Below, piece by piece: positions 1 through 64,000 of a DNA stretch of 64,000 bases (the first letter of the stretch is position 1; each line of letters starts with the position of its first letter). The notes under the pieces were generated by a model. The model did not search any database. It saw only the letters and a list, made by a program, of their open reading frames with translations, and was not told the DNA's origin. The stretch lies in the NCBI GenBank assembly GCA_938003835.1, contig CALKXJ010000002.1, positions 124,001 through 188,000 of the forward strand, read 5' to 3'. Source of the stretch: an uncultured Bryobacteraceae bacterium (GTDB lineage Bacteria > Acidobacteriota > Terriglobia > Bryobacterales > Bryobacteraceae). A program made the position numbers and the translations under genes.

Positions 1-1
1 G

Positions 2-622
2 GCCAACATCCTGAAGGTCACCGTCTACAAGGAGATGTACACGCGCGTGGGCGAGAGCTGGGTTCCGGATCTGCTGGTGGAGATCAAGACGCCTTACATC
101 AGCCACGTGCCGGACCGTTACCACGGCCTGCCCAACCAGACGGCCGAGAGCTTCCTGGCCGACGTCTTCGTCCCGGCGGATGCACCGCCGGGCCGGATGA
201 AGCTGGACGCGCAACTGCACTTCGACAAGCGCTGGATCATCTACCCCATGGAGATTCGGATCTCGGACGTGGTGGCGCCGGCGGCCAAGTCCCATGCGGG
301 ACGCTTGCCGCCGCTCGAGGCCCGCTCGGACGCGGCGGCGCTGGGTCCGCTGCGGTCCTATCTGTGCGGCGCCGCCGAGCCGCGTCTCGACGGGCCGCTC
401 TCGGCGCGGTGGATCATCCGGCGGAATGTGGCCGAGGACATGGCGCTGGCCGAAGCGCGCGAAGCGGAGTTGGGCAAGCAAGAGGTGGCTCGCGGCATTT
501 TGCGTGGGCTGGGGATGGATGCGGGGAAGTTTTGCGCCGCCGGCCGCGTCGAGTCCCCGCTCGGGCCGGAGTGGTACCTGCGCGGGCGGGACTTCCTCTA
601 CCGGGGCAAGATCGACCCGTAA
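2..622 (+). CDS. Hypothetical protein, 5' end outside the window
   Basis: The frame is open from the first bases of the window to a TAA at 620-622, so the true start lies upstream and only about 206 C-terminal residues are visible. The visible part begins with alternating hydrophobic and polar residues typical of beta strands. It contains a Pro/Asp-rich middle ([19 protein letters not shown]) and ends with an Arg/Glu-rich helical segment and an aromatic tail ([12 protein letters not shown]). No catalytic motif or named domain is recognised. The next feature downstream is the tRNA-Ser gene on the same strand. Function unknown; it is accepted as coding because it is long, open to the edge and has normal codon composition. 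Confidence 0.6.
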
Positions 623-682
623 GCGGCGACGGCCGGCCGCTCGACGCGATAGACTGGAGGGGAAGCCCTCAATGGCGGCGCC

Positions 683-772
683 GGAGAGGTGGCCGAGTGG
701 CTGAAGGCGCACGCTTGGAAAGCGTGTATAGGGGAAACTCTATCGAGGGTTCGAATCCCTCCCTCTCCGCCA
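683..772 (+). tRNA. tRNA-Ser (anticodon GGA)
   Basis: The acceptor stem GGAGAGG (683-689) pairs with CCTCTCC (762-768), followed by discriminator G769 and a genome-encoded CCA (770-772). The anticodon stem CACGC/GCGTG (710-714/722-726) encloses the loop TTGGAAA with anticodon GGA at 717-719, which reads UCC and UCU. A long variable arm (around 727-744) is typical of class II serine tRNAs, and the T loop GTTCGAATC is canonical. A TAGACT hexamer at 650-655 could be its -10 element, without a convincing -35. Confidence 0.97.
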
Positions 773-787
773 TCCCCCAGAGCTGTT

Positions 788-799
788 CGCGAATTCGCG
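788..799. repeat. Perfect 12-bp palindrome CGCGAATTCGCG
   Basis: This self-complementary dodecamer lies between the end of tRNA-Ser and the end of the convergent yceH gene. It could form a small hairpin with a four-base AATT loop, but no T-tract follows on either strand, so a terminator role is only possible. Confidence 0.3.
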
Positions 800-809
800 C
801 TCGGGCACG

Positions 810-1460
810 CTAGCCGGCAAGGAGTCCCAGCCTACGCTTGATCTCGTCGATTTCGGCGCGCAGCGCGGCTAACTCGGCCTCCAAAGCGGCGAGCCGGTCC
901 CGGCGGGCCGGGGCGCTCGTCGGCAGGGCGGCAGGCGTCTCCGCTGAAGCTGGAGGCGGCCCGGAAAGCAGGTGGACGTAGCGGTGCTCGCGACTGCCGG
1001 GTTGCCGCGGCAGGATGGCGACCAGCGGCGGCGTCTGCTGCTGCATGCGCTCGAGGCAACTGACCACTTCCTCGACGTCGGAAAACTCGTAAAGCGGCGC
1101 GCTGCGGGCGCGCAGCTCGCCCGGCGTCTGGGCTCCCCTCAGCATCAGCACGCACAGTAAAGCCGCTTCGCGGCGGCCGAGGTTGAGCCGCTCGGTAAGC
1201 CTCTGACGGTGCTTGGGCACGCGCATCCCCGCTCCGGTGATCGTGCCTGCCAAGCCTCTCTGGCGGAGCCGCTCGAGCGCCTCCATGACAGTCTGCTCGT
1301 CGTATTCGACGACCGGGTCGCGGCTGTTCTTCTGGTTACAGGCGTGCACCAAGGCATTGAGCGAGAGCGGATAGTAGTCCGGCGTGGTAACTTCCTTCTC
1401 CATCAACGCTCCGAGGACGCGGACTTCGACAGGATCGAGCGCCAGCTCCACGCTACTCAA
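810..1460 (-). CDS. yceH: YceH-family (DUF480/UPF0502) protein
   Basis: A 216-residue protein, the usual length for this family (E. coli YceH is about 215). It has two winged-helix-like domains: residues 1-85 contain [20 protein letters not shown] and the family-typical NQKNSRDPV, and residues 90-165 contain [22 protein letters not shown] short Ala/Arg-rich linker follows, then a C-terminal coiled coil ([20 protein letters not shown]). The biochemical role of the family is not established. The start is TTG at 1458-1460; an in-frame GTG at 1451 is the alternative, and no ATG is available. It is divergent from the sulfatase-fold gene at 1559 and convergent with tRNA-Ser. Confidence 0.88.
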
Positions 1461-1492
1461 CCTAACACAGGCGGGGCACGGCTCCAGGTTGA

Positions 1493-1498
1493 TAGAAT
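1493..1498 (+). promoter_or_regulatory. Candidate -10 element (TAGAAT)
   Basis: TAGAAT in the 98-base divergent spacer between yceH and the membrane sulfatase-fold gene (ATG at 1559). No good -35 is visible, so this is a weak call. Confidence 0.3.
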
Positions 1499-1558
1499 AT
1501 AAGATCTTTGCGATTGAGACGCTGTGGCAGCGGCCCCATCCCGTACTCAGATTCCGCG

Positions 1559-3652
1559 ATGATACCTGTCAACGACGAAGAAAGCGACAACATCGCCGAA
1601 CCGCGAGCTAAGCCTACGCCCCTGCTGGTTGCACTGGTCACGGCGCTTCTGATCGGCGCCGGCGACATTCTCATCGCCTTTCCGCGCTCTCCGGAATCGT
1701 GGCCGACGCTCGGTGAGATCCTGCCGCCGCTGGCCGCAACGGCCGCTGTTGCCTTCGTAGCCTTCCTCCTGCTCTGGTACGGGGTGCTCCGGGGCCTGGC
1801 CCGGCGGCGCGGGCTTCGGGAGACACCCGTGGCGATCGCAGCAGCGGTTTTTCTCGTCCTCTCATTCGCGCTTATCTCCGGTGAAGGACTGCTGTCGGCG
1901 GAACTGCTTCGCTGGACGGGACTCCTGCGCGGCGCGGTGACCTTGGTGGCCGCGGCGGCGCTTGCCCGGATAGTTTATGACAGGCTGACCAGCCCGGCAA
2001 CTTCGCTCCGCCTGTTATCGTGGGGCGCCCGGATGAGCCGCCTTCTACCGGCCCTCTTGCTGCTCGCTGTCCTGGCCGCATGGTATTTCAACCCGGCGCG
2101 CGATCCGCAGCTTGCGCATCCGAGAGGCGCCGCGATGACGGCGGGCGCGCTCCTGGTGGCTTTTGGCGCGCTCAGTTGGCGTGCGTCGGCGCGTTGGGCC
2201 GCGCGGCTGACAGCGTCCGTTTTTGCCGGGCTGCTGGCTGTGGGGGCGGTGGCGCTCTGGGAACGGGACAATTTCCTCAAGACGCGGGCAGGCGGGGCAG
2301 CGCCAGGCGACCCCGCGGTGAAGCACGTCATCCTGATTTCGGCCGATTCGCTGCGCGCCGATGCGCTCTCGGCTTACAGCCCCGGGGGCAACCCGACGCC
2401 GAACCTGGATCGGCTGGCCGCCGATGCCGCTCTGTTCCGGCACGCCTACAGCGCCGCCTCGTGGACTCTCCCCTCGACGGCTTCCCTGTTGACCGGCCTG
2501 CCCTCGTTTGCCCACGAGGTGTTCTGGATCACCTCGCGGCTGGCCGACGAGATCCCGACGATCGCGGATCTGATGGCCGAGGCGGGCTACAAGACCGCTG
2601 CGATCACGGACAACCCCGTGCTCGATCCGCGGCTCAACCTGTACAAGGGCTTCCAGGAGTATGTGCATTACCCGCGGCCCTGGCCGTGGGAAGCCGATGC
2701 CGCGGGCCGGCGGTTGCTGGCGCGCCTGGCGCCTTCGCGCTACCATCGCGGCGGAACCGAAGAGGTCACGCAGGCTGCCAGGCACTGGCTCGAGCAGCAC
2801 CGCGACGGGCCCTTTTTTCTTTGGATCCACTACTTCGATCCGCACGTTCCCTACAGCCCGCCGGAGCGCTTCCTGCCCGCCGGCAAGGTCCCGCCGGGCA
2901 TCGGAACGTCGTTCGATCAGCACGTCGAAGTGGTGGCGGGAACGCGGCTGCTGACGGCGGAGGAGCGCGAGTGGGTCCGCCAGCTTTATCTGGCCGAGGT
3001 GCGCTACCTGGACGAGCAGGTCGGCCTGCTGATGGACGTCCTCAAGCGCCTGGGCTTTTACGAGGACGCCCTGATCGTCTTTACCAGCGATCACGGCGAG
3101 GAGTTCTGGGAGCATGGAGCATATCAGCACGGCCACAGCATGTACGACGAGGTGGTGTCGGTTCCCCTGCTCGTGAAATTCCCGGGATCACGCCATAAAG
3201 GCGTCTACTCGCCGCGTGTGTCGAACCAGTTCGTGACGCCGACCCTCGCTGAGGTGTGTGGCCTGCGGCCCAAGCGGGCCTGCTATAGCGCTCCGTCTCT
3301 GGCGGCGCTGGCCGCGGGCCGGAGGCCGGCGAGCGAGGCCTCCGCGCTGGTGCAGGCCGGCACCTGTTATCAGGAGGAGCTCGAGGCGGTGATTTTCCAC
3401 GGGGATTATAAGCTGATCCGGCGGCTCGGAACGCACCGGGAGGAGCTCTTCAATCTGCGTTCGGACCCGCGCGAGTCGCGCTGCCTGCTTGCCTCCGCCC
3501 CGGCTCAGGCCGAAGCCGGGCGCCGGGCGCTGGAAGAGTTGCGCGAACACCTGCGGCAGGTGCGGGCCTGCTATCAGCCGGCTGAGCGGCAGGCGCCGGA
3601 GGCGGGCCGGGAGCGCCTGCGCCAACTCAAAAGTCTCGGGTACCTGAACTGA
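1559..3652 (+). CDS. Membrane-anchored sulfatase/phosphatase-fold hydrolase lacking the formylglycine motif
   Basis: 697 residues from the ATG at 1559; an in-frame TTG 17 codons earlier is less likely. Residues 20 to about 245 hold roughly seven hydrophobic segments (such as LLVALVTALLIGAGDILIAF). A sulfatase-family domain fills the rest. Metal-binding motifs are visible: SADSLRADAL near the start of the domain, and later SDHGEEFWEH and QHGHSMYDE. The position that in true sulfatases reads C-x-P-x-R is here TLPST at residues 303-307. Thr therefore replaces the Cys/Ser that becomes formylglycine, and the Arg is also missing. Thr nucleophiles occur in related phosphatases, phosphoethanolamine transferases and LTA-synthase-like enzymes, so a phospho-substrate is more likely than a sulfate ester. 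The substrate is unknown. The catalytic domain probably faces the periplasm. Confidence 0.85.
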   Translation: MIPVNDEESDNIAEPRAKPTPLLVALVTALLIGAGDILIAFPRSPESWPTLGEILPPLAATAAVAFVAFLLLWYGVLRGLARRRGLRETPVAIAAAVFLVLSFALISGEGLLSAELLRWTGLLRGAVTLVAAAALARIVYDRLTSPATSLRLLSWGARMSRLLPALLLLAVLAAWYFNPARDPQLAHPRGAAMTAGALLVAFGALSWRASARWAARLTASVFAGLLAVGAVALWERDNFLKTRAGGAAPGDPAVKHVILISADSLRADALSAYSPGGNPTPNLDRLAADAALFRHAYSAASWTLPSTASLLTGLPSFAHEVFWITSRLADEIPTIADLMAEAGYKTAAITDNPVLDPRLNLYKGFQEYVHYPRPWPWEADAAGRRLLARLAPSRYHRGGTEEVTQAARHWLEQHRDGPFFLWIHYFDPHVPYSPPERFLPAGKVPPGIGTSFDQHVEVVAGTRLLTAEEREWVRQLYLAEVRYLDEQVGLLMDVLKRLGFYEDALIVFTSDHGEEFWEHGAYQHGHSMYDEVVSVPLLVKFPGSRHKGVYSPRVSNQFVTPTLAEVCGLRPKRACYSAPSLAALAAGRRPASEASALVQAGTCYQEELEAVIFHGDYKLIRRLGTHREELFNLRSDPRESRCLLASAPAQAEAGRRALEELREHLRQVRACYQPAERQAPEAGRERLRQLKSLGYLN

Positions 3653-3661
3653 TTCCGGCGG

Positions 3662-3667
3662 TATAAT
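3662..3667 (+). promoter_or_regulatory. Candidate -10 element (TATAAT)
   Basis: A perfect TATAAT just after the stop of the sulfatase-fold gene and 69 bases before the ATG chosen for the PilZ gene. The bases 17 upstream do not resemble TTGACA. Confidence 0.4.
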
Positions 3668-3736
3668 AGCCGCAGTCGTGCTCACGCCCGGCTGGACTAC
3701 TAATTGTTCGCCCCGCCCGCGCCGATAGTTGGGTGT

Positions 3737-4102
3737 ATGCAGGACCGCCGTAGCGAACCCCGGTTGCTGTGCGCCGACCTGGTCGAGGTCGAATGGAAGG
3801 ACACTTCCGGGCGGCGGCGGCGCGCGGTGGCCAACCTGGAGGACATTTCGCTCTCCGGCGCCTGCCTGCAACTGGACGTGGCCATTCCGCTCGAGACCAT
3901 CGTCACGATCACGCATCCGAACGGGGAGCTCACGGGCACGGTCCGCTACTGCATCTACCGCGAGATCGGCTATTTCCTCGGGATCCGGTTCGAGCCGGGC
4001 TCGAAGTGGTCCAGGCAGCAGTTCGAGCCCCGGCACCTGCTCGATCCGCGGCGACTGGTGGGCCGCCCGAAAAAAGGGACGACTTCGGGCAAGGCGGGCT
4101 AG
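3737..4102 (+). CDS. Single-domain PilZ protein
   Basis: 121 residues from the ATG at 3737; a TTG 11 codons upstream is in frame but would add only a short Pro-rich leader. Both parts of the c-di-GMP-binding PilZ signature are present: RRSEPR (RxxxR) at the N-terminus and DISLSG (D/NxSxxG) about 35 residues later. The remainder is beta-rich and matches one PilZ barrel. The C-terminus is basic (GRPKKGTTSGK). It probably binds c-di-GMP and relays it to a partner; no flagellar, pilus or cellulose genes are nearby to suggest which one. It sits alone between the sulfatase-fold gene and trpB2. Confidence 0.87.
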   Translation: MQDRRSEPRLLCADLVEVEWKDTSGRRRRAVANLEDISLSGACLQLDVAIPLETIVTITHPNGELTGTVRYCIYREIGYFLGIRFEPGSKWSRQQFEPRHLLDPRRLVGRPKKGTTSGKAG

Positions 4103-4136
4103 GTCGCCGGCAGACGCCCCGCGGGCCGGCTTGTTC

Positions 4137-4142
4137 TACAAT
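4137..4142 (+). promoter_or_regulatory. Candidate -10 element (TACAAT) upstream of trpB2
   Basis: TACAAT 31 bases before the trpB2 ATG. The gene also has a good ribosome site, AGGAG at 4164-4168 with 5-base spacing, so this transcript would have a normal short leader. No clear -35. Confidence 0.35.
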
Positions 4143-4173
4143 AAACGGTTTCATTCTCTAGCCAGGAGCCCTC

Positions 4174-5505
4174 ATGCCCGAGACCACCAAGTACGTCTTG
4201 ACCGAAGCGGAGATGCCTGCGCACTGGGTGAATGTGCTGCCATCGCTTAAAGAGCCGATGGACCCGCCACTACACCCGGCCACTATGAAACCGCTGACGC
4301 CGGATGATCTGGCGCCCATTTTCCCCATGGGTCTGATCGAACAGGAGATGTCGATGCAGCCGGAAATCGACATCCCCGGCGAGGTGATCGACATCCTGAA
4401 GCTGTGGCGGCCCACGCCGCTATACCGCGCGCGTCGACTGGAGCAAGCGCTCGACACACCGGCCCACATCTATTACAAGTACGAAGGCGTCAGCCCGGCG
4501 GGCAGCCATAAGCCCAACACGGCGGTGGCGCAGGCCTACTACAACAAGAAAGCCGGCATCCGGCGCCTGGCCACGGAAACCGGCGCCGGGCAGTGGGGCA
4601 GCGCGCTCGCGCTCGCCACCCGCCTGTTCGGCCTGGAATGCACGGTCTACATGGTCAAGGTGAGCTATCACCAGAAGCCCTACCGCCGGCTGATGATCAA
4701 CACCTGGGGCGGAGAGATCTACCCGAGCCCCAGCGACCGCACGCAGTCGGGCCGGGCGATCCTCGAGCAGGACCCGGACTCGCCGGGCAGCCTGGGGATC
4801 GCCATTAGCGAGGCGGTGGAGGATGCCGCCACGCATCCGGACACGAACTATTCGCTCGGCAGCGTGCTCAACCACGTCTGCCTGCACCAGACGGTGATCG
4901 GGCTGGAGGCCAAGAAGCAGATGGCGCTGGCAGGCGAGGAGCCGGACGTGGTGATCGGCTGTTTCGGCGGCGGCAGCAACTTCGCCGGGATCGCCCTGCC
5001 CTATCTGCTCGACCGGTTCAACGGATCCCCGGTGCGGCTGCTGGCGGCCGAGCCGGAGGCCTGCCCCTCGCTGACCCGCGGGCGGTTCGATTACGACTAT
5101 GGCGACACGGCAGGCCTGACGCCGCTGCTCAAGATGTATACGCTCGGGCACAAGTTCGTGCCACCCCGCATTCACGCCGGCGGCCTGCGCTACCACGGCG
5201 CCGCGCCTCTGTGCAGCCACCTGCTCAGGCACGGCTGGCTCGAGGCCAAGGCCTTTCCCCAGCTTGCCGTCTTCGATGCCGCGCTCCAGTTCGCGCAGAC
5301 CGAGGGGATCATCCCGGCGCCTGAGTCGGCTCACGCCATCCGGGCGGCGGTCGATGAAGCGCTGGCGGCGCGCGAGGAAGGCCGCAAGCGCGTCATCCTG
5401 TTCAATCTGAGCGGGCACGGCCACTTCGACATGTCTGCCTACGAGAACTACCTGGCGGGCAAGCTGGAAAACTTCGGCTACCAGCCGGTGGATGAGGAAG
5501 GCTGA
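4174..5505 (+). CDS. trpB2: TrpB2-type tryptophan synthase beta chain
   Basis: 443 residues, longer than classic TrpB (about 400) and matching the TrpB2 subgroup, which often lies outside the trp operon. The PLP-binding lysine is K113 in GSHKPNTA, and the phosphate-binding loop GGGSN is at residues 265-269. The N-terminal extension ([19 protein letters not shown]) and the [14 protein letters not shown] block are typical of TrpB2. It would condense indole with serine in the cytoplasm, possibly acting as an indole salvage enzyme without TrpA; no trpA or other trp gene is in the window. The start is supported by AGGAG at 4164-4168. The downstream gene starts 8 bases after its stop and may be cotranscribed. 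Confidence 0.92.
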
Positions 5506-5513
5506 GCCGGCTC

Positions 5514-6728
5514 ATGCGGCTGACGCGGCGGAAGCTTCTGGGTGCGGCGGGGCTCGCTGCCGCCGCGGCGAGTCCCGGCGCGCCCGTCCGCCCGATTACA
5601 CGCGGGCCGAAATTCCACTGGTTCGGCTATTACGACAAGCTCCAGTTCGACCCTGCCAGCCGGTATGCGCTCGGCATGGAGGTGGGCTTCGAGCACCGCT
5701 CACCGCGGCCCGACGACGTCATCGCCATCGGGATGGTGGACACCGAAGGCGGAGACCGCTGGATCGAGCTGGGCACAACCCGCGCCTGGAACTGGCAGCA
5801 GGGCGCGATGCTCCAGTGGCTGCCGGGCTCGGACCGGGAGGTAATCTGGAACGACCGCGCAGGAGACCGGTTTGTCTCTCACATCCTCGACATCAAGAGC
5901 CGCAAGAAGCGGACGCTTGCGGCGCCCATCTACGCCCTGGCGCCGGACGCCCGCTGGGCCGTCACCACCGATTTCCGGCGGCTCAATCACGTACGGCCGG
6001 GCTACGGCTACGGGGGCCTCGCCGACCCGAATCGGGACGTCGCCGCACCAGAGGATTCCGGCATCTGGCGCGTCGATCTCGCCACCGGAAAGACGGAGCT
6101 CATCATCTCCGTCGCGCAGGCGGTCCGGATCCCCTCCGGCGCGCAGGACTGGGGCCGGGCCACGCACTGGTTCAACCACCTGCTGGTGGCGCCGGACGGC
6201 AAGCGGTTCATCTTCCTGCACCGCTGGCGCGGGCCTCGCCACGGGAGCGGCTTCGGGACGCGCATGTTTACGGCCGGCGCAGACGGCTCGGACCTCTACG
6301 TGCTCGACCCCTACGGGCGCACCTCCCACTTCATCTGGCGAGACCCGGGCACGGTGCTCGCCTGGGCCTGGCATCCCTCGCACGGCGATAGGTTCTATCT
6401 GTTCCACGACAAGACGGAGCGGGTGGAAGTGGTGGGCCCGGGCGTGATGACGGAGAACGGGCACTGTTCCTATCTGCCCGGCAATCGGTGGATCCTCAAT
6501 GACACGTACCCCGACCGCGAGCGCCACCAGCACCTCTATCTCTATGAGGTCGCCACCGGGCGGCGCCTGGAGCTCGGCAGCTTCTCTTCGCCGCCCGAAT
6601 ACACCGGCGAGTGGCGCTGCGATCTGCATCCTCGCTCGAGCCCCGACGGCAAGAAAATTACGATCGATTCCCCGCATCGCGGCAATGGCCGCCAGATCTA
6701 CCTGATCGACATCAGCGGGCTTGTTTAA
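5514..6728 (+). CDS. Tat-exported beta-propeller protein of unknown function
   Basis: 404 residues. The N-terminus has a twin-arginine signal (LTRRKLLGAAG followed by an Ala-rich core). The mature part has repeated aromatic/Asp-rich blade-like strands (GDRFVSHILDIKS, HWFNHLLVAPDGKRFIFLHRW, SSPDGKKITIDSPHRGNGRQ), like a TolB/WD40-type propeller. Pieces such as LAPDARWAVTTDF and SPDGKKI resemble the PDG turns of TolB-like repeats. No catalytic motif was identified. It follows trpB2 by 8 bases and overlaps the end of convergent metW by 4 bases. Cotranscription with trpB2 may be accidental, because one product is cytoplasmic and the other exported. Related proteins are usually annotated as hypothetical. 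Confidence 0.75.
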   Translation: MRLTRRKLLGAAGLAAAAASPGAPVRPITRGPKFHWFGYYDKLQFDPASRYALGMEVGFEHRSPRPDDVIAIGMVDTEGGDRWIELGTTRAWNWQQGAMLQWLPGSDREVIWNDRAGDRFVSHILDIKSRKKRTLAAPIYALAPDARWAVTTDFRRLNHVRPGYGYGGLADPNRDVAAPEDSGIWRVDLATGKTELIISVAQAVRIPSGAQDWGRATHWFNHLLVAPDGKRFIFLHRWRGPRHGSGFGTRMFTAGADGSDLYVLDPYGRTSHFIWRDPGTVLAWAWHPSHGDRFYLFHDKTERVEVVGPGVMTENGHCSYLPGNRWILNDTYPDRERHQHLYLYEVATGRRLELGSFSSPPEYTGEWRCDLHPRSSPDGKKITIDSPHRGNGRQIYLIDISGLV

Positions 6729-7426
6729 AGGCGGCGCGCGCCGGGGCGCGGCTCCGGGCAGCAGATCATGAAGACCGCCACCTCGGCGAACAGGTTGGCC
6801 AGGAACGCGACGGTGTGGTGGCCGGCCAGGCAGATGCGCCGCTCGATGCGCCAGCCCTCGCGCGCGGCCAGCTCCTCGAAATCCTTCACCGTGAGGAAGT
6901 GGATGTTCGGCGAGTCGTACCACTCGTAGGGGAACAGGCGCGTCTTGGGCGCGCGGCCGGTCACCAGATGGGCCAGGCGGACCTTCCAGTGCCCGAAGTT
7001 GGGGAAGGCGACGATGGCGTGACGGCCGACGCGAAGCATTTCCCGCAGGACCTGGAGCGGGCGCCGGGTCTCCTGAAGGGTCTGGCTGAGGATCACGTAA
7101 TCGAAAGCCTGCTCCGGATAGTCGGTGAGGCCCTGGTCGATATCGCCCTGGTAGACGGAGACGCCGCGGGCGATCGCCTGCTTCACTTTCGAGACGTTGA
7201 TCTCGATGCCTCGGGCCTCGACGCCCTTGTTCTCGGCCAGCCAGGCCAGCAGCTCCCCGTCGCCGCAGCCCAAATCGAGCACGCGGCTGTTCTCTTCGAT
7301 CAACTCGCTGATGATGGCGTAGTCGCTGCGGCCGAGCAGCTCGCGCACGAACGGACCGCGATGAAGCGGCTGAGCGGGCCCCATCGGCCGCAGGTCCTCC
7401 GCGGCGGTTCGATCCTCGACGGCCAT
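6725..7426 (-). CDS. metW: MetW, methionine biosynthesis methyltransferase-fold protein
   Basis: 233 residues from the ATG at 7426. A longer reading to 7543 would run far into metX and adds no conserved sequence. It has a SAM-binding Rossmann motif (VLDLGCGDGELLAWL), the MetW-typical GIEINVSKVKQAIARGVSV and YQGDIDQGL, then DYVILSQTLQETRRPLQVL and PNFGHW. MetW occurs next to MetX and is needed with it for homoserine acylation in several bacteria. Here it starts 7 bases after metX ends, so the two form an operon. Its 3' end overlaps the convergent propeller gene by 4 bases. Confidence 0.93.
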   Translation of the reverse strand: MAVEDRTAAEDLRPMGPAQPLHRGPFVRELLGRSDYAIISELIEENSRVLDLGCGDGELLAWLAENKGVEARGIEINVSKVKQAIARGVSVYQGDIDQGLTDYPEQAFDYVILSQTLQETRRPLQVLREMLRVGRHAIVAFPNFGHWKVRLAHLVTGRAPKTRLFPYEWYDSPNIHFLTVKDFEELAAREGWRIERRICLAGHHTVAFLANLFAEVAVFMICCPEPRPGARRL

Positions 7427-7433
7427 GAAGTGC

Positions 7434-8585
7434 TTATGATACCGCCGGAACAGGCCCGATGGCGCGCCTGGTCCCCCGGCGCTGGATCTCCCGAAAGGTG
7501 CTGGCCAGGAAGCCGCGAACCACTTCCGTCTGCTCGGCGACATCCACCAGAAACGCGTCGTGGCCGTAGTTGGAGGTGAGCTCGCAGTAAGTAACGTCGC
7601 GGTTGAGGCTGCGCAGCGCGTTGACGATCTCCTGGGACTGGTAACTCGGATAGAGCCAGTCGGAGGTGAAGCTGATCACCAGGAAGCGCGCGGTGACCTT
7701 TTCGAGCGCCGCCACCAGCGACCCGCGGCCGTTGGTGATGTCGAAATAGTCCATCGCCTTGGTGATGTAAAGGTAGGAGTTGGCGTCGAAGCGGTCGACG
7801 AACTTCGTGCCGCGGTAGCGCAGATAGCTCTCGACTTCGAAGTCGATGTCGAAGTGGAAGCCAAAGCTCTCCTTGCCGCGCAGGCGCCGGCCGAACTTCT
7901 CGCGCATCGATTCGTCGCTCATGTAAGTGATGTGGCCGATCATGCGCGCCACGGCCAGGCCGCGCGCCGGAGGGCGGCCGCCGTAGTAATTGCCTTCGTT
8001 CCAGTCCGGATCGGCCATGATGGCCTGCCGGCCTACCTCGTTGAAGGCGATCTGCTGGGCGCTGTGACGCCAGGTGCCGGCGATGGGAATTGCCGAAGCG
8101 ATGGCGTCGGGGTAGTCGACCGCCCATTGCAGGGCCTGCATCGCCCCCATAGAGCCGCCGGCCACAGCCAGCAACCGTTCGATGCCCAGGTAGTCGACGA
8201 ACTTTTTCTGAAGGCGCACCATGTCGGCCTGGGTGATGACGGGAAACTCGAGCGCGTAGGGCTTGCCGGTAGCGGGGTTGATCGAGCTCGGACCCGTGGT
8301 GCCGCGGCAGCCGCCGAGCACGTTGGTGCACATCACGAAGTATTTGTCGGTGTCGAAGGCCTTGCCCGGCCCGATCATCGAATCCCACCAGCCGGGCTGG
8401 CCGGTCTCGCGGCTGATGCCCGCGGCGTGGGCGTCGCCGGTGAAGGCATGCAGGATCAGAATCGCATTGGATTTGTCGGCGTTGAGCTCCCCGTAAGTCT
8501 CGTAGGCCACGTCCACCGGGGCGAGCGTGGCCCCGCAGTCGAGCGGAAGAGAATCGAAGCGAACGTAGCGGGTTTCGACGATCAC
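7434..8585 (-). CDS. metX: Homoserine O-acetyltransferase MetX
   Basis: 383 residues from a GTG at 8583-8585. Homologues begin near ETRYVRF, and longer in-frame readings would overlap the divergent aldolase gene and contain unrelated sequence. It has the alpha/beta-hydrolase fold with the nucleophile elbow GGSMGAMQ, catalytic Asp in FTSDWLYP and His in [10 protein letters not shown]. The oxyanion/substrate region [14 protein letters not shown] is typical of MetX. It acylates L-homoserine (acetyl-CoA or succinyl-CoA cannot be told apart by eye) as the first committed step of methionine synthesis in the cytoplasm. It forms an operon with metW. I see no SAM riboswitch: a TATGCT hexamer lies only 12 bases before the GTG. 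Confidence 0.94.
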
Positions 8586-8597
8586 GGGATTACTTTC

Positions 8598-8603
8598 AGC
8601 ATA
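8598..8603 (-). promoter_or_regulatory. Candidate -10 element (TATGCT) close to the metX start
   Basis: TATGCT on the minus strand with 12 bases between it and the metX GTG. Transcription would begin about 5 bases before the start codon, leaving an almost leaderless mRNA. No clear -35. Confidence 0.35.
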
Positions 8604-8632
8604 GCAACGCCCCGGCGCCGCCAGCGCTCCGC

Positions 8633-8638
8633 TAGAAT
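8633..8638 (+). promoter_or_regulatory. Candidate -10 element (TAGAAT) for the aldolase gene
   Basis: TAGAAT 41 bases before the ATG at 8680, in the divergent spacer with metX. Weak -35. Confidence 0.3.
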
Positions 8639-8679
8639 GGGCTGGCGGCCTTCCGGGCCGCGCGACAGGGAATCTCGGC

Positions 8680-9462
8680 ATGAAGAATCTGAAGGAACGA
8701 CTTGGCGCGGGCCAGACGCTGCTCGGCTGCTTCCTGAACCTCGGCTCATCGCTCACCGCGGAGATGGTAGGCAAGGCGGGCTTCGACTTTGTGGTGATCG
8801 ACATCGAGCACGGCTCGGGCACCGAAGCCAACATCCTGCATCAGCTCCAGGCGCTCGAGCACACCGCAGCGGCGGCAGTGATTCGCGTCGAATCCCACGA
8901 GCGCCAGCGGGCGCACCGGGTGCTCGATCTCGGAGCTCACGGCATCATGTTTCCGCGCGTCAACTCGGCCGCCGAGGCCCGCGCCTGCGTGGCGGCGCTG
9001 CGCTATCCGCCGCTGGGGGTGCGGGGCGTGGCGTCGATGAACCGGGCCTGTGAGTTCGGCGTGAGCTTCCGCCGCTATGTCGAGGCCTCCAAGGACGTGC
9101 TGCTCGGCGTCTTGCAAATCGAGACGGCCGAGGCGCTGGACAATGTCGAGGAGATCGCCGCCGTCGACGGCGCCGACGTGCTTTTCATCGGCCCGCTCGA
9201 CCTGTCGATGAGCCTCGGCATTCTGGGCGAGTTCGATCACCCGCGCTTCCAGGCCGCGCTCGAGCGGACGGCCGCGGCGGCGGCCAGGCACGGCAAGGCC
9301 ACCGGCGTGCTCATGCCCAAGCCGGACGACTTCGCGCGCTATCACGGGCTGGGCTTCCGCTTCCTGGCCTGCGGCTCCGACGGAGCGATGGTTAACAACG
9401 CGGCGCGAACGCTAGCGCAGAACCTGATCCAGCAGCGGCGCCAGCGGACCGGGGCGAGCTAA
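8680..9462 (+). CDS. HpcH/HpaI-family class II aldolase (RhmA/HpaI-like)
   Basis: 260 residues, the usual length of the family. Hallmarks in order: the opening [13 protein letters not shown], the DIEHGSG motif, [13 protein letters not shown], metal-binding Glu in LQIETAEAL and Asp in [11 protein letters not shown]. Members cleave 2-keto-3-deoxy sugar acids (rhamnonate, glucarate or galactarate derivatives) or homoprotocatechuate-pathway intermediates to pyruvate and an aldehyde, using a divalent metal. The convergent neighbour is an MFS transporter of the sugar-acid (galactonate-type) subfamily, with a 4-base overlap at the 3' ends. That makes a sugar-acid substrate more likely than an aromatic-pathway intermediate. 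Confidence 0.9.
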
Positions 9463-10739
9463 ACCGGCCGCGGCGCGTACTTGCGGCGGACCAGCACCAG
9501 ATAGGCCAACACGCCGAGCACCAGCCAGGCGCCGATGAACTTGATCGGCGCATCGAAGCTGCCGGTCTTCTCCACCAGCCAGCCGGTCAGCCACGGGGCG
9601 ACGATGCCGGCCAGGTTCGCCGCCGTGTTCTGAATGCCCACCACCATGGCGATGCTGCCGCCGGGAATCAGCGTTTGCGTGAGGGCCCAGTAGTTGGGCA
9701 TCGCCAGGCCGAGCCCGCAGAGAGCGAAGACAGCGAAGAAGACGGCCACGTCGACCGAGTCGCTGAAGGCGCCGATGGTCTGCGTGGCCGCCAGGATAAA
9801 GCCGGCGATGGTGAAGCCCTTGCGCACGTTGATGGGGTCATGCCCGCGGCGGATCACCCAGTCGGCCGCCGCCCCGGCGAGCGTCCCGACGATGGCCATT
9901 CCGGCAAAGGCCATGCCGCTGTACCAGCCCATCTCGGTGAGAGACATGCCGTGGCGCTCCTTGAAATAGAGCGGCATCCACGTCATGCAATAGTAAACGA
10001 AATACATGTAGCAGTAGGTGCCGAGGATGACGCCCCAGATGACCGGGCTGCGGAGAATCTCCCAGGCCGAGACGCGCTTGAAGCTTTCCGTGGTCGCCAC
10101 CGCGGCAGCTTCGCGCGGGCGGGGCAGGGCCGCGATGTCGTCCTTTTTCACCCAGAGCATCCACGGCACCAGCCAGATGAGGCTGGCCAGGCCGATAACG
10201 ATGAACATCATCTGCCAGCCGTGCGCCGCCACCAGGTACGCGCATAGCGGCAGGCCGAGCGCCGGCCCCAGTTTGGTTCCCGTCATGTAGAGCCCCACGG
10301 CGAGGCCGCGCTGCCGCTCGTCGAAGTGCAGCCGGATGTAGCGCATGCTGGCCGGGGTGACGACCGACTCGCCCAAGCCGACGAGCAACCGCATGGCCAC
10401 CAGGCCGCTGAGCGCGGTCACCAGCGACGTCGCCGCCGAAGCGAGGCTCCACAGGAGAAAACCAATCAGATACGGCGTGCGCACTCCGAAGCGATCCACC
10501 AGAATGCCCGACGGGATCTGAAACAGCGTGTAGGTCCAGAATACGGCTGAAAGCGCCAGGCCCTGTTGCGCCTTGTCCCAGCCGAACTGCTCGGCCATGG
10601 GCGAAATCGCGGTCGTGAGGTTCACGCGATCGAAGTAGGCGATAACCATCCCCAGGGCCAGCAGCACAACCACCGGCCAGCGCATGGGAGCGGCGGCCTG
10701 AAGCTTACCGAGGGCGGCGGAGGTGTTGGTGCTACTCAT
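9459..10739 (-). CDS. MFS transporter, anion:cation symporter (sugar-acid) type
   Basis: 426 residues from the ATG at 10739; an in-frame TTG 13 codons upstream is less likely because GGTGAG lies right before the ATG. About twelve hydrophobic segments are visible, starting with VVVLLALGMVIAYFDRVN. The first helix ends in YFDRVNLTTA, and the loop 2-3 motif is LVDRFGVRTPYLIG, as in GudP/DgoT-type D-galactonate and glucarate transporters of the ACS subfamily. The predicted role is proton-driven uptake of a hexonate or hexuronate across the inner membrane. Its 3' end overlaps that of the HpcH/HpaI aldolase. On the same strand the SelA-like gene ends 60 bases upstream, so the long 10.8-16.4 kb operon could read into it. 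Confidence 0.9.
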   Translation of the reverse strand: MSSTNTSAALGKLQAAAPMRWPVVVLLALGMVIAYFDRVNLTTAISPMAEQFGWDKAQQGLALSAVFWTYTLFQIPSGILVDRFGVRTPYLIGFLLWSLASAATSLVTALSGLVAMRLLVGLGESVVTPASMRYIRLHFDERQRGLAVGLYMTGTKLGPALGLPLCAYLVAAHGWQMMFIVIGLASLIWLVPWMLWVKKDDIAALPRPREAAAVATTESFKRVSAWEILRSPVIWGVILGTYCYMYFVYYCMTWMPLYFKERHGMSLTEMGWYSGMAFAGMAIVGTLAGAAADWVIRRGHDPINVRKGFTIAGFILAATQTIGAFSDSVDVAVFFAVFALCGLGLAMPNYWALTQTLIPGGSIAMVVGIQNTAANLAGIVAPWLTGWLVEKTGSFDAPIKFIGAWLVLGVLAYLVLVRRKYAPRPV

Positions 10740-10799
10740 CTCACCTGAGACGATGTCACACTTTGGCCGGAAGTTCAAGCCGGCCCGGGCGGCGCACGC

Positions 10800-11984
10800 T
10801 CAGCCCGCCTCCAGGATCTCGCGGATCCGGCGCGCTACCAGACGGTGCTCGTCGCCGCGCAACATCCACATCGAGACGCGCAGGCCGGTTGGGCCCGCCT
10901 GGGAGACAGCGATGGGAGGGTCGCCGGCCAGCAGGCGCTCCACGACATCCTTCGCCGAGAGCCTGCGCGAACTTTCGTCCCATTCGAGGACGACGTGCGG
11001 GACGTGATTGGCAATTTCGGGCACATCCACCGAGGCGCGGACGCCGCTCAAGCCGCCGAGGATCTTGAGGAACTCTCCGGCGCGCTGATCGAGCAGGCGC
11101 CGCTCGGCCGCATGATCGACCTTGAGGTAGCGCTCCACCGCGGCCACCAGGCCCACGATCTCCTCCTTGCCGACCTTCATGCCCCGGCCGATGCCGCCGT
11201 GCGGGCTGATGGCGCGACGCCCGATTTCGATCAGGTCTTTTCGGCCAAGCAACAGGCCCGAGCACTGCGGCCCCAGCAGGCCCTTGCCGCCGGAGAAGGC
11301 CACCAGGTCGAAGCCCTGCCGCACGTATTCGGACAGGCGCGAGGGCGGGGGCACGTCGGCGGCGGCGTCGTTGAAGGTGGGCACGCCGCGCTCCTTGCCC
11401 ACGCGAATCCACTCCTCGCGCTTGATACGCCCTTCGGGCTCGGCCTTGTTGAGGAAGAACATCATCGCCGTGCGCTCGTTGATGGCGCGCTCGAGCTCCT
11501 CGCGGGTCTCCACCCAGACGATCTTGACGCCCACCAGCAGCATCTGCGCCTCATAGCCGCTCCGGTGGCTCCGCTGCTGCACGATCTCGTTCTTGAGGCC
11601 GGTGGTGTCCGGCAGGCGGGACAGGTTGCCGGCGTCGGGGGCGGCTACACAGGCCGCCGTGGCCACCGTAATCGAGGACGCAGCGCCCGCGGTAATCATG
11701 GCGGCCGGGACACTGAGCAGCTCGGCGATGCGCGCGCCCGCCTTCTCCTGAAGCTCGACCAGATTGACGAAGTGGCGGGAAGCCTCTTCCATGGCGGCGA
11801 TGACCTCCGGCGGCATGATGGAGCCCCCGAGAATGGTCACGGTGCCCACACCGTTAATCACCGGTCTTACGCCCAGGCGGGCGTAAACGTCCGCGGTGCG
11901 GCCGGCGGCCGGCAAGGCCGGCGAAGCGCCGGCAGCGAGCGCCGCCAGTTTGGCGAACGTCCTTCGCGTCGCAGTGAGTTTCAT
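10800..11984 (-). CDS. Exported SelA-like PLP-dependent enzyme
   Basis: 394 residues. The fold is that of the SelA / D-glucosaminate-6-phosphate ammonia-lyase group of type I PLP enzymes. Visible features are the opening YARLGVRPVINGVGTVT, the AGAASSITVATAACVA substrate/cofactor loop, DAAAD, and the presumed PLP lysine K234 in FSGGKGLLGPQ. The N-terminus is unusual: TATRRTFAKLAALAAGASPA looks like a twin-arginine signal, which suits a protein that must fold around its cofactor before export. The ATG overlaps the stop of the VWFA gene by 4 bases (11981-11984), so the two are translationally coupled. Substrate unknown; amino-sugar acids or amino acids are possible. It is not selenocysteine synthase itself. 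Confidence 0.8.
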   Translation of the reverse strand: MKLTATRRTFAKLAALAAGASPALPAAGRTADVYARLGVRPVINGVGTVTILGGSIMPPEVIAAMEEASRHFVNLVELQEKAGARIAELLSVPAAMITAGAASSITVATAACVAAPDAGNLSRLPDTTGLKNEIVQQRSHRSGYEAQMLLVGVKIVWVETREELERAINERTAMMFFLNKAEPEGRIKREEWIRVGKERGVPTFNDAAADVPPPSRLSEYVRQGFDLVAFSGGKGLLGPQCSGLLLGRKDLIEIGRRAISPHGGIGRGMKVGKEEIVGLVAAVERYLKVDHAAERRLLDQRAGEFLKILGGLSGVRASVDVPEIANHVPHVVLEWDESSRRLSAKDVVERLLAGDPPIAVSQAGPTGLRVSMWMLRGDEHRLVARRIREILEAG

Positions 11985-13618
11985 TGAGCGTTCTCCTGTC
12001 TGGTTTGCCCCTGCGCTCCGCCGCTCACCAGGCGGCGGACGGGGACCGTTACGGTTCCGAGGTTGCCGGAGGTGATGTCGCGCACCAGCACGCGCAGGAT
12101 CGTGGCCTCCGGAGCGAGGTCGAGGTGCTCGATCAGGCGGAGCCCGCCTGCTTCCATCACCCGGCGGTAGGTCGCCTCATTCAGGCGGAGATTATTGATT
12201 CGCGCCACGGTTTGAAGCTGCTGTTCCCGCCGGTCAAGCTGGACCATCCACACATCGAGCCGGCACTCGAACAGACCCGGCTGCGCGGCCGGCCGAAAGA
12301 CGACGTCGGGCGCATCGATCTCGATATCGAGATCGAGCTTGGAGGGCGCGGTGAGGGTGGGGCGGATGGCGAGGCCGATTCGCGTGGCGTCCATGGGGCT
12401 CCAGATGGCGCTCTCGAGCACCCGCTCGCGATACCAGGCCTCATCCGGCTCCTCAGGCTGGGCAAAGTAGCCACCGCGATGATAGAGGACCACGCCCGGC
12501 CGGCGCGCTTCGACCTTGATCTGGCGGAAGCGCCCGTTCCAGTCGTTGTGCGATGGGTAGTAACCGATTAGATAGGTCCGGCCGGCGTCGGCGGCGGCCC
12601 GGCGCATGGCGCCGACAAGGTCGTTGTTGTTGTAAAAAGCCCGCCCTCCGGTCCGCTGCGCCAGCAGGCGCATGGTGGCGAACATCGCCTGATCGCGCCC
12701 CGGGATCCGTTCGCCGAGCACTGACAGGTCAGCCCGGTACTCTTGCGGGGCGATGAGGCCGCGGGCGTCCACGGGATAGACGGCCAGGTTCGCGTTGTTG
12801 AGCGCCCGCGCCGCCCGTTCCACTTCAGGGGAGATCGAACGGGGTCGGCGGCCCGATCTGGACGGGCGCGGAAGCTGGTCCAGCTCGATCGAGATCGGGA
12901 AGCTGCCCGAGACCCAGATGAGGTTCTTCCGGCCGGGCAGGCGCTCCAGGTGATTGGCGATGGCAATCAGCGAGCGCGCGGTGCGAAAGGCGCGGTCCTC
13001 TTCGAAGTAGTCGATCAAGTTGAAGGAGAGCTCGGCCAGCCAGGCGCCGAAATGCTCTTCCGGCGAGACCACCGGATCGTAAAGCGGCGCATCGAGCGTG
13101 GGGGAAGGCTCGCCGGTATAGTTGCGCAGGGCCCTGAGCAGGACCGCCGGATCGCCGGTGAAATCCTGGAGGATGCGCGGCCCGCGGCCCAGGACATAGA
13201 GGGCCACCCGATCTCCTTCCCGGAGCTGTTCGAGGAACCGGACCACCTGGCGCCGGGCATAGGCCTGATCCGTGATGCGGGTGTTGAGGCCGTCGAAGAG
13301 AATGACGGTGAGGCTGGCGGGCGCACCGGCCTCCTCGGGCCGGTTGGAGAAAGCGCCCGGCGCCGGCCGTCGCCTGGCAGGACGGCCGAGCGCGGAGGCC
13401 GGGGTGAAGAAGGCGATCTGCTGCTCGCGGCCTTCATCCAGAAGGCGAAGATCCTCCTGCCGGAGGTCGCTCACCGGCTCGCCCTGGCTCGTCTCGGCCA
13501 CCACGCTGACCTCCACCATCCGGGTGGTGACTCGCAAAGGCTGCTGGCCGGAGACCGCAGGAGCCGTCTGCGCGGCCAGAACCGCTACGGCGAGCGCCAG
13601 CCACGCACAGCGCAACAT
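11981..13618 (-). CDS. VWFA-related Acidobacterial-domain protein
   Basis: 545 residues with a Sec signal (LALAVAVLAAQTAPAVSGQ). The N-terminal portion reads RVTTRMVEVSVVAE then LRQEDLRLLDEGREQQIAFF. A VWA-like domain follows from about residue 95, with ILFDGLNTRITDQ (metal-site-like Asp/Asn/Thr), FLEQLREGDRVALYVLG and LIWVSGSFPI. This arrangement is known mainly from Acidobacteria, which carry many copies. Such proteins are extracellular and presumably bind ligands; no enzyme activity is known. It ends with a 4-base overlap with the SelA-like gene and begins 21 bases after PIG-L paralogue C. A TATACT hexamer 10 bases before the ATG may give it its own short-leader promoter. Confidence 0.88.
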   Translation of the reverse strand: MLRCAWLALAVAVLAAQTAPAVSGQQPLRVTTRMVEVSVVAETSQGEPVSDLRQEDLRLLDEGREQQIAFFTPASALGRPARRRPAPGAFSNRPEEAGAPASLTVILFDGLNTRITDQAYARRQVVRFLEQLREGDRVALYVLGRGPRILQDFTGDPAVLLRALRNYTGEPSPTLDAPLYDPVVSPEEHFGAWLAELSFNLIDYFEEDRAFRTARSLIAIANHLERLPGRKNLIWVSGSFPISIELDQLPRPSRSGRRPRSISPEVERAARALNNANLAVYPVDARGLIAPQEYRADLSVLGERIPGRDQAMFATMRLLAQRTGGRAFYNNNDLVGAMRRAAADAGRTYLIGYYPSHNDWNGRFRQIKVEARRPGVVLYHRGGYFAQPEEPDEAWYRERVLESAIWSPMDATRIGLAIRPTLTAPSKLDLDIEIDAPDVVFRPAAQPGLFECRLDVWMVQLDRREQQLQTVARINNLRLNEATYRRVMEAGGLRLIEHLDLAPEATILRVLVRDITSGNLGTVTVPVRRLVSGGAQGQTRQENAQ

Positions 13619-13628
13619 GTCAACCCCG

Positions 13629-13634
13629 AGTATA
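13629..13634 (-). promoter_or_regulatory. Candidate -10 element (TATACT) before the VWFA gene
   Basis: TATACT on the minus strand, 10 bases before the VWFA ATG, in the 21-base gap after PIG-L paralogue C. It would give a leader of only a few bases. No -35 recognised. Confidence 0.35.
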
Positions 13635-13639
13635 ACCTC

Positions 13640-14536
13640 TCAGTCCCGGTAACTCTTTGGGATTCGGTATTCGGGACCGGCGTAGTGGAACTCCTCGGCG
13701 TATTTGAACCTGGTGCCTTGCGCGCCGATTTCACCTAACTTGCGGACATTGATTTCCACCAGTTTCTCCACGGCCGCCTCGTTCACCGTCTCGAGCAGCG
13801 GCAAGCGCCGGCCGGTTTCCTCCAGCCGCTGGCGGATGCGCATCGCCAGGCTGTAGTTGGCGGTTCTGAGCGCTTTGGCGGCGCGCAGCTTTCTCTCGAT
13901 CATCGGAGTGATGTCGACGACCTTGGGCTGCGGGACGAAGGTCGCCGGGCCCTCCGGCTCGCGGCGCCGCGGATCGACCGGTTGCGCGTAGTAGTAGAGC
14001 TCGGGCACCAGATGCGGCTTGAGCCCGGCGATGGCGAAGGGCGGCTGAAAGTTCTCGAGCGCAGCCGCGCGGCGCGCCTCCTCGGCCGCCTGGCCGGCGT
14101 AGAAGCGGTCGAGCACCTCCACGTAGTGAGCGTAGGGATTCGGAATGAAGAGCACCTCGGGCCGGTGCAGCCGGATGTAGAACATCAGGCGGTCGCGCAG
14201 CTCGGTGGGCGAGACGCCGCCGAGCTCGCCGGCGCGATAGCCGAGCGAGATCACCTCGCGAAAGCCCAGGATGCGCGCGGCCTCCTCGCTTTCCATCCGG
14301 GCACGCCGCGCCGTCTCCTCGGGGGCGAGATCCCAGGAGTCCTTCTCGTCGTTGGTGACCCGGATGAGGTAGCCTGTGGCGCCCTGGGCCATCATCGCGG
14401 CGACGGCGCCGCCGGCGGCCAGCACGTAGTCGGTCTGGTCCGCCGTGATGACGAGGAGAGTCTTCTGGGCGGCGGCGCGCGGGGCGGCCGCAAGCGCAAC
14501 AGCCGCAGCGAGCAGCGAAAAGCAGAGCCCTCTCAT
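13640..14536 (-). CDS. Secreted PIG-L-family paralogue C, metal site degenerate
   Basis: 298 residues from the ATG at 14536, with a Sec signal (LLAAAVALAAAPRAAAQ). It has the PIG-L/LmbE fold: first strand LLVITA, AAGGAVAAMM, RVTNDEKDSW, ARILGF, YRAGELGG, RPEVLFIPNPYAH. In active PIG-L enzymes the first loop is HPDD(E), giving a metal-binding His, a general-base Asp and a metal-binding Asp. Here it reads ADQTDY (32-37): His is replaced by Asp33 and the base by Thr35, and only the last Asp (36) is kept. The third ligand (the His in PDH of A and B) is Arg in LDRFY. Deacetylase activity is therefore unlikely. It overlaps paralogue B by 4 bases (14533-14536). Confidence 0.85.
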   Translation of the reverse strand: MRGLCFSLLAAAVALAAAPRAAAQKTLLVITADQTDYVLAAGGAVAAMMAQGATGYLIRVTNDEKDSWDLAPEETARRARMESEEAARILGFREVISLGYRAGELGGVSPTELRDRLMFYIRLHRPEVLFIPNPYAHYVEVLDRFYAGQAAEEARRAAALENFQPPFAIAGLKPHLVPELYYYAQPVDPRRREPEGPATFVPQPKVVDITPMIERKLRAAKALRTANYSLAMRIRQRLEETGRRLPLLETVNEAAVEKLVEINVRKLGEIGAQGTRFKYAEEFHYAGPEYRIPKSYRD

Positions 14537-15450
14537 GGTTGGACGGCGTTCTCCCGAAGGTAGTCTTTGAGCCCGGGCAGGTGATCGAACTCGTCTCGGA
14601 ACCAGTAGACTTCGCCGTAGCGCAGGCCGTTCTCTTCGCCGCGCTTGCGCGAGATCCACTCCATGTACCACTCCTCGATGAGCACCGCGGCTTGCTGGTC
14701 GTTGAGCCCCTCGAGTTCGGGCACGAACAGGCCCTCGGCGGCGAGCTGCTTGCGAATGGCGCGCGCCATGGCCGGGCTGGCGTAGACGTTACGGTGCGCC
14801 GAGTAGGCCTTCTGCTTGCGGGCGATCTGGCTTTCGTTCAATTCGACGACGACGTTGGGCTCGTGTCCCCGGCCGTAGTCGACGCGCGCTTTCAGGAACA
14901 GATACGGCACGCGGTGAGGTTTCAGGCCCGCCGCCAGATGCTCCGGGTGCACGCCGGCGTAGCCTGCCATCCAGACCGCCTCGGCCATGGCCCAAGCTAC
15001 TTTGCGGTGGTCCGGATTGCGGTCGTAGTGGCCCCAGGGATCATGCCCAAGCACCAGATCCGGGCGGTAGAGGCGGATCAGCAGAATCAGTTGCGCGCGC
15101 AGCTCCTGGGTGGGGATCGGGTCCATGTAGTCGTTGCGCCAGTTCAGGCTGTGCACGCGTTCAATGCCCAAAATCCGGCAGGCCTCGAGACACTCCTTGA
15201 GGTTGATCTGGTCGTTGAGCGCGTAGCCATGCGCGCCATCCTTTTCATCATTCGAAGCGCGGATGTAGACGCCGCGCCAGCCCTCGTCCACCAGCCGAGC
15301 GATCAGCCCGCCGAAGCCGTAGTCGGTCGTGTGGTCGTCATGATGCGGCTGGATAACCATGAAGAGGCGGCCCGAAGGCATTTTGACGGCGGGCAAGGGC
15401 GCGGCGGCGGCTTCGAGAGCGAGCAGGGCGAGTAAAGCGAGGCTTCTCAT
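14533..15450 (-). CDS. Secreted PIG-L-family deacetylase B, motif intact
   Basis: 305 residues from the ATG at 15450, with a signal peptide (LALLALLALEAAAAP). The catalytic loop is PHHDDHTTDYGFGG, with His36 and Asp39 as expected metal ligands and Asp38 as general base. The third ligand is the His of NPDHRK in GHYDRNPDHRK. PIG-L proteins remove N-acetyl groups from GlcNAc-containing glycolipids and related amides, usually with zinc. Here the enzyme is exported, so the substrate should be extracytoplasmic; its identity is unknown. It closely resembles paralogue A in length, loop (HHDDH with two extra residues before GG) and the shared VRASNDEKD/VRVTNDEKD stretch. It overlaps both neighbours by 4 bases (15447-15450 and 14533-14536). 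Confidence 0.9.
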   Translation of the reverse strand: MRSLALLALLALEAAAAPLPAVKMPSGRLFMVIQPHHDDHTTDYGFGGLIARLVDEGWRGVYIRASNDEKDGAHGYALNDQINLKECLEACRILGIERVHSLNWRNDYMDPIPTQELRAQLILLIRLYRPDLVLGHDPWGHYDRNPDHRKVAWAMAEAVWMAGYAGVHPEHLAAGLKPHRVPYLFLKARVDYGRGHEPNVVVELNESQIARKQKAYSAHRNVYASPAMARAIRKQLAAEGLFVPELEGLNDQQAAVLIEEWYMEWISRKRGEENGLRYGEVYWFRDEFDHLPGLKDYLRENAVQP

Positions 15451-16376
15451 TTCGGTCGCACGTTCTCGCGCAGGTAGTCCTTGAGCCCCGGCAAATGGTC
15501 CCACTCGCCGACGAAGTAAAAGACTTCGGCAAAGGGCACTCCATTCTCTCGTCCGTGCCGAGCCGAGATCCAGTACATGCGCCACTCCTGGATCCGGATC
15601 GTTGCTTCCTCGTCGGAGAGCCCCTCGAGCTCCGGGACGCGCAGGCCCCGTGCATCGAGCGCCGCCCGCAGCGCGCGGGCGCTTTCCGGGTGGACGCGGA
15701 CGTTGCGGTGGAGCCAGTAGGCGCGCGCCTTGCGAGCCACCTGCTTTTCGGTGAGGGCGACGGCCACGTTGGGCTCGTGTCCCTTGCCGTAGTCGAAGCG
15801 CTGGGCATAGAAAACGAACGGGACGCGGTGCAGCTTCCAGCCCGCCGCCAGGTGCTCCGGGTGCACGTTGGCAAAGCCGGAGAGGGCGAGCGCGTCGGCC
15901 AGCGCGCGGGAGACCTTCCGGTGGTCCGGATTCCGGTCATAGTGTCCCCAGGGATCGTAGGAGAGCACGACGTCGGGGCGGTAACGGCGCAGCAGCAGGA
16001 TCAACTGGGCGCGCAGGTCATGGTGCGGGATCGAGTCCATGTGGTCGTTCCGCCAGTTGAGGCTGATGACCTCCTCGATACCGAGCGCGCGGACCGCCTC
16101 CTGCGTCTCCCGCTCGTTCACCAGGTCGTTTTCGCCCCAGCCGGCCGAGCCGTCCTTCTCGTCATTGGTGACGCGGACGTAGTAACCTCGATAGCCCTCG
16201 TCGATGAGGCGCGCGATCAGCCCGCCGAAGCCGTACTCGTGCGTGTGGTCGTCGTGGTGGGGCAGAACCGCTAGGAAGGTCTTGCCCGGCGGGGGGTCTA
16301 GCAAAGGCAGCGGCCCGGCTGCTGGGGCGACGAACCCGACCAGACAAGCCGCCACCAAACGAAGCCCATGCGCCAT
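15447..16376 (-). CDS. Secreted PIG-L-family deacetylase A, motif intact
   Basis: 309 residues from the ATG at 16376. A much longer in-frame opening exists, but it would run across the divergent gene and its sequence looks non-coding. Signal peptide LVAACLVGFVAPAAG. The catalytic loop PHHDDHTHEYGFGG has His40, Asp42 (base) and Asp43; the distal His is in GHYDRNPDHRK. First gene of the minus-strand run A-B-C, followed by the VWFA, SelA-like and MFS genes; all A-B-C junctions are 4-base ATGA overlaps. TATAAA on the minus strand at 16390-16395 may be its -10, leaving a leader of about 7 bases. Predicted role: metal-dependent N-deacetylation of an extracytoplasmic sugar or glycolipid. Confidence 0.9.
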   Translation of the reverse strand: MAHGLRLVAACLVGFVAPAAGPLPLLDPPPGKTFLAVLPHHDDHTHEYGFGGLIARLIDEGYRGYYVRVTNDEKDGSAGWGENDLVNERETQEAVRALGIEEVISLNWRNDHMDSIPHHDLRAQLILLLRRYRPDVVLSYDPWGHYDRNPDHRKVSRALADALALSGFANVHPEHLAAGWKLHRVPFVFYAQRFDYGKGHEPNVAVALTEKQVARKARAYWLHRNVRVHPESARALRAALDARGLRVPELEGLSDEEATIRIQEWRMYWISARHGRENGVPFAEVFYFVGEWDHLPGLKDYLRENVRPK

Positions 16377-16389
16377 GCTGCTTCGGATT

Positions 16390-16395
16390 TTTATA
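16390..16395 (-). promoter_or_regulatory. Candidate -10 element (TATAAA) for the PIG-L A-B-C operon
   Basis: TATAAA on the minus strand, 13 bases before the ATG of paralogue A, in the 75-base divergent spacer of the PIG-L array. The -35 is unclear. Confidence 0.35.
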
Positions 16396-16429
16396 TCACA
16401 CCGGGCCCGGGCGGGCGCCCCGGTTGAGA

Positions 16430-16435
16430 TAGAAT
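16430..16435 (+). promoter_or_regulatory. Candidate -10 element (TAGAAT) for the PIG-L D-E operon
   Basis: TAGAAT 16 bases before the ATG of paralogue D, in the same 75-base divergent spacer as the promoter of paralogues A-C, so the two arms could be co-regulated. The -35 is unclear. Confidence 0.35.
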
Positions 16436-16451
16436 TGTTTGCCGATTCACG

Positions 16452-17327
16452 ATGCGCGGCCGTGGTTGGTGGCTTTTGGCGGGGCTGGCGGGACTCGTTG
16501 CGCCCTTGAGCGCCGAGCAGAACCTGAACGTGCTCGCGGTGACGGCCGGCTCGGGCGATTACCTCTGGGGCGCTGGGGGGACGCTGGCGGCCCTGGCGCT
16601 CGACGGCTATCAGGTCTACGTGGCTCAGTTCGGCAACGACGAGAAGGCTGCCGCGGCGGGACTGAGCCCGGCCGAGGCGCGCTGGGCGAACGTCGAGGAA
16701 GCGCAAGAGGCGGCCGAGCTGTTGGGGTTTCGCGACACGATCTATCTCTCACACAAGAGCGGCGAGCTCGGCCAGGTCTCGAGCACCGAGATGCGCGAGC
16801 AACTGTTTGCACTCATCCGCCACCTCCGACCCGCAAAGATTTTCCTGCCCGACCAGTACGTGCACTTCCAAGCAGACTGGGATCACTACTGGGTGGGTAA
16901 GATGGCCGAGGAGGCCTGGGGCTATAGCGGCGGGGCGATGTTCTCGCCGCAGTTGGCGCACATGGGCCTGAAGCCGTACAGCGTTCCCGAAGTGTACTTC
17001 TATGCGGCCGGGCGGCCCTACCGGCCCGGGGAGGGCGGCGAGGAGGCTTCGCGCTTCCTCGGCGTGGACATCGGCCGAACCTTTCTGGCGAAACGGATTG
17101 CCATCGGCATGCTGCGGGCGCGGAACCGGGCGCTGGCTCTCGAGACCGGCATCGCGCTCCGCGCGGGAGACGAAGAGGCGCCGCGGCGGCTCGCGTCGGC
17201 GCTGGTCGAGGAGCTGGCGCCCCAGGTCGGCCGGCGGCATGGCTTGGAATTCGGCGAGGAGTTCAACTACGTGGGACCGCGCGAGGCGATCCCGCCGTAT
17301 GTGCTCGAGCGGGCGGTGAAGAAATGA
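16452..17327 (+). CDS. Secreted PIG-L-family paralogue D, metal site degenerate
   Basis: 291 residues with a signal peptide (WWLLAGLAGLVAPLSAE). The fold is retained: LNVLAVTAG, GAGGTLAALAL, FGNDEKAAAAG, AAELLGFRDTIYLSHKSGEL, RPAKIFLPDQYVHF. The catalytic loop is AGSGDY (32-37) instead of HPDD(E): the metal His is Gly33 and the base Asp is Gly35, with only Asp36 retained. Unlike paralogues C and E, it keeps the distal His in DWDHYW. It is the first gene of the divergent plus-strand pair D-E and overlaps E by 4 bases (17324-17327). It is probably not a deacetylase; a binding or regulatory role is possible. Confidence 0.86.
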   Translation: MRGRGWWLLAGLAGLVAPLSAEQNLNVLAVTAGSGDYLWGAGGTLAALALDGYQVYVAQFGNDEKAAAAGLSPAEARWANVEEAQEAAELLGFRDTIYLSHKSGELGQVSSTEMREQLFALIRHLRPAKIFLPDQYVHFQADWDHYWVGKMAEEAWGYSGGAMFSPQLAHMGLKPYSVPEVYFYAAGRPYRPGEGGEEASRFLGVDIGRTFLAKRIAIGMLRARNRALALETGIALRAGDEEAPRRLASALVEELAPQVGRRHGLEFGEEFNYVGPREAIPPYVLERAVKK

Positions 17328-18217
17328 GGGCGCCGGTCTCGGTCCTGGCGCTCATTGCGGCTGCACTTTGTGGTGCCGCCCAGACGCCTGGGCCGGTGAT
17401 GGTGGTGGCGGCGAACTCGCGGGATTATCTCTATGGCGCGGGCGGGACGCTGGCGCGGATGGTCGCCGAGGGGCGCCCGGTCTACGTGCTCCTGTTCGGC
17501 AGCGAGGACAAGGACGCTGTCGGGCTGGCGCCGGCCCGGGCCCGCCTGGCCAACAACGCCGACGGCGAGCGGGCAGCCCGGGTGCTTGGCGTCAAGGAGG
17601 TGCTCTGTCTCGGCTATCCGAGCGGAGAGTTCGGGCAGATCTCGACCAGCGAGCTGCGCAACCACGTGATGACGATGTTCCGCGTCTGGAAGCCGGAGAT
17701 CCTCTTCTTCCCGGACTGGTACATACACTATCTGGACGACAAAGATACTTACTGGGTCGGGCGCATGGCCGAAGAGGCGCCCTACGGCGGAGGCAGTTAC
17801 TTCCTCCAGGAGATGACCTATATCGGCTATCCCGGCTATGCACCGCGCCAGTATTACTTCTACAGTCCTTACCGGCCGTACCGGCCGAGGGAGGGAGGCG
17901 AGGGCCCCGCGTCGCTTCGCGCGGTGGATATCACCTCGACGATGGAAGTGAAACTGCGCGCCATCGCCGAGCTCAAGACAGCCAACCAGCTCTACGCCCT
18001 TCAGACGCGGGAGCGCCTTCGCGCCGCGGGCCGATCGGGCAAGCGAATGGCCGAGCTGACGCCGGAGACGGCGGCGGAACTGGCGCGCGCCTTCGCCGAG
18101 GAGCTCGCCGCCGAAATCGGCCGCAAACACGGCTTCCGTTACGCGGAGGAATTCAACCACCTGGGCAGTCGGCCTCTCGTGCCGGAGCATGTTCGGGAAA
18201 GGGCCAAGCGGCGCTGA
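17324..18217 (+). CDS. Secreted PIG-L-family paralogue E, metal site degenerate
   Basis: 297 residues with a signal peptide (VLALIAAALCGAAQ). It is similar to D along its whole length (YGAGGTLARM, LCLGYPSGEFGQIST, YFYSPYRPYRPREGGE). The loop is ANSRDY (30-35): Asn31 in place of His, Arg33 in place of the base Asp, and Asp34 retained. The distal ligand is Thr in DKDTYW. Two of the three metal ligands and the base are therefore lost, as in C. The end carries KHGFRYAEEFNHLG, matching HGLEFGEEFNYVG in D and TRFKYAEEFHYAG in C, a tail not obvious in A and B. The shared tail and the shared Asp-Tyr change suggest C, D and E form one subfamily. Confidence 0.86.
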   Translation: MRAPVSVLALIAAALCGAAQTPGPVMVVAANSRDYLYGAGGTLARMVAEGRPVYVLLFGSEDKDAVGLAPARARLANNADGERAARVLGVKEVLCLGYPSGEFGQISTSELRNHVMTMFRVWKPEILFFPDWYIHYLDDKDTYWVGRMAEEAPYGGGSYFLQEMTYIGYPGYAPRQYYFYSPYRPYRPREGGEGPASLRAVDITSTMEVKLRAIAELKTANQLYALQTRERLRAAGRSGKRMAELTPETAAELARAFAEELAAEIGRKHGFRYAEEFNHLGSRPLVPEHVRERAKRR

Positions 18218-18226
18218 GGGCAGGTC

Positions 18227-19873
18227 TCAGTCCTGCTCGAAGACGACGTCCACCGGAATCGAAGCGCCGCCCAGGCGCTCCAGGTCGGCCTCGAGCTCCG
18301 GAGCGAGGATCCCCGTTTCTTTGACGAAGCCTGCGGCTGCCTGATAATCGCCGTCACCTTGCAAGCGTAAGAGGCGTCCGGCGAGATCGGCGATGGCGCC
18401 TTGCATGCGGCCCACGTCGACGCGCCAGGCACCTACCCGGTCATCGCGGGCAATTGCCTGCGCCCTGATCAGGTGATGGAAAGCAATCAGATTGGCGATG
18501 CCGTGCGCGCTCGAGGCCCCGAAACGCACGGACCGGAAGATTCCGGCGAGATAAGTCACGTAGTAATCGAGCAGATCCGTCCGTTCCAGCTCCCCGCGGG
18601 CCGCGAGCCGGCCGATGATATAGAGTCCAAGGACGTCGGCTTTGCACTCTTCGAGCGCCGAGTAAGTGTCCTTGAGGGCTTCGCGAACGGTGAGCTTGCC
18701 GTCGAGCGTGCGCTTGATGCCCAGACCATGAGCCACCTCGTGGAACAGCACGTTGGCGAAGAAAGCGTCGAAGTGAACGCGCGGGCGCTGGTCGGCGGCA
18801 ATCAGCCGATCTGCAATCGGCACGAGGATCTTGTCGAACTTGGCGCGCATGGCGTTGCGGAGCTGGAGGCGGCGCGTGCCTTTTCTGAGCTGCACCTCTT
18901 CGTCGTTGGGCAGGTTGATGGCGATCGTCTTGCTCCCGGCGTTGCAGTCCCCGGCATAATAGAGCGCATCGTAGACGTTCAGGTCCGACGCCGTGCCCGG
19001 GGTCTCCCTCTTGTAGGCGTCCGGGACCGGCAGGCCACGCTGGAGCTCGCCGAGCATGGCGGCGTAGCGCGCCAAGCGCCGGCTCCATTCCTTGTCCTTG
19101 ACCAGAACGAAGGCCTCGTACGCCGCCTTGTAGCCGAACAGGCGGTCCTCGTAGGTCTCGATCGGCCCGATGACGATGTCGAGCCTGTTCGTTTTCATGT
19201 CCATCCAGGCCAGATCGCTCGGCTGGTACTTGTCGGTGAGGAGCGCCTCGGCGCGCAGCTCGAGGTATCGCCTGAGGCCGGCGTCTTCGGCCAACCTGGC
19301 CGCTTCGCGCAGGTTCCGCGCCGCCACCTCCAGCAGCAGGCCGTACGCCTGGTGGTAAGGTTGCGCGATGAGCGCGCCGGCGGCGTCCCGGCGCACGAGC
19401 GTGTACAGGCTCTGGAGCGCGCGGCCGCCGTCAGGGGCTTTCTTTACGGCCGCCTCAAACTCCTCTTTCGTCATGTCCGGCGGGTAGAAGTTCGCCCCCG
19501 GCGGTTTCGGAGAGAAGCCGTCGAGAAACGGAACGTTGCCTTCGAGCCGGTCCCAGGGCCCGTAGTTGATCTCGACGTAGCGGCGGGCGTCGGGATCCCT
19601 CACTTTGGCCAACAACGTGAGTTTGTCGCCGTAGGCTTGAAGCCAAAAGAGTTCGTCCATGACCCTGGCGGCGTTCTTGAGCAGGGGGATCATCTGGCGC
19701 TCACGCTCGGTAAGGCCGCTCAAATCCGCTTCCAGGCGCACCACGGCGTACTTGTTCAAGCGTTGTTTCATAGGCAAAGGGATCGCTTCACGGGAATCCT
19801 GCCGGCTGCCGCAGCCGGTGACCGCGGCCAGGACGAGGGCGGCGACGAGAAGCGGTCGTCTGGATCGGGACAT
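18227..19873 (-). CDS. M49-like zinc peptidase lipoprotein
   Basis: 548 residues from the ATG at 19873. A longer opening to 19939 lacks a signal sequence. The N-terminus RRPLLVAALVLAAVTGC is a lipoprotein signal with a VTGC lipobox (Cys21). The zinc site is FHEVAHGLG followed about 40 residues later by EECKADVLGLY, similar to the EECRAE motif of dipeptidyl peptidase III (M49). Classic M49 enzymes have HExxxH, whereas this has HExxH spacing. Length and context (NYGPWDRLEG, GDCNAGSKTIAINLPND) fit the bacterial DPP-III-like group. It is probably anchored in the periplasm and acts on small peptides, or may be non-peptidolytic. It is convergent with PIG-L paralogue E, 9 bases apart. Confidence 0.75.
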   Translation of the reverse strand: MSRSRRPLLVAALVLAAVTGCGSRQDSREAIPLPMKQRLNKYAVVRLEADLSGLTERERQMIPLLKNAARVMDELFWLQAYGDKLTLLAKVRDPDARRYVEINYGPWDRLEGNVPFLDGFSPKPPGANFYPPDMTKEEFEAAVKKAPDGGRALQSLYTLVRRDAAGALIAQPYHQAYGLLLEVAARNLREAARLAEDAGLRRYLELRAEALLTDKYQPSDLAWMDMKTNRLDIVIGPIETYEDRLFGYKAAYEAFVLVKDKEWSRRLARYAAMLGELQRGLPVPDAYKRETPGTASDLNVYDALYYAGDCNAGSKTIAINLPNDEEVQLRKGTRRLQLRNAMRAKFDKILVPIADRLIAADQRPRVHFDAFFANVLFHEVAHGLGIKRTLDGKLTVREALKDTYSALEECKADVLGLYIIGRLAARGELERTDLLDYYVTYLAGIFRSVRFGASSAHGIANLIAFHHLIRAQAIARDDRVGAWRVDVGRMQGAIADLAGRLLRLQGDGDYQAAAGFVKETGILAPELEADLERLGGASIPVDVVFEQD

Positions 19874-19897
19874 GATGGATTGCGGCTCCCCTGAACG

Positions 19898-19903
19898 ATT
19901 GTA
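19898..19903 (-). promoter_or_regulatory. Candidate -10 element (TACAAT)
   Basis: TACAAT on the minus strand, 24 bases before the ATG of the M49-like lipoprotein gene. Weak -35. Confidence 0.3.
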
Positions 19904-19953
19904 TCGATCGAGGCGGCGGCGGGCCGGCGCGTGATTCAATGAGGAGCAAAGCC

Positions 19954-21237
19954 ATGCCCCAACTCAAGCTTGTGACGCTCGATCCGGGCCACTTCCACGC
20001 GGCCCTGGTGCAGAAGGAGATGTACGAGGGGGTCTCTCGCCGGGCCTCGGTCTTCGCGCCGCTTGGCCCGGACTTGTTGGCGCATCTCGGGCGCATCGTT
20101 AAGTTCAACACGCGGCGCGAGAACCCGACCGCGTGGGAGCTGGAGGTGTTCGCCTCGCCCCGCTTCCTCGAGGAAATGACCGGGCAGCGCGCCGGCGACA
20201 TCGCCGTCATCGCCGGGCGGAATCGCGCCAAGATCGACTACATCGAGCGCGCCTCCGGAGCGGGCTACCACGTTCTGGCCGACAAGCCCTGGATCATCCG
20301 CTCGGCGGATCTGGCCCGGCTCGATGGGGTGCTCGAGCGAGCCGCCGCCAGTGGCCTTGTGGCTTACGACATCATGACCGAGCGCTACGAGATCACCTCG
20401 ATCCTCCAGCGGGAGCTCGTGCGCGATCCGGCGGTGTTCGGCGAGGTCGTGGAGGGCAGCGCGAGCGAACCTGCGGTCTCGCTGCGCAGCGTGCATCATA
20501 TTGCCAAGCTGGTCGCCGACACGCCGCTCCTGCGGCCGGCGTGGTTCTTTGACGTCGCCGAGCAGGGCGAAGCGCTGGCCGACGTCGGCACGCACCTGGT
20601 GGATCTGGTCGCCTGGACGCTGGCGTCCGAGGTGGAGTTGGACTACCGTACCGACATCGAAGTCCTCACAGGCGAGGGATGGCCGACCGTGCTGACGCTC
20701 GAGGAGTACCGCCGCGTGACGGGCGAGCCCGCGTTCGCCGACTCACTCGAACGCTATGTTCGAAACGGCCGGCTCCATTACCTGTGCAACAACCGGGTCC
20801 GCTACAGGCTGCGGGGGGTGCACGTGACGGTGGAAGCGCTTTGGAACTATGAGGCCCCTCCCGGCGCCGGTGACACGCACTTCGCCTCCTATCAGGGCAC
20901 ACGCTCGCGCATCGAGGTCCGCCAGGGCGAGCCGGAGGGCTACCAGCCGGAGCTGTACGTGATTCCCTGCGAGGCCGGCATCGAGGAGGCGCTTACCCGG
21001 CGCATCGCCGCCCTTCAGCGCGACTGGCCGGGCACGGGCCTCGAGCGGCGCGAGCAGGAGTTCCGCGTCACGATTCCGGACCGTTACCGGGTCGGCCACG
21101 AGGCCCATTTCGCGCAGGTGGCCCGGCAGTTTCTCCGCTATGTGCGGGGCGAGGAGATGCTACCCGCCTGGGAGAAGGCAGCGATGCTCGCCAAGTACCT
21201 GGTGACCACTCGCGGGGTGGAGCTGCGGGCCGGCTGA
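19954..21237 (+). CDS. Gfo/Idh/MocA-type oxidoreductase with the Oxidoreduct_C-like C-terminus
   Basis: 427 residues from the ATG at 19954, chosen because AGGAG (19942-19946) sits 7 bases upstream; an ATG 5 codons earlier overlaps that site. The N-terminus is not a standard GxGxxG Rossmann start (VTLDPGHFHAALVQKEMY), but the later part has the family features: DIAVIAGRNRAKIDYIE, HVLADKPWII, YDIMTERYEITS, VHHIAKLV, GEALADVGTHLVDLVAW. No signal peptide, so it is cytoplasmic. Proteins of this type are usually annotated as putative NAD(P)-dependent sugar oxidoreductases of unknown substrate. It stands alone, with a strong hairpin after its stop. Confidence 0.83.
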   Translation: MPQLKLVTLDPGHFHAALVQKEMYEGVSRRASVFAPLGPDLLAHLGRIVKFNTRRENPTAWELEVFASPRFLEEMTGQRAGDIAVIAGRNRAKIDYIERASGAGYHVLADKPWIIRSADLARLDGVLERAAASGLVAYDIMTERYEITSILQRELVRDPAVFGEVVEGSASEPAVSLRSVHHIAKLVADTPLLRPAWFFDVAEQGEALADVGTHLVDLVAWTLASEVELDYRTDIEVLTGEGWPTVLTLEEYRRVTGEPAFADSLERYVRNGRLHYLCNNRVRYRLRGVHVTVEALWNYEAPPGAGDTHFASYQGTRSRIEVRQGEPEGYQPELYVIPCEAGIEEALTRRIAALQRDWPGTGLERREQEFRVTIPDRYRVGHEAHFAQVARQFLRYVRGEEMLPAWEKAAMLAKYLVTTRGVELRAG

Positions 21238-21268
21238 ACCCGGCGCTCGAAGGGAACTCGGAAAGGAC

Positions 21269-21302
21269 AACGGGCCTCGGGGAGGGGAAGCCGAGGCCCG
21301 TT
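21269..21302. terminator. 12-bp perfect hairpin between convergent genes
   Basis: AACGGGCCTCGG (21269-21280) and CCGAGGCCCGTT (21291-21302) form a perfect 12-bp stem around a 10-base loop, 32 bases after the oxidoreductase stop. The stem is strong but no T-run follows on the plus strand; on the minus strand the flank is only mildly T-rich. The rest of the 260-base gap up to rhaB (21303-21497) shows nothing else I can name. Confidence 0.65.
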
Positions 21303-21497
21303 CGGAGGGGCAAGCGGCGAGCTGGGTCTCGCCGCCGGGGATGCTATTAAGTCAATGACGACTTAGTTGCCCTCTGAAGGGCATGTTGCGTGCCAAACCC
21401 AGCCCGTTGATTTCATTTGGGTTAACCGATCCGTGGCGGCGCGGGTGGGGAGAATCCCACACCCAATGCGGAACGCTCACCCACCCTGGGGAAACCC

Positions 21498-22976
21498 TCA
21501 ACCGGAGACGCCGGCTCCCAGCCGCTCGAATCGCGCGTAGGCCTCGTCCCAGGCGGCGGTATGCCGGGGCTCGAAACGTCTCAGGGGGAACGACTGGCGG
21601 ACGACCTCGCGCACATCTTGAAGCCCGCCGAGCAGGCCCGATCCCATCGCCTGGATCAGGACGTTGCCCGCCGCGGTCGCCTCGGCCGGCCCGGCGATCA
21701 CTTCCCGGCCGGTGGCGTCGGCGACGAACTGGTTGAGCACCTGGTTTTGCGAGCCGCCCCCGACGATGTGAATCACGGCGATCGGGCGTCCAAGGATCGT
21801 CTCCAGGCCTTCGAGCACCTGACGATAGCGAAGCGCCAGGCTTTCGAGAATCGACCGACACATCTCGCCCGGCTGTTCCGGCACCTCCTGGCCGGTCTTC
21901 CGGCAATAGTCGGCAATCCGCTCGGGCAGCCGCCCGGGTTCGAGGAAGACATCCGGCTGGATGACGGCGCGGAAAGCACGCGCGGCGCCGGCCATCTCGG
22001 CCAGTTGCGCGTAGCTATACTCGTTGCCCTGGAGCGCCCAGGCCCGCCGGCACTCCTGGAGCAGCCACAGCCCGGCAATGTTCTTGAGCAGGCGGATCTT
22101 GCCGGCGGCGCCGACCTCGTTGGTCAAGTTGTAGGCCAGCACGGCGTCGTTGATGAGCGGTTCATCCAGCTCGACGCCCATCAGCGACCAGGTGCCGGAG
22201 CTGATGTAGCACCAGCCGTCTCGCTCGGCCGGAACGGCAGCCACGGCGGAGGCGGTGTCGTGGCAGGCGGTGGTGAAAACGGGCGTATCCGGATCGAGAC
22301 CGGTCTCCTCGGCCACCTCGGCGCGAACGGGCCCGAGGAGCGTGCCCGCTTCGACGATCTCGCCCAGGATCCGCACCGGCAGGCCGAGCCGCTCGAACAG
22401 CTCCGTCGCCCAGCGCCGGGCCGCCGGATTGTAGAACTGCGACGTGCTGGCAATGGTGACCTCGACCTTCTGAACGCCCGTGAGCCAGTAGTTGAACAGA
22501 TCGGGCATGAACAGCAGGCGGGTGGCGATCTCGAGCGCGGGCGAGCCGGCCAGCTTCATCGCATAGAGCTGGCACAGCGAGTTGAGCTGCATGAACTGAA
22601 TGCCCGTGTGGGCGAAGATCTCCTCGCGCGGGACGGCCGCGCACAAGCGCTCCACCATGCCGTTGTTTCGGCTGTCGCGGTAGTGGCGGGGATTGTCCAC
22701 CAGCGCGCCGTCGGCGCCGAGCAGCGCAAAGTCCACGCCCCAGGTGTCGATCGCCACGCCGTCCAAGCCGAGCTTTCGTTCGCGCGCGACGATGCGCAGG
22801 CCCTGCTGGATCTCGTGCCATAGACGAAACGTGTCCCAGTACAGACCGGTCGGCAGACGCACCGGCGTATTCAGGAAGCGATGCAGCTCTTCGAGTTCCA
22901 GGCGGCCGTCGCCGATCGAGCCCAGCATGGCGCGGCCGCTTTCCGCACCGAGATCGAATGCGAGATAGCGCTTCAT
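21498..22976 (-). CDS. rhaB: Rhamnulokinase
   Basis: 492 residues from the ATG at 22976; a TTG two codons earlier is in frame. FGGY-type sugar kinase: phosphate-1 motif AFDLGAESGRAMLG, RhaB-typical RFLNTP and TGLYWDTFRLWHEI, catalytic Asp in DTWGVDFALL, HTGIQFMQLNSL, ATP-site SSGTWSLMG and GGGSQNQVLNQ. It phosphorylates L-rhamnulose to rhamnulose-1-phosphate in the cytoplasm. No rhaA, rhaD or regulator is in the window, so the pathway is completed elsewhere. A TATACT hexamer lies 12 bases before the ATG. It is divergent from phzF. Confidence 0.93.
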   Translation of the reverse strand: MKRYLAFDLGAESGRAMLGSIGDGRLELEELHRFLNTPVRLPTGLYWDTFRLWHEIQQGLRIVARERKLGLDGVAIDTWGVDFALLGADGALVDNPRHYRDSRNNGMVERLCAAVPREEIFAHTGIQFMQLNSLCQLYAMKLAGSPALEIATRLLFMPDLFNYWLTGVQKVEVTIASTSQFYNPAARRWATELFERLGLPVRILGEIVEAGTLLGPVRAEVAEETGLDPDTPVFTTACHDTASAVAAVPAERDGWCYISSGTWSLMGVELDEPLINDAVLAYNLTNEVGAAGKIRLLKNIAGLWLLQECRRAWALQGNEYSYAQLAEMAGAARAFRAVIQPDVFLEPGRLPERIADYCRKTGQEVPEQPGEMCRSILESLALRYRQVLEGLETILGRPIAVIHIVGGGSQNQVLNQFVADATGREVIAGPAEATAAGNVLIQAMGSGLLGGLQDVREVVRQSFPLRRFEPRHTAAWDEAYARFERLGAGVSG

Positions 22977-22988
22977 CGTCAAGTGTGT

Positions 22989-22994
22989 AGTATA
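22989..22994 (-). promoter_or_regulatory. Candidate -10 element (TATACT) close to the rhaB start
   Basis: TATACT on the minus strand with 12 bases to the rhaB ATG, implying a leader of about 5 bases. Confidence 0.35.
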
Positions 22995-23010
22995 CCGCCG
23001 GGCCTCTGTC

Positions 23011-23016
23011 TACACT
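23011..23016 (+). promoter_or_regulatory. Candidate -10 element (TACACT) close to the phzF-family start
   Basis: TACACT with 9 bases to the ATG at 23026. Transcription would start 2-3 bases before the codon. GAGG immediately after could alternatively act as a ribosome site if the true promoter lies further upstream. Confidence 0.3.
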
Positions 23017-23025
23017 GAGGAAAGC

Positions 23026-23811
23026 ATGCGGATTCCGATCTATCAGGTGGACGCCTTCACGAGCCGGCTCTTTCACGGAAATCCCGCGGCGGTCTGCCCG
23101 CTCGAGGCTTGGCTGCCCGGCGAGCTGCTCCAGGCGATCGCGGCGGAAAACAACCTCTCGGAAACCGCCTTTTTCGTGCGCGAAGGCGAGCGTTACCGGC
23201 TGCGCTGGTTCACGCCGGCGGTCGAGGTCGCACTTTGCGGGCACGCCACGCTCGCGGCGGCTTTCGTCATTTTCAACCGCCTAGAACCGGAAGCGGGGCG
23301 GGTCGCCTTTGACACGCTGAGCGGCGAACTCGCCGTCACGCGCGCGGGGGAACTCCTGGTAATGGATTTCCCGTCGAAGCCGCCGAGGCCGTGCGAGCCG
23401 CCTGCGGGCCTGCTCGAGGGGCTAGGAGGCGAGCCGATCGAAGTGCTCAAGGCCGATTCCTTTCTGGTGACCTACGAAGACGAGCGGGCCGTGGCCGCCC
23501 TCCGGCCGGATTTCCGCACCTTGGCCGAGCTCGAGGCAGCGGTGATCGTCGCTGCGCCGGGCGAGGAGGTGGACTTCGTTTCACGCTTCTTCGCGCCGCC
23601 CTATGGCATCGACGAAGATCCGGTGACCGGCTCGGCGCACTGCACGCTGATACCGTTCTATGCGCAGCGCCTCGGCAAGTCCCGGCTGAAGGCGCGCCAG
23701 ATCTCGCGCCGGGGCGGTGAGCTGGACTGCGAACACTTGGGCGAGCGGGTGAAGATCGCCGGCGAAGCGGTGCTGTATCTGGAAGGTACACTCATTCTGA
23801 ACGATCTCTGA
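23026..23811 (+). CDS. PhzF-family isomerase/epimerase
   Basis: 261 residues with the two-lobed PhzF fold. N-terminal lobe: YQVDAFTSRLFHGNPAAVCPL, with the catalytic Glu46 in NNLSETAFFV, then the CGHATLAAAF loop. C-terminal lobe: GIDEDPVTGSAHC, which contains the conserved second-lobe residues. The family includes PhzF (DHHA isomerisation in phenazine synthesis) and many enzymes of unknown substrate. No other phz genes are present, so phenazine synthesis is not implied. It is divergent from rhaB and followed 28 bases later by the glycosidase gene. Confidence 0.9.
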   Translation: MRIPIYQVDAFTSRLFHGNPAAVCPLEAWLPGELLQAIAAENNLSETAFFVREGERYRLRWFTPAVEVALCGHATLAAAFVIFNRLEPEAGRVAFDTLSGELAVTRAGELLVMDFPSKPPRPCEPPAGLLEGLGGEPIEVLKADSFLVTYEDERAVAALRPDFRTLAELEAAVIVAAPGEEVDFVSRFFAPPYGIDEDPVTGSAHCTLIPFYAQRLGKSRLKARQISRRGGELDCEHLGERVKIAGEAVLYLEGTLILNDL

Positions 23812-23839
23812 CTATCGATTCCGGAGGCTCGAAGAAACC

Positions 23840-26476
23840 ATGGCGTTGACCCGACGCCAGCTCGCCCGCAACCTCGTTCTGCTGCCCTTTCTCCGAACCC
23901 CGGCGCGCGCGGCGCTCGAGAGCCCAGCGCTGAGGTTCGAGGTTTCGGTCGATTCGCGCGGCCGAGTGGCGCGCGCTCTCACCCATCGCCTCACGGGCGA
24001 GTCCTTCGCTCTGCCCGAGGCGGACTTCGCGCTCGAATTCGACGACGGCGCGGTGCTCGCGGCAACCGATTTTTCCGCTACCCTCGCCGAGACGAAGCCC
24101 GAGCGGATCCGCCTGGAGTACTCGCGGCCGGGCGGCCCCACCCTCCGCGTCGACTACACGCTGCCGCCCGGCAGGGATTATCTTCGGAAGCAGATCTCTC
24201 TTTGTGCCGAACGGCGATCGGGTCCGAGGCTGCTGCGGGCCGATCTGGACAACTGGAAAGGAATCCGGCGTCCGTGGCAATCGCTCCGGGGAGACCGCTT
24301 TCCCTACGGCAGCCATCCCATCTTCTGCGAGAGCCTCTGGGCGGGTGTCGAGTTCGTCGCCGCATTCAATGAGTACGGCCCCGAGGGCTTCGTGCTCCGC
24401 AGCCGGCCCGGGGGTCTGCGGCTGACGGCGGAATGGAGCCCTCTGGTTTCGACGGTGGTGGGCGTCGCCGAACCTGGCAAGGTCCGGGCGGCGTTCCTTC
24501 GTTACATCGACGAGATCCGGCTGGCGCCGCCGCGTCTGGTGGCCTGTTACAACTCCTGGTGGACGCTTCCGCTCAGAATCGGGCAGACCGAGCTGGTCGC
24601 GCTGGCGCGAGAGCTTGCCGAGAAGCTCCGGAAGCCCCACGGCGTCTTCTTCGACATCTTCACCATCGACGAAGGATGGACCGACCCGCAGAGCGTCTGG
24701 GAGATCGACCAGAAGAATCTGCCGGAGGGGTTCCGGCCTCTTCGAACGGTGGTCGAGCAGGCGGGAGGCAAGCTCGGGCTGTGGATGTCGCCGAGCGGGA
24801 TCTATCCCCGTTCGCTCGATTACGAGTGGGCGGAGAAAAACGGTCTCTTCGTCATCTGGGCCCAGCCCGGACACTGGCACCGAACCGGTGTTTCGCTCGC
24901 CGACCCGGCCTACCGGGAACGCACGAAGCGGCAACTGGAGCGGCTTATCGCCGAATGGGGCCTGGGACACATCAAATACGACGGCTTCATCGCTCGCGAA
25001 GACAAGCCGCATCACGACCTGCTGCCGGGTGAGGATTCGGTGGAACCCCTGGCGCGCCATGCCCTCGAGCTGCTCCAGGTTTCCAAGAAGGCCAACTCCG
25101 ATCTGGTGACGGAGCCGACCTTCCTGAACTCGTACTCCAACTACATCAGCCCGTGGATCCTCAAGTATTCCGATACGGTGTGGGCGAACTCGGGCGGGGA
25201 TCTGCCGGCGGGCATCGGGCCGGCGCCGGAGTATCGGGAATCGCACACCAACGCGCGCGAATGGTTCATCTTCTCTTCGCTCGATGAGGTGTGGCTGCCG
25301 CAGAACGCGCTCCAGTACTTCGACATCGTGCACTGCGATCCCGGCGGCGGGTTTGCCAACCATGCCGCGATGGCCTTCGGGCGCGGCCGCTTCTTCGTCG
25401 CCACGTACATCAACCCCCGTTTCATGACTGCCGACGACTGGCGCGTCTACGCAGGCCTGCTCCGCTGGGCGCGCGCCAATCAGGCGCTGTTGCGCAACAC
25501 CGAGGTCTTACGGTCCCGGGTCGAGCTCGGCGAGCCTTATGCTTACGCCCACTGGCTGGGCGCGCGCGGCGTGATCGCGGTGCGCAATCCGAGCAACGAA
25601 ACCAGGGAATACGTGCTCGATCTGGGCGCGGCGGGGGCGCCGCGGGAGCTTGCCGACGCCGTCTGCTACACGCAGTATCCTTACCGGCGGGGACTGGCCG
25701 CCGGGCTCACGGGCCGATCGACGCTCGCGCTGCGCCTGGCCCCGTGGGAGCTGCTGTTCGTCGAGATCCTGCCGCGCGCTCAGTTGAGGGAGCCTGTGGT
25801 GATCGGCGGGCGCTGGTACGCCTCGGAGTCAGGCACATTGGCGGCGCCGGATTGGAATACGGATCGTCTGCGTTGGCTCGTGCCGGGCCAGCCCGACTTC
25901 GAGCGGCGCGTTCCCGTTCATGCCCGCGGCGAACTGCGCGGCGCCCTCGAGAAGCTCCAAGCCGTGGAGCTGCCCTTAAGCGCCTGGATCCGCCGCAAGG
26001 GCGAGCGGTTGCCGACAGTCGCCTTCGAGCTGGAGTGTGCCGTGCAGGTCCCGCCGCAGGCGGCCCGGGCGCAGGTCCTGCTCCTGGTGGAGCATCCCGG
26101 CCGGGAGCACCAGCCGAGCAATTGCCAGGCGACATTGAACGGTGCGGCGGTTCCGGTTCGCCAGAGCTCTTCAGAAGGCCACATCCGCATGTATGCGGCG
26201 CGGCCCGACGGCTACGGCAGGCAAATCATCCCTTATGAGAGCGAATGGAGTTGGCACATCGTCGAACTCCCCACCGGAAAAGCGCTGCTGCGATTGGCCG
26301 GCGTCGCGGCGGACCCGAAATGCCGCCTCGGTCTGTGGCTCTGGGCGGACTTCGATGTCAGGGCAAGGCAACGGCGATTTTCGGTGTCTTGTGCTGAAGC
26401 CGCCTTGCCCCAATACGCCGAGCATCGGGAGCGCGACGGCCTCTGCCTCCGGCCGCCGGCGGCCTTGCCGTTGTGA
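23840..26476 (+). CDS. Tat-exported clan GH-D (GH36-like) glycosidase
   Basis: 878 residues. The N-terminus TRRQLARNLVLLPFLRTPARA looks like a twin-arginine signal. A beta-sandwich-like N-terminal region (residues about 30-225) is followed by a TIM barrel, recognised by ACYNSWWTLPLR, IDEGWTDP (equivalent of the DDGW motif), LGLWMSPSGIYP and IKYDGF, where Asp381 is the likely nucleophile. The acid/base is not assigned with confidence. After about residue 620 the chain is beta-rich, probably an accessory C-terminal domain. The clan includes alpha-galactosidases and alpha-N-acetylgalactosaminidases; the substrate here is unknown. It lies 28 bases after phzF on the same strand. Its 3' end is followed by a small hairpin. 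Confidence 0.82.
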   Translation: MALTRRQLARNLVLLPFLRTPARAALESPALRFEVSVDSRGRVARALTHRLTGESFALPEADFALEFDDGAVLAATDFSATLAETKPERIRLEYSRPGGPTLRVDYTLPPGRDYLRKQISLCAERRSGPRLLRADLDNWKGIRRPWQSLRGDRFPYGSHPIFCESLWAGVEFVAAFNEYGPEGFVLRSRPGGLRLTAEWSPLVSTVVGVAEPGKVRAAFLRYIDEIRLAPPRLVACYNSWWTLPLRIGQTELVALARELAEKLRKPHGVFFDIFTIDEGWTDPQSVWEIDQKNLPEGFRPLRTVVEQAGGKLGLWMSPSGIYPRSLDYEWAEKNGLFVIWAQPGHWHRTGVSLADPAYRERTKRQLERLIAEWGLGHIKYDGFIAREDKPHHDLLPGEDSVEPLARHALELLQVSKKANSDLVTEPTFLNSYSNYISPWILKYSDTVWANSGGDLPAGIGPAPEYRESHTNAREWFIFSSLDEVWLPQNALQYFDIVHCDPGGGFANHAAMAFGRGRFFVATYINPRFMTADDWRVYAGLLRWARANQALLRNTEVLRSRVELGEPYAYAHWLGARGVIAVRNPSNETREYVLDLGAAGAPRELADAVCYTQYPYRRGLAAGLTGRSTLALRLAPWELLFVEILPRAQLREPVVIGGRWYASESGTLAAPDWNTDRLRWLVPGQPDFERRVPVHARGELRGALEKLQAVELPLSAWIRRKGERLPTVAFELECAVQVPPQAARAQVLLLVEHPGREHQPSNCQATLNGAAVPVRQSSSEGHIRMYAARPDGYGRQIIPYESEWSWHIVELPTGKALLRLAGVAADPKCRLGLWLWADFDVRARQRRFSVSCAEAALPQYAEHRERDGLCLRPPAALPL

Positions 26477-26550
26477 AGTTCAGCTCGCAATCCCGTTTCC
26501 CAAAATGGGTCAACGTCGCGAAGTTGGGGCCTTCGCTCGACTGATCCTTG

Positions 26551-26565
26551 CGGGCGGTTCGCCCG
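26551..26565 (+). terminator. Small GC hairpin after the glycosidase gene
   Basis: CGGGCG and CGCCCG form a 6-bp stem around GTT, 75 bases after the glycosidase stop and before the fabI promoter region. No T-run follows, so terminator function is doubtful. Confidence 0.25.
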
Positions 26566-26591
26566 TTGAGGGCCGGCCGCAACCGCTGCGG

Positions 26592-26597
26592 TAAAAT
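26592..26597 (+). promoter_or_regulatory. Candidate -10 element (TAAAAT) close to the fabI start
   Basis: TAAAAT with 9 bases to the fabI ATG. Initiation 6-7 bases downstream would leave a leader of only 2-3 bases. No Shine-Dalgarno sequence fits before the ATG. Confidence 0.4.
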
Positions 26598-26606
26598 GGC
26601 CGGTTC

Positions 26607-27377
26607 ATGGCGGGTTTGCTCGAAGCGAAGACGGCCCTCGTGCTCGGGGTCGCCAACCGGTGGAGTCTTGCGTACGCCATCGCCCAAGCCTTTCGCCGTG
26701 AGGGTGCGCGGCTGGCGCTCACCTACCAGGGCGAGCGGCAGAAGGCCACCGTCGAGGAGCTGGGCGCCGAGCTTGGGGCCGAGCTCGTGCTCGGCTGCGA
26801 TGTGACGCAGGAGAGTGAGCTGGAGGGCCTGGCGGCGGCGCTCAAGGAGGCGCTTCCGCAACTGGATTGCGTGGTCCACAGCATCGCTTTTGCCAACCGC
26901 GAGGATCTGAGCCGGCCCTTTGTCGAGACGTCGCGTTCGGGCTACCTGCTGGCCCAAGAGGTGAGCTCCTATTCCTTGGTGGCCGTGGCGCGGACGGTGG
27001 CGCCCCTGATGCGGCAGGGCGGCTCGATCCTCACGCTCACCTATCTGGGCGCCACGCGCGTGGTGCCGAACTACAACGTCATGGGCGTGGCCAAGGCGGC
27101 GCTCGAGGCGGCGGTCCGCTACCTGGCAAGCGACCTCGGCCCGTCCAACATTCGGGTGAACGCCATCTCGGCCGGGCCCGTGAAGACCGCCTCGGCCCGC
27201 GGCGTCAAGGATTTCATCAAAGTGCTCGACGCGGTGGCCGAACGCGCGCCGCTCCGGCGGAACACCGATCCGGCCGAGGTGGCCGACACGGCCGTGTTCC
27301 TGGCGAGCGACCTCGGGCGCGGCGTAACGGGTAACATTATCTTCGTGGACGCCGGTTTTCAGGTGATGGGGCTTTGA
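26607..27377 (+). CDS. fabI: Enoyl-[acyl-carrier-protein] reductase FabI
   Basis: 256 residues. It is a short-chain dehydrogenase with the FabI-specific cofactor loop GVANRWSLAYAIA, CDVTQESELEGL, VHSIAFA and the active site TYLGA...PNYNVMGVAK. The first Tyr, second Tyr and Lys there correspond to Tyr146/Tyr156/Lys163 of E. coli FabI. It reduces trans-2-enoyl-ACP with NAD(P)H in the last step of each fatty-acid elongation cycle. It heads a three-gene unit with the 2-hydroxyacid dehydrogenase (3-base gap) and the Thr/Ser dehydratase. Confidence 0.95.
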   Translation: MAGLLEAKTALVLGVANRWSLAYAIAQAFRREGARLALTYQGERQKATVEELGAELGAELVLGCDVTQESELEGLAAALKEALPQLDCVVHSIAFANREDLSRPFVETSRSGYLLAQEVSSYSLVAVARTVAPLMRQGGSILTLTYLGATRVVPNYNVMGVAKAALEAAVRYLASDLGPSNIRVNAISAGPVKTASARGVKDFIKVLDAVAERAPLRRNTDPAEVADTAVFLASDLGRGVTGNIIFVDAGFQVMGL

Positions 27378-27380
27378 GCC

Positions 27381-28349
27381 GTGGCGCCGCTCCACCTGCT
27401 CGTCGTCTCCGATCCCGCGGCGCCGGTGCTCCGCCTGCTCACCAGGCTCCGGGGCGAAGTTTGCGTGACGGTCGGAGAAGCCCCGGAGGCTTTTACGGAG
27501 GTGGCTCCGGAGGCGCAGATTCTGCTCGGACGCGAGGCACGGCGCGAGAGGCTCCAAGCAGTCTTCCGGCTGGCGAGGCGACTCGCCTGGGTCCACTCGC
27601 TTTCGGCCGGCGTCAACGAATACCTCTTTCCCGAGCTGGTCGAATCGGGGGTGCTTCTGACGAATTCGCGCGGCGTCTTCAGCCGGTCGCTGGCTGAGTT
27701 CGCCATAGGGGCGGCCCTTTTCTTCGCCAAGGATTTCCGCCGCATGGTGCGGCAGCAGGAGGCGGGCGTCTGGGACCGCTTCGACGTGGAGGAGATCTTC
27801 GGCAAGACGATGGGCATCGTCGGCTACGGCGACATCGGCCACGCCGTGGCGGCCCGCGCCCGGGATTTCGGCATGCGGGTGCTGGCGGTGCGGCGAAGGC
27901 CGCAATTGAGCCAGAACGACCCCTATGCCGAGGAAGTCTTGCCGGTCGAGCGCCTGGCGAAGCTCATGGCGCGCTCGGATTACGTCGTCGTGGCGACGCC
28001 GCTCACGCCCGACACGCAGGGGTTAATCGGCGAGGCGGAAATCCGGGCGATGAAGCCGACCGCCGTGCTGATTAACGTCGGCCGGGGGCCGACCGTCGTC
28101 GAGGACGCCCTGGTCCGCGCCCTCGAAGAAGGCTGGATTCGCGGGGCGGCGCTGGATGTATTCGATAGGGAGCCGCTTCCGGCGGGCCACCCGTTCTACC
28201 GGCTAAAAAACGTGCTTCTTTCTCCCCACTGCGCTGACCACACTCCCGGTTGGGAGGAGGCGGCCATGGAAGTCTTCCTGGAAAACTTCGAGCGGTTCCG
28301 CGCCGGGCAGCCGTTGCGGAACCTGGTGGATAAGAGGTTGGGCTATTGA
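27381..28349 (+). CDS. D-2-hydroxyacid dehydrogenase family protein
   Basis: 322 residues from a GTG three bases after the fabI stop. NAD-binding Rossmann motif VGYGDIGHAVAARA at the centre, then the catalytic residues of the family: Arg in INVGRGPTVVEDAL, Glu in DVFDREPLP and His in LSPHCAD. The family reduces 2-keto acids or oxidises D-2-hydroxyacids; which one applies here cannot be read from sequence. Coupled to the downstream dehydratase by a 4-base overlap (28346-28349). A link to fatty-acid synthesis is not obvious, so the grouping may be only transcriptional. Confidence 0.9.
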   Translation: MAPLHLLVVSDPAAPVLRLLTRLRGEVCVTVGEAPEAFTEVAPEAQILLGREARRERLQAVFRLARRLAWVHSLSAGVNEYLFPELVESGVLLTNSRGVFSRSLAEFAIGAALFFAKDFRRMVRQQEAGVWDRFDVEEIFGKTMGIVGYGDIGHAVAARARDFGMRVLAVRRRPQLSQNDPYAEEVLPVERLAKLMARSDYVVVATPLTPDTQGLIGEAEIRAMKPTAVLINVGRGPTVVEDALVRALEEGWIRGAALDVFDREPLPAGHPFYRLKNVLLSPHCADHTPGWEEAAMEVFLENFERFRAGQPLRNLVDKRLGY

Positions 28350-29305
28350 AACCCGAACCGCCGATCGATCTGGCAGCCATTCGGACCGCCGAGGCGCGCA
28401 TCCGTGCGATCGCGCACCGCACGCCGGTGATGACATCGCGAAGCTTCAACGCCGAAGCGGGCCTGGCGGCCTTCTTCAAGTGCGAGAACTTCCAGCGCGG
28501 AGGATCGTTCAAGATCCGCGGCGCTTCGAACTTCATCTTTTCGCTGAGCCGCGAGGAGCTCGAACGCGGCATCGTGACATATTCGTCGGGCAACCACGCG
28601 CAGGCCGTGGCGATCGCCGCCGAGGCCGTGGGCGCGCGAGCGACGATCGTCATGCCGCACGATGCCCCGCGGTCGAAGGTCGATGCGACACGCGCCCGCG
28701 GCGCGACCATCGTCACCTACGATCGTTACCGCGAGAGCCGCGAGGCGATCGGGCGCAGGATCGCCGAGGAGACGGGAGCCGTTCTCGTTCCCCCTTACGA
28801 TCACCCCCTGACGATCGCCGGGCAGGGCACGACCGCGCTGGAGCTGCTCCAGGACTTTCCCGATCTGGACGCACTGCTCGCGCCCGTAAGCGGCGGAGGG
28901 CTGCTGGCCGGCTGCTCCATTGCCGCCAAGTCGCTCAAACCTTCGATCCGCATCTTCGGCGCCGAGCCGGAGCTGGCCAATGACACGTACTTATCGTTCG
29001 AAGCCGGCCGGCGTGTCGAAATACCGGTTCCAAAGACGATCGCCGACGGCCTGCGCGCCACTCAGCCCGGCGAGATTACCTTCCCAATCCTGCGGGAGAA
29101 TGTCGACGCCATCCTGCTCGTGAGCGAGGCTGAGATCAAGGAGACGGTGAAATTTTTCTTCACGCGCCTGAAGATCGTGGTCGAGCCGAGCGGCGCCGTG
29201 GCCGCCGCGGCGGTGCTGTTCCGGCGCCTGCCGCCCGGCATCGAGCGGGCCGGCGTCATCCTCTCAGGCGGGAACATGGATCCTGAAACCCTGGCCGGCT
29301 TTTGA
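28346..29305 (+). CDS. Threonine/serine dehydratase-like fold-type II PLP enzyme
   Basis: 319 residues, starting at a TTG that overlaps the upstream stop. The PLP lysine lies in GGSFKIRGASNF, followed by YSSGNHAQAVAI and the phosphate-binding SGGGLLAG. No C-terminal ACT regulatory domain is present, and length and motifs fit the catabolic threonine dehydratase / serine racemase / 3-hydroxyaspartate ammonia-lyase group. It would deaminate a beta-hydroxy amino acid to a 2-keto acid in the cytoplasm. The 2-keto acid could be the substrate of the dehydrogenase encoded just upstream (inference from coupling). Convergent with the mutarotase-fold gene, 26 bases apart. Confidence 0.88.
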   Translation: MKPEPPIDLAAIRTAEARIRAIAHRTPVMTSRSFNAEAGLAAFFKCENFQRGGSFKIRGASNFIFSLSREELERGIVTYSSGNHAQAVAIAAEAVGARATIVMPHDAPRSKVDATRARGATIVTYDRYRESREAIGRRIAEETGAVLVPPYDHPLTIAGQGTTALELLQDFPDLDALLAPVSGGGLLAGCSIAAKSLKPSIRIFGAEPELANDTYLSFEAGRRVEIPVPKTIADGLRATQPGEITFPILRENVDAILLVSEAEIKETVKFFFTRLKIVVEPSGAVAAAAVLFRRLPPGIERAGVILSGGNMDPETLAGF

Positions 29306-29331
29306 GCAGCCTGTGAAACCGATTAGGCCGG

Positions 29332-30390
29332 CTAGAATCCCTCCCAGCCCGCCTCTTCGGGAACCCGTTCGGCCGCGCGCAGGAACGCCCGGTAGGTGAC
29401 CTGCACCTTGCTCCGGGCGGGAATCCAGCGGAAGCAGGGCGCGCCGAACATCCGGCCCCGCTCGATCATCTGCCGGCGCGTCTCGGGCATCGGCGAGACG
29501 CCGAACTCCAGCCCGAGCGCCAGCGTCTGGCCGTTCCAGGGCGGCTGGTGCCGGCTGCGATTTTCCTCCCAGATGCCCAGCCACGGGAAGTCGGCCTGCC
29601 TCCAGACATAGGCGAGCGCCAGGTGCGAGGCGGGCGAGTAGGCGACAAAGAAGGCGAGCTCGCGGCTTGGGTCCATCAGATTGGCGGTGAAGCCGCCGGA
29701 GGCCTCGGCATCGGTGAAGACGCGCAGATCCTGGAAGCCGCCGCCGCGCAGCGGCACCAGCGGCCAGTCGAATTCGGCCCCGGGGATGTGGCGCCCGTGC
29801 GGAGCCGCGAAATCCTCCTCGAAGACCTTCGAGCGGCTGCCCGGAGCGCGGATCTGGGTGACGCCGCGGGCGAGAAACGGCGGGCCCAGCGTGACGTGCT
29901 CGGTCCAGCCGACGGGACGGTCCGTGGCGGTGAGGTTTTCGACCGTCTCGGTGATTTCGATCCTATCGCCTTCGGGCTCGAGCCGGATCGAGCGCTCGAA
30001 ATCGAGCGCCGCCTCGCGCAGGCGGGCCCGCATCCGGAGGACGGCCTCATCGCCGTCGATCTCGTAGCTGGCGACGGAGGCTTCACCGTGCACGGTGAGG
30101 CCCGCCGCTGCCTCCTCGGCCGAAGGCACACCGAAGATATCCAGGCACAGGTTGTGACCCATGATGCCGGCCAGCAGGCGGCTCTCGCTGTCATGGCCAT
30201 ACTCTGCATGCCGCTGCGGATCGTAGCGCGACGGCTCGATCGAGGGCCAGGGAGGGATCCAGAGGGGATTGATCCCTGAGGCTTTGTGCAAGATCTCTGC
30301 GACATGACCGCCCTCCTCGAGCACGGTGAGGCGCAGGGCGGAGTTTTCGATCCGGACAGCGCGCCGGTTGCGGAACTGGACTCGCTTCAT
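29332..30390 (-). CDS. Galactose mutarotase-fold (aldose-epimerase-like) protein
   Basis: 352 residues from the ATG at 30390. An upstream in-frame stretch to 30525 would cross the divergent gene and is not conserved-looking. No signal peptide. Beta-sandwich sequence with features of aldose-1-epimerase-like proteins: LRLTVLEEGGHVAEIL, NPLWIPPWPSI, TETVENLT, GWTEHVTLGPPFL, EFDWPLVP and LGIWEENRSRHQPPW. The last contains the Glu region that often acts in mutarotation. A sugar-binding or mutarotase role is likely, but the substrate cannot be assigned. The TATGCT hexamer at 30400-30405 suggests a near-leaderless transcript. Confidence 0.8.
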   Translation of the reverse strand: MKRVQFRNRRAVRIENSALRLTVLEEGGHVAEILHKASGINPLWIPPWPSIEPSRYDPQRHAEYGHDSESRLLAGIMGHNLCLDIFGVPSAEEAAAGLTVHGEASVASYEIDGDEAVLRMRARLREAALDFERSIRLEPEGDRIEITETVENLTATDRPVGWTEHVTLGPPFLARGVTQIRAPGSRSKVFEEDFAAPHGRHIPGAEFDWPLVPLRGGGFQDLRVFTDAEASGGFTANLMDPSRELAFFVAYSPASHLALAYVWRQADFPWLGIWEENRSRHQPPWNGQTLALGLEFGVSPMPETRRQMIERGRMFGAPCFRWIPARSKVQVTYRAFLRAAERVPEEAGWEGF

Positions 30391-30399
30391 GGTGTAGGT

Positions 30400-30405
30400 A
30401 GCATA
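30400..30405 (-). promoter_or_regulatory. Candidate -10 element (TATGCT) close to the mutarotase-fold gene start
   Basis: TATGCT on the minus strand, 9 bases before the ATG at 30390. No -35 recognised. Confidence 0.35.
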
Positions 30406-30461
30406 ATCCGCGGCGGCCTGTAAAATCCACCGGGGCGTCCGGCGCCGGGTTTCGCGCCTGC

Positions 30462-30467
30462 TAGCAT
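30462..30467 (+). promoter_or_regulatory. Candidate -10 element (TAGCAT) close to the sialidase-like gene start
   Basis: TAGCAT 9 bases before the ATG at 30477, in the divergent 86-base spacer. A TAAAAT at 30421-30426 is an alternative further upstream. Confidence 0.3.
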
Positions 30468-30476
30468 GAGAAGTAG

Positions 30477-31598
30477 ATGGACCGACAGAGGCGGACGGCG
30501 CTCTGGATCGGCTGTCTTGCCGCACTGTGCGGGATTCCTTTCGTCGCCTCCGGAGACGAGGAGCCGCCCAGATTTCCCTTGCCCGCCCCGCGCCCGGTAA
30601 CCGAGGTCCTGGGCTCGTTGCCGTCCGACTCCGGGCAGGAACGGGTGGCGATCGGCACGCCGGCCCGTGCCCCGCGCCGGGCGGAGCTCATCGGACTGGC
30701 GCGCATCTGGGCCAACGGAACGCATAACGCTTTCACCGATCTCGTGCGCTTCCGGGATCGCTGGTTCTGCGCCTTCCGCGAGGGAACGGACCGCTTCTCG
30801 AGCGATGGCGTAATCCGGCTGATCACCTCCGCCGATGGCGAGCACTGGGCGCCCTCCTCGGTGGTGAGCTCGCCGGGCGCCGATCTGCGGGACCCAAAGC
30901 TCAGCATCACGCCCGACCGGCGGCTGATGCTGACCGCCGCCGCCCGTTACGAAGGCTCTGAGTCGAGCCGTTTCCAGACGCTGACCTGGTTTTCGCTCGA
31001 CGGCCGCGACTGGGCGGATCCGTTCAAGATCGGCGATCCGGACGTGTGGCTGTGGCGGGTAAACTGGCACCGGGGCAACGCCTACAGCATCGGCTATAGC
31101 ACGGCCGAGCAGCGCTTCCTACGGCTGTACGTCGGTCCGCAGGGAATGCGCTTTGAGCGAGTCTCCGAGAAGATCTACGACGAAGCGACACCCACGGAAG
31201 CGACGCTGCTGTTCAACAACGACGACAGCTCGCTGTGCCTGGTGCGACGCGACGGCGGCTCCGGCACGACGCTGCTCGGTCGCAGCCGGCCTCCGTATCG
31301 TTTCTGGCAATGGCGGGACCTGGGCAAGCGCCTCACCGCACCGAACCTGCTTCGCGTGCCCGATGGCCGGATCGTCGCCGCGGGCGCTCTCGACGACGGC
31401 GCTGTCCGGACGGCGCTCTGTTGGCTGGACGAGGAGGAGCCGGCTCTGAAGGAGTTCTTGAGTCTACCCCTGGGCGGTGATTCGAGCTACCCGGGCTTGG
31501 CCTGGCACCAGGGGCTGTTGTGGGTTAGCTACCACTCTTCGCACGAAGGCCGCCCGGCGATCTATCTCGCCAAGGTGCGCCTGCCGGCGGCAGAATAG
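30477..31598 (+). CDS. Secreted sialidase-like beta-propeller protein
   Basis: 373 residues with a signal peptide (TALWIGCLAALCGIPFVASG). The mature part looks like a six-bladed sialidase/neuraminidase-type propeller: HNAFTDLVRFRDRWFCAFRE carries the FR-type motif, then SADGEHWAP, DLRDPKLSI, WFSLDGRDW and DSSYPGLAW. SxDxGxxW-like Asp boxes are weak. The FRxP arginine is present in approximate form, but a full Arg triad and the Tyr/Glu pair cannot be placed by eye. A glycan-binding or glycoside-hydrolase role outside the cytoplasm is likely. It is divergent from the mutarotase-fold gene. Confidence 0.72.
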   Translation: MDRQRRTALWIGCLAALCGIPFVASGDEEPPRFPLPAPRPVTEVLGSLPSDSGQERVAIGTPARAPRRAELIGLARIWANGTHNAFTDLVRFRDRWFCAFREGTDRFSSDGVIRLITSADGEHWAPSSVVSSPGADLRDPKLSITPDRRLMLTAAARYEGSESSRFQTLTWFSLDGRDWADPFKIGDPDVWLWRVNWHRGNAYSIGYSTAEQRFLRLYVGPQGMRFERVSEKIYDEATPTEATLLFNNDDSSLCLVRRDGGSGTTLLGRSRPPYRFWQWRDLGKRLTAPNLLRVPDGRIVAAGALDDGAVRTALCWLDEEEPALKEFLSLPLGGDSSYPGLAWHQGLLWVSYHSSHEGRPAIYLAKVRLPAAE

Positions 31599-31617
31599 GC
31601 GCGAATCGGAGCGCGGC

Positions 31618-32646
31618 TTAAGCGAGCGGCAGCTTCACGGGGCGGCCTTCGAGCTTGGAAATCTCCGCCGCCAGGCAGATCTCGTGCGTCTTCACCGCGT
31701 CGGCGACGTTGACGTGCGACTCCGTTCCTGAAAGCACGCAATCGACGAAGTGAGCGACAAGCTGCATGAACGGATGGTGGGTCACGGCGCCGCTGTCGGG
31801 CAGTACGGTCGGGATCACCGCCCAGCCGGTCTGCCCCGGCCACATCTTGGTGAACAACCGGTTGTCCCGGATGACGCCGCGGTTGCCCATGAGAGTGATC
31901 GGAAAGGTGTACGGCGCCATATGCTCGAGCGAGGTCGCCACCTTCCCCATGACGCCGTCCTCGAACTGGATCAGGACGACGCTGTTCGGCTCGTATTCGT
32001 AATCGAGCGGATTGCCGCGGCTCGCATTGGCGTAGCAGAAGACCTCGCGGGCCTCTTTCCGGAGAAACCAGCGCACGGCGTCGACGGCGTGGCAGCCGGC
32101 CGTGAGCAGCGCCGTGCCGCCGAAGGCCCGCTGCCGCAGCCAGGGGTACAGCCGGTAATCCCTGGTGATGCCGTGCAAGTAGTCAGCCTCGACGTAATAG
32201 AGGTCCCCGAGGAGGCCTTCGGCCAGAATCGCCTGGATGGTCTCAGCGAGCGGGTTCCACCTCAGCACGAAGCCGACGGCGCTGCGCACGCCGGCCTCGC
32301 GAATGGCCCGATCGAGTTTACGGAGACCCTCGAGATCGAGCGCCACCGGCTTTTCGACGATGACATGCTTGCCCGCCTGGGCGCAGGCGACGCCCTGCTC
32401 CACGTGCAAGTGATGCGGCGTGCAGACGGCGACGACATGTATGTCGTCGGCCCGCAGCAGCTCGTCCAGGCTGGTGTAGGCGCGGCAACGCTCCAGACCG
32501 TACTCCCGCGCCTTGGCCTCCGCCCGGGCGGCCTCGCGGCTGAGGATCGCCCTAACTTCGGTGTGCGGGTTCTTGTGAAATGCCTTGATGTACTCGCCGG
32601 AGACGTCTCCGGTGCCCAGGATGGCAGCTCCCAGCAATTCGCTCAT
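31618..32646 (-). CDS. Cytoplasmic Gfo/Idh/MocA oxidoreductase
   Basis: 342 residues. N-terminal Rossmann start LLGAAILGTGDVSGEYIKA, then AVCTPHHLHVEQG and the catalytic-lysine motif VIVEKPVALD. The C-terminal domain has TAGCHAVDAVRWFL, with the His/Asp of the substrate pocket. No signal peptide. Last gene of a minus-strand operon after a Tat-tagged oxidoreductase and a DUF6807 protein; its start overlaps the DUF6807 stop by 4 bases (32643-32646). It would oxidise or reduce a sugar or inositol-like compound with NAD(P). Confidence 0.9.
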   Translation of the reverse strand: MSELLGAAILGTGDVSGEYIKAFHKNPHTEVRAILSREAARAEAKAREYGLERCRAYTSLDELLRADDIHVVAVCTPHHLHVEQGVACAQAGKHVIVEKPVALDLEGLRKLDRAIREAGVRSAVGFVLRWNPLAETIQAILAEGLLGDLYYVEADYLHGITRDYRLYPWLRQRAFGGTALLTAGCHAVDAVRWFLRKEAREVFCYANASRGNPLDYEYEPNSVVLIQFEDGVMGKVATSLEHMAPYTFPITLMGNRGVIRDNRLFTKMWPGQTGWAVIPTVLPDSGAVTHHPFMQLVAHFVDCVLSGTESHVNVADAVKTHEICLAAEISKLEGRPVKLPLA

Positions 32647-33512
32647 GACTTCTCCTTGGACCAGGTTTCAAAGCGTTTGTCGAGCATCCCAGCATGCGCC
32701 GTACCGGCAAAGGCCAGCACGCCCCAGCGGAAGCGCAGACGCTGGCCGGGCGCGAGCGAGAACGGCTCCCGGAAGGTCGGCGCGGCGCTCAGATAGCCGA
32801 ACGGTTGGTTCATAACAAAAAACGCGTTGGGGTGGCGCGGATTCGAAGGGTGGTCGAACAGCGCCACGCCGGCGCCCGCGGCCCAGTAGGCGCACCAGCG
32901 GGCCGGCTCGCCGTTGGCCGCTTCGATCGCCGACGTGCCGCGCGAGTTGAGCGCCTGGCCGCCGTTCATCTCCGGCGTCACGCGGACGCCAAGGCCGTTG
33001 TAGACGTGCTTGCCGGCGGCGAGCTGCACCGCCATAGCCGCCTCAAACTCGCTCCCCCATTCCAGCCAGGTGCCGTCGCGATCCGGCGGCGGCACGCGCA
33101 ACCTGCGGCGTTCGACCAGAAGAAGTTTGCCGTCGGCGATCCAGTGATTCACCGCGACGATTTCGGCCGCACGGGTCGCCTGGCGGCGCTCGAAGCGCTG
33201 GTGGACGATTTGCCCGTGCGGTGCAGGATTCACCTCACCCCAGAAGTCGAATCCGTTCACCTCTGACCAGGCGACCATCAGGCCGCGGTGATGCACATGA
33301 TCCTCCGGTCCGTCGAGTGTTACGGGCCGGCCATCCGGCAGGCAGAGCGGGTGGACGTAGGTCTTGGGGCGAGCGGCGCTGTAACGGTAAGCGGCAAGCA
33401 ACGTGCCGCCCGCGAGCACCTCGAGCCTCTCGCCGGGAACGTCCACGAGACGCAGGGGCCCGGCAGCGAAGGCCGGCGCGGCGGCCAGAAGCAGGTCTCG
33501 GCGGCGCAGCAT
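32643..33512 (-). CDS. Exported DUF6807 (PmoA-like) protein
   Basis: 289 residues. It starts with LRRRDLLLAAAPAFAAG, a twin-arginine-like or Sec signal. The mature part carries the family hallmarks: KTYVHPLCLPDGRPVT, DHVHHRGLMVAW, FDFWGE, GVRVTPEMNGGQ and FDHPSNPRHPN, all characteristic of DUF6807, sometimes labelled methane-oxygenase PmoA-like by old annotation. It has nothing to do with particulate methane monooxygenase. The His-rich DHVHHRG motif suggests a metal or sugar site, but activity is not established. It lies between two Gfo/Idh/MocA genes (3-base gap upstream, 4-base overlap downstream), which ties it to sugar oxidation. Confidence 0.85.
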   Translation of the reverse strand: MLRRRDLLLAAAPAFAAGPLRLVDVPGERLEVLAGGTLLAAYRYSAARPKTYVHPLCLPDGRPVTLDGPEDHVHHRGLMVAWSEVNGFDFWGEVNPAPHGQIVHQRFERRQATRAAEIVAVNHWIADGKLLLVERRRLRVPPPDRDGTWLEWGSEFEAAMAVQLAAGKHVYNGLGVRVTPEMNGGQALNSRGTSAIEAANGEPARWCAYWAAGAGVALFDHPSNPRHPNAFFVMNQPFGYLSAAPTFREPFSLAPGQRLRFRWGVLAFAGTAHAGMLDKRFETWSKEKS

Positions 33513-33515
33513 CTC

Positions 33516-34730
33516 TCACCCCAAGCGGATCGACTCGGTGGCGGCGTCAAAGTACGCCACCTTGCCATGGACGTAGGAAAGCATCGACATGATGAGCGGG
33601 ACCTGCACGCGGTAACCGAGCTCGATGTCGCAGTTGGGCGGCTTACGGCTGCGCATCGACTGGAGGAAGTTTTTCATGTGCTCCCGGTCGGAGTTGAGGT
33701 AACCGACTCTGCGCCGGCCTTTCGACGAAGTGGGCGACGGTTCAATTTCGAAGCCGCCGTCGGCAAAGGTGATTGTGCCTTCCGTGCCGCGGATGACGGT
33801 GTCGATGCCGCTCGCGTTCGTGATGGTGCCTAGGATGGCGACGGTGAGCTTCTCCGGATACTCAATCAGCAGGTCGAACGTATCCGGCACGTCGCGCTCG
33901 CCGTTGTAGACCCAGCGGCCGCCGACGGCGACGACCTTCACCGGCAATCCGACGCCCAGGACCTTGAAAAGCCGGGTCATTGGGTGAGGATAAAGGTCGG
34001 TGGCCGGCCCGCCGGAGTAATCCATGTACATGCGCCACTGGAAAAAACGGGAGACCGAAAAAGGCCGTTGCGGGGCGTCGGCCTGAAAGATGTCCCAATC
34101 CAGATCGGGCCCGACCGTCAGGTTGGGATCCTCCACCGGCATGCCCCGCTCGCCCGAGTCGCCGAAGCGGAAGTAGCCGCTCTGGGCATGCGTGATGCGC
34201 CCGATGGCGCCCTGGCGCACCATTTCAGCAGCACGCAACCAGAGCGGATCAGAGACCCATTGAGCGCCCACCTGGAAGATGTTCTTCCGTGCGCGCACTT
34301 CGCGCACCAGCTCCTTGAGTGGCTCGAACTGCTGCCAGTGGGTGAGCGGCTTCTCGCAGTAGATGTCCTTGCCGGCGCGCGTGGCCTCGAGCGCGTTGTA
34401 GACGTGGGCGCGGTCCGGCGTGGCGATGATGACGCCTTTGACGCGCGGATCGGCAACCAGCTCGGAGACCCGCGCGTAGGCCTTAGCCGAGAACTTCTGC
34501 GCCACGCGCTCCCGGCGAGGCCGGTAGATGTCGCAAACGGCGACCAGCTCGACCGGCTCGCCTTCGGCGGCAAGGGCCTGCACCACGCTGGCCAGATAGG
34601 CCCCGCGCCCGCCGCAGCCGATCAATCCGATGCCGAGTTTTTCGCCGGTCGTTTGCATGGGGGCGCTCGCCGGGACCCCAGCGGCGCCAGTTGCGGCGAG
34701 TCCATGAAGAAAACGGCGTCTGGTAGGCAT
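33516..34730 (-). CDS. Tat-exported Gfo/Idh/MocA oxidoreductase
   Basis: 404 residues with a clear twin-arginine signal (PTRRRFLHGLAATGAAG). The mature domain has a Rossmann start (GIGLIGCGGRGAYLA), VCDIYRPRRERV, ATPDRAHVYNALEA and the catalytic-lysine motif IYCEKPLTHW. The C-terminal half carries YSGGPATDLYPHPM and GTITFADGGFE. Tat export implies folding with bound NAD(P) before export. Since no cofactor recycling is known in the periplasm, such enzymes may keep a tightly bound cofactor as in glucose-fructose oxidoreductase. First gene of a three-gene operon with the DUF6807 and cytoplasmic Gfo/Idh/MocA genes. Confidence 0.9.
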   Translation of the reverse strand: MPTRRRFLHGLAATGAAGVPASAPMQTTGEKLGIGLIGCGGRGAYLASVVQALAAEGEPVELVAVCDIYRPRRERVAQKFSAKAYARVSELVADPRVKGVIIATPDRAHVYNALEATRAGKDIYCEKPLTHWQQFEPLKELVREVRARKNIFQVGAQWVSDPLWLRAAEMVRQGAIGRITHAQSGYFRFGDSGERGMPVEDPNLTVGPDLDWDIFQADAPQRPFSVSRFFQWRMYMDYSGGPATDLYPHPMTRLFKVLGVGLPVKVVAVGGRWVYNGERDVPDTFDLLIEYPEKLTVAILGTITNASGIDTVIRGTEGTITFADGGFEIEPSPTSSKGRRRVGYLNSDREHMKNFLQSMRSRKPPNCDIELGYRVQVPLIMSMLSYVHGKVAYFDAATESIRLG

Positions 34731-34779
34731 GGCGATTCCACCCTGACCAGACTAGCAAGGAGAGCCGGGCTTTGCGGAG

Positions 34780-34836
34780 AGGCAGGGACCATTCCCGGTA
34801 AGCTTCTGCCGCAGCTCACCGAGGCGGTCCCTGCCT
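34780..34836. terminator. Large two-part hairpin downstream of the TonB receptor gene
   Basis: AGGCAGGGACC (34780-34790) and GGTCCCTGCCT (34826-34836) are perfectly complementary over 11 bp. The 35 bases between contain a second nested pairing (CGGTaAGC with GCTcACCG). The structure lies 10 bases after the receptor stop (minus strand) and ends 50 bases before the next gene on the same strand. It probably terminates or protects the receptor mRNA. No clear T-tract. Confidence 0.6.
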
Positions 34837-34845
34837 GCTTCCGAT

Positions 34846-37800
34846 TCAGAAGCTCAGCCGCAGACCGAAACGGAACTGGCGCTCCGAAGGGGTCGCCAGC
34901 GCCGTCAGGGTGCTCGTAATCGAGGAGAAGTTGTTCAGGGCCTGGACGGTCCCGTCGGGGTTCAGGCGCAGGGCAGCCACGTTGGCCGACGGGTTGGCGA
35001 ATTTGGGCGTGTTGGTGGCGTTGAAGGCCTCGGCGCGAAACTCCAGCTTCCATCGCTCCGTCAGCGCAAAGCTCCGGAACAGGCTCAGATCAAGATTCCA
35101 CAGGCCGGGGCCGCGCATCGTGTTGCGCCCGGTGGTGCCGAAACGCACTCCGGTGGGCTGGCGGAACGCCAGCGGGTCGAACCAGGTCTTGTTCGGTCCG
35201 ATTTCGCCAATGATGCGGACCTTGCCGGGGACCACCTGGTCGGCCGTCTGGACGCTGCCGGGCATGTTCAGCTCGGCGCCGGAAGCCACGACAGTGAACG
35301 GTAGTCCGCTATAGGCGGCGAAGGTGCCGTTGGTCTGCCAGCCGCGCAACAACCAGGAGGCCGGCCCGCTCTGCGCCCAGGTTTTGCCGGGACCGAAGGG
35401 CAACTCGTAGAGGAAGCCCATCGTGAACATCTGCGTGCGGTCGTAGCCCGCGACGGCGCGGTTGCGGCGGATCGCCGGCAGCCAGTTCGTCAGCGGCATG
35501 CCGGCCCAGCCGGTGTCGTCGGTCATGTTGATGGTCTTCGACCAGGTGTAGGCGCCCTTCAAGAACAGGCCGCGGCTGAACTGCCGGTTGATGGCCACCT
35601 GCATGGCATGATAGTTGCCGCTGATCCAGCCGTCCCACATGTTGGCCGCGATCCGCCTGCCCTGGGTGGCGGCCAGCGGACGCCCGGCGGGACCGCCACC
35701 GGGAGGCGCCGCGTTGATGTCCCGATCCGCCAACTGGTGTACGACCTGCGTGCCGACGTAAGCGATCGAGGTAACGATATCGCTGACCCAGCGACGCTCC
35801 ACCGTGAAGTTCCACGATTGGATATAGCCGCGATGAATCTGACCGCCCCAAGGACTCCGTGGACCCATGTCGACCGAAGGCGGCAGCGGGAGGATGCCCC
35901 GGCTGATATCCGGCAGCGGGATTGCGGGAATGCCCCGGTCCAGCGTCGTCACGGGCAGATAGGGGCTGTCGGTGGGAAAGGTAGCGCCGATGGTGGCCGG
36001 ATACAATCCTCGCAGGGGGCGCGAGAATGGGAGCGGATCATAGGTGATGCCATAGCCGCTGCGCACCACGGTATTCTCCGTCAGGCGCCAGGCGAAGCCC
36101 ACGCGCGGCGCGAACAGCTTCTTGCTGACGCTGATGCCCACGTTGTCCGGGTTGCCGCCGATGCGCCCCAGATAGACCAGGTTGGTCGCCGGATCCCAGC
36201 GCTCGATGCCGCGGTCGCGCCGCGTAATCAGCGGATAGTACTCGTAGCGCAGGCCGAGGTTGAGCGTGAGATTGCGCGTGAGCTGCCAGCGGTCGCGGAC
36301 ATACCAGCCGAACTGCCACTCGCGGTTGGTCATCTCGAAGAACTGGACCGCCTTGGACATGAAGGTCGGCAGGCCGAGCAGGAAGCCGGCGTACTGGTTC
36401 AGATAGTTGGCCGTGTAGCCGCGCGTGCCGGTCGCGTCGCCGCCGAATTCGATATAGCCGCGCGGGCCGTTGCTGATCTCCGGCTGCCAATGATCGAGGT
36501 GATAGCGCACCAGATCGAAGCCCCAGCGCAGCTCGTGCGCTCCGCGAATGTTGGTCGCGTTCGTCGTGTAGGTGTAGGCCCGCTCCCGGCGGAACAGCGG
36601 CTGCCAGCCGTAAATATTGCCCCACGAGGTGAAGCCATGAACGATGGTCGGCATCCCGCTGTAGCAGGCGCCGTTGGCCGCCGGCGGGCAGGCCTTCTTG
36701 ACCTGCTCGGCGCCGCCGGCAAAGCCGGTCACCACCGGATCGTTCGTATTCGGGATCCCCCAGACCTCCGAGCCGATGTTTTTGCCGTGGTCCGGGCCGA
36801 CGACGCTCTGGTCGAATTTGGTGAAGGCAAAGGTGCTGTCCAGCACCAGCGTGGGCGACACGGTCCAGGTGTGGCCGAAGGTCATGATGTTGACGTTGGT
36901 GTCGCCCGTACCCACGCCGGCGCGGCTCAGACCGGGGCCTCCCACTTCACCCAGCGCGAAGACCGAATTCACCGGCGCGTCCATCCGGCTGTACTTGCCC
37001 CAGATGGCCAAAGCCGCGCGCGGGTTCCAGTTGATCTTGGCATCGTAGTTCTTCCGGTCCAGTTTTTCCGTGCCCGAGTTGAAGTAATTGCTCAACGTCC
37101 CTTGCGAGACGCCGGGCAGGTTCGGCAGCGGGGCCTTCTCCTGCACCCGCCGGCTGATCGGGCTGATGCGTGCCGCCGGGATCTGGTTGTTTGGAAACGG
37201 CAAGCGGTTGCTTCCGTCCGGATTGCCCGTCGCCGGGTCGTAGATCGTCGTCGTCAATCCGCTGAAGTTGCCGTTGCGAATCGCCTGCGTCGGTACGGAA
37301 TACGGCGAGGGCGAGATTCCGCTCCGCTCGAGCGTGGCCTCGACGCTGCCGAAGAAAAACAGCTTGTCCTTCTTGATGGGGCCGCCGAGCGTCCCGCCAA
37401 AGATGTTAAAGATCGACTTTGCCTTGCCCCGGTCCGGAGGCAAAAAGAAATTTCTTGCGCGCAAACGCTGATTGTCGTGATACTCGAACAACACTCCGTG
37501 AAATTCGTTCGTGCCGCTCTTGGTCGCCACCGTGACGGCCGCCCCGCCAGCCATGCCCTGCTCGGCGTCGAAGGAGCCGGTGGTGATGCTGACCGTATCG
37601 ATCGCCTCCACCGGCGGCACGTAAACCATGTGGTGCGGCAGCCAGACGAATACGTTGGTCGCTCCGTCGACACGGGCATTGTTGTTGTTGCGCGGCGTGC
37701 CATTGATATTCGTCGTGAGCGCCCGCGCCGGCGTATCGACCACCGCGTTTTGGAAGTTGGCCGGCGTGGCGCCCGGCACCAGGTTGATCAGGCTCTGGAA

Positions 37801-38256
37801 GTTGCGATAGTTGGCCAGCGGCAGGTTGGTGATCTCCCGGCTGGTGATCTCCGCGCGCACGTCGGACTTGTCGGTTTGCAGCATTGCCGCGGCGGCGGTG
37901 ACGGTCACCTGCTCGGTGACAGCGCCCACTTCGAGCCGCAGATCGACACGCGTCACGGCGTTGATGGACACGATGACATTTTCCTGCGTCAGGGTGCGAA
38001 ACCCCGTCGCAGAAACTCTGAGATCGTAAGTGCCGGGCAAGACGTTCGCCAGCGAGTAACGACCGGCAGGGTCCGTGGTTGTTTCCCTGGTAAGACCGGT
38101 TTCTCGGCTCGTAATCGTCACCGTGGCGTTCGGCACCACGGCGTCGGTCTGATCGACGACGCTTCCAACGATCGAACCGTAAAGGACCTGGGCGCGGACC
38201 GGCGGCACGAGAGCGATGGCCGCGGCCAACGCCGTCAAAAGGCTAACTTTTCGCAT
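34846..38256 (-). CDS. TonB-dependent receptor, Oar-like, with carboxypeptidase-regulatory domain
   Basis: 1136 residues from the ATG at 38256; GGGAG lies 8 bases upstream. Order: signal peptide (LLTALAAAIALVPPVRAQ); a CarboxypepD_reg-like beta-sandwich at residues about 25-105 (GSIVGSVVDQTDAVVPNATV, DPAGRYSLANVLPGTYDLRV); a plug-like region with the AEITSREITNLPLANYRNFQ segment; then a long beta-barrel region and a terminal aromatic residue (RFGLRLSF). Such receptors are abundant in Solibacter-type Acidobacteria and import glycans or other large substrates with TonB energy. No SusD-like partner is next to it. The neighbouring sulfatase, nagA and sugar oxidoreductases suggest glycan uptake. 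It has a consensus-like promoter upstream. Confidence 0.93.
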   Translation of the reverse strand: MRKVSLLTALAAAIALVPPVRAQVLYGSIVGSVVDQTDAVVPNATVTITSRETGLTRETTTDPAGRYSLANVLPGTYDLRVSATGFRTLTQENVIVSINAVTRVDLRLEVGAVTEQVTVTAAAAMLQTDKSDVRAEITSREITNLPLANYRNFQSLINLVPGATPANFQNAVVDTPARALTTNINGTPRNNNNARVDGATNVFVWLPHHMVYVPPVEAIDTVSITTGSFDAEQGMAGGAAVTVATKSGTNEFHGVLFEYHDNQRLRARNFFLPPDRGKAKSIFNIFGGTLGGPIKKDKLFFFGSVEATLERSGISPSPYSVPTQAIRNGNFSGLTTTIYDPATGNPDGSNRLPFPNNQIPAARISPISRRVQEKAPLPNLPGVSQGTLSNYFNSGTEKLDRKNYDAKINWNPRAALAIWGKYSRMDAPVNSVFALGEVGGPGLSRAGVGTGDTNVNIMTFGHTWTVSPTLVLDSTFAFTKFDQSVVGPDHGKNIGSEVWGIPNTNDPVVTGFAGGAEQVKKACPPAANGACYSGMPTIVHGFTSWGNIYGWQPLFRRERAYTYTTNATNIRGAHELRWGFDLVRYHLDHWQPEISNGPRGYIEFGGDATGTRGYTANYLNQYAGFLLGLPTFMSKAVQFFEMTNREWQFGWYVRDRWQLTRNLTLNLGLRYEYYPLITRRDRGIERWDPATNLVYLGRIGGNPDNVGISVSKKLFAPRVGFAWRLTENTVVRSGYGITYDPLPFSRPLRGLYPATIGATFPTDSPYLPVTTLDRGIPAIPLPDISRGILPLPPSVDMGPRSPWGGQIHRGYIQSWNFTVERRWVSDIVTSIAYVGTQVVHQLADRDINAAPPGGGPAGRPLAATQGRRIAANMWDGWISGNYHAMQVAINRQFSRGLFLKGAYTWSKTINMTDDTGWAGMPLTNWLPAIRRNRAVAGYDRTQMFTMGFLYELPFGPGKTWAQSGPASWLLRGWQTNGTFAAYSGLPFTVVASGAELNMPGSVQTADQVVPGKVRIIGEIGPNKTWFDPLAFRQPTGVRFGTTGRNTMRGPGLWNLDLSLFRSFALTERWKLEFRAEAFNATNTPKFANPSANVAALRLNPDGTVQALNNFSSITSTLTALATPSERQFRFGLRLSF

Positions 38257-38322
38257 AGTGGTGACTCCCTGGAGGAATACCCCGTAACGACACAAACTAC
38301 GTTTTTTCTAACCCCTATCCCA

Positions 38323-38351
38323 AGAATAGGTCCATAAAGCGGCTTTGTCAA
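38323..38351 (-). promoter_or_regulatory. Sigma-70-type promoter of the TonB receptor gene
   Basis: On the minus strand, TTGACA (38346-38351) is a perfect -35. It is separated by exactly 17 bases from TATTCT (38323-38328) as the -10. Initiation near 38316 gives a leader of about 60 bases to the ATG at 38256. This is one of the two best canonical promoters in the window. Confidence 0.8.
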
Positions 38352-38415
38352 GCCGTAAGCACCGGTCGTCTGTTACAGGCGTAAACGCAATTCCAAGTCC
38401 ACAATCGCCTCTCCG

Positions 38416-39843
38416 TCACCGCGGGCGGCTCCGCCCGGTGCGGCGCACATCCTCGAGCAGGCGTTCCAGGCGGGCGACGACTTCGGGATGCTTCTGGTAC
38501 AAATTCACGCTCTCGCCCGGATCCCGCTCCAGATGATAGAGTTGGCCGGCAGGCTCGCCCGGTTTGGGCTCCACCAGCCGGGGCTGGCTGAAGCCTCCGG
38601 AGCCGAGACCCCGGATCAGCTTCCAAGGTCCCTCGCGGACGGCGAACATGCCTTCCGAGGAATGGTGGATCACGGCCGGGCGGGGCTTGGCATCCTGGCG
38701 GGCCCGCAGCGCGCCCAGCATCGAGAAACTGTCTTCCGCGGCCTCCGGCGGAAGTTCGACCCCGAGAATTTCGGCGAGGGTCGCCATGAAATCCGTCAGG
38801 CATCCCAGATGGTCCGACGTGGTGCCCGGCCGGATGCGCCCCGGCCAGCGCGCTAAAAACGGAACACGATGGCCGGCCTCCCAGATGTCGGCCTTCATGC
38901 CCCGCCAGGCGGCGTTGGCGCGGTGGGCGTAACGCGCCTGATCCTCCGGCGTCCAATGCGCGCCATTGTCGCTCGTGAAAATCACGAGCGTCTCCTGAGC
39001 CAACCCCTTCTCATCGAGCGCACGGAGAATGCGCCCGAGGGCGTCGTCAGTTTCGGCGACGAAATCGCCGTAGTCGCCTGCTTTGGACTTGCCGCGAAAG
39101 CGCGGGCCGGCAAGCCAGGGCGTATGCGGGGAAGCGAAAGCAACATAGAGAAAGAACGGCCGGTCGGCGGTCTGGGATTTGATCCAGCCAACAGCCCTCT
39201 CAGTCAGCGTGGGGAGCACCTCCTCGAGGCGGAACCCGGGAGCGATCGCCCCCGGGCGCCAGAAGACGCCGCGCGGCTGGTTGCGCCCTTCAGTGCGGTC
39301 GGTGGGCAGCGCGACGGCGCGGTCGTTCTCGACGTATAAATACGGGTCCATGTCGAGCGACGCCGGGATGCCGAAAAAGTACTGGAAGCCGTGGTCCAGC
39401 GGGCCCGGTCGCAGGGGCCTGCTGTAGTCGGTCTTCTCCTGCTCGCCCAGGCCGAGGTGCCATTTGCCAATCGCCGCCGTCCGATAGCCGCGGTCGCCAA
39501 GCAGGGAGGCAACCGTCATGCGACCGGGTTCGATCAGATTTGGCGAGTAGCCCCAGAGCACGCCCCGCTCCAGCCGCGTGCGCCAGGCGTAGCGCCCGGT
39601 GAGGATGCCGTAACGCGTGGGCGTGCACACTGAAGAAGGCGAATGCATGTCGGTGAACCGTATGCCTTCGCGGGCCAGCCAGTCAGCGTGCGGCGTCGGA
39701 ATCGCCGAGTCGGGGTTGTAACAGCCCAGGTCGCCCCAGCCGAGGTCGTCGGCGAGAATGTAAACGATGTTAGGCGGCCGCCGCTCCAACGCTTCCGCAC
39801 AATGGAGGGCCGCTGCGGCGCTGAGGAACTCCCTGCGGGTCAT
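38416..39843 (-). CDS. Family S1 sulfatase with formylglycine motif
   Basis: 475 residues from the ATG at 39843. The N-terminus MTRREFLSAAAALH looks like a twin-arginine signal. Sulfatase hallmarks: NIVYILADDLGWGDLGCYN (metal-binding Asp pair), the active-site CTPTR followed by YGILTGR (Cys converted to formylglycine), KWHLG, and TSDNGAHW. It should hydrolyse sulfate esters, plausibly on a glycan or amino sugar, outside the cytoplasm. It needs an FGE-type maturase, which is not in this window. It is divergent from nagA, and the receptor gene follows on the same strand beyond a 159-base gap that contains the receptor promoter. No clear Shine-Dalgarno. Confidence 0.93.
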   Translation of the reverse strand: MTRREFLSAAAALHCAEALERRPPNIVYILADDLGWGDLGCYNPDSAIPTPHADWLAREGIRFTDMHSPSSVCTPTRYGILTGRYAWRTRLERGVLWGYSPNLIEPGRMTVASLLGDRGYRTAAIGKWHLGLGEQEKTDYSRPLRPGPLDHGFQYFFGIPASLDMDPYLYVENDRAVALPTDRTEGRNQPRGVFWRPGAIAPGFRLEEVLPTLTERAVGWIKSQTADRPFFLYVAFASPHTPWLAGPRFRGKSKAGDYGDFVAETDDALGRILRALDEKGLAQETLVIFTSDNGAHWTPEDQARYAHRANAAWRGMKADIWEAGHRVPFLARWPGRIRPGTTSDHLGCLTDFMATLAEILGVELPPEAAEDSFSMLGALRARQDAKPRPAVIHHSSEGMFAVREGPWKLIRGLGSGGFSQPRLVEPKPGEPAGQLYHLERDPGESVNLYQKHPEVVARLERLLEDVRRTGRSRPR

Positions 39844-39859
39844 GGCCGGTCTCTGCCTG

Positions 39860-39865
39860 AGTTTA
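39860..39865 (-). promoter_or_regulatory. Candidate -10 element (TAAACT) for the sulfatase
   Basis: TAAACT on the minus strand, 16 bases before the sulfatase ATG, in the 76-base divergent spacer with nagA. Weak -35. Confidence 0.25.
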
Positions 39866-39919
39866 CTACTGTCCGGCCGCGGCTTGGATGTGGGAAAGTG
39901 GTAACAGACGGCTGATGCT

Positions 39920-41068
39920 ATGACGTTGACCGGAGTGGATGTCAGCACCTCCAGCGCGGTGCGGCTCTCGTTCGACCGCGTGATTCATTCCGTGGATCCT
40001 CTGATCGGACCGGCGGCGGACCTGCCTTTTCTCGCCCCGGGTTTCATCGATCTCCAGGTGAACGGTTTCGCCGGAGTGGACTACAACTCGCCGGCGGCGC
40101 CGCAGGAGGAGATCGCCCGCTCGATTCGCGTACTTTTCTCCACCGGAGTGACGCGCTTCTTTCCGACCGTCATTACCGGCGACCCGGACGAGATGCTGGG
40201 CGCGCTGCGCAACCTGGCACGGGCACGAGCCACCTTGAAGGAGGGCGCAGCGATGGAGGGCTTCCACGTCGAGGGTCCCCACATCTCGCCCGAGGACGGC
40301 CCCCGGGGCGCCCACCCGCGCCAGTGGGTGCGCCCGCCCGATCTCGAGGAATTCAAGCGCTGGCAGGAGGCGGCCGAGGGCGCCGTGCGCCTGGTGACGC
40401 TGGCGCCGGAATGGCCCGGCGCGCCGCGCTACATCGAGGCCCTGGTCGACCAGGGCGTAGTGGTCAGCATCGGCCACACGATGGCAACCTCCGCTCAGAT
40501 CCAGGACGCCGTCCGCGCCGGCGCCACGATGTCGACGCATTTGGGCAACGGCGCGCACGCCGTCCTGCCACGCCACCCCAATTACATTTGGGACCAGCTC
40601 GCCGAGGATCGCCTGGCAGCCGGCTTCATCGCCGACGGCATTCACCTGCCGCCCTCGTTCCTCAAAGTGGCGATCCGGGCCAAAGGCGTGGAGCGGTCGG
40701 TCCTGGTGACCGACGCGGTGATGCCGGCGGGCTGCCCTCCCGGGCGGTTCACCATCGGAGGCGTCGAAATCGAGCTGCATCCGGACAATCGCGTCACCCT
40801 GGCTGGGCTGGACCGGCTGGCCGGCTCGGCCCTCCGCATGGACCGGGGCATTGAAAACCTGCAACGGCTGGCAGGTCTGGCGCTGGTCGAGGCGCTCGCC
40901 ATGGCGACGCGCAACCCGGCGCGGGTCGGGCGCATCGCGGGGCGCCAGCGCGGGCTCGAACCGGGCGAGCGGGCCGACATCGTCGAGTTCCGTCAGGATC
41001 CCGCGACCGGAAGGACCGAGATTCTCCGCACTTTCCTCGACGGAAACCTCGTCTATTCGAAGAACTGA
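39920..41068 (+). CDS. nagA: N-acetylglucosamine-6-phosphate deacetylase
   Basis: 382 residues. Amidohydrolase features of NagA in order: PGFIDLQVNGFAGVD; the metal Glu in FHVEGPH; GHTMAT and THLGNGAH, supplying the two metal His; IADGIHLP; and the catalytic Asp in LVTDAVMP. It removes acetate from GlcNAc-6-phosphate in the cytoplasm, feeding NagB, which is not in the window. The gene is divergent from a sulfatase with a 76-base spacer, so the two could be co-regulated for a sulfated or GlcNAc-containing substrate. It converges on the propeller-fusion gene at its 3' end (20-base gap). Confidence 0.9.
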   Translation: MTLTGVDVSTSSAVRLSFDRVIHSVDPLIGPAADLPFLAPGFIDLQVNGFAGVDYNSPAAPQEEIARSIRVLFSTGVTRFFPTVITGDPDEMLGALRNLARARATLKEGAAMEGFHVEGPHISPEDGPRGAHPRQWVRPPDLEEFKRWQEAAEGAVRLVTLAPEWPGAPRYIEALVDQGVVVSIGHTMATSAQIQDAVRAGATMSTHLGNGAHAVLPRHPNYIWDQLAEDRLAAGFIADGIHLPPSFLKVAIRAKGVERSVLVTDAVMPAGCPPGRFTIGGVEIELHPDNRVTLAGLDRLAGSALRMDRGIENLQRLAGLALVEALAMATRNPARVGRIAGRQRGLEPGERADIVEFRQDPATGRTEILRTFLDGNLVYSKN

Positions 41069-41088
41069 CGCCGCGGGAGCGCGGCGGC

Positions 41089-43023
41089 TCAGGGACCGGC
41101 CCCCAGAAAACCTTCCTCGTAGAAGACGGGCTGGTAGCCGCGGCGGTGGACAAATTCGATGGCCCGCTCGACACGCTGCTCGAAATCGGGTAAGTAGGCG
41201 CGGTAGTCCGGATAGAAGTACTGCTCGTGGATCATCAGCTCCATGACCTCGCCCTGATGGGGATCGGCCGCCACGCGCTCCAGATAGCCCGGAATCTCCT
41301 CGAGCGGGACGTTGTTGATGACGATGTCGTGGCGGATCAGCAGCACATCCAGCTTCGTGTCCTTCCAGTAGTCCCTTTTCATCAGATGGAGCGTTTCTTC
41401 CTGGCGCAGATGGTAACTTACCGCAGGAATGTCGCGCGTGAGGTAAAAGTATCCAACCAGCCCGAGCACCCCCTGGCGCCGCAGCGCCGCCACGGCGGCC
41501 TCGGTGGCCTCGCCCCAATGAATCGTGGTGAACCGGCTCAGAATCTCCGGACCGGCGAAACGCTCGATCTCGCGCGTCACCAGCCGGTAGTCTTCGAGAA
41601 TCTCCTCGGGCGAGGCGTGCACATAAGGGCGGTCCGGATCGTTGGCGCGGGCATGAAAAGAAAGGCGCATCCAGGAAGCGTTCTGCCGCCACTCGCCCTT
41701 GAACTTCTCGGGCATCATCGTGAGGTTGAAGCCGGGCATCTCGTAGTAAATGTTGTGGTGGATTTTGGCGCCGAACTTTTCGTGCATCCGGCGCCAGAAA
41801 GCCAGATACGCGTGGTCGAAGATCGAGCCGTATTTGTCCGCGTTGCGGGCAATGTCTTTGAGGAAACGAATGTTGTCGTCGGTCGAGACCCGGTAGCGGG
41901 GCATTGACCGCCGGTCCCAGAACACCTGGATGGCGTCGCGGGCGCCCCCGGCCTCTTCGGCGACGATTTCATTGCGCTCTTTCTCGAGCACGACGCGGGT
42001 GCGGAACCGGCCGCCGGCCACCTCCGCAGGAGCGCCATTCACCAGCACGGAGCGGCTCGCCGAGGCAAGCCCTTCCACTTTCACCGCCAGGCCGCGCGGC
42101 GTGAGTTCGCCGTCGTGGCGGTTCAGGATGTCGCCGTTTCGCGGCGAGGTGATTCGAAGCGCCTGTCGCGGCTCCCAGGGGAGAGTCTGCGAGCGCGCCT
42201 CGAGACGCAGACGGAAGATCTCCCCCGCGCCGGCTTCAGCCACGTAAAGGGTATTCCAGTCCGGGCCGCCGAAGGCGAGGCTCACCACGCGGGCGCCGGG
42301 CAGCCGGTAGGAGGCGACCTGGGCGCCGCTCGAGTCCAACACGGAGATGGCGCCTCCGCCGTCGCGCGCCACATAGAGGCGACCCTGCTCATCGAGCGCC
42401 AGGCCGGCCGGCTCGCCGGCGCCGGAAAGGACGGCGAGCTCCCGCGGCTTGTCCGTGCCCGGCTCGAGCATCCAGATTCGCCTGTCGGCCGCCGAGACCC
42501 AGACGCGGCCCGTTTTGGCGCAGACGGCGATGCCGCGGGCCCCGGGCACGCCCGTGGCGACGGGCTCCGCCTCTAGCGGGGGCTTCATGCGGTAGATGGC
42601 GCCCCGGGCCGAGTCAGTGAACCAGACGTTGCCCTCGGCGTCGACGGTCACGCCTTCAGGAGAACCCAGCCAGTCCGCGATCAGGTTCGCGCGGCCCCAC
42701 GGCGTCACGCGATAGATCGCCCCCCGCGCGCGGTCCGCCACGCACAGATCCCCATCGGGCAGGAAAGCCAGAGCGGCGGGCCGGCCGCCGGTTTCAGCGA
42801 GCCAGTGCGTGCGATTCGGCCCGACGACGCGCAGGATGCGACCCCCGGTGTCGGCAAGCGCGGCAAACGGCACGCCTTGCGGCCCGAGGGCTACGGCTTC
42901 CAGGCCCGCCAGACCGCTGATGAAACGCTCCGGAGAGGCCCCGATCGGTGCCGGCTCCCCGGCACGCCGGCAGCCGGGGAAAAGCGCCGCCGCGATGATC
43001 AGGGAGAGAGCGAAACGTTTCAC
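41089..43023 (-). CDS. Propeller / Ig-like / deacetylase-like three-domain fusion protein
   Basis: 644 residues from a GTG at 43021-43023. Signal region SLIIAAALFPGC with a possible but atypical lipobox (Cys18). Residues about 30-285 are an NHL/SMP-30-like propeller with repeats such as GDLCVADRARGAIYRV, GNVWFTDSARGAIYRM and GRLYVARDGGGAISVL. A short Ig-like module (residues about 295-370) contains RSVLVNGAPAEVAGGRFRT. The C-terminal part, from about residue 380, resembles a polysaccharide-deacetylase-superfamily domain: STDDNIRFLKDI, HHNIYYEM, RLSFHARANDPDRPY, LIRHDIVINN. Whether the deacetylase metal site is complete cannot be judged by eye. It is probably cell-surface or periplasmic. It converges with nagA and is divergent from the amidohydrolase. 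Confidence 0.75.
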   Translation of the reverse strand: MKRFALSLIIAAALFPGCRRAGEPAPIGASPERFISGLAGLEAVALGPQGVPFAALADTGGRILRVVGPNRTHWLAETGGRPAALAFLPDGDLCVADRARGAIYRVTPWGRANLIADWLGSPEGVTVDAEGNVWFTDSARGAIYRMKPPLEAEPVATGVPGARGIAVCAKTGRVWVSAADRRIWMLEPGTDKPRELAVLSGAGEPAGLALDEQGRLYVARDGGGAISVLDSSGAQVASYRLPGARVVSLAFGGPDWNTLYVAEAGAGEIFRLRLEARSQTLPWEPRQALRITSPRNGDILNRHDGELTPRGLAVKVEGLASASRSVLVNGAPAEVAGGRFRTRVVLEKERNEIVAEEAGGARDAIQVFWDRRSMPRYRVSTDDNIRFLKDIARNADKYGSIFDHAYLAFWRRMHEKFGAKIHHNIYYEMPGFNLTMMPEKFKGEWRQNASWMRLSFHARANDPDRPYVHASPEEILEDYRLVTREIERFAGPEILSRFTTIHWGEATEAAVAALRRQGVLGLVGYFYLTRDIPAVSYHLRQEETLHLMKRDYWKDTKLDVLLIRHDIVINNVPLEEIPGYLERVAADPHQGEVMELMIHEQYFYPDYRAYLPDFEQRVERAIEFVHRRGYQPVFYEEGFLGAGP

Positions 43024-43089
43024 CTTTGGCTCTGCCTCCCGCTGCCAGTATGCGGGCGCCGCCGGGGGAAGTCAACCGCCGCAGCACTG

Positions 43090-43095
43090 TATAAT
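43090..43095 (+). promoter_or_regulatory. Candidate leaderless promoter -10 (TATAAT)
   Basis: A perfect TATAAT with only 6 bases to the ATG at 43102. Initiation 6-7 bases downstream would begin the mRNA at the start codon itself. No Shine-Dalgarno sequence fits in the gap and no good -35 is seen. Confidence 0.5.
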
Positions 43096-43101
43096 CCGCG
43101 T

Positions 43102-44355
43102 ATGCGACGTATCGCTAGCGCCTTGCTGCTGGCCGGCGCCCTCGCCGCTCAGCCCTCCTATGATCTTCTCATCAAAGGCGGCCACGTCATCGACCCGAAG
43201 AACGGCGTCGACGCCGTTCGTGACGTGGCGATCGCAGCAGGCAAGATCGCGCGCGTGGCCGAGAACATTCCCGTCTCTCAGGCGCGACAGGTGATCGATG
43301 CCTCGGGCCTCTATGTGACGCCGGGGCTCATCGACATCCACGTCCACGTCTACACGGGCACCGGTCAGCGTGCGCTCACCGGCGACCAGAGCGTGCAGCC
43401 CGATGCCTTCTCCTTCCGCACCGGAGTGACGACCATGGTCGACGCGGGCACCGCGGGCTGGCGGAACTTCCCCGACTTCCGCCAGCGCATCATCGACCGC
43501 GCCCGCACCCGCGTGCTCGCTTTCCTGAACATCAGCGGCGTCGGGATGGCCGAGAAGGGTGAGAACGACGAGCAGGACATGGACCCCGAAGCGGCCGTGA
43601 AGATGGCCAAGGCGCACGCGGACGTGATCGTCGGCTTCAAAGTCGCCCACTACGCCAAAGACGCCTGGCCCGACCTGGACAACGCGTTGAAAGCGGGCCA
43701 GGCGCTGGGGCTGCCCGTGATGGTGGATTTCGGTTACACCGGCCGGAACCGCACGCTCGATGTGCTGCTCCGGGACAAACTGCGCCGCGGCGACATATAC
43801 ACGCACTGCTATTCCGGCCACCGCCAGGAGCTGCTGCCCGATAAGAAACTCAATCCCGCGATGTGGGCCGGGCGCAAGCGCGGCATCCTTTTCGACGTCG
43901 GGCATGGCGGCGGAAGCTTCTATTGGAACATCGCCGTGCCGGCCACAGAACAGGGCTTCTGGCCGGATGTGATTTCGACCGACCTTCACAGCGGCAGCAT
44001 GAACGCCGGCATGAAGGACATGGTCAACGTCATGTCGAAGATCCTGGTGCTGGGCGCCCCGCTCGCCGACGTCATCCGGATGTCGACCTGGGCGGCGGCC
44101 CAGTCGATTCGCCGGCCGGAGCTCGGCCATCTCGACGTCGGAGCCGTGGCCGACGTCACCCTGTTGCGTCTCGAGCGTGGGAACTTCGGTTACATCGACG
44201 CCGCCGGCGCGCGCCTGACGGCCGATAGGCGGCTGGTTCCGGAGCTGACCATCCGCGCCGGGCGCGTCGTCTGGGATCTGAACGGGCTGGCCGCCGAGGA
44301 CTGGCGCACCTTCAAGTACCGCCCTCGGGGCGGCCCGCCCAAGCCGAGCCGCTGA
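43102..44355 (+). CDS. Exported amidohydrolase (dihydroorotase-like / EF_0837-type)
   Basis: 417 residues from the ATG at 43102. A longer in-frame opening to 42805 overlaps the divergent gene and is rejected. Signal peptide IASALLLAGALAAQ. Amidohydrolase features: LLIKGGHVIDPKNGVD, PGLIDIHVHVYTG (first metal pair), GFKVAHYAKD (candidate bridging Lys), THCYSGH, and STDLHSGSMN with the catalytic Asp. This matches the amidohydrolase/deacetylase group often annotated as dihydroorotase-like metallohydrolase. The signal peptide makes pyrimidine metabolism unlikely and suggests an extracytoplasmic amide or lactam substrate. A TATAAT hexamer 6 bases before the ATG indicates a leaderless mRNA. Confidence 0.85.
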   Translation: MRRIASALLLAGALAAQPSYDLLIKGGHVIDPKNGVDAVRDVAIAAGKIARVAENIPVSQARQVIDASGLYVTPGLIDIHVHVYTGTGQRALTGDQSVQPDAFSFRTGVTTMVDAGTAGWRNFPDFRQRIIDRARTRVLAFLNISGVGMAEKGENDEQDMDPEAAVKMAKAHADVIVGFKVAHYAKDAWPDLDNALKAGQALGLPVMVDFGYTGRNRTLDVLLRDKLRRGDIYTHCYSGHRQELLPDKKLNPAMWAGRKRGILFDVGHGGGSFYWNIAVPATEQGFWPDVISTDLHSGSMNAGMKDMVNVMSKILVLGAPLADVIRMSTWAAAQSIRRPELGHLDVGAVADVTLLRLERGNFGYIDAAGARLTADRRLVPELTIRAGRVVWDLNGLAAEDWRTFKYRPRGGPPKPSR

Positions 44356-44403
44356 GCCACTGCCGGTCCTTACTGGCACCCACCCACCTCCCGGGAGACT
44401 CGC

Positions 44404-44844
44404 ATGTCAGGCCCGAAAGCGTACGATTGTGCGGCGGAAGCGATTCGGCGCGCGATGGCCGAAACCACTGATCAGGCGCTCGCCCGGCGGGAGCTGGTGC
44501 GCCTGGCGACGCTAGCCGCCTCCAGCCACAACACGCAGCCGTGGAGGTTTCGCCTGGCTCGGAATGAGGTCACGGTTCTCCCCGATTTCGCGCGGCGATG
44601 TCCGGTGGTCGATCCCGATGATGCCCCCCTGTTCAAGAGCCTCGGCTGTGCAGTCGAAAATCTGATTCATGCCGCGTCCGCAGAAGGTTTTTGCGGGGAT
44701 CTCTCCATCGACGAGGCCTCGGGCGCGATTGCGGTCCGACAGGAGCTTGAAGGGGAGCGGGCTCTACTGCCGGTGCAGAACGGCCGGGCTCCCCTGGCGC
44801 CGTACAGTCTGCGGCGCCCGTCAGAAGTGACTACCGCCGCGTAA
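44404..44844 (+). pseudogene. Truncated Acg-like nitroreductase fragment
   Basis: 146 residues. The chain opens like an Acg/FMN-binding nitroreductase-family protein: LVRLATLAASSHNTQPWRFRL, VLPDFARRCPVVDPDD and LFKSLGCAVENLIHAA are diagnostic. Members of this family are usually about 320-370 residues. Here the chain stops at a TAA at 44842-44844, shortly after GERALLPVQNG. The missing C-terminal half is not found in the 162 bases before the next gene, on any frame I could follow. It is probably a non-functional remnant; the break could also reflect an old deletion joining unrelated DNA. Confidence 0.7.
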
Positions 44845-45006
44845 GTCAACCACGCTCGCGAGCAAAGCAGCCGCGCGGCAATTTTAGCCGTCCGATGAGG
44901 GTCGCGGGCTGTGGTGTAACCTCCGGCCCCTGCTCCCACGTTTTAAGAATTAAGAAGGAGGAGCCGTCCGGCCGTGAGCCCACTCAGGCCATCGGAGGCA
45001 CAAGTT

Positions 45007-46125
45007 ATGCGCGTCCGTCTGGCCGGCTGGCTCGCCGTTAGCCTGCTGGCGCCCTTCGTCTCGATGGGGCAACAGGCCCAACTCCGTCCGGCAACTCCCG
45101 TCGCCATTCCCTTTCCTGTCGACGGTAACAGCCCTATGCTGTGGCAGGACGGACAGGTGAAGTTCTTCACCTCCACCGGGCGTCCCGTCGTCGCTCAGGG
45201 TCTCAACGCCTTCTCGCTTGGCAAGCCGGTCCCGGTGAGGGTCAGGGCCGGCCGCGGGCGCCAACTGTGGATCGAAAGCGTGTGGATGGACCTGGACGGA
45301 ACGCTACTCGGCTGGTATCACGAGGAGCCGCAGGGGCTCTGTCCGGGCACCGGGCTGACCGCGCCGCGGATCGGAGCCCTCGTCTCCTACGATGGCGGCC
45401 GCACCTTCGCGGACCTGGGCATCATCTTGACTTCCGGCGCCCCAGTGGACTGCCGTGCCAAAAATGACTTTTTCGCCGGCGGAAACGGGGATTTCTCGGT
45501 CGTCTTCGACCCGGCGAGCAATTACTTCTATTTCCTGTTCACCCACTATGGAGGTGACGTCTCCGAGCAGGGCGTGGCGGCGGCGCGGCTGCCGTTCGAG
45601 GCCCGTTACAACCCGGCGGGCGTGGTCCACAAGTATTACCGGGGCGAGTGGCGAGAGCCGGGGCTGGGCGGCAGGGTCACGCCCGTCTTTCCCGCCAACC
45701 AGGCCTGGCAGCGCTCGGATCCGGATTCGTTCTGGGGACCGGCGGTGCACTGGAACAGGCATCTCGAACGGTGGGTGATGCTGATGAATCGGGCCTGCTG
45801 CAACTCCGAGTGGAACCAGGAGGGGATTTACATCAGCTACAGCCCAGACCTGGCCCGTGCGGAGCTTTGGTCGACGCCCAGGCGGCTCTTGGCGGGGCAC
45901 GAAATCGGCTATCGCCCTGGTTTCTATCCGCAGGTGATCGGCCTTGGCGAGGGTGAGACGGATACGCTGGTCGGCCATATCGGTCGTCTGTACATACACG
46001 GGCAGTCCAACTGGGAGATCGTGTTCAAGCGACCCGGCGAATACGAAAAAGATCCCGACGAACCGCCACCCGGCGCGATTGGGCGGGAGATGCCGGTGGG
46101 CTGGGATCACCACCGGGTCAAGTAA
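45007..46125 (+). CDS. Secreted glycosidase-like beta-propeller protein
   Basis: 372 residues from the ATG at 45007, chosen because it starts directly before a signal peptide (VRLAGWLAVSLLAPFVSMG) and has CGGAGG 8 bases upstream; a GTG at 44974 with AAGGAGGAG is an alternative. The mature sequence resembles a sialidase/GH43-type propeller: LVSYDGGRTFADLGIIL, NGDFSVVFDPASNYFYFLF, DSFWGPAVHWNRHLERWVML, EGIYISYSPDLA. The catalytic residues cannot be assigned confidently. An extracellular glycan-binding or -cleaving role is likely. It is followed 57 bases later by the membrane protein at 46183. Confidence 0.7.
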   Translation: MRVRLAGWLAVSLLAPFVSMGQQAQLRPATPVAIPFPVDGNSPMLWQDGQVKFFTSTGRPVVAQGLNAFSLGKPVPVRVRAGRGRQLWIESVWMDLDGTLLGWYHEEPQGLCPGTGLTAPRIGALVSYDGGRTFADLGIILTSGAPVDCRAKNDFFAGGNGDFSVVFDPASNYFYFLFTHYGGDVSEQGVAAARLPFEARYNPAGVVHKYYRGEWREPGLGGRVTPVFPANQAWQRSDPDSFWGPAVHWNRHLERWVMLMNRACCNSEWNQEGIYISYSPDLARAELWSTPRRLLAGHEIGYRPGFYPQVIGLGEGETDTLVGHIGRLYIHGQSNWEIVFKRPGEYEKDPDEPPPGAIGREMPVGWDHHRVK

Positions 46126-46182
46126 AGGCCTGCTCCGGCCCGCTGCGCCCTCGGCGAAGGGTAAACTTCGAGGAGGTGCCGC

Positions 46183-47295
46183 ATGCGATTCGCCCTCGGC
46201 GTCCTGATCGGCCTTCACGGCGTGATTCACTTGTTGGGTTTCGCCAAGGCTTGGGGGCTGGCCGAGCTTGCCCAGCTCAGCCGGCCGATTTCCCGCCCGG
46301 CGGGCCTCCTCTGGTTGTTGTGCGCCGCAGGTTTCCTCGCCGCCGCGATTCTGCTCTGGCAAGGGCACGGCTCCTGGTGGCGGCCGGCGCTGCCGGCGGT
46401 GGCGGTATCGCAGTTCGTGATTCTTCTGGCGTGGCGTGACGCCAAGTTCGGCACCATCGCCAACCTGATCCTGGTGTTGCCGGTGATGGCCGCGTATCTG
46501 GAGGCTCGCCCGGCGAGCTACGGCAACCGGTTCCGGGCAGCGGTCCGGGAAGAGCTGGCCCGGGTGCGCGACGCCGGTCTCGTTACCGAGGAGGACCTGA
46601 ATCACCTGCCGCCGCCGGTGCGGAACTATGTGGTCTTCGCGGGCGCGGTCGGAAAGCCGCGAATTCACAATTTCAGAGCGGTGTTCGAGGGCGAGTTTCG
46701 CAACGGGCTCGATTCTCCGTGGATGAAGTTCACCGCCGAGCAGTACAACTTTTTTGACCCGCCGGCGCGCCTGTTTCGCATGCAGGCCTCTCGCTACGGT
46801 GTACCGATGGAGGCTTTGCACATGTTCCGCGGCGAGGCGGCCACGATGCAGATCAAAGTGGCCTCGTTGCTCCAGGTGGTCGACGCCCGAGGACCCGAGA
46901 TGAACCGGGCGGAGACCGTCACGCTGCTCAACGACATGTGCCTGCTGGCGCCGGCGGCCCTGATCGACCGCGAACGAATCCTCTGGGAAGCCGAAGGTCC
47001 TTTCTCCGCGGTGGCGAAGTTCACCCATCTCGGCATCACCATCACCGCCCGGCTCGAGTTCGCCGCCTCCGGAGAGTTGACCGGTTTTGTTTCAAACGAC
47101 CGCTTCTTTTCCACTGACGGCAAGCACATGGAGAACTACCCCTGGTCGACCCCGGTCAAAAGCTACGTGCAGGTGGATGGCCGGAAGGCGGTGGGCTACG
47201 GGGAAGCACGGTGGCTGAGGCCGGAGGGCGAATTCCCCTACGGGAAGTTCCGGCTGGTCGCGATCGAATATAATCTGGCGCCGGCTGTCCTCTGA
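46183..47295 (+). CDS. Membrane protein with a lipid-binding-like C-terminal domain (DUF6544/DUF6920-like)
   Basis: 370 residues with a strong ribosome site (AGGAGG at 46171-46176, 6-base spacing). The first 115 residues hold about four hydrophobic segments (FALGVLIGLHGVIHLLGF, AGLLWLLCAAGFLAAAILLW, LPAVAVSQFVILLAW, IANLILVLPVMAAYL). After an Arg/Glu-rich link comes a beta-rich domain (FRAVFEGEFRNG, FTAEQYNFFDPPARLF, ITARLEFAASGELTGFVSNDRFF, PYGKFRLVAIEYNL). This pattern matches widely distributed uncharacterised proteins annotated DUF6544 or DUF6920. Function unknown; the family assignment is from memory and moderately certain. Confidence 0.7.
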   Translation: MRFALGVLIGLHGVIHLLGFAKAWGLAELAQLSRPISRPAGLLWLLCAAGFLAAAILLWQGHGSWWRPALPAVAVSQFVILLAWRDAKFGTIANLILVLPVMAAYLEARPASYGNRFRAAVREELARVRDAGLVTEEDLNHLPPPVRNYVVFAGAVGKPRIHNFRAVFEGEFRNGLDSPWMKFTAEQYNFFDPPARLFRMQASRYGVPMEALHMFRGEAATMQIKVASLLQVVDARGPEMNRAETVTLLNDMCLLAPAALIDRERILWEAEGPFSAVAKFTHLGITITARLEFAASGELTGFVSNDRFFSTDGKHMENYPWSTPVKSYVQVDGRKAVGYGEARWLRPEGEFPYGKFRLVAIEYNLAPAVL

Positions 47296-47337
47296 AGCGC
47301 TACTCCGGGGCGAGGCGGGCGATTCCCGGCTGGTGGT

Positions 47338-48336
47338 CTACACCAGCCCCAGGTGGTTTCGCGCGTACTCGATGCAGCGTTCGACGTTGTCGCGCTCGAT
47401 GCGCTTCCGTGCTTCGAGGTCCAGCCCTTCGACACGCGGCAGCGGCCGCCGCGGACGGTTGGCTCGCACCAGGCGAAGCGTCCGGGCCAGATAGACCCCG
47501 TTCCGATCCGGGAAGGTTGCCCAGTACTTCTCCGTGAGACACGGCACCCTGAGCGGATCGCGCGTGATCATCTCGAGCGAGAAGTTCACCTGCGGCCGGG
47601 CCCGCCGGATCAGATCGAAAACACGCTTGAGGTCGAGCAGCCCGTCGCCGAAGGGAACCTCCGAAAGCAGGAAGCCGTCTTCGTACTCTTCGACGCCCAT
47701 GTCCTTGACGTGGGTGTTGACGGTGAAAGGCGCCAGCTTCTCGACCACCTCCATGGGATCGTCCAGCAGCGAAATGTTGTTGCCCGTGTCCAGGCACACG
47801 CCCAGATACTCGCTCGAATACTTCTCGAGCAGCGCCAGGTGCTCTTCGAGCGTCCAGTCTTTGTGATTTTCGAGGCCTAGCGGCATCCGGTATCTCTCGA
47901 CGATCGGCACCGTGCGCGCGATCCGCTTATGGAAGTCCGCGACGGCGGCCTTCCACTCCTCGAGCGTCGAAAAGGTTTCGTAGCGCCGCCCACTGAGGCA
48001 GACCGCCCGGAGGCTGGTGGCGCCCGCCTCTTTGGCCATGCGGACCGTCTGCTCGAACTCCGAGGGATCGTCTCCGGCGAGGCGGGTCTGAATCTCGAGG
48101 TAGAGGCCCAGCTCCTCCTTGCGCCGGCGAAGCCGGCGCGCGTAGTCGGCCTCGAGCGAAGCGAGCGAGCCCTGACAGCCGCCCATGCCGACCTCGGCGC
48201 AGAGCTCGAGCAGTTCGTGCGCCGCGCGCATGCGGCGGGCCGGGAACGAGTCCGGGCTGAAGCCCATCGTGGTGCGCCGGGCGCCCGAAGCTACCGCCGC
48301 TGAGCCGAGCACGGTGAGGAATGTGCGCCGCGTCAT
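47338..48336 (-). CDS. Tat-exported xylose-isomerase-like TIM-barrel protein
   Basis: 332 residues from the ATG at 48336. Twin-arginine signal MTRRTFLTVLGSAAVASGA. Sugar-phosphate isomerase/epimerase (AP-endonuclease-2-like) TIM barrel. The four metal ligands are visible in order: Glu in LGLENHKDWT, Asp in GVCLDTGNN, His in VNTHVKDMG and Glu in NFSLEMITRD. Family members isomerise or epimerise sugars; related proteins paired with Gfo/Idh/MocA oxidoreductases are implicated in 3-keto-glycoside breakdown in other bacteria. The start overlaps the stop of the Tat-tagged Gfo/Idh/MocA gene by 4 bases (48333-48336), giving strong coupling. Confidence 0.88.
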   Translation of the reverse strand: MTRRTFLTVLGSAAVASGARRTTMGFSPDSFPARRMRAAHELLELCAEVGMGGCQGSLASLEADYARRLRRRKEELGLYLEIQTRLAGDDPSEFEQTVRMAKEAGATSLRAVCLSGRRYETFSTLEEWKAAVADFHKRIARTVPIVERYRMPLGLENHKDWTLEEHLALLEKYSSEYLGVCLDTGNNISLLDDPMEVVEKLAPFTVNTHVKDMGVEEYEDGFLLSEVPFGDGLLDLKRVFDLIRRARPQVNFSLEMITRDPLRVPCLTEKYWATFPDRNGVYLARTLRLVRANRPRRPLPRVEGLDLEARKRIERDNVERCIEYARNHLGLV

Positions 48337-49676
48337 AGGTTCAGGCTCTTCAGGACTTCGTCCCAGGGCTTGCGATACGGCCGCTCGAGCAGCGCCGAGG
48401 CCTCGCGGTCTTCGATGATCTCCTCCTTCTCTACGTCCCAGCGGATGAGACGGCCGACCTTCAACGCGATGTTCGCCAGGTGGCAGGCCGTCGTCGTGTA
48501 ATGGCCGTCTTCGACGTCGGCGATGGGCCGCTGGCGGCTCTTCATGCAGTCGAGGAAGTTCCGCACATGAAGCTCCATCTGCTCGTCGCTCGAGCCGGAG
48601 CGCTTGAGCGGTTGGGTCCAGGGGACCGGTTCGGCTTTCGAGCGCGGCGGATGACCGGGCGGATTCGACCACTCCGGGATCAGGTTCGGCGGATGGACCT
48701 TCATGTCGGGGCGGACCTCGAAGCCGCTCCGCGAGAGCGCCATCGCGCCCTTGGTGCCGCAGAAGGCGAACGGTTCGCGAAAGCCGGCGCAGGCCTCGCG
48801 AATCGAGACCACCACGGTGAAGCCCGGATACTCGAAGATGGCATCCTGCGTGTCGGGCGTATCGCCGTTGTCATCGGTGAGCGCCAGCCGGCCGCCCAGG
48901 GAGGCCACTTTGTGCGGCCCTTTGACATCCATCACCCAGTGGACGATGTCGAGCTCGTGCGAGCCCAGGTTTGTCATCTGGCCGCCGGAGTAGTCTTGGA
49001 ACCAGCGGAAATGATACAGGGCGCGGTGCGGATTATAGGGGCGCTTCGGCGCGGGCCCGAGCCACAGATCGTAGTCGAGATCGGGCGGCGGCTCGGAGTC
49101 CGGCGGTGAGCCGAAGCCGGGCATGATGTTGCGATAGGAGGAGATCCGGACGCTGTGGATCTTGCCGATGATGCCCTCCCGCAGCAGCTTGCGCGCTTCC
49201 TGGAAATGCGGACCGCTGCGCTGCTGCGTGCCCACTTGCACGACGCGCTTCCAGCGGCGCGCCGCCGTCACCATCCAGCGGCCTTCGCGCACGAACAGCG
49301 TGAGCGGCTTTTCGACATAGACGTCCTTGCCGGCGGCGCAGGCCAGGATGGTCATCAGGGCGTGCCAGTGGTCGGGCGTCGCCACGATGACGCCCTGGAC
49401 ATCCTTGTTGTCGAGCAACTGGCGGAAATCCTTGTAGCCCTTGGCGCGCGGACCGCAGGCGGCCAAACCCGCCTCCAGGCGCGGCTGGTATACGTCGGAG
49501 ACCGCCACCATCTCCACATCTTTCTGCCGCTTGAAGGTTTCCGTGTGATAGGCGCCGATAAGGCCGTAGCCGATGATGCCGATCTGCAACCGGTCATTGG
49601 CGCCCAGGACGCGCTGGTAGGAAGCGGCGCTGAGGGCGCCCAGAAACCTGCGTCGGCTTGTAGGCGATCCTGCCAT
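48333..49676 (-). CDS. Tat-exported Gfo/Idh/MocA oxidoreductase
   Basis: 447 residues. Twin-arginine signal TSRRRFLGALSAAS; GGGAG about 6 bases before the ATG at 49676. Rossmann start GIIGYGLIGAYHTETF, VSDVYQPRL, VVATPDHWHALMTI-like substrate loop and VYVEKPLTLF with the catalytic Lys. The C-terminal half has YSGGQMTNLGSHELDIVHW, the His/Asp sugar pocket. It resembles the exported oxidoreductases at 33516 and 51108 in this window. The predicted role is periplasmic oxidation of a sugar or glycoside. It is divergent from the enolase-family gene at 49756 (79-base spacer) and coupled to the TIM-barrel gene. Confidence 0.92.
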   Translation of the reverse strand: MAGSPTSRRRFLGALSAASYQRVLGANDRLQIGIIGYGLIGAYHTETFKRQKDVEMVAVSDVYQPRLEAGLAACGPRAKGYKDFRQLLDNKDVQGVIVATPDHWHALMTILACAAGKDVYVEKPLTLFVREGRWMVTAARRWKRVVQVGTQQRSGPHFQEARKLLREGIIGKIHSVRISSYRNIMPGFGSPPDSEPPPDLDYDLWLGPAPKRPYNPHRALYHFRWFQDYSGGQMTNLGSHELDIVHWVMDVKGPHKVASLGGRLALTDDNGDTPDTQDAIFEYPGFTVVVSIREACAGFREPFAFCGTKGAMALSRSGFEVRPDMKVHPPNLIPEWSNPPGHPPRSKAEPVPWTQPLKRSGSSDEQMELHVRNFLDCMKSRQRPIADVEDGHYTTTACHLANIALKVGRLIRWDVEKEEIIEDREASALLERPYRKPWDEVLKSLNL

Positions 49677-49755
49677 ACCTTCTCCCTTGTCGATTCGATG
49701 CCGGTCCTAGCTGATCATGAAACCGTGCGACTATTATCTACCAAAGGAGGCAGCG

Positions 49756-51069
49756 ATGAAGCGACGCGATTTCTTTCGAGCGCTCGGGGCCGTGGGGGTG
49801 ATTCCCGCCTCGGCCGCCCAGGAGGCGAGCCGGCGCACGGCGGGTCTTCCGCCGCTCACCATCCGGGAGGTGAAGGTCATCGCCACCAGCGGCGGCGCGC
49901 GCTACCGCTGGGTCTTCGTCAAGATCCTGACCAGCGAGCCGGGCTTGTACGGGATCGGCTCGGCGAGCAACCACTTCCAGACGCACGCCGTCATGGCGGC
50001 GCTCGAGCGGCACGCGGCGCCTTATCTGGTCGGCAAGAATCCCGACCGCATCGAGGACCTCTGGCAGGCGATGCATCTGCGGACCTACTGGCGCAACGGG
50101 CCGGTGAACAACAACGTGGTCAGCGCCGTGGACATGGCTCTGTGGGACATCAAGGGGAAACGCGCCGGCATGCCGGTCTACGAGCTGCTGGGCGGCAAGG
50201 TGCGCGACGCCGTGCCCTGCTACGACCATGCCGGAGGCAATGACCGGGAGTCGGCCGTCGAGAGCGTCCAGCGGTCGATGGCCAACGGCTACCGCTACAT
50301 CCGGGTGCAGTTGGGGCCATATGGCGGCGGCGGCTTCATTCCCGCCGGGCAAGGCAGCCGGCCCGAGGGTGGTCACGCCGGGCCGGCCTTCGACGAGGAG
50401 TTGTACGTCGAAACGATTCCCAAGCTGTTCGACTACGTCCGGGCGAAGGTGGGCTTCGAGCCGAAACTCTGCCACGACGTCCATTCGCACCTGACGGGCA
50501 TGAACGCGGTCGAGTTCTCGCGGCGCATGCAGCCCTATCAGATGTTTTTCGTCGAAGACGTGCTGCCGCCGGAGCAGATCGCCTGGTACAAGCACATACG
50601 CCAGGTCACCACGACGCCGCAGGCGGTGGGCGAGCTGTTCACCCACCCGTTCGAGTACCTGCCGCTCATCACCGATCGGCTGATCGACTTCGTGCGCTGC
50701 CGGGTGTCGGCCGTCGGCGGCATCACGCAGGCCAAGAAAATCGCGACGCTGTGCGAGGTCTTCGGCGTCAAGACGGCCTTTCAGGAGGGTGGTGACAACG
50801 ACCCCGTCAACCAGCTCGCCGCCTATCACGTCGACATTTCGAGCCCGGCCTTCGGCATCCAGGAGGAAAATCACTTCCCGGATTCAGTGCGCGAGATGAT
50901 GCCGGGCATGGGCGAGATCCGGAAAGGGTATCTCTACGGGAGCGACAAGCCCGGCCTGGGCATCGACATCGACGAAAGGCTCGCGGCGAAGTACCCCTTG
51001 CAGCCCATCACCGACGGCAGTCCCTATCCGCTCGACCGCACGCTCGACGGGGCGCTGGTCAAGCCCTGA
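49756..51069 (+). CDS. Tat-exported enolase-superfamily enzyme (mannonate-dehydratase-like)
   Basis: 437 residues from the ATG at 49756, with AAAGGAGG 5 bases upstream. Twin-arginine signal MKRRDFFRALGAVG. The fold is the mandelate-racemase-type enolase superfamily. The C-terminal half matches the D-mannonate dehydratase (ManD/RspA-like) subgroup: LCHDVHSHLTGMNAVEFSRR, FFVEDVLPPEQ, TPQAVGELFTHPFEY, AVGGITQAKKIA, FGIQEENHFPDS, PGLGIDIDERLAAKYP. Metal ligands are plausibly Asp in HDVH, Glu in VEDV and Glu in VGEL. Dehydration of a sugar acid outside the cytoplasm would follow from the signal. It precedes the 51108 oxidoreductase on the same strand (38-base gap) and is divergent from the 48333-47338 pair. 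Confidence 0.85.
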   Translation: MKRRDFFRALGAVGVIPASAAQEASRRTAGLPPLTIREVKVIATSGGARYRWVFVKILTSEPGLYGIGSASNHFQTHAVMAALERHAAPYLVGKNPDRIEDLWQAMHLRTYWRNGPVNNNVVSAVDMALWDIKGKRAGMPVYELLGGKVRDAVPCYDHAGGNDRESAVESVQRSMANGYRYIRVQLGPYGGGGFIPAGQGSRPEGGHAGPAFDEELYVETIPKLFDYVRAKVGFEPKLCHDVHSHLTGMNAVEFSRRMQPYQMFFVEDVLPPEQIAWYKHIRQVTTTPQAVGELFTHPFEYLPLITDRLIDFVRCRVSAVGGITQAKKIATLCEVFGVKTAFQEGGDNDPVNQLAAYHVDISSPAFGIQEENHFPDSVREMMPGMGEIRKGYLYGSDKPGLGIDIDERLAAKYPLQPITDGSPYPLDRTLDGALVKP

Positions 51070-51107
51070 AGATCCGCGATATGATGGCGCCGACCGGGAG
51101 GTCGAAC

Positions 51108-52310
51108 ATGAACGAACAGAAAACCGGACGCCGCGAGTTTCTGGCCGCCTCGAGCGGGCTGCTGATCGTCAAGCCCGAAGCGGCCTTCGGCACGCAGGCG
51201 AACTCGGCCGTCGAGGTCGGCATCGTCGGCTGCGGCGGCCGTGGCAACTGGATCGGGCCTTTTTTTCCTGAGTACGCGGGCGCGCGGATCGTCGCGCTGG
51301 CCGACGTGGTGCGCAAACATCTGGATGAGACGCGGGCGAAGTTCCAGGTCGATGCCTCCCGCGCCTATTACGGCCCGGAAGCCTATCGCGAGCTGGCGAA
51401 CTCCAGGCTCGACGGTGTGGTCATCCAAACGCCCACCTACTTCCATCCGGAGCAGGTGCGCGCGGCGATCGAAGCGGGCAAGCACGTCTTCGTCGCCAAG
51501 CCGGTGGCGGTGGACGTTCCCGGCTGCAAAAGCATCCTCGAGAGCGCGCGCCTGGCCCGCCAAAAGGGCCTCACGCTGCTGGTCGACTTTCAGACGCGGG
51601 CGCAGCCGGTTTTTCAGGAATCGGTCGAGCGCTTTCGCCGCGGCGACATCGGCAAGGCCGAACTCGGCCAGGTATTCTACTTCGCGGGGCGGCCGTCGAA
51701 AAACAAGGCGCAGCCGGGTATGGACCCGGGCCTGGCTCGCGTGCTCAACTTTTACATGGATCGCGAACTTGGCGGCGACATCATCGTCGAGCAGAACATC
51801 CACGTCATCGACCTGGCCAACTGGTACCTGGACGCTCATCCGCTGCGCGCCATCGGCACCGGCGGCCGCACCGACTGGAGCGGAACCGACTACGACGCCG
51901 GCAACGCCTGGGACCACTTCATCGTCACCTTCTGGTATCCCAACGATGTCGAGGTGGCCTTCAGCTCCCACCAGCTCACCCGGAGCTTCTCGGACCTGTG
52001 CGTGCGCCTGTTCGGCATCAAGGGAGCGGTCGATTCGCACTACGGCGGCCTAGTCCGCATCACCGGGGACAACGCCTGGCTGGGCACGGAGAAGGACGAC
52101 ACCTTCCGCCAGGGCGCCATCAACAACGTCAAGCTCTTCGTCGAAAGCATCCGTTCGGCGAAGCCCTTCAACAACGCCGAGGAGTCGGTGCGAAGCAACC
52201 TGAGCTGCATCCTCGGGCGCATGGCCGCCTACCAGGAGCGCATGATCACCTGGGAGGAGATGATGAAGTCCGAGGAGCGCTACGAAGTGAGCCTGAAATT
52301 GCGCTGGTAG
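51108..52310 (+). CDS. Tat-exported Gfo/Idh/MocA oxidoreductase
   Basis: 400 residues from the ATG at 51108, with GGGAGG (51096-51101) 6 bases upstream; an earlier in-frame ATG at 51081 overlaps this site. The N-terminus has TGRREFLAASSG, a twin-arginine signal. Rossmann start VGIVGCGGRGNWIG, ALADVVRKHLDE, VIQTPTYFHPEQ and VFVAKPVAVD; here the usual EKP is AKP, keeping the Lys. Later GDIIVEQNIHVIDLANWYL holds the pocket His/Asp. Probably cotranscribed with the enolase-family gene. Its 3' end converges with the metallo-beta-lactamase-fold gene (3-base gap). Confidence 0.9.
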   Translation: MNEQKTGRREFLAASSGLLIVKPEAAFGTQANSAVEVGIVGCGGRGNWIGPFFPEYAGARIVALADVVRKHLDETRAKFQVDASRAYYGPEAYRELANSRLDGVVIQTPTYFHPEQVRAAIEAGKHVFVAKPVAVDVPGCKSILESARLARQKGLTLLVDFQTRAQPVFQESVERFRRGDIGKAELGQVFYFAGRPSKNKAQPGMDPGLARVLNFYMDRELGGDIIVEQNIHVIDLANWYLDAHPLRAIGTGGRTDWSGTDYDAGNAWDHFIVTFWYPNDVEVAFSSHQLTRSFSDLCVRLFGIKGAVDSHYGGLVRITGDNAWLGTEKDDTFRQGAINNVKLFVESIRSAKPFNNAEESVRSNLSCILGRMAAYQERMITWEEMMKSEERYEVSLKLRW

Positions 52311-52313
52311 GCG

Positions 52314-53003
52314 TCAGGGCGCCAGTTCGTCGTACAGACCCGGCAGGCTCTTGGCGAACAGGCCGGTCATCGACCAGCCCGCCAGATCGTCGAGCTTGAG
52401 TTCACGCGCGACCTCCTCGCGGCTCTTGCCCGCCCGCTTGAGTTCCCGGACCCGGCGGCGCACGGTCTCGAAGTCGGCCTTCCAGCGGACGATGTCCTCC
52501 CGCCTGGAGATCGACCCGTGGCCGGGGATCACGGTGTCGAACTCGAGCTCGAGAATCCTGTCGAGCGTCTTCATCCAGGTCTCCGAGGAGCCCCCGCTGG
52601 CGTAGTCGATGAAGGGCGTGCCGCGCACGAACAGGTCGCCGGTGTGCAGCAGGCGATGTTGCGGAAACAGAATCACCACGTCGCCGTTGGCGTGGCCGAA
52701 GCCCAGGTGGCGCGCCTGGATCCGCTTGCCGCCCAGGTAGAGCTCGAAGGCGTCGTTGAAGGCAAGGCGCGTGGCGCCGGGCATGGAGTTGCGCACCAGG
52801 TTGGCGCGAGCGTTCGTGTGAGCGATGATCTCGGCCGACTCCATCAGGCGCGCGTTGCCTCCGATGTGATCGCCGTGATGATGGGTGTTGATCATGTAAC
52901 GCACTGGGCGGGGCGTGATGGCTCTGACCTTCTCGAGAATCTCCGGCACATTGCGCTCGAACTTGTCGTCGATGAGAATGACGCCCTCGTCCGTGGTGAG
53001 CAC
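52314..53003 (-). CDS. Metallo-beta-lactamase-fold hydrolase, 5' end interrupted by an in-frame TGA
   Basis: 229 residues from the first in-frame GTG (53001-53003). The zinc motif THHHGDHIGG is present, with later ligands in LLHTGD and VIPGHGSISRR, and a helical C-terminal extension. Upstream the same frame continues with coding-like sequence up to a TGA at 53103-53105 and, beyond it, to an ATG at 53156. The two parts together read like one signal peptide plus mature start. Either the gene carries a nonsense mutation, the assembly has an error, or translation starts internally and loses the first strand (LHVIFGSGG) of the fold. Related proteins degrade small esters, lactones or beta-lactams. 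It is convergent with the 51108 oxidoreductase. Confidence 0.65.
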   Translation of the reverse strand: MLTTDEGVILIDDKFERNVPEILEKVRAITPRPVRYMINTHHHGDHIGGNARLMESAEIIAHTNARANLVRNSMPGATRLAFNDAFELYLGGKRIQARHLGFGHANGDVVILFPQHRLLHTGDLFVRGTPFIDYASGGSSETWMKTLDRILELEFDTVIPGHGSISRREDIVRWKADFETVRRRVRELKRAGKSREEVARELKLDDLAGWSMTGLFAKSLPGLYDELAP

Positions 53004-53185
53004 GGCGACATTGCCGCCCGAGCCGAAGATGACGTGCAGGTCCGGAGCAAGCGCCTCGACGGTGAGGCCCGCCGGGGGCTGCTGGCTGAGAGCGAAAGCG
53101 AGTCACAGGCCGCCGGCGCCCGCCACAGTCGAGCGTAGAATGCGAGTGCGAGGCATGGCACGCCCCCCTCGGAATGTTTCTCCCA

Positions 53186-53191
53186 ATTGTA
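53186..53191 (-). promoter_or_regulatory. Candidate -10 element (TACAAT)
   Basis: TACAAT on the minus strand, 29 bases upstream of the ATG at 53156 that would start the intact form of the metallo-beta-lactamase-fold gene. A recognisable promoter upstream of that ATG supports the view that 53156 is the ancestral start. Confidence 0.3.
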
Positions 53192-53224
53192 GATCAGGCT
53201 TGCGCCCGGCCGAGCATCGCGCGG

Positions 53225-54079
53225 TTATGAGCCGGCGTCGCGCGCGGGCTCGAGATCGAGCAGGCTGACCTCAGGCCGGCAGTTCAACCGGACGCCCAGC
53301 AGGTTGCCGACGCCCCGGGTGATGTGAACCAGGCGCCCCTCCCAGCTCTGCAAGCCCTCGAGGAACCGGCGATCGCGAACCGCCTGGAACGGCACGTAGC
53401 CGACAACCGGGATGACAATCTGCCCGCCGTGCGTATGACCGCTCAGCATCAGATCCCAGGCAAAGGACGCAAGCGGGAAGCGCGTGTCCGGGTTATGGGC
53501 GAGCACGAGAGTGGGCCGGCCGACGGGGGCATCGCGGAAAGCGGATTCCGGATCGACTTCGCGCGACCAAAGATCGCCCACGCCGGCAACCAGCACCTCC
53601 TGGCCGGGGAGCTTCACGAGCCGGCTGGCGTTGTGGAGGCATTCGATGCCGGCGTCCTCGAGCACGCCGCGCAGAAGGGAGTGATCGCGGTAGCCGCCGT
53701 GGCGCGCCGCCCAGCGCCCGCCGTCGTGATTGCCGAACGAGGCAAAGGCGGGTACGGCGTCCCGCAGGCGGCGCAGCGCGCGTGAGTAGGCGGATGGGTC
53801 GGGCACGGTCCGCGTCGTGTAGTCGCCGGTCAGGAAGGCCATCTCCGGACCCCGCTCCAGGCCGAGTTCGATGGCCCGCTCGATCTGCACAAGAGGCACG
53901 CTCTCGGAGAAATGCAGGTCGGAGAGGTGCAGCACGCGAAGCCTGCGCATCAGGCCCTGGAGCGGAACGCGCTTTTCGGTCACCTCCAGCCAGCCCGGCT
54001 CAAGAAAGCGCGAGTAGGCGGGAATCGAAGCCAGCCCGGTGATGGAGGAGATCAGAAAGGTCCTTCGGCTTAACCGCAT
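53225..54079 (-). CDS. Tat-exported metallophosphoesterase, YaeI-like
   Basis: 284 residues. Twin-arginine signal LSRRTFLISSITG. Calcineurin-like phosphoesterase motifs in order: LHLSDLHF, LTGDYT, SFGNHDGG, VLAHNPDTR and SGHTHGGQIVIP, with all metal ligands present. Length and GHTHGGQ tail fit the YaeI-like phosphodiesterases that act on lipid or nucleotide phosphoesters at the membrane. The substrate cannot be assigned. It lies 33 bases downstream of the beta-lactamase-like gene on the same strand, possibly cotranscribed. Confidence 0.88.
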   Translation of the reverse strand: MRLSRRTFLISSITGLASIPAYSRFLEPGWLEVTEKRVPLQGLMRRLRVLHLSDLHFSESVPLVQIERAIELGLERGPEMAFLTGDYTTRTVPDPSAYSRALRRLRDAVPAFASFGNHDGGRWAARHGGYRDHSLLRGVLEDAGIECLHNASRLVKLPGQEVLVAGVGDLWSREVDPESAFRDAPVGRPTLVLAHNPDTRFPLASFAWDLMLSGHTHGGQIVIPVVGYVPFQAVRDRRFLEGLQSWEGRLVHITRGVGNLLGVRLNCRPEVSLLDLEPARDAGS

Positions 54080-54112
54080 CGGCGTCGTCGGCGTCGAGCG
54101 TTCTTCCTTCCA

Positions 54113-55042
54113 TTATCCCTGCCTGGCCGCCAAACCTTCCAGCAGAAGGCCCGTGAGCTTCGAGATGAAGCGGTTGCCGATATTGTCGGGCGAATAGTCG
54201 ACTTCCGGCAGATCCTCGCAGGTGGCGGCGATCACCAGGCGCCCTCCGGGCGCATAGACGATGCCCACATCGCTGCGGAGCCGGTCGAGCGCCCCGGACT
54301 TGCTGGCAACTTCGAGTCCGGAAGGCCTGCGGCCGATGCCGTCGCGATACTGTTGGCGCTTGAGGATCTCGATCATCTGGCGCGAGGCCTCGCCGCTTAC
54401 CGCCTCGCCGCGCTCGATCTTCTCCAGCAGCATCACCATCTCGCGCGATGTGCTCACGCCGATGCCAAAACGCTGGTTCTCGGGCTTCCGGCCCGCTTCC
54501 GTCCAGCCGCTCGGAACCGGCTTGACGTCCTTGCCTCCGCCCAGGATCTTTCGCAGCACGCGGGTCTTTGAAAGCCCCAGCCTGTCCATCTCCCGATTGA
54601 CGGCGTCGCCGGTGATGCGGTCGAGCAGCAGGTTCGTAGCCGTGTTGTCGCTGACGACGATCATCAGATGCACCAGGTCCTTGAGCGGCAGGCGGACGCC
54701 GTCGGAAAATTCCCGCAGCACCCCGGAGCCGCCGACCTTGTCCGCTTCGCGCAGGGTGAGCTGCTCCTCCCAGCGCGCCCGGCCCTCGGCCACCGCCGCA
54801 AAGACGCCCACCATGATCGCCACTTTGATTGTGGAAGCGGTCCGCACCGGCTCGTCTTCGCCGATGCCGAAGACGGCGCCAGTATCGAGGTTTTTGGCAA
54901 AGAGGTTGACGGTGGCAGGAAACAGCGCAACGGCCTGCCGGAGACGACGTTCCCAGGCCGGAGCGGGGACTTCCTGGCCGCCAGCGGCGACCGAGCCAGG
55001 CAAAACCGCAGAGGCGAGTAGTCGGCGTCGAGTGAAGCGCAT
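54113..55042 (-). CDS. Class A beta-lactamase-like serine hydrolase
   Basis: 309 residues from the ATG at 55042; a TTG one codon earlier is the alternative. The N-terminus FTRRRLLASAVLPG looks like a twin-arginine signal, as in some secreted beta-lactamases. Penicillin-binding motifs: STIK (nucleophile Ser with Lys), VVSDNTATN (SDN loop) and SKSGALDRL (KSG). The omega-loop Glu of class A enzymes (ExxLN) is not recognisable; the region reads WTEAGRKPENQRFG. Efficient penicillin hydrolysis is therefore uncertain, and it may be a related serine hydrolase or carboxypeptidase. A TACAAT hexamer lies 8 bases before the ATG. Confidence 0.85.
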   Translation of the reverse strand: MRFTRRRLLASAVLPGSVAAGGQEVPAPAWERRLRQAVALFPATVNLFAKNLDTGAVFGIGEDEPVRTASTIKVAIMVGVFAAVAEGRARWEEQLTLREADKVGGSGVLREFSDGVRLPLKDLVHLMIVVSDNTATNLLLDRITGDAVNREMDRLGLSKTRVLRKILGGGKDVKPVPSGWTEAGRKPENQRFGIGVSTSREMVMLLEKIERGEAVSGEASRQMIEILKRQQYRDGIGRRPSGLEVASKSGALDRLRSDVGIVYAPGGRLVIAATCEDLPEVDYSPDNIGNRFISKLTGLLLEGLAARQG

Positions 55043-55050
55043 CAACGGGG

Positions 55051-55056
55051 ATTGTA
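55051..55056 (-). promoter_or_regulatory. Candidate -10 element (TACAAT) close to the beta-lactamase-like gene start
   Basis: TACAAT on the minus strand with 8 bases to the ATG at 55042, implying a leader of about 1-2 bases. Confidence 0.4.
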
Positions 55057-55069
55057 TCCCGCGCGCGCC

Positions 55070-55654
55070 CTATCTGATCTCGAGGATCTCTTTTTCCTTG
55101 ACCTTGGAGGCCTGATCGACCTTCTGGATGTATTCGTCGGTCAGTTTCTGGATCGCCTCCAGCGCCCGCCGCTCGTCGTCTTCGCTGATCAGCTTATCCT
55201 TGACCAGCTTCTTGATGCTCTCGTTGGCGTCGCGGCGGATGTTGCGCACCGCCACGCGGTGCTCCTCGGTGACGCCATGCAGGTGTTTGACGAGCTGCTT
55301 GCGGCGTTCCTCGGTGAGAGGGGGAATGGGGACGCGGATGATCTTGCCGTCGTTGCTTGGGTTCAGCCCCAGGTCCGAGGCGCGGATCGCCTTCTCGATG
55401 GCGCCGATCTGCGAGACGTCCCACGGCTGCACCGTGATCAACGAGGGTTCCGGCACGTGGAGGGTGGCCACCTGGTTGAGCGGCGTCGGCACGCCATAGT
55501 AGTCCACACGGATCCCGTCCAGCAGGCTGATCGAGGCGCGGCCGGTCCGGATGCCCGCCATCTCTTGCTGGAGATCGCTCAAGACTTTCTCCATGCGCGC
55601 CTTGGCTTTCGCCTCCACGTCCTTGACCGATGCAGGAGCTTCGCCGGGTTTCAT
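55070..55654 (-). CDS. frr: Ribosome recycling factor
   Basis: 194 residues. Typical RRF sequence: [52 protein letters not shown] and [17 protein letters not shown], with the long helices ending in [10 protein letters not shown]. It splits terminated ribosomes together with EF-G. Last gene of the conserved rpsB-tsf-pyrH-frr order, 9 bases after pyrH. Confidence 0.98.
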
Positions 55655-55663
55655 TCGAGTCGC

Positions 55664-56371
55664 TCAGTGAATCAGAGTTCCGATGGGCTCACCCATCGCC
55701 ATACGCATTATATTGCCAGAGACCGTGAAGTTGAACACGAGGACCGGTAGCCGGTTGTCACGGCACATGGCGATCGCCGAAGCGTCCATCACCTGGAGGG
55801 CCTGGGAGAGCACCTCATGGTATGAGATCTCCGGATACAGCACCGCGTCGGGGTGCTTTTCCGGATCACGATCGTACACCCCGTCGACGCGGGTGGCCTT
55901 GGCCACGATCTGGGCGTGGATCTCGAGGGCGCGCAATGTCGCCGCGGTGTCGGTGGAGAAGTAGGGATTCGAGGTGCCCGCGGCAAAGATGACCGTCCTG
56001 CCCTTTTCCAGGTGCCGGATGGCCCGGCGGCGGATGTACGGTTCGGCCACCGCGCGCATCTCGATGGCGGTCATCACCCGCGTGGGAATCTCGTGGCGCT
56101 CGAGCGCGTCCTGCAACGCCAGAGCGTTGATGACGGTGGCCAGCATGCCCATGTGGTCGGCGGTTACCCGGTCCATGTTGCGGGCCGCCGCATCGAGACC
56201 CCGGAAGAAGTTGCCGCCGCCCACCACCAGACCCAACTGCACGCCGGCGCGGACCACTTCGGCCAACTCTGCCGCCAGTTCATTCAGACGTTCCGGGTCG
56301 ATGCCGAAACCGGACTCTCCCGCCAGGGCGGCGCCCGAGAGCTTCAACAGGATCCGCTGGTATTTCGGCAT
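55664..56371 (-). CDS. pyrH: UMP kinase
   Basis: 235 residues. It is an amino-acid-kinase-fold UMP kinase with [66 protein letters not shown] and the closing [15 protein letters not shown]. It makes UDP from UMP in the cytoplasm and is bacterial-specific, unrelated to eukaryotic UMP/CMP kinase. Placed between tsf and frr in the conserved order. Confidence 0.98.
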
Positions 56372-56384
56372 CGGGGCCGGCGCC

Positions 56385-57014
56385 TCAGCCCTTCCCGCCG
56401 GCCGCCTGCGGCCCGGTGCTGTCGCCGACCTTGAACCGGGCGAAGCGCGCCACGGTGATGTTCTCGCCCAGCTTGGCGATCTTGGACTTGATCAGTTGGT
56501 CGACGGTCATGGAGTTGTCCTTGATGAAGGGCTGCTCGAGCAGGCAAACCTCCTCGAAGAACTTCTCCAGCCGGCCTTCGACGATCCGGTCAATCACCTT
56601 TTCCGGCTTGCCCTCGGCGCGCGCCCGCTCGCGGGCGATTTCGCGCTCGCGTTCGAGGATCTCCGGCGTGACATCCTCGCGGCGGATGAACTGCGGATCG
56701 GCCGCCGCCACCTGCATGCACAGGTCGTGAACCAGCTCCTGGAAGTCCGGCGTGCGGGCGACGAAGTCGGACTCGCAGTTGACCTCGATCAGCACGCCGA
56801 GCTGTGCGCCGGCATGGATATAGGAGCCGATGATGCCTTGCCGCGTCTCGCGCGCTGCCTTCTTGGCCGCGGCCGCGAGCCCCCACTTGCGCAACAGAAT
56901 CTCGGCCTGCGCGACATCGCCTTTGGCCTCACTCAATGCCTTCTTGCAGTCCATCATTCCGGCCCCGGTGCGGTCCCGGAGCGCTTTGACCATCTGCGCG
57001 GTGATCTCCGCCAT
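56385..57014 (-). CDS. tsf: Elongation factor Ts, short form
   Basis: 209 residues, clearly shorter than E. coli EF-Ts (about 283) and close to the short form known from Thermus and chloroplast lineages. N-terminal UBA-like region [19 protein letters not shown] contains the TGAGMMDC motif, followed by [20 protein letters not shown] and [12 protein letters not shown]. It recycles EF-Tu-GDP. Between rpsB (73 bases upstream) and pyrH (13 bases downstream). Confidence 0.98.
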
Positions 57015-57087
57015 ATCGATTCCTTCCCTGCCTGTTCTGGTTTGATTCGACCTTGGGCGAGCCCGGGCTCAGCCGCGAGGCAAGCCT

Positions 57088-57984
57088 TCAGCTATCGAGA
57101 GCCGTCTCGCCCGCCGCCTCCTCCGGCACGGCGCCGGGCGGGTTCGCCGAGCCGCCCAAACCCGCCTGGCTCAGGCTCTCCGACATCAGTTGCTCGGAGT
57201 AACGCGGATCCAGGTACTTGCTGTATTCGACGGCCGCCTCTTCTGCGGGAGCCTCCTCAGCCTCGGCACTCGCCGGCACCGCGGCGAAGTCTTGCTCGGT
57301 CGCCAGCGCCCGCCCCTCGAGCACGGCGTCGGCAATCTTGGAGGCGAATAAGCGGATCGCCCGGAGCGCGTCGTCGTTGCCGGGGATCACATAGTCGACC
57401 ATGTCCGGATCGCAGTTGGTGTCCACCACCGCCACCACCGGGATGCGCAACTTGCGGGCTTCGCGCACGGCGATGGCCTCCTTGTTGGAGTCCACGGCGA
57501 ACAGGATGTCCGGCAGGCCCGGCATGTCTTTAATGCCGCTCAAGTTCTGTTCGAGCGCCTTGCGTTCGCGCTCCAGCCGGAGGATCTCCTTCTTCGAGCG
57601 CCCCTCGTAGGCGCCGTCCTGCGCCATCGCCTCGAGCTCCCGCAACCGCTGAATCGACTTCTGCACGGTGACCCAGTTGGTGAGCAGCCCGCCCAGCCAG
57701 CGGTGGTTGACGTAGTACATGCCGCAGCGCTTGGCCTCCTCGGCGATGGCCTCCTGGGCCTGGCGCTTGGTGCCGACGAACAGCACCGTCTTGCCCTGGG
57801 CCGCCATCTCGCTCACAAAGCGCATGGCGTCCTTAAAGAGCTTGAGCGTCTTTTGCAGGTCGATGATGTAAATGCCATTGCGTTCGCCGAAGATGTAATC
57901 TTTCATCTTCGGATTCCAGCGTCTGGTCTGGTGCCCGAAGTGAACGCCGGCTTCGAGCAATTCCTTCATTGTGACTTGCGGCAA
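57088..57984 (-). CDS. rpsB: 30S ribosomal protein S2, TTG start
   Basis: 298 residues, longer than usual because of an acidic Ala/Glu-rich C-terminal tail beyond the S2 fold. Conserved parts: [53 protein letters not shown] and [13 protein letters not shown]. The start is TTG at 57982-57984 (reads [13 protein letters not shown]): AAGGAGG at 57989-57995 lies 4 bases upstream of it, whereas the first ATG (57969) is 19 bases from that site. It is separated from rpsI by a terminator hairpin, so it probably has its own promoter in 57985-58070, which I could not identify. Confidence 0.97.
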
Positions 57985-58070
57985 ACTACCTCCTTAGGCG
58001 AAGGCCGCGCGGCGTACCGGCCTGCGGTCCAAACGAGATTTGCAGGTTGTGCCGCGCTGCCCGGAACGGC

Positions 58071-58102
58071 AGAGAAAACGAAGAGCGCCCCGGCGGCGCC
58101 CT
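58071..58102 (-). terminator. Rho-independent terminator after rpsI
   Basis: On the minus strand, AGGGCGCC (58095-58102) pairs with GGCGCTCT (58082-58089; one G-U pair) around a 5-base loop. A T-rich stretch (TTCGTTTTCTC) follows down to about 58071. It lies 25 bases after the rpsI stop and separates rplM-rpsI from rpsB-tsf-pyrH-frr. Confidence 0.72.
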
Positions 58103-58126
58103 CCTTCAACTGCCGGCGAGAAACCA

Positions 58127-58525
58127 TCAGCGCTTGGAGAACTGGAACCGCTTCCGCGCGCCGGGCCGGCCGTACTTCTTGCGCTCGTGCTGGCGCGGAT
58201 CGCGCGTCAGCAAGCCCTGCTCCTTGAGCTTGGGACGCAACTCCAGATTGAATTCGCACAGGGCGCGCGCGATGCCCAGCCGGACCGCGCCCGCCTGCCC
58301 GCTCAGACCGCCCCCGTGCGCGTTCACCAGCACGTCGAACTTGTCGGCCACTTCGGCGACGAGCAAGGGCTGGCGCGCCAGATGCCGAGCGGTCGGCGCC
58401 GGGAAGTACTCCTCGAGCGGACGCCCGTTGATGATGAACTGGCCCTTTCCGGGCCGCAGGAACACGCGCGCGACGGCCCTTTTCCTCCGGCCGGTGCCTT
58501 GGTATTGAACTAACGCTGTTGCCAC
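58127..58525 (-). CDS. rpsI: 30S ribosomal protein S9
   Basis: 132 residues. Typical S9: [43 protein letters not shown] and the basic tail [15 protein letters not shown] ending in SKR, which contacts P-site tRNA. Forms an operon with rplM (19-base gap). Confidence 0.98.
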
Positions 58526-58544
58526 TCGAAACCTTCCGCTCGTT

Positions 58545-58973
58545 TCACTGGCTCACCGGGACCGGCTGCTGTGCCTGGTGCGGGTGCTTGTCGCCGGCAT
58601 AGACCCGCAGCTTGCGGAACATCCGCTTGCCGAGCTTGGTTTTCGGCAGCATGCCCGCCACCGCCAGCTCGACCATGCGCGCCGGCCGGGTGGCGCGCAT
58701 CTTCCGCGCGCTGGTCTCCACCAGCCCGCCGGGATACCCGGTGTGATGACGGTAAATCTTCTGCTCTTCCTTGTTGCCCGTCAGGCGGACCTTGTCGGCG
58801 TTGATGATCACCACGTGGTCGCCGGTGTCCAGAAATGGGGTGTAGATCGGCTTATGCTTTCCCATCAACAAGGTGGCGGCCTGGGTGGCGACGCGTCCGA
58901 GGACGGCGTCCTTGGCGTCGATCAGATACCAGGTGCGCTCGATGCTCTTGGCCGATGGGAAATGGGTGCTCAT
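58545..58973 (-). CDS. rplM: 50S ribosomal protein L13
   Basis: 142 residues. Typical L13: [80 protein letters not shown]. First gene of the rplM-rpsI unit. A promoter with a perfect -35 lies upstream. Confidence 0.98.
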
Positions 58974-59010
58974 GAACAGACGTTCTCCGTACGAGACCTG
59001 TCGTTACTTC

Positions 59011-59040
59011 AGGTTAGCGAAACCGCGGCGGCGGTGTCAA
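59011..59040 (-). promoter_or_regulatory. Sigma-70-type promoter of rplM-rpsI
   Basis: On the minus strand TTGACA (59035-59040) is followed after 18 bases by TAACCT (59011-59016), a weak -10. The start point near 59004 gives a leader of about 30 bases to rplM. Confidence 0.6.
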
Positions 59041-59089
59041 ACCGGAGCGGCCCTCCGGCGGCTACCGTTGCCTCCGAGCTGAGATCTGG

Positions 59090-59095
59090 TAGGAT
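59090..59095 (+). promoter_or_regulatory. Candidate -10 element (TAGGAT) for the secreted protein gene
   Basis: TAGGAT with 9 bases to the ATG at 59105; TTGCCT (59068-59073) lies 16 bases upstream as a possible weak -35. It lies back to back with the rplM promoter. Confidence 0.35.
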
Positions 59096-59104
59096 CAGCC
59101 GGAG

Positions 59105-61030
59105 ATGGTCGGCGCGCTTCCGGCGGTTCTGGTTCTCTTCTTCGCTGCGGCTGCCGCCTCCGGCGGTCCGACGCCGCCTCCGGTTTCCGTCCAGGCCACT
59201 TCGCGCGGCGCACCACCCGATTGGGCCGTCCTCCAGCGGAAGCTCATCTCCGATATGAACGCCGCCGCCAGGGTCTACTGGCGCGCCTTTACCCATCGTG
59301 GCGGAACGCTCCGCCGCGGCGGCAAGCCCGATGACGACTACGAGTCGTTCGCCAACTGGTCCCTGTTCTACGCCCTCGGCGGCGAGGAGTGGGTCTTCGA
59401 ACGCGCGCTTGAAGCCTGGAACGGCATCACCCGGCAATGGCAGGCACGCGGGCGCCTCCGCGAGGAGTTCGTCCGGCACGACGACATGCTGCATCTGAGC
59501 GAGGGCTATGCCGGCTTTCAGTACTTCGGCCTGGCCGATCCCTCGATTCCGGAAAATATCGACCGCAGTCGCCGCTTCGCAGGCTTCTACCTGGGCGAAG
59601 ACCCCGAGGCGCCGAACTACGACCCGAACTTGCGGCTCGTGCGCTCGCCGCTGACGGGCAGCGCCGGGCCGCTGTTTCACCTCGAAGCGCAGTACTTGCT
59701 CGATTACGGCCACGCCAGCCTCTCTCCGCTGGTCGAGAAACTGGAACCCGGATGGCACGAGGATCCTGCCCGCCGCGCCCGGATCCAGAAGCTTTTCGAC
59801 GAAGTCGTTCTGCGCGGGGACGTGCCGATGAACCTCGCCGTCACCGGCTTGGTGACCAACGCGTTTCTGTACACCGGGGAGGAGAAATATCGGCGCTGGG
59901 TGCTCGACTACGTCGAGGCGTGGATGGAACGCATCCGGGCCAACGGCGGCGTCATCCCGGACAATGTCGGCCTGAGCGGCAAGATCGGCGAGTATCGCCA
60001 CGGGCAGTGGTGGGGCGGCTTCTTCGGCTGGAGCGGCCGCTACTCGGTCGAAATGATTTTCAACGCGCTCGTCACGGCCGCCGAGTGCGCGCACCTGCTC
60101 AGCGGCGAGCCGCGCTATCTCGAGCTGTTGCGCTCGCAGGTGGATGCCCTCCTGAGTCGCGCGATCGTCACGGCCGACGGCGATCTTCTCGTGCCCTACA
60201 AGGTCGGACCGGAGGGTTGGGAGGACTACCGCCCGCTCGAGCCGCACATTCTGAGCCATCTCTGGCACGCCTCGCTCGATCCGGCCGACTGGGCGCGCCT
60301 TGAGCGCGTGCGCGAGGGCAACAAACACGGTCCACATGCCTACGCCTATGCGGATTCCCCGGAACCTCCGGCGCCCGGCGCGGAGCGGTGGCGCCCGGAC
60401 GGGACGCTGGCCGACTGGACGCACGTGCGGGACGACTTCTCCCACCGCAACCAGAACCGCTACAACGAAGCTCCACATCTGATGTACCTGGCGGGCCGGA
60501 ACCCGGACTGGCCCGTGCGCATCCTGCGAGCCGAATACGCCCAGATGCTGCGCGCCCTGGAGCGGATCCGCAGCGGCGCCTTCGAGCACCCGTGGAGGAG
60601 CCAGACGGTCACCGAGCAGAATCCCGTCTTCACCAACGGCCTGGCCCAGATGACCACCGGATCGCCCTTCCCGAGTTTCAACGGAGGCCTTCTGCGGGCG
60701 CACGTGCGCCACTTCGATCCGGATCGTCGCCGGCCGGGACTGCCCGAGGACGTGGCGGCGCTCGTCGAGCGCGTAGAAGGCTCCCGCGTGATTCTGTCGC
60801 TGGTCAACGTGAACCCGCTCGCCGACCGGCGCCTGCTGGTGCAGGCGGGCGCTTTCGGCGAACACCGGTTCACCGAGGTGCGCTGCGGCGCCTGCGATCC
60901 GCCGGCGCGCTCGATCGACAGCCGGCATCTGCTCGTCGAGCTGCCGGCGGGCAGCCGGATCCGGCTCGAGCTCGGCCTGAAACGATATACCGAGCAGCCG
61001 AGCTACGCCCAGCCCTGGACGGCGCCGTAG
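59105..61030 (+). CDS. Large secreted protein of unknown function, probably alpha/alpha-toroid
   Basis: 641 residues with a signal peptide (LPAVLVLFFAAAAASGG). The middle is rich in helical pairs with conserved Trp/His/Asp clusters: DDDYESFANWSLFYALGGEEW, FVRHDDMLHLSEGYAGFQYF, GQWWGGFFGWSGRYS and NRYNEAPHLMYLAGR. This pattern is reminiscent of (alpha/alpha)6-barrel glycosidases, lyases or heparinase-like enzymes. The last 100 residues are beta-rich (RVILSLVNVNPLADRRLLVQ), like the sheet that caps such barrels. I cannot name a family. Possible active residues would be the His/Asp pairs around RHDD. It is convergent with the sigma-54 activator gene, 9 bases apart. Confidence 0.72.
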   Translation: MVGALPAVLVLFFAAAAASGGPTPPPVSVQATSRGAPPDWAVLQRKLISDMNAAARVYWRAFTHRGGTLRRGGKPDDDYESFANWSLFYALGGEEWVFERALEAWNGITRQWQARGRLREEFVRHDDMLHLSEGYAGFQYFGLADPSIPENIDRSRRFAGFYLGEDPEAPNYDPNLRLVRSPLTGSAGPLFHLEAQYLLDYGHASLSPLVEKLEPGWHEDPARRARIQKLFDEVVLRGDVPMNLAVTGLVTNAFLYTGEEKYRRWVLDYVEAWMERIRANGGVIPDNVGLSGKIGEYRHGQWWGGFFGWSGRYSVEMIFNALVTAAECAHLLSGEPRYLELLRSQVDALLSRAIVTADGDLLVPYKVGPEGWEDYRPLEPHILSHLWHASLDPADWARLERVREGNKHGPHAYAYADSPEPPAPGAERWRPDGTLADWTHVRDDFSHRNQNRYNEAPHLMYLAGRNPDWPVRILRAEYAQMLRALERIRSGAFEHPWRSQTVTEQNPVFTNGLAQMTTGSPFPSFNGGLLRAHVRHFDPDRRRPGLPEDVAALVERVEGSRVILSLVNVNPLADRRLLVQAGAFGEHRFTEVRCGACDPPARSIDSRHLLVELPAGSRIRLELGLKRYTEQPSYAQPWTAP

Positions 61031-61039
61031 GGGGCGGGC

Positions 61040-62443
61040 TTACGCGGCGCCGCAGGCCTGCGCGCGGCCGGTCTCATTGAGGCTTTTCCACTTGGCCGTG
61101 AAAGTGGTGCGCTTCAGGCCCAGCATCTCGGCCGCCTGCTTCTTGTTGCCCCCGGTCTTGCGCAGAGCCTGCTCGAGCAAAGCCCGCTCGATGCGGCTCA
61201 CCGTCGCCTCGAAATCGAGGCCATCGTCCGGCACGGCGATGACCGGGGTGGAGGTGGCGGCTGCCGGCCGGGGCCGTGCGGCCGGCAACGGGAAGTCGCT
61301 CGGGTAGAGCAGCCGGCGATCGCCGCTCAAGGCCACGGCCATCTCGACGGCGTTTTCGAGCTGGCGCACGTTGCCCGGCCAGTCATAGCGCATCAGCCGG
61401 GCGAGCGCCTCCGGGGTGATCTCGCGCCGCTCCAGGCCCTCCTCGCGACAGATCTTCTCCAGAAAATGGTGCACCAGCAGCGGGATGTCGCGCCGGCGCT
61501 CCCGGAGCGGGGGAATATTCAGCGGCACCACATTCAGCCGGTAGAACAGGTCCTCGCGGAAACGGCCCTGGCGCACGCGCTCGGCGAGATCGACGTTGGT
61601 GGCGGCAATGACGCGTACGTCCACCTTGATCGTCTCCGAGCTGCCCAACCGCTGGAACTCCCGCTCCTGAAGAACGCGCAGCAGCTTGGCCTGGAGTTCG
61701 AGCGGCATGTCGGAGATCTCGTCGAGGAAGATCGTGCCCCGGTGGGCCTGCTCGAAACGGCCAATGCGGTTGGCCACCGCTCCGGTGAAGGCGCCCTTGA
61801 CGTGACCGAACAGCTCGGCTTCGAGCAGGTTCTCCGGCAGCGCACTGGTGTTGACGGCGACGAAGGGGAACTTCGAGCGCGGGCCGGCGCTGTGGATGGC
61901 GCGAGCCACCACCTCCTTGCCGGTGCCGGTCTCACCCGTAATGAGCACCGTGCAGCGACGCGCGCCGACCAGGCGGATCACCTGATGGATCTGCTCCATG
62001 GGGCGGCTTTCGCCCACCAAGAAGGCGCGCCACGGCTCCCCGGCGTGGTCGCCCGCCCCGGAGGCCGCCTCCCGGTCCCGGTAGAAGCGGGCCGCCTCCA
62101 GCAGCCGTTCCGCCAATTCCCGCGGGCCCTCCTGCGGTCCCGCGTAATGCCAGGCGCCCAGGCGGGCCAGGCGGACCGCCGCCGCGAGCGACCCGGCGGC
62201 GTCGCGGAAAACGACCGGCAGGGAGACGTTGATTCGCTGGATCCCTTCGAGCAATTCCTCCGGGGTCCATTCGGCCAGGGGCAAACACGCCAGGACGGCG
62301 TCAACGCGGCAGGCTTCCAGAAGATTGAGCGCCTCCTGACCGCTTCCTGCTCGTTCGAGCTCCGCACCCGCCAGCTCCCCGGTGATCGCCTCGATCTCTG
62401 TCTGGTGCCATGCGTCGGAAATCAACAGGAGCTTCGCCGCCAT
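61040..62443 (-). CDS. Sigma-54-dependent activator with degenerate receiver domain
   Basis: 467 residues. Residues 1-120 are receiver-like (KLLLISDAW, then AVLACLPLAEW). The phospho-acceptor Asp position holds Cys53, and the conserved Lys is missing (YAGPQE in place of the usual K-P), so normal phosphotransfer is not expected. The AAA+ domain is complete: Walker A GETGTGKE, the sigma-54-contacting loop GAFTGA, Walker B GTIFLDEI and the arginine-finger region LFYRLNVVPL. The C-terminal Fis-type HTH contains NKKQAAEMLGLKRTTF. No sensor kinase is nearby. It follows, on the same strand, the ASKHA/[2Fe-2S] gene running off the window, with a 148-base gap. It probably activates sigma-54 promoters in response to something other than phosphorylation. 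Confidence 0.9.
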   Translation of the reverse strand: MAAKLLLISDAWHQTEIEAITGELAGAELERAGSGQEALNLLEACRVDAVLACLPLAEWTPEELLEGIQRINVSLPVVFRDAAGSLAAAVRLARLGAWHYAGPQEGPRELAERLLEAARFYRDREAASGAGDHAGEPWRAFLVGESRPMEQIHQVIRLVGARRCTVLITGETGTGKEVVARAIHSAGPRSKFPFVAVNTSALPENLLEAELFGHVKGAFTGAVANRIGRFEQAHRGTIFLDEISDMPLELQAKLLRVLQEREFQRLGSSETIKVDVRVIAATNVDLAERVRQGRFREDLFYRLNVVPLNIPPLRERRRDIPLLVHHFLEKICREEGLERREITPEALARLMRYDWPGNVRQLENAVEMAVALSGDRRLLYPSDFPLPAARPRPAAATSTPVIAVPDDGLDFEATVSRIERALLEQALRKTGGNKKQAAEMLGLKRTTFTAKWKSLNETGRAQACGAA

Positions 62444-62591
62444 CCTTCAGGTGTTCTCCGCATACGGCCGGGGCGTCCCTCCCGCGCGGGGGGCGTTCCG
62501 GCTCCCCCTTCCATCGGCCGCGTCGCCGGAATCTTGAGAAGAATTTCGCCTTAGAGGACCGCTCGGGGAATTCCCTGGGGCGCGCGCCCGC

Positions 62592-64000
62592 TCAGGCCGG
62601 CGGGAAGAGCATCGACTCGACGTAGATCTCTTCAAAGTCCGGATGGTCGGCCAGGGGCACATGGCGCACCTTGCGGCGCAAGGCGGAAAAATCCCGCTCG
62701 CCGGCCGTGGTGCGCAGGAGGGCGATCTTGGCGCCGAGCAGTGCGGTGTTGCCGGCCGGAGAGATCCGCTCGAGCGGCGCCTCGATGAGCCCGATGCGGC
62801 GCGCGCTGGCGCGATCGACGTAATTGCCGAAGGCCCCGGCCAGCCAGATGCGCTCGGGCTTGGCCGGCGCCAGGCTTCCGAGCAGCAGCCGCACGCCGGC
62901 CGCCACGGCGCCCTTGGCCAGTTGCAGCTCCCGCACGTCGCGCTGGAGCAGCACCACCGGATCGAGCAGCGGCCAGGCGCGGCTGGCGTCAGTGAACCGT
63001 CCGCTCGGGGCGATGCGCCCCAGCTCGAGCCCGGCCGCCACGACGTCCACTAGGCCGCTGCCGCAGATGCCGCGGGGCCGTCCTCCGCCCAGGACATGGA
63101 ACTCCAGCGAGCCGTTGCGGAGACTCGCCTCGACAATGGCGCCGGTGGCCGCCCGCATGCCCATCGAGATCCGGCCCCCTTCGAAGGCCGGACCGGCGGC
63201 GGTGGAGGCGCACAAAATGCCGTCCCGGTTCCCGAAGACGATCTCGCCGTTGGTGCCGAGATCAAGCAGGCCGCAAAGCGCCTCGGCCTCCTCGAGCCCG
63301 GTGGCCAGGATTCCTGCCAGGATGTCGCTGCCCACGAAGCCCCCGAGACAGGGCAAGAACTGCACGAGGGGATCACCGGGAAGCTCCCAGCCGAGCTCGT
63401 GCGCGCGGTAGTTCTTGAGTCCCTCCTCGGAGGGGCGGAAGGGGTAGTGAGAGAGTGGCTCCGGATCGATGGCGCAGAACAGATGGTGCATCACCGTGTT
63501 GCCCACCAGGACGACTTCGCCGATCTCGACCTGGACCGAGGCCGCCAGCTCGGCGATCAACCCCCCGATGGCGTCGCGAATGAGCGAGCTCAGCCGCTCA
63601 AGCCCCTCCGGGCTCAGGGCGGCCTGGACGCGGCTCATGACGTCGGCTCCGAACACGGTCTGCGGATTCAGGGCGGAGCGCACGCCGAGCACGTGGCCGG
63701 TGGCCAGATCCAGAAGCTGCGCCACCAGCGTCGTGGTGCCCACATCCACGGCCACGCCGTAGCCGGAGCGGGGCGTGAAGGCGATCGCGCTGTCGTCGGC
63801 GAGGATCGCCAGTTCCCACTGGCCGATTTCGAGCGTGATCTCCTCGACGGCGCGCGCGCGGCAGGCCAGGCGCCAGCCGGCGGCAATCTCCTCCGCCGAG
63901 AGGATCTTCTCTTCGTCCGCTGTCAAAGGCAGGCGGCCCTCGAGCAGCCGCACGCGGCACTTGCGGCAGCGGCCGTGGCCGCCGCACGGGAACTCGACGC
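62592..64000 (-). CDS. [2Fe-2S]/ASKHA-domain (DUF4445, RACE-type) protein, 5' end outside the window
   Basis: About 469 residues are visible and the frame runs past the window edge. At the outermost visible end PCGGHGRCRKC matches the end of a plant-type [2Fe-2S] ferredoxin motif (CxxxxxCxxC). A linker follows, then an ASKHA ATPase-like region: GYGVAVDVGTTTLVAQLLDL (phosphate-1 type loop), VLVGNTVMHHLF, LLDLGTNGEIV, GPAFEGGRISMGMRA and GAFGNYVDRASARRIGL. This domain order is that of reductive activators of corrinoid-dependent methyltransferases (RACE/RamA-like, Pfam DUF4445). Its corrinoid partner is not in the window. The promoter and start lie outside. It is followed on the same strand by the sigma-54 activator. 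Confidence 0.88.
   Translation of the reverse strand, partial: VEFPCGGHGRCRKCRVRLLEGRLPLTADEEKILSAEEIAAGWRLACRARAVEEITLEIGQWELAILADDSAIAFTPRSGYGVAVDVGTTTLVAQLLDLATGHVLGVRSALNPQTVFGADVMSRVQAALSPEGLERLSSLIRDAIGGLIAELAASVQVEIGEVVLVGNTVMHHLFCAIDPEPLSHYPFRPSEEGLKNYRAHELGWELPGDPLVQFLPCLGGFVGSDILAGILATGLEEAEALCGLLDLGTNGEIVFGNRDGILCASTAAGPAFEGGRISMGMRAATGAIVEASLRNGSLEFHVLGGGRPRGICGSGLVDVVAAGLELGRIAPSGRFTDASRAWPLLDPVVLLQRDVRELQLAKGAVAAGVRLLLGSLAPAKPERIWLAGAFGNYVDRASARRIGLIEAPLERISPAGNTALLGAKIALLRTTAGERDFSALRRKVRHVPLADHPDFEEIYVESMLFPPA

Follow-up and report, generated by a model that had tools for sequence, protein, structure and literature searches.

Results

Organization of the PIG-L gene array

The window, a 64,000-nucleotide stretch of DNA from an uncultured Bryobacteraceae bacterium, contains five genes (A–E) coding for secreted-looking proteins of the PIG-L/LmbE fold, arranged in two divergent runs of overlapping genes. 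Genes A (positions 15447–16376, 309 amino acids), B (14533–15450, 305 amino acids, 60% identity to A), and C (13640–14536, 298 amino acids) occupy the reverse strand, while D (16452–17327, 291 amino acids) and E (17324–18217, 297 amino acids) are on the forward strand. The coordinates, strands, and frames proposed in an earlier sequence-only reading were all borne out, as were the four-base overlaps between adjacent genes (15447–15450 for A/B, 14533–14536 for B/C, and 17324–17327 for D/E). Each of the five products begins with a hydrophobic, signal-like stretch as judged by eye. The divergent starts of A and D are separated by 75 bases (16377–16451), and the promoters of both runs are presumably located in this gap. 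All five products scored above the 28.2-bit cut-off of the Pfam PIG-L family, PF02585 (77.7, 68.5, 43.7, 43.4, and 37.3 bits for A through E, respectively).

Three further genes on the same strand extend the A-B-C run to position 9459. The first, located 21 bases after C, codes for a VWA protein of the acidobacterial type (11981–13618; TIGR03436, 242.9 bits, cut-off 81.25). It is followed by the gene of a DgaE-like PLP enzyme (10800–11984; TIGR01437, 191 bits, below the cut-off of 385.3; best PDB match 7lc0), whose product carries a twin-arginine-like leader as judged by eye, and by a gene for an MFS transporter most similar to the D-galactonate transporter subfamily (9459–10778; TIGR00893, 246.7 bits, below the cut-off of 395). 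A gene for an HpcH/HpaI-type aldolase (8680–9462, forward strand; PF03328, 138.6 bits, with all GarL/HpaI equivalogs under cut-off) is convergent with the transporter gene.

In other genomes, DgaE-like genes adjoin the set in G026 (locus L062), G466 (L093), G442, and G445, and in the window one lies two genes after C; there are 2–24 DgaE-like matches per genome among the matches listed. FmdA/AmdA-like genes were found near some three-gene loci (G411, G417, G430, G437, G439, and G443), and at a distance of about 2.6 kb in G048 and G050. Matches to FmdA/AmdA were present in all 37 genomes searched, with 2 to 15 in each among the matches listed, some genes giving two. We treat both kinds of neighbours as leads to function. 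OMP_b-brl_4 outer-membrane proteins, encoded near the set in 10 of 42 sources, were set aside as a functional clue, since these bacteria commonly encode such proteins. Twin-arginine-like leaders were seen on some C proteins whose partners have none (L100 and L104, judged by eye), an observation that counts against a complex of the array products.

The metal site is kept in A and B and dismantled in C, D, and E

A metal-dependent deacetylase of the PIG-L/LmbE superfamily requires a His-Asp-His zinc triad and a base Asp; roles were assigned to the metal-site His and Asp residues and to the base Asp following a study of MshB (PMC4101496). Products A and B retain the complete site in the motifs PHHDDH and NPDH, the HHDDH codons being located at 16245–16259 in A (residues 40–44) and 15331–15345 in B (residues 36–40), both on the reverse strand. 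The other three proteins (referred to below as dead types) have neither the first metal His nor the base Asp. The corresponding motifs are ADQTDY in C (DQTDY codons at 14426–14440, reverse strand, residues 33–37), AGSGDY in D (GSGDY codons at 16548–16562, forward strand, residues 33–37), and ANSRDY in E (NSRDY codons at 17414–17428, forward strand, residues 31–35). The distal His is missing from C (LDR) and E (KDT) and kept in D (WDH), while the final motif Asp and the Tyr that follows it are present in all three. In each of these respects the sequence-only reading was correct.

Orthologues of C, D, and E likewise lack a complete site, except in the lineage of genomes G037 and G466, which retains part of it. 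Because orthologues from other genomes show these degenerate signatures as well, the pattern cannot be attributed to chance or sequencing error. The Asp-Tyr pair itself is not universal among dead types: in some C types the Asp is replaced by N, E, R, or G and the Tyr by W, F, or L, and in some E types C, A, or V stands at the Tyr position.

The dead pockets contain conserved residues of their own. At least 95% conservation was observed for Asp33 (which occupies the zinc His position), Asp143, and Glu282 in the C clade, and for Asp34, Glu102, Asp141, and Glu276 in the D/E clade. In the conservation lists of both clades, compiled without the G037 and G466 rows, no His or Cys reached 90%, which makes a conserved His/Cys metal site in either clade unlikely. 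Retention of such residues (Asp33 and Asp143 in C, Asp34 and Asp141 in E) goes beyond the needs of a plain scaffold, and counts against a complex in which the dead types are no more than that.

Dead types form two clades and accompany active types

In a 170-row tree, C and D/E types formed two clades within one superclade. The tree was calculated after deliberate removal of the motif columns and exclusion of further near-copies and of distant PIG-L rows of genome G000, and its support values are SH-aLRT only. Its topology indicates a single loss of the base, followed later by repeated losses of the histidines. G037 and G466 branch early and still have the zinc triad in some dead types: in both types, with Glu as the base, in G037, and in the D/E type in G466. 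Among active types, the closest sister of the dead superclade, with support of only 76, is one domain of the Bryobacterales clusters L172–L175. These clusters resemble A–E in having several adjacent PIG-L domains, of which two are fused; unlike A–E, every domain read retains both H-x-D-D and the distal DH.

A/B, C, and D/E types were found together at 30 of 45 typed non-duplicate loci. Among the remaining 15, 12 come from genomes that have all three types elsewhere, and three are truncated at contig ends. This count excludes duplicate copies of contigs, short loci, loci whose only members are active H-x-D-D relatives, and a fragment of 115 residues (L065). Complete loci follow two layouts: at least two active domains with one C and two D/E domains (17/30), or one domain of each type (13/30). 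The earlier proposal of two enzymes with three pseudoenzymes describes one of these two layouts.

In an order-wide scan, the A/B profile matched 35 of 257 genomes, and every one of the 35 was also matched, at least twice, by the dead-type profile, so that the dead subtype does travel with active paralogues, a point the sequence-only reading had left to be checked. The dead-type profile matched 44 genomes, nine of them without an A/B match at 1e-70; of these nine, G430 and G436 carried genuine dead types at the ends of contigs, and the matches in the other seven were all active H-x-D-D-F relatives. G026 has the two halves of the set on separate large contigs and has retained both. Dead types are kept in three families of the order. 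To look beyond the order, 297 genomes were drawn from the phylum; matches with E-values up to 1e-30 were obtained in seven, the source genome of the window and six others, and all nine matches in those six were active H-x-D-D proteins. The contig scan relied on one peptide pattern and may have missed variants. The evidence supports C–E as a genuine, conserved class in which the base is missing and the first zinc His is nearly always missing too. The retention of a dead paralogue with an active one, a feature of enzyme-pseudoenzyme pairs, is evident in this set.

The dN/dS values were 0.051–0.245 in 17 comparisons of C, D, and E, and 0.056–0.254 in nine comparisons of A and B; the L101–L108 comparisons of B and C gave no value, because dS was saturated. 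Thus, C, D, and E are under purifying selection. The A–E system is old and is not a product of decay. The possibility that C–E are decaying copies, for which the loss of catalytic residues could be cited, has almost no chance of being true and is strongly disfavoured by these ratios, by retention in three families, and by confidently predicted folds.

Active domains are fused to C in G037 and G466, and D-E fusions occur at five loci; in the alignment, single-domain rows were placed onto one half of the fused proteins. Such natural fusions are compatible with a complex between active and dead types. Linkage and fusion are also compatible with successive enzymes, which counts against the complex.

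Structural relatives

The best PDB sequence match for both profiles was Dac, the Pyrococcus N,N'-diacetylchitobiose deacetylase of family CE14 (PDB 8bgn, 3wl4, and 3we7), with E-values of 3.1e-28 for the dead-type profile, 1.1e-25 for the active-type profile, and 9.5e-20 for A. Structure prediction covered C and E and yielded confident folds that match LmbE-fold structures at Z of about 19–29. Dac was again the best match (Z of 28.9 for C and 27.3 for E), tied in the case of C with LnmX (5bmo). UDP-GlcNAc 2-epimerases and other matches at Z < 9 were dismissed as general fold likeness.

Dac is described as a homohexamer in which every subunit is active and active sites are shared, a catalytic His and other contacts being supplied by the neighbouring subunit (PMC9779004). 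In contrast, two of the three types in the A–E set are without a metal site. A tail His just before an [LVI]-P motif, whose equivalence to the neighbour-donated His of Dac we infer, was counted by eye in 22 of 32 distinct B-type tails and four of 21 distinct A-type tails, and in none from C or D/E. This residue is thus not reliably kept, which counts against a complex of A–E.

The bacillithiol and mycothiol deacetylases, BshB1 and MshB, have the fold common to A–E and the His-Asp-His site and base Asp common to A and B, but A–E score far under the cut-offs of the corresponding NCBIfam equivalogs (at best 62.8 bits against 182.5). Trypanosome AdoMetDC and its prozyme (PMC5201418) resemble A–E in that a dead paralogue is retained beside an active one; that pair has a different fold and was tested experimentally.

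Discussion

Some soil and water bacteria keep secreted sugar-deacetylase genes beside catalytically dead relatives as if the products formed one joint machine. On balance, we lean towards A–E being a heteromeric deacetylase of amino sugars that works outside the cytoplasm and includes non-catalytic subunits, on the basis of directly observed residue losses, fold, co-occurrence, purifying selection, and natural fusions. A and B would be zinc-dependent deacetylases of the CE14/LmbE type, and C and the D/E pair would share their fold and assemble with them as non-catalytic subunits, most likely in a mixed ring or hexamer resembling Dac. The dead subunits may contribute to forming or shaping the active site and to holding the substrate, which would be an N-acetylated amino sugar or sugar acid outside the cytoplasm.

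The main rival, though unlikely, is that C and D/E are new enzymes on an old fold, in which deacetylation was lost and the conserved acidic pocket performs another step on the same substrate, the operon encoding successive reactions. The sequence-only reading had offered a new function of C–E as its second option, which retains some probability because the dead pockets hold conserved residues of their own. The clade-specific acidic residues speak for such enzymes, as does GalB, a hydratase found among the structure matches (5cgz) that carries out a different reaction with the same fold. However, neither clade has a His or Cys at the 90% level, and fusion to active domains suits a subunit role equally well. 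A bolder proposition, which we consider rather improbable, is that the deacetylase fold was converted twice, in C and in D/E, to metal-free proteins with new acidic pockets, which would be obligate partners of the active types with catalysis of their own or a part in substrate channelling, one operon of paralogues providing a multi-step treatment of amino sugars outside the cytoplasm.

It is less probable again that C and D/E are separate lectin-like sugar-binding proteins that capture substrate for A and B with no fixed complex. The fold is retained, and C keeps the Arg of a YR motif that lines up with YR in Dac and with WR in A/B, but a defined stoichiometry is suggested by the fusions and by the fixed order of the genes. 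Finally, it is very improbable that C–E still coordinate a metal with carboxylates and act as deacetylases with a changed mechanism. While the triads retained in the G037 and G466 lineage, together with the Glu base of the former, would suit such chemistry, the motif and distal residues in the window are Asp, Gln, Thr, Asp, and Arg in C, and Asn, Ser, Arg, Asp, and Thr in E.

Pseudoenzymes in general are well known; in the open-access literature, we found no report of pseudoenzymes in the PIG-L/LmbE superfamily. Our results serve as a warning that Pfam PIG-L matches include proteins without a metal site. They also show that one bacterial order offers an active enzyme, two dead clades, zinc-triad intermediates, natural fusions, and two layouts. 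With intermediates, fusions, and layouts available in a single order, both the order of loss (the base first, the ligands later) and the use of dead subunits become directly testable.

The five paralogues and their recurrence

The window (64 kb, GC ~66%) belongs to a 5.0-Mb genome with 16 PIG-L matches, and all five of the array's proteins, A to E, exceeded the Pfam PIG-L cut-off. On the minus strand, HHDDH and the distal NPDH are both present in A (15447-16376) and in B (14533-15450), while C (13640-14536), downstream of both, has lost the first zinc His, the general-base Asp, and the distal (second zinc) His. On the opposite strand, D (16452-17327) has lost the base together with the first zinc His, and E (17324-18217) lacks all three residues. 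A and D are divergent, with 75 bases between their starts, and each neighbouring pair on a strand (A/B, B/C, D/E) overlaps by 4 bases. Motif reading thus bore out the claims of the sequence-only reading that the metal site is intact in A and B but lost in C–E, and that C and E have no distal His, while the coordinates bore out its two divergent, overlapping runs; the five-paralogue array is confirmed. The same genome holds a further adjacent PIG-L pair (L055, G000:C7:32577-34296) with intact sites, AHSDDIP and AHLDDVP.

Relatives were sought with D as the query in 60 related genomes and the window's own. The A–E block recurred, and the retrieved loci contained three protein types with stable signatures: active (A/B), C, and D/E. 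The latter two, the dead types, formed sister clades within one superclade in an 80-row tree (support 100/97 for the superclade, 100/98 for C, 100/99 for D/E). A 170-row tree built with the motif columns removed concurred (SH-aLRT only: 99, 98, and 100, respectively).

When domains in 45 non-duplicate loci were typed by best match to A–E, all three types were present in 30. Seventeen of these combined one C domain and two D/E domains with at least two active ones; the other 13 had one of each type. Twelve of the 15 remaining loci came from genomes with all three types elsewhere, and three (L094, L106, L179) end at contig ends. In G026, the halves of the set sit inside two different contigs, one of 898 kb and one of 142 kb, and have therefore been separated and both kept.

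An order-wide profile search of 257 genomes (E up to 1e-70 for the A/B profile, up to 1e-55 for the dead-type profile; motifs read in retrieved loci only) matched the A/B profile in 35 genomes and the dead-type profile in 44. All 35 A/B-matching genomes also matched the dead-type profile, at least twice each. Among the nine genomes matching only the dead-type profile, every match in seven was an active H-x-D-D-F relative, and the other two carried true dead types at contig ends. A sample of 297 genomes from the phylum, searched at E up to 1e-30, yielded no dead types outside the window's own genome; the nine matches in six other genomes were all active H-x-D-D proteins. A contig scan gave 35 loci, 34 of them labelled as acidobacterial (Bryobacterales, Bryobacteraceae, Solibacteraceae, Candidatus Sulfopaludibacter, Acidobacteriaceae, or plain Acidobacteria). 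The other, a true D/E-type gene (L094, 5122-6051) on a 6.2-kb contig, is labelled as an Alphaproteobacteria MAG and is perhaps mis-binned.

Order of residue loss

Two genomes, G037 and G466, were the earliest to branch in the C clade and in the D/E clade alike, with SH-aLRT values of 92 for the other C rows and 80 for the other D/E rows. The G037 proteins retain the zinc triad with Glu as the base (AHAEDY and DH in D/E, AHPEDY and DH in C) and may still be active. G466 has AHAGDY and DH in D/E, and TYAEDY and DR in C, the latter a long branch in the 170-row tree. By a fewest-changes count on that tree, the base Asp changed once, against three changes of the first zinc His and six of the distal His. 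The base was therefore lost first, and the ligands later and more than once. In the second sets of G048 (L072, 6335-8363) and G050 (L077, 7605-9636), active-type proteins carry distal AGH or PGH in place of PDH, the Asp beside the zinc His being gone.

A proposed heteromeric deacetylase and its alternatives

The best sequence match of A and of both the active-type and dead-type profiles was Dac, the Pyrococcus diacetylchitobiose deacetylase. Folds of C and E also aligned with Dac (Z 28.9, rmsd 3.1, 234 aligned residues, and Z 27.3, rmsd 3.2, 230 aligned residues, respectively); LnmX (5bmo) was level with Dac for C and near it for E. The published account of Dac (PMC9779004) describes a dimer of trimers with zinc held by His40, Asp43, and His151, and substrate flanked by Asp42 and His259, the neighbouring subunit supplying His259 and other contacts. 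In an assembly of the Dac kind, a subunit could still serve its neighbour even if its own pocket were dead, and it is mainly for this reason that a heteromer is favoured. By eye, a likely counterpart of the Dac tail His was found in 22 of 32 distinct B-type and four of 21 A-type tails, but in no C or D/E tail; these counts would speak against a plain copy of Dac.

Gene fusions support, without proving, the placement of active and dead domains side by side. Active and C domains share a single open frame in G037 (L066) and G466 (L169), and on a second G037 contig (L067) the end of an active domain continues through a linker into C. D and E are joined in one frame at L087, L088, L092, L101, and L108. 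By eye, second domains of fusions have no leader of their own. Two C-type proteins (L100, 5495-6373; L104, 7085-7960) have twin-arginine-like leaders, and their active partners plain hydrophobic ones (by eye). In another multi-PIG-L cluster (L172, L173, L174, and L175 in G420, G536, G538, and G466, respectively), a single-domain H-x-D-D-F protein adjoins a two-domain fusion, with H-x-D-D and the distal DH intact in all three domains.

The main rival, a new function for C–E, appears unlikely to us. Residues are indeed kept at ≥95% in the dead types: Asp33 (replacing the zinc His), Asp143, and Glu152, with tail residues Glu281, Glu282, Phe283, Gly287, and Pro293, in C (32 rows), and Asp34, Glu102, Asp131, Asp141, and Glu150, with the tail Glu275-Glu276-Phe277-Asn278, in D/E (52 rows). 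Such pockets could conceivably hold a carboxylate metal site or perform new chemistry. No His or Cys reached 90% in either alignment (the highest was one His, at 0.88 in C), and a conserved His/Cys zinc site is therefore unlikely. Decay of C–E is ruled against by dN/dS (0.051–0.245 in 17 comparisons of C, D, E, or D-E; 0.056–0.254 in nine of A or B) and by confident AlphaFold models of C (pLDDT 90.4, pTM 0.87) and E (pLDDT 88.7, pTM 0.86).

Gene neighbourhood and implications

Three genes follow C on the same strand, with gaps of 21 bases or overlaps of 4 bases. The first encodes a VWA protein, the next a DgaE-like PLP enzyme whose leader is twin-arginine-like, and the last an MFS transporter whose nearest subfamily is D-galactonate. 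A GarL/HpaI-like aldolase gene is convergent with this run. The DgaE, transporter, and aldolase matches each fall under their NCBIfam cut-offs. DgaE-like genes adjoin the set in four other genomes but have many copies elsewhere. This one locus would fit a pathway in which an N-acetylated amino sugar or sugar acid is deacetylated, then deaminated, and finally split by aldol cleavage. Acetamidase/formamidase-like genes adjoin or lie near three-gene sets at L071, L076, L100, L103, L104, L105, and L107, and likewise in G411, G417, G430, G437, G439, and G443. The window also encodes a 570-aa M49-peptidase-like protein (18227-19939, minus strand; PF03571, 53.6 bits), convergent with E, and an open frame of 878 aa (23840-26476, plus strand) that begins like a leader and has no Pfam or NCBIfam match at E 1e-4.

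The heteromeric A–E complex put forward by the sequence-only reading, in which C and D/E would be non-catalytic subunits, is the best-supported reading, and we hold it to be somewhat probable. The PIG-L/LmbE fold family is already known; a stable association of its active members with two dead clades, as far as the open-access literature tells, seems to be undescribed.
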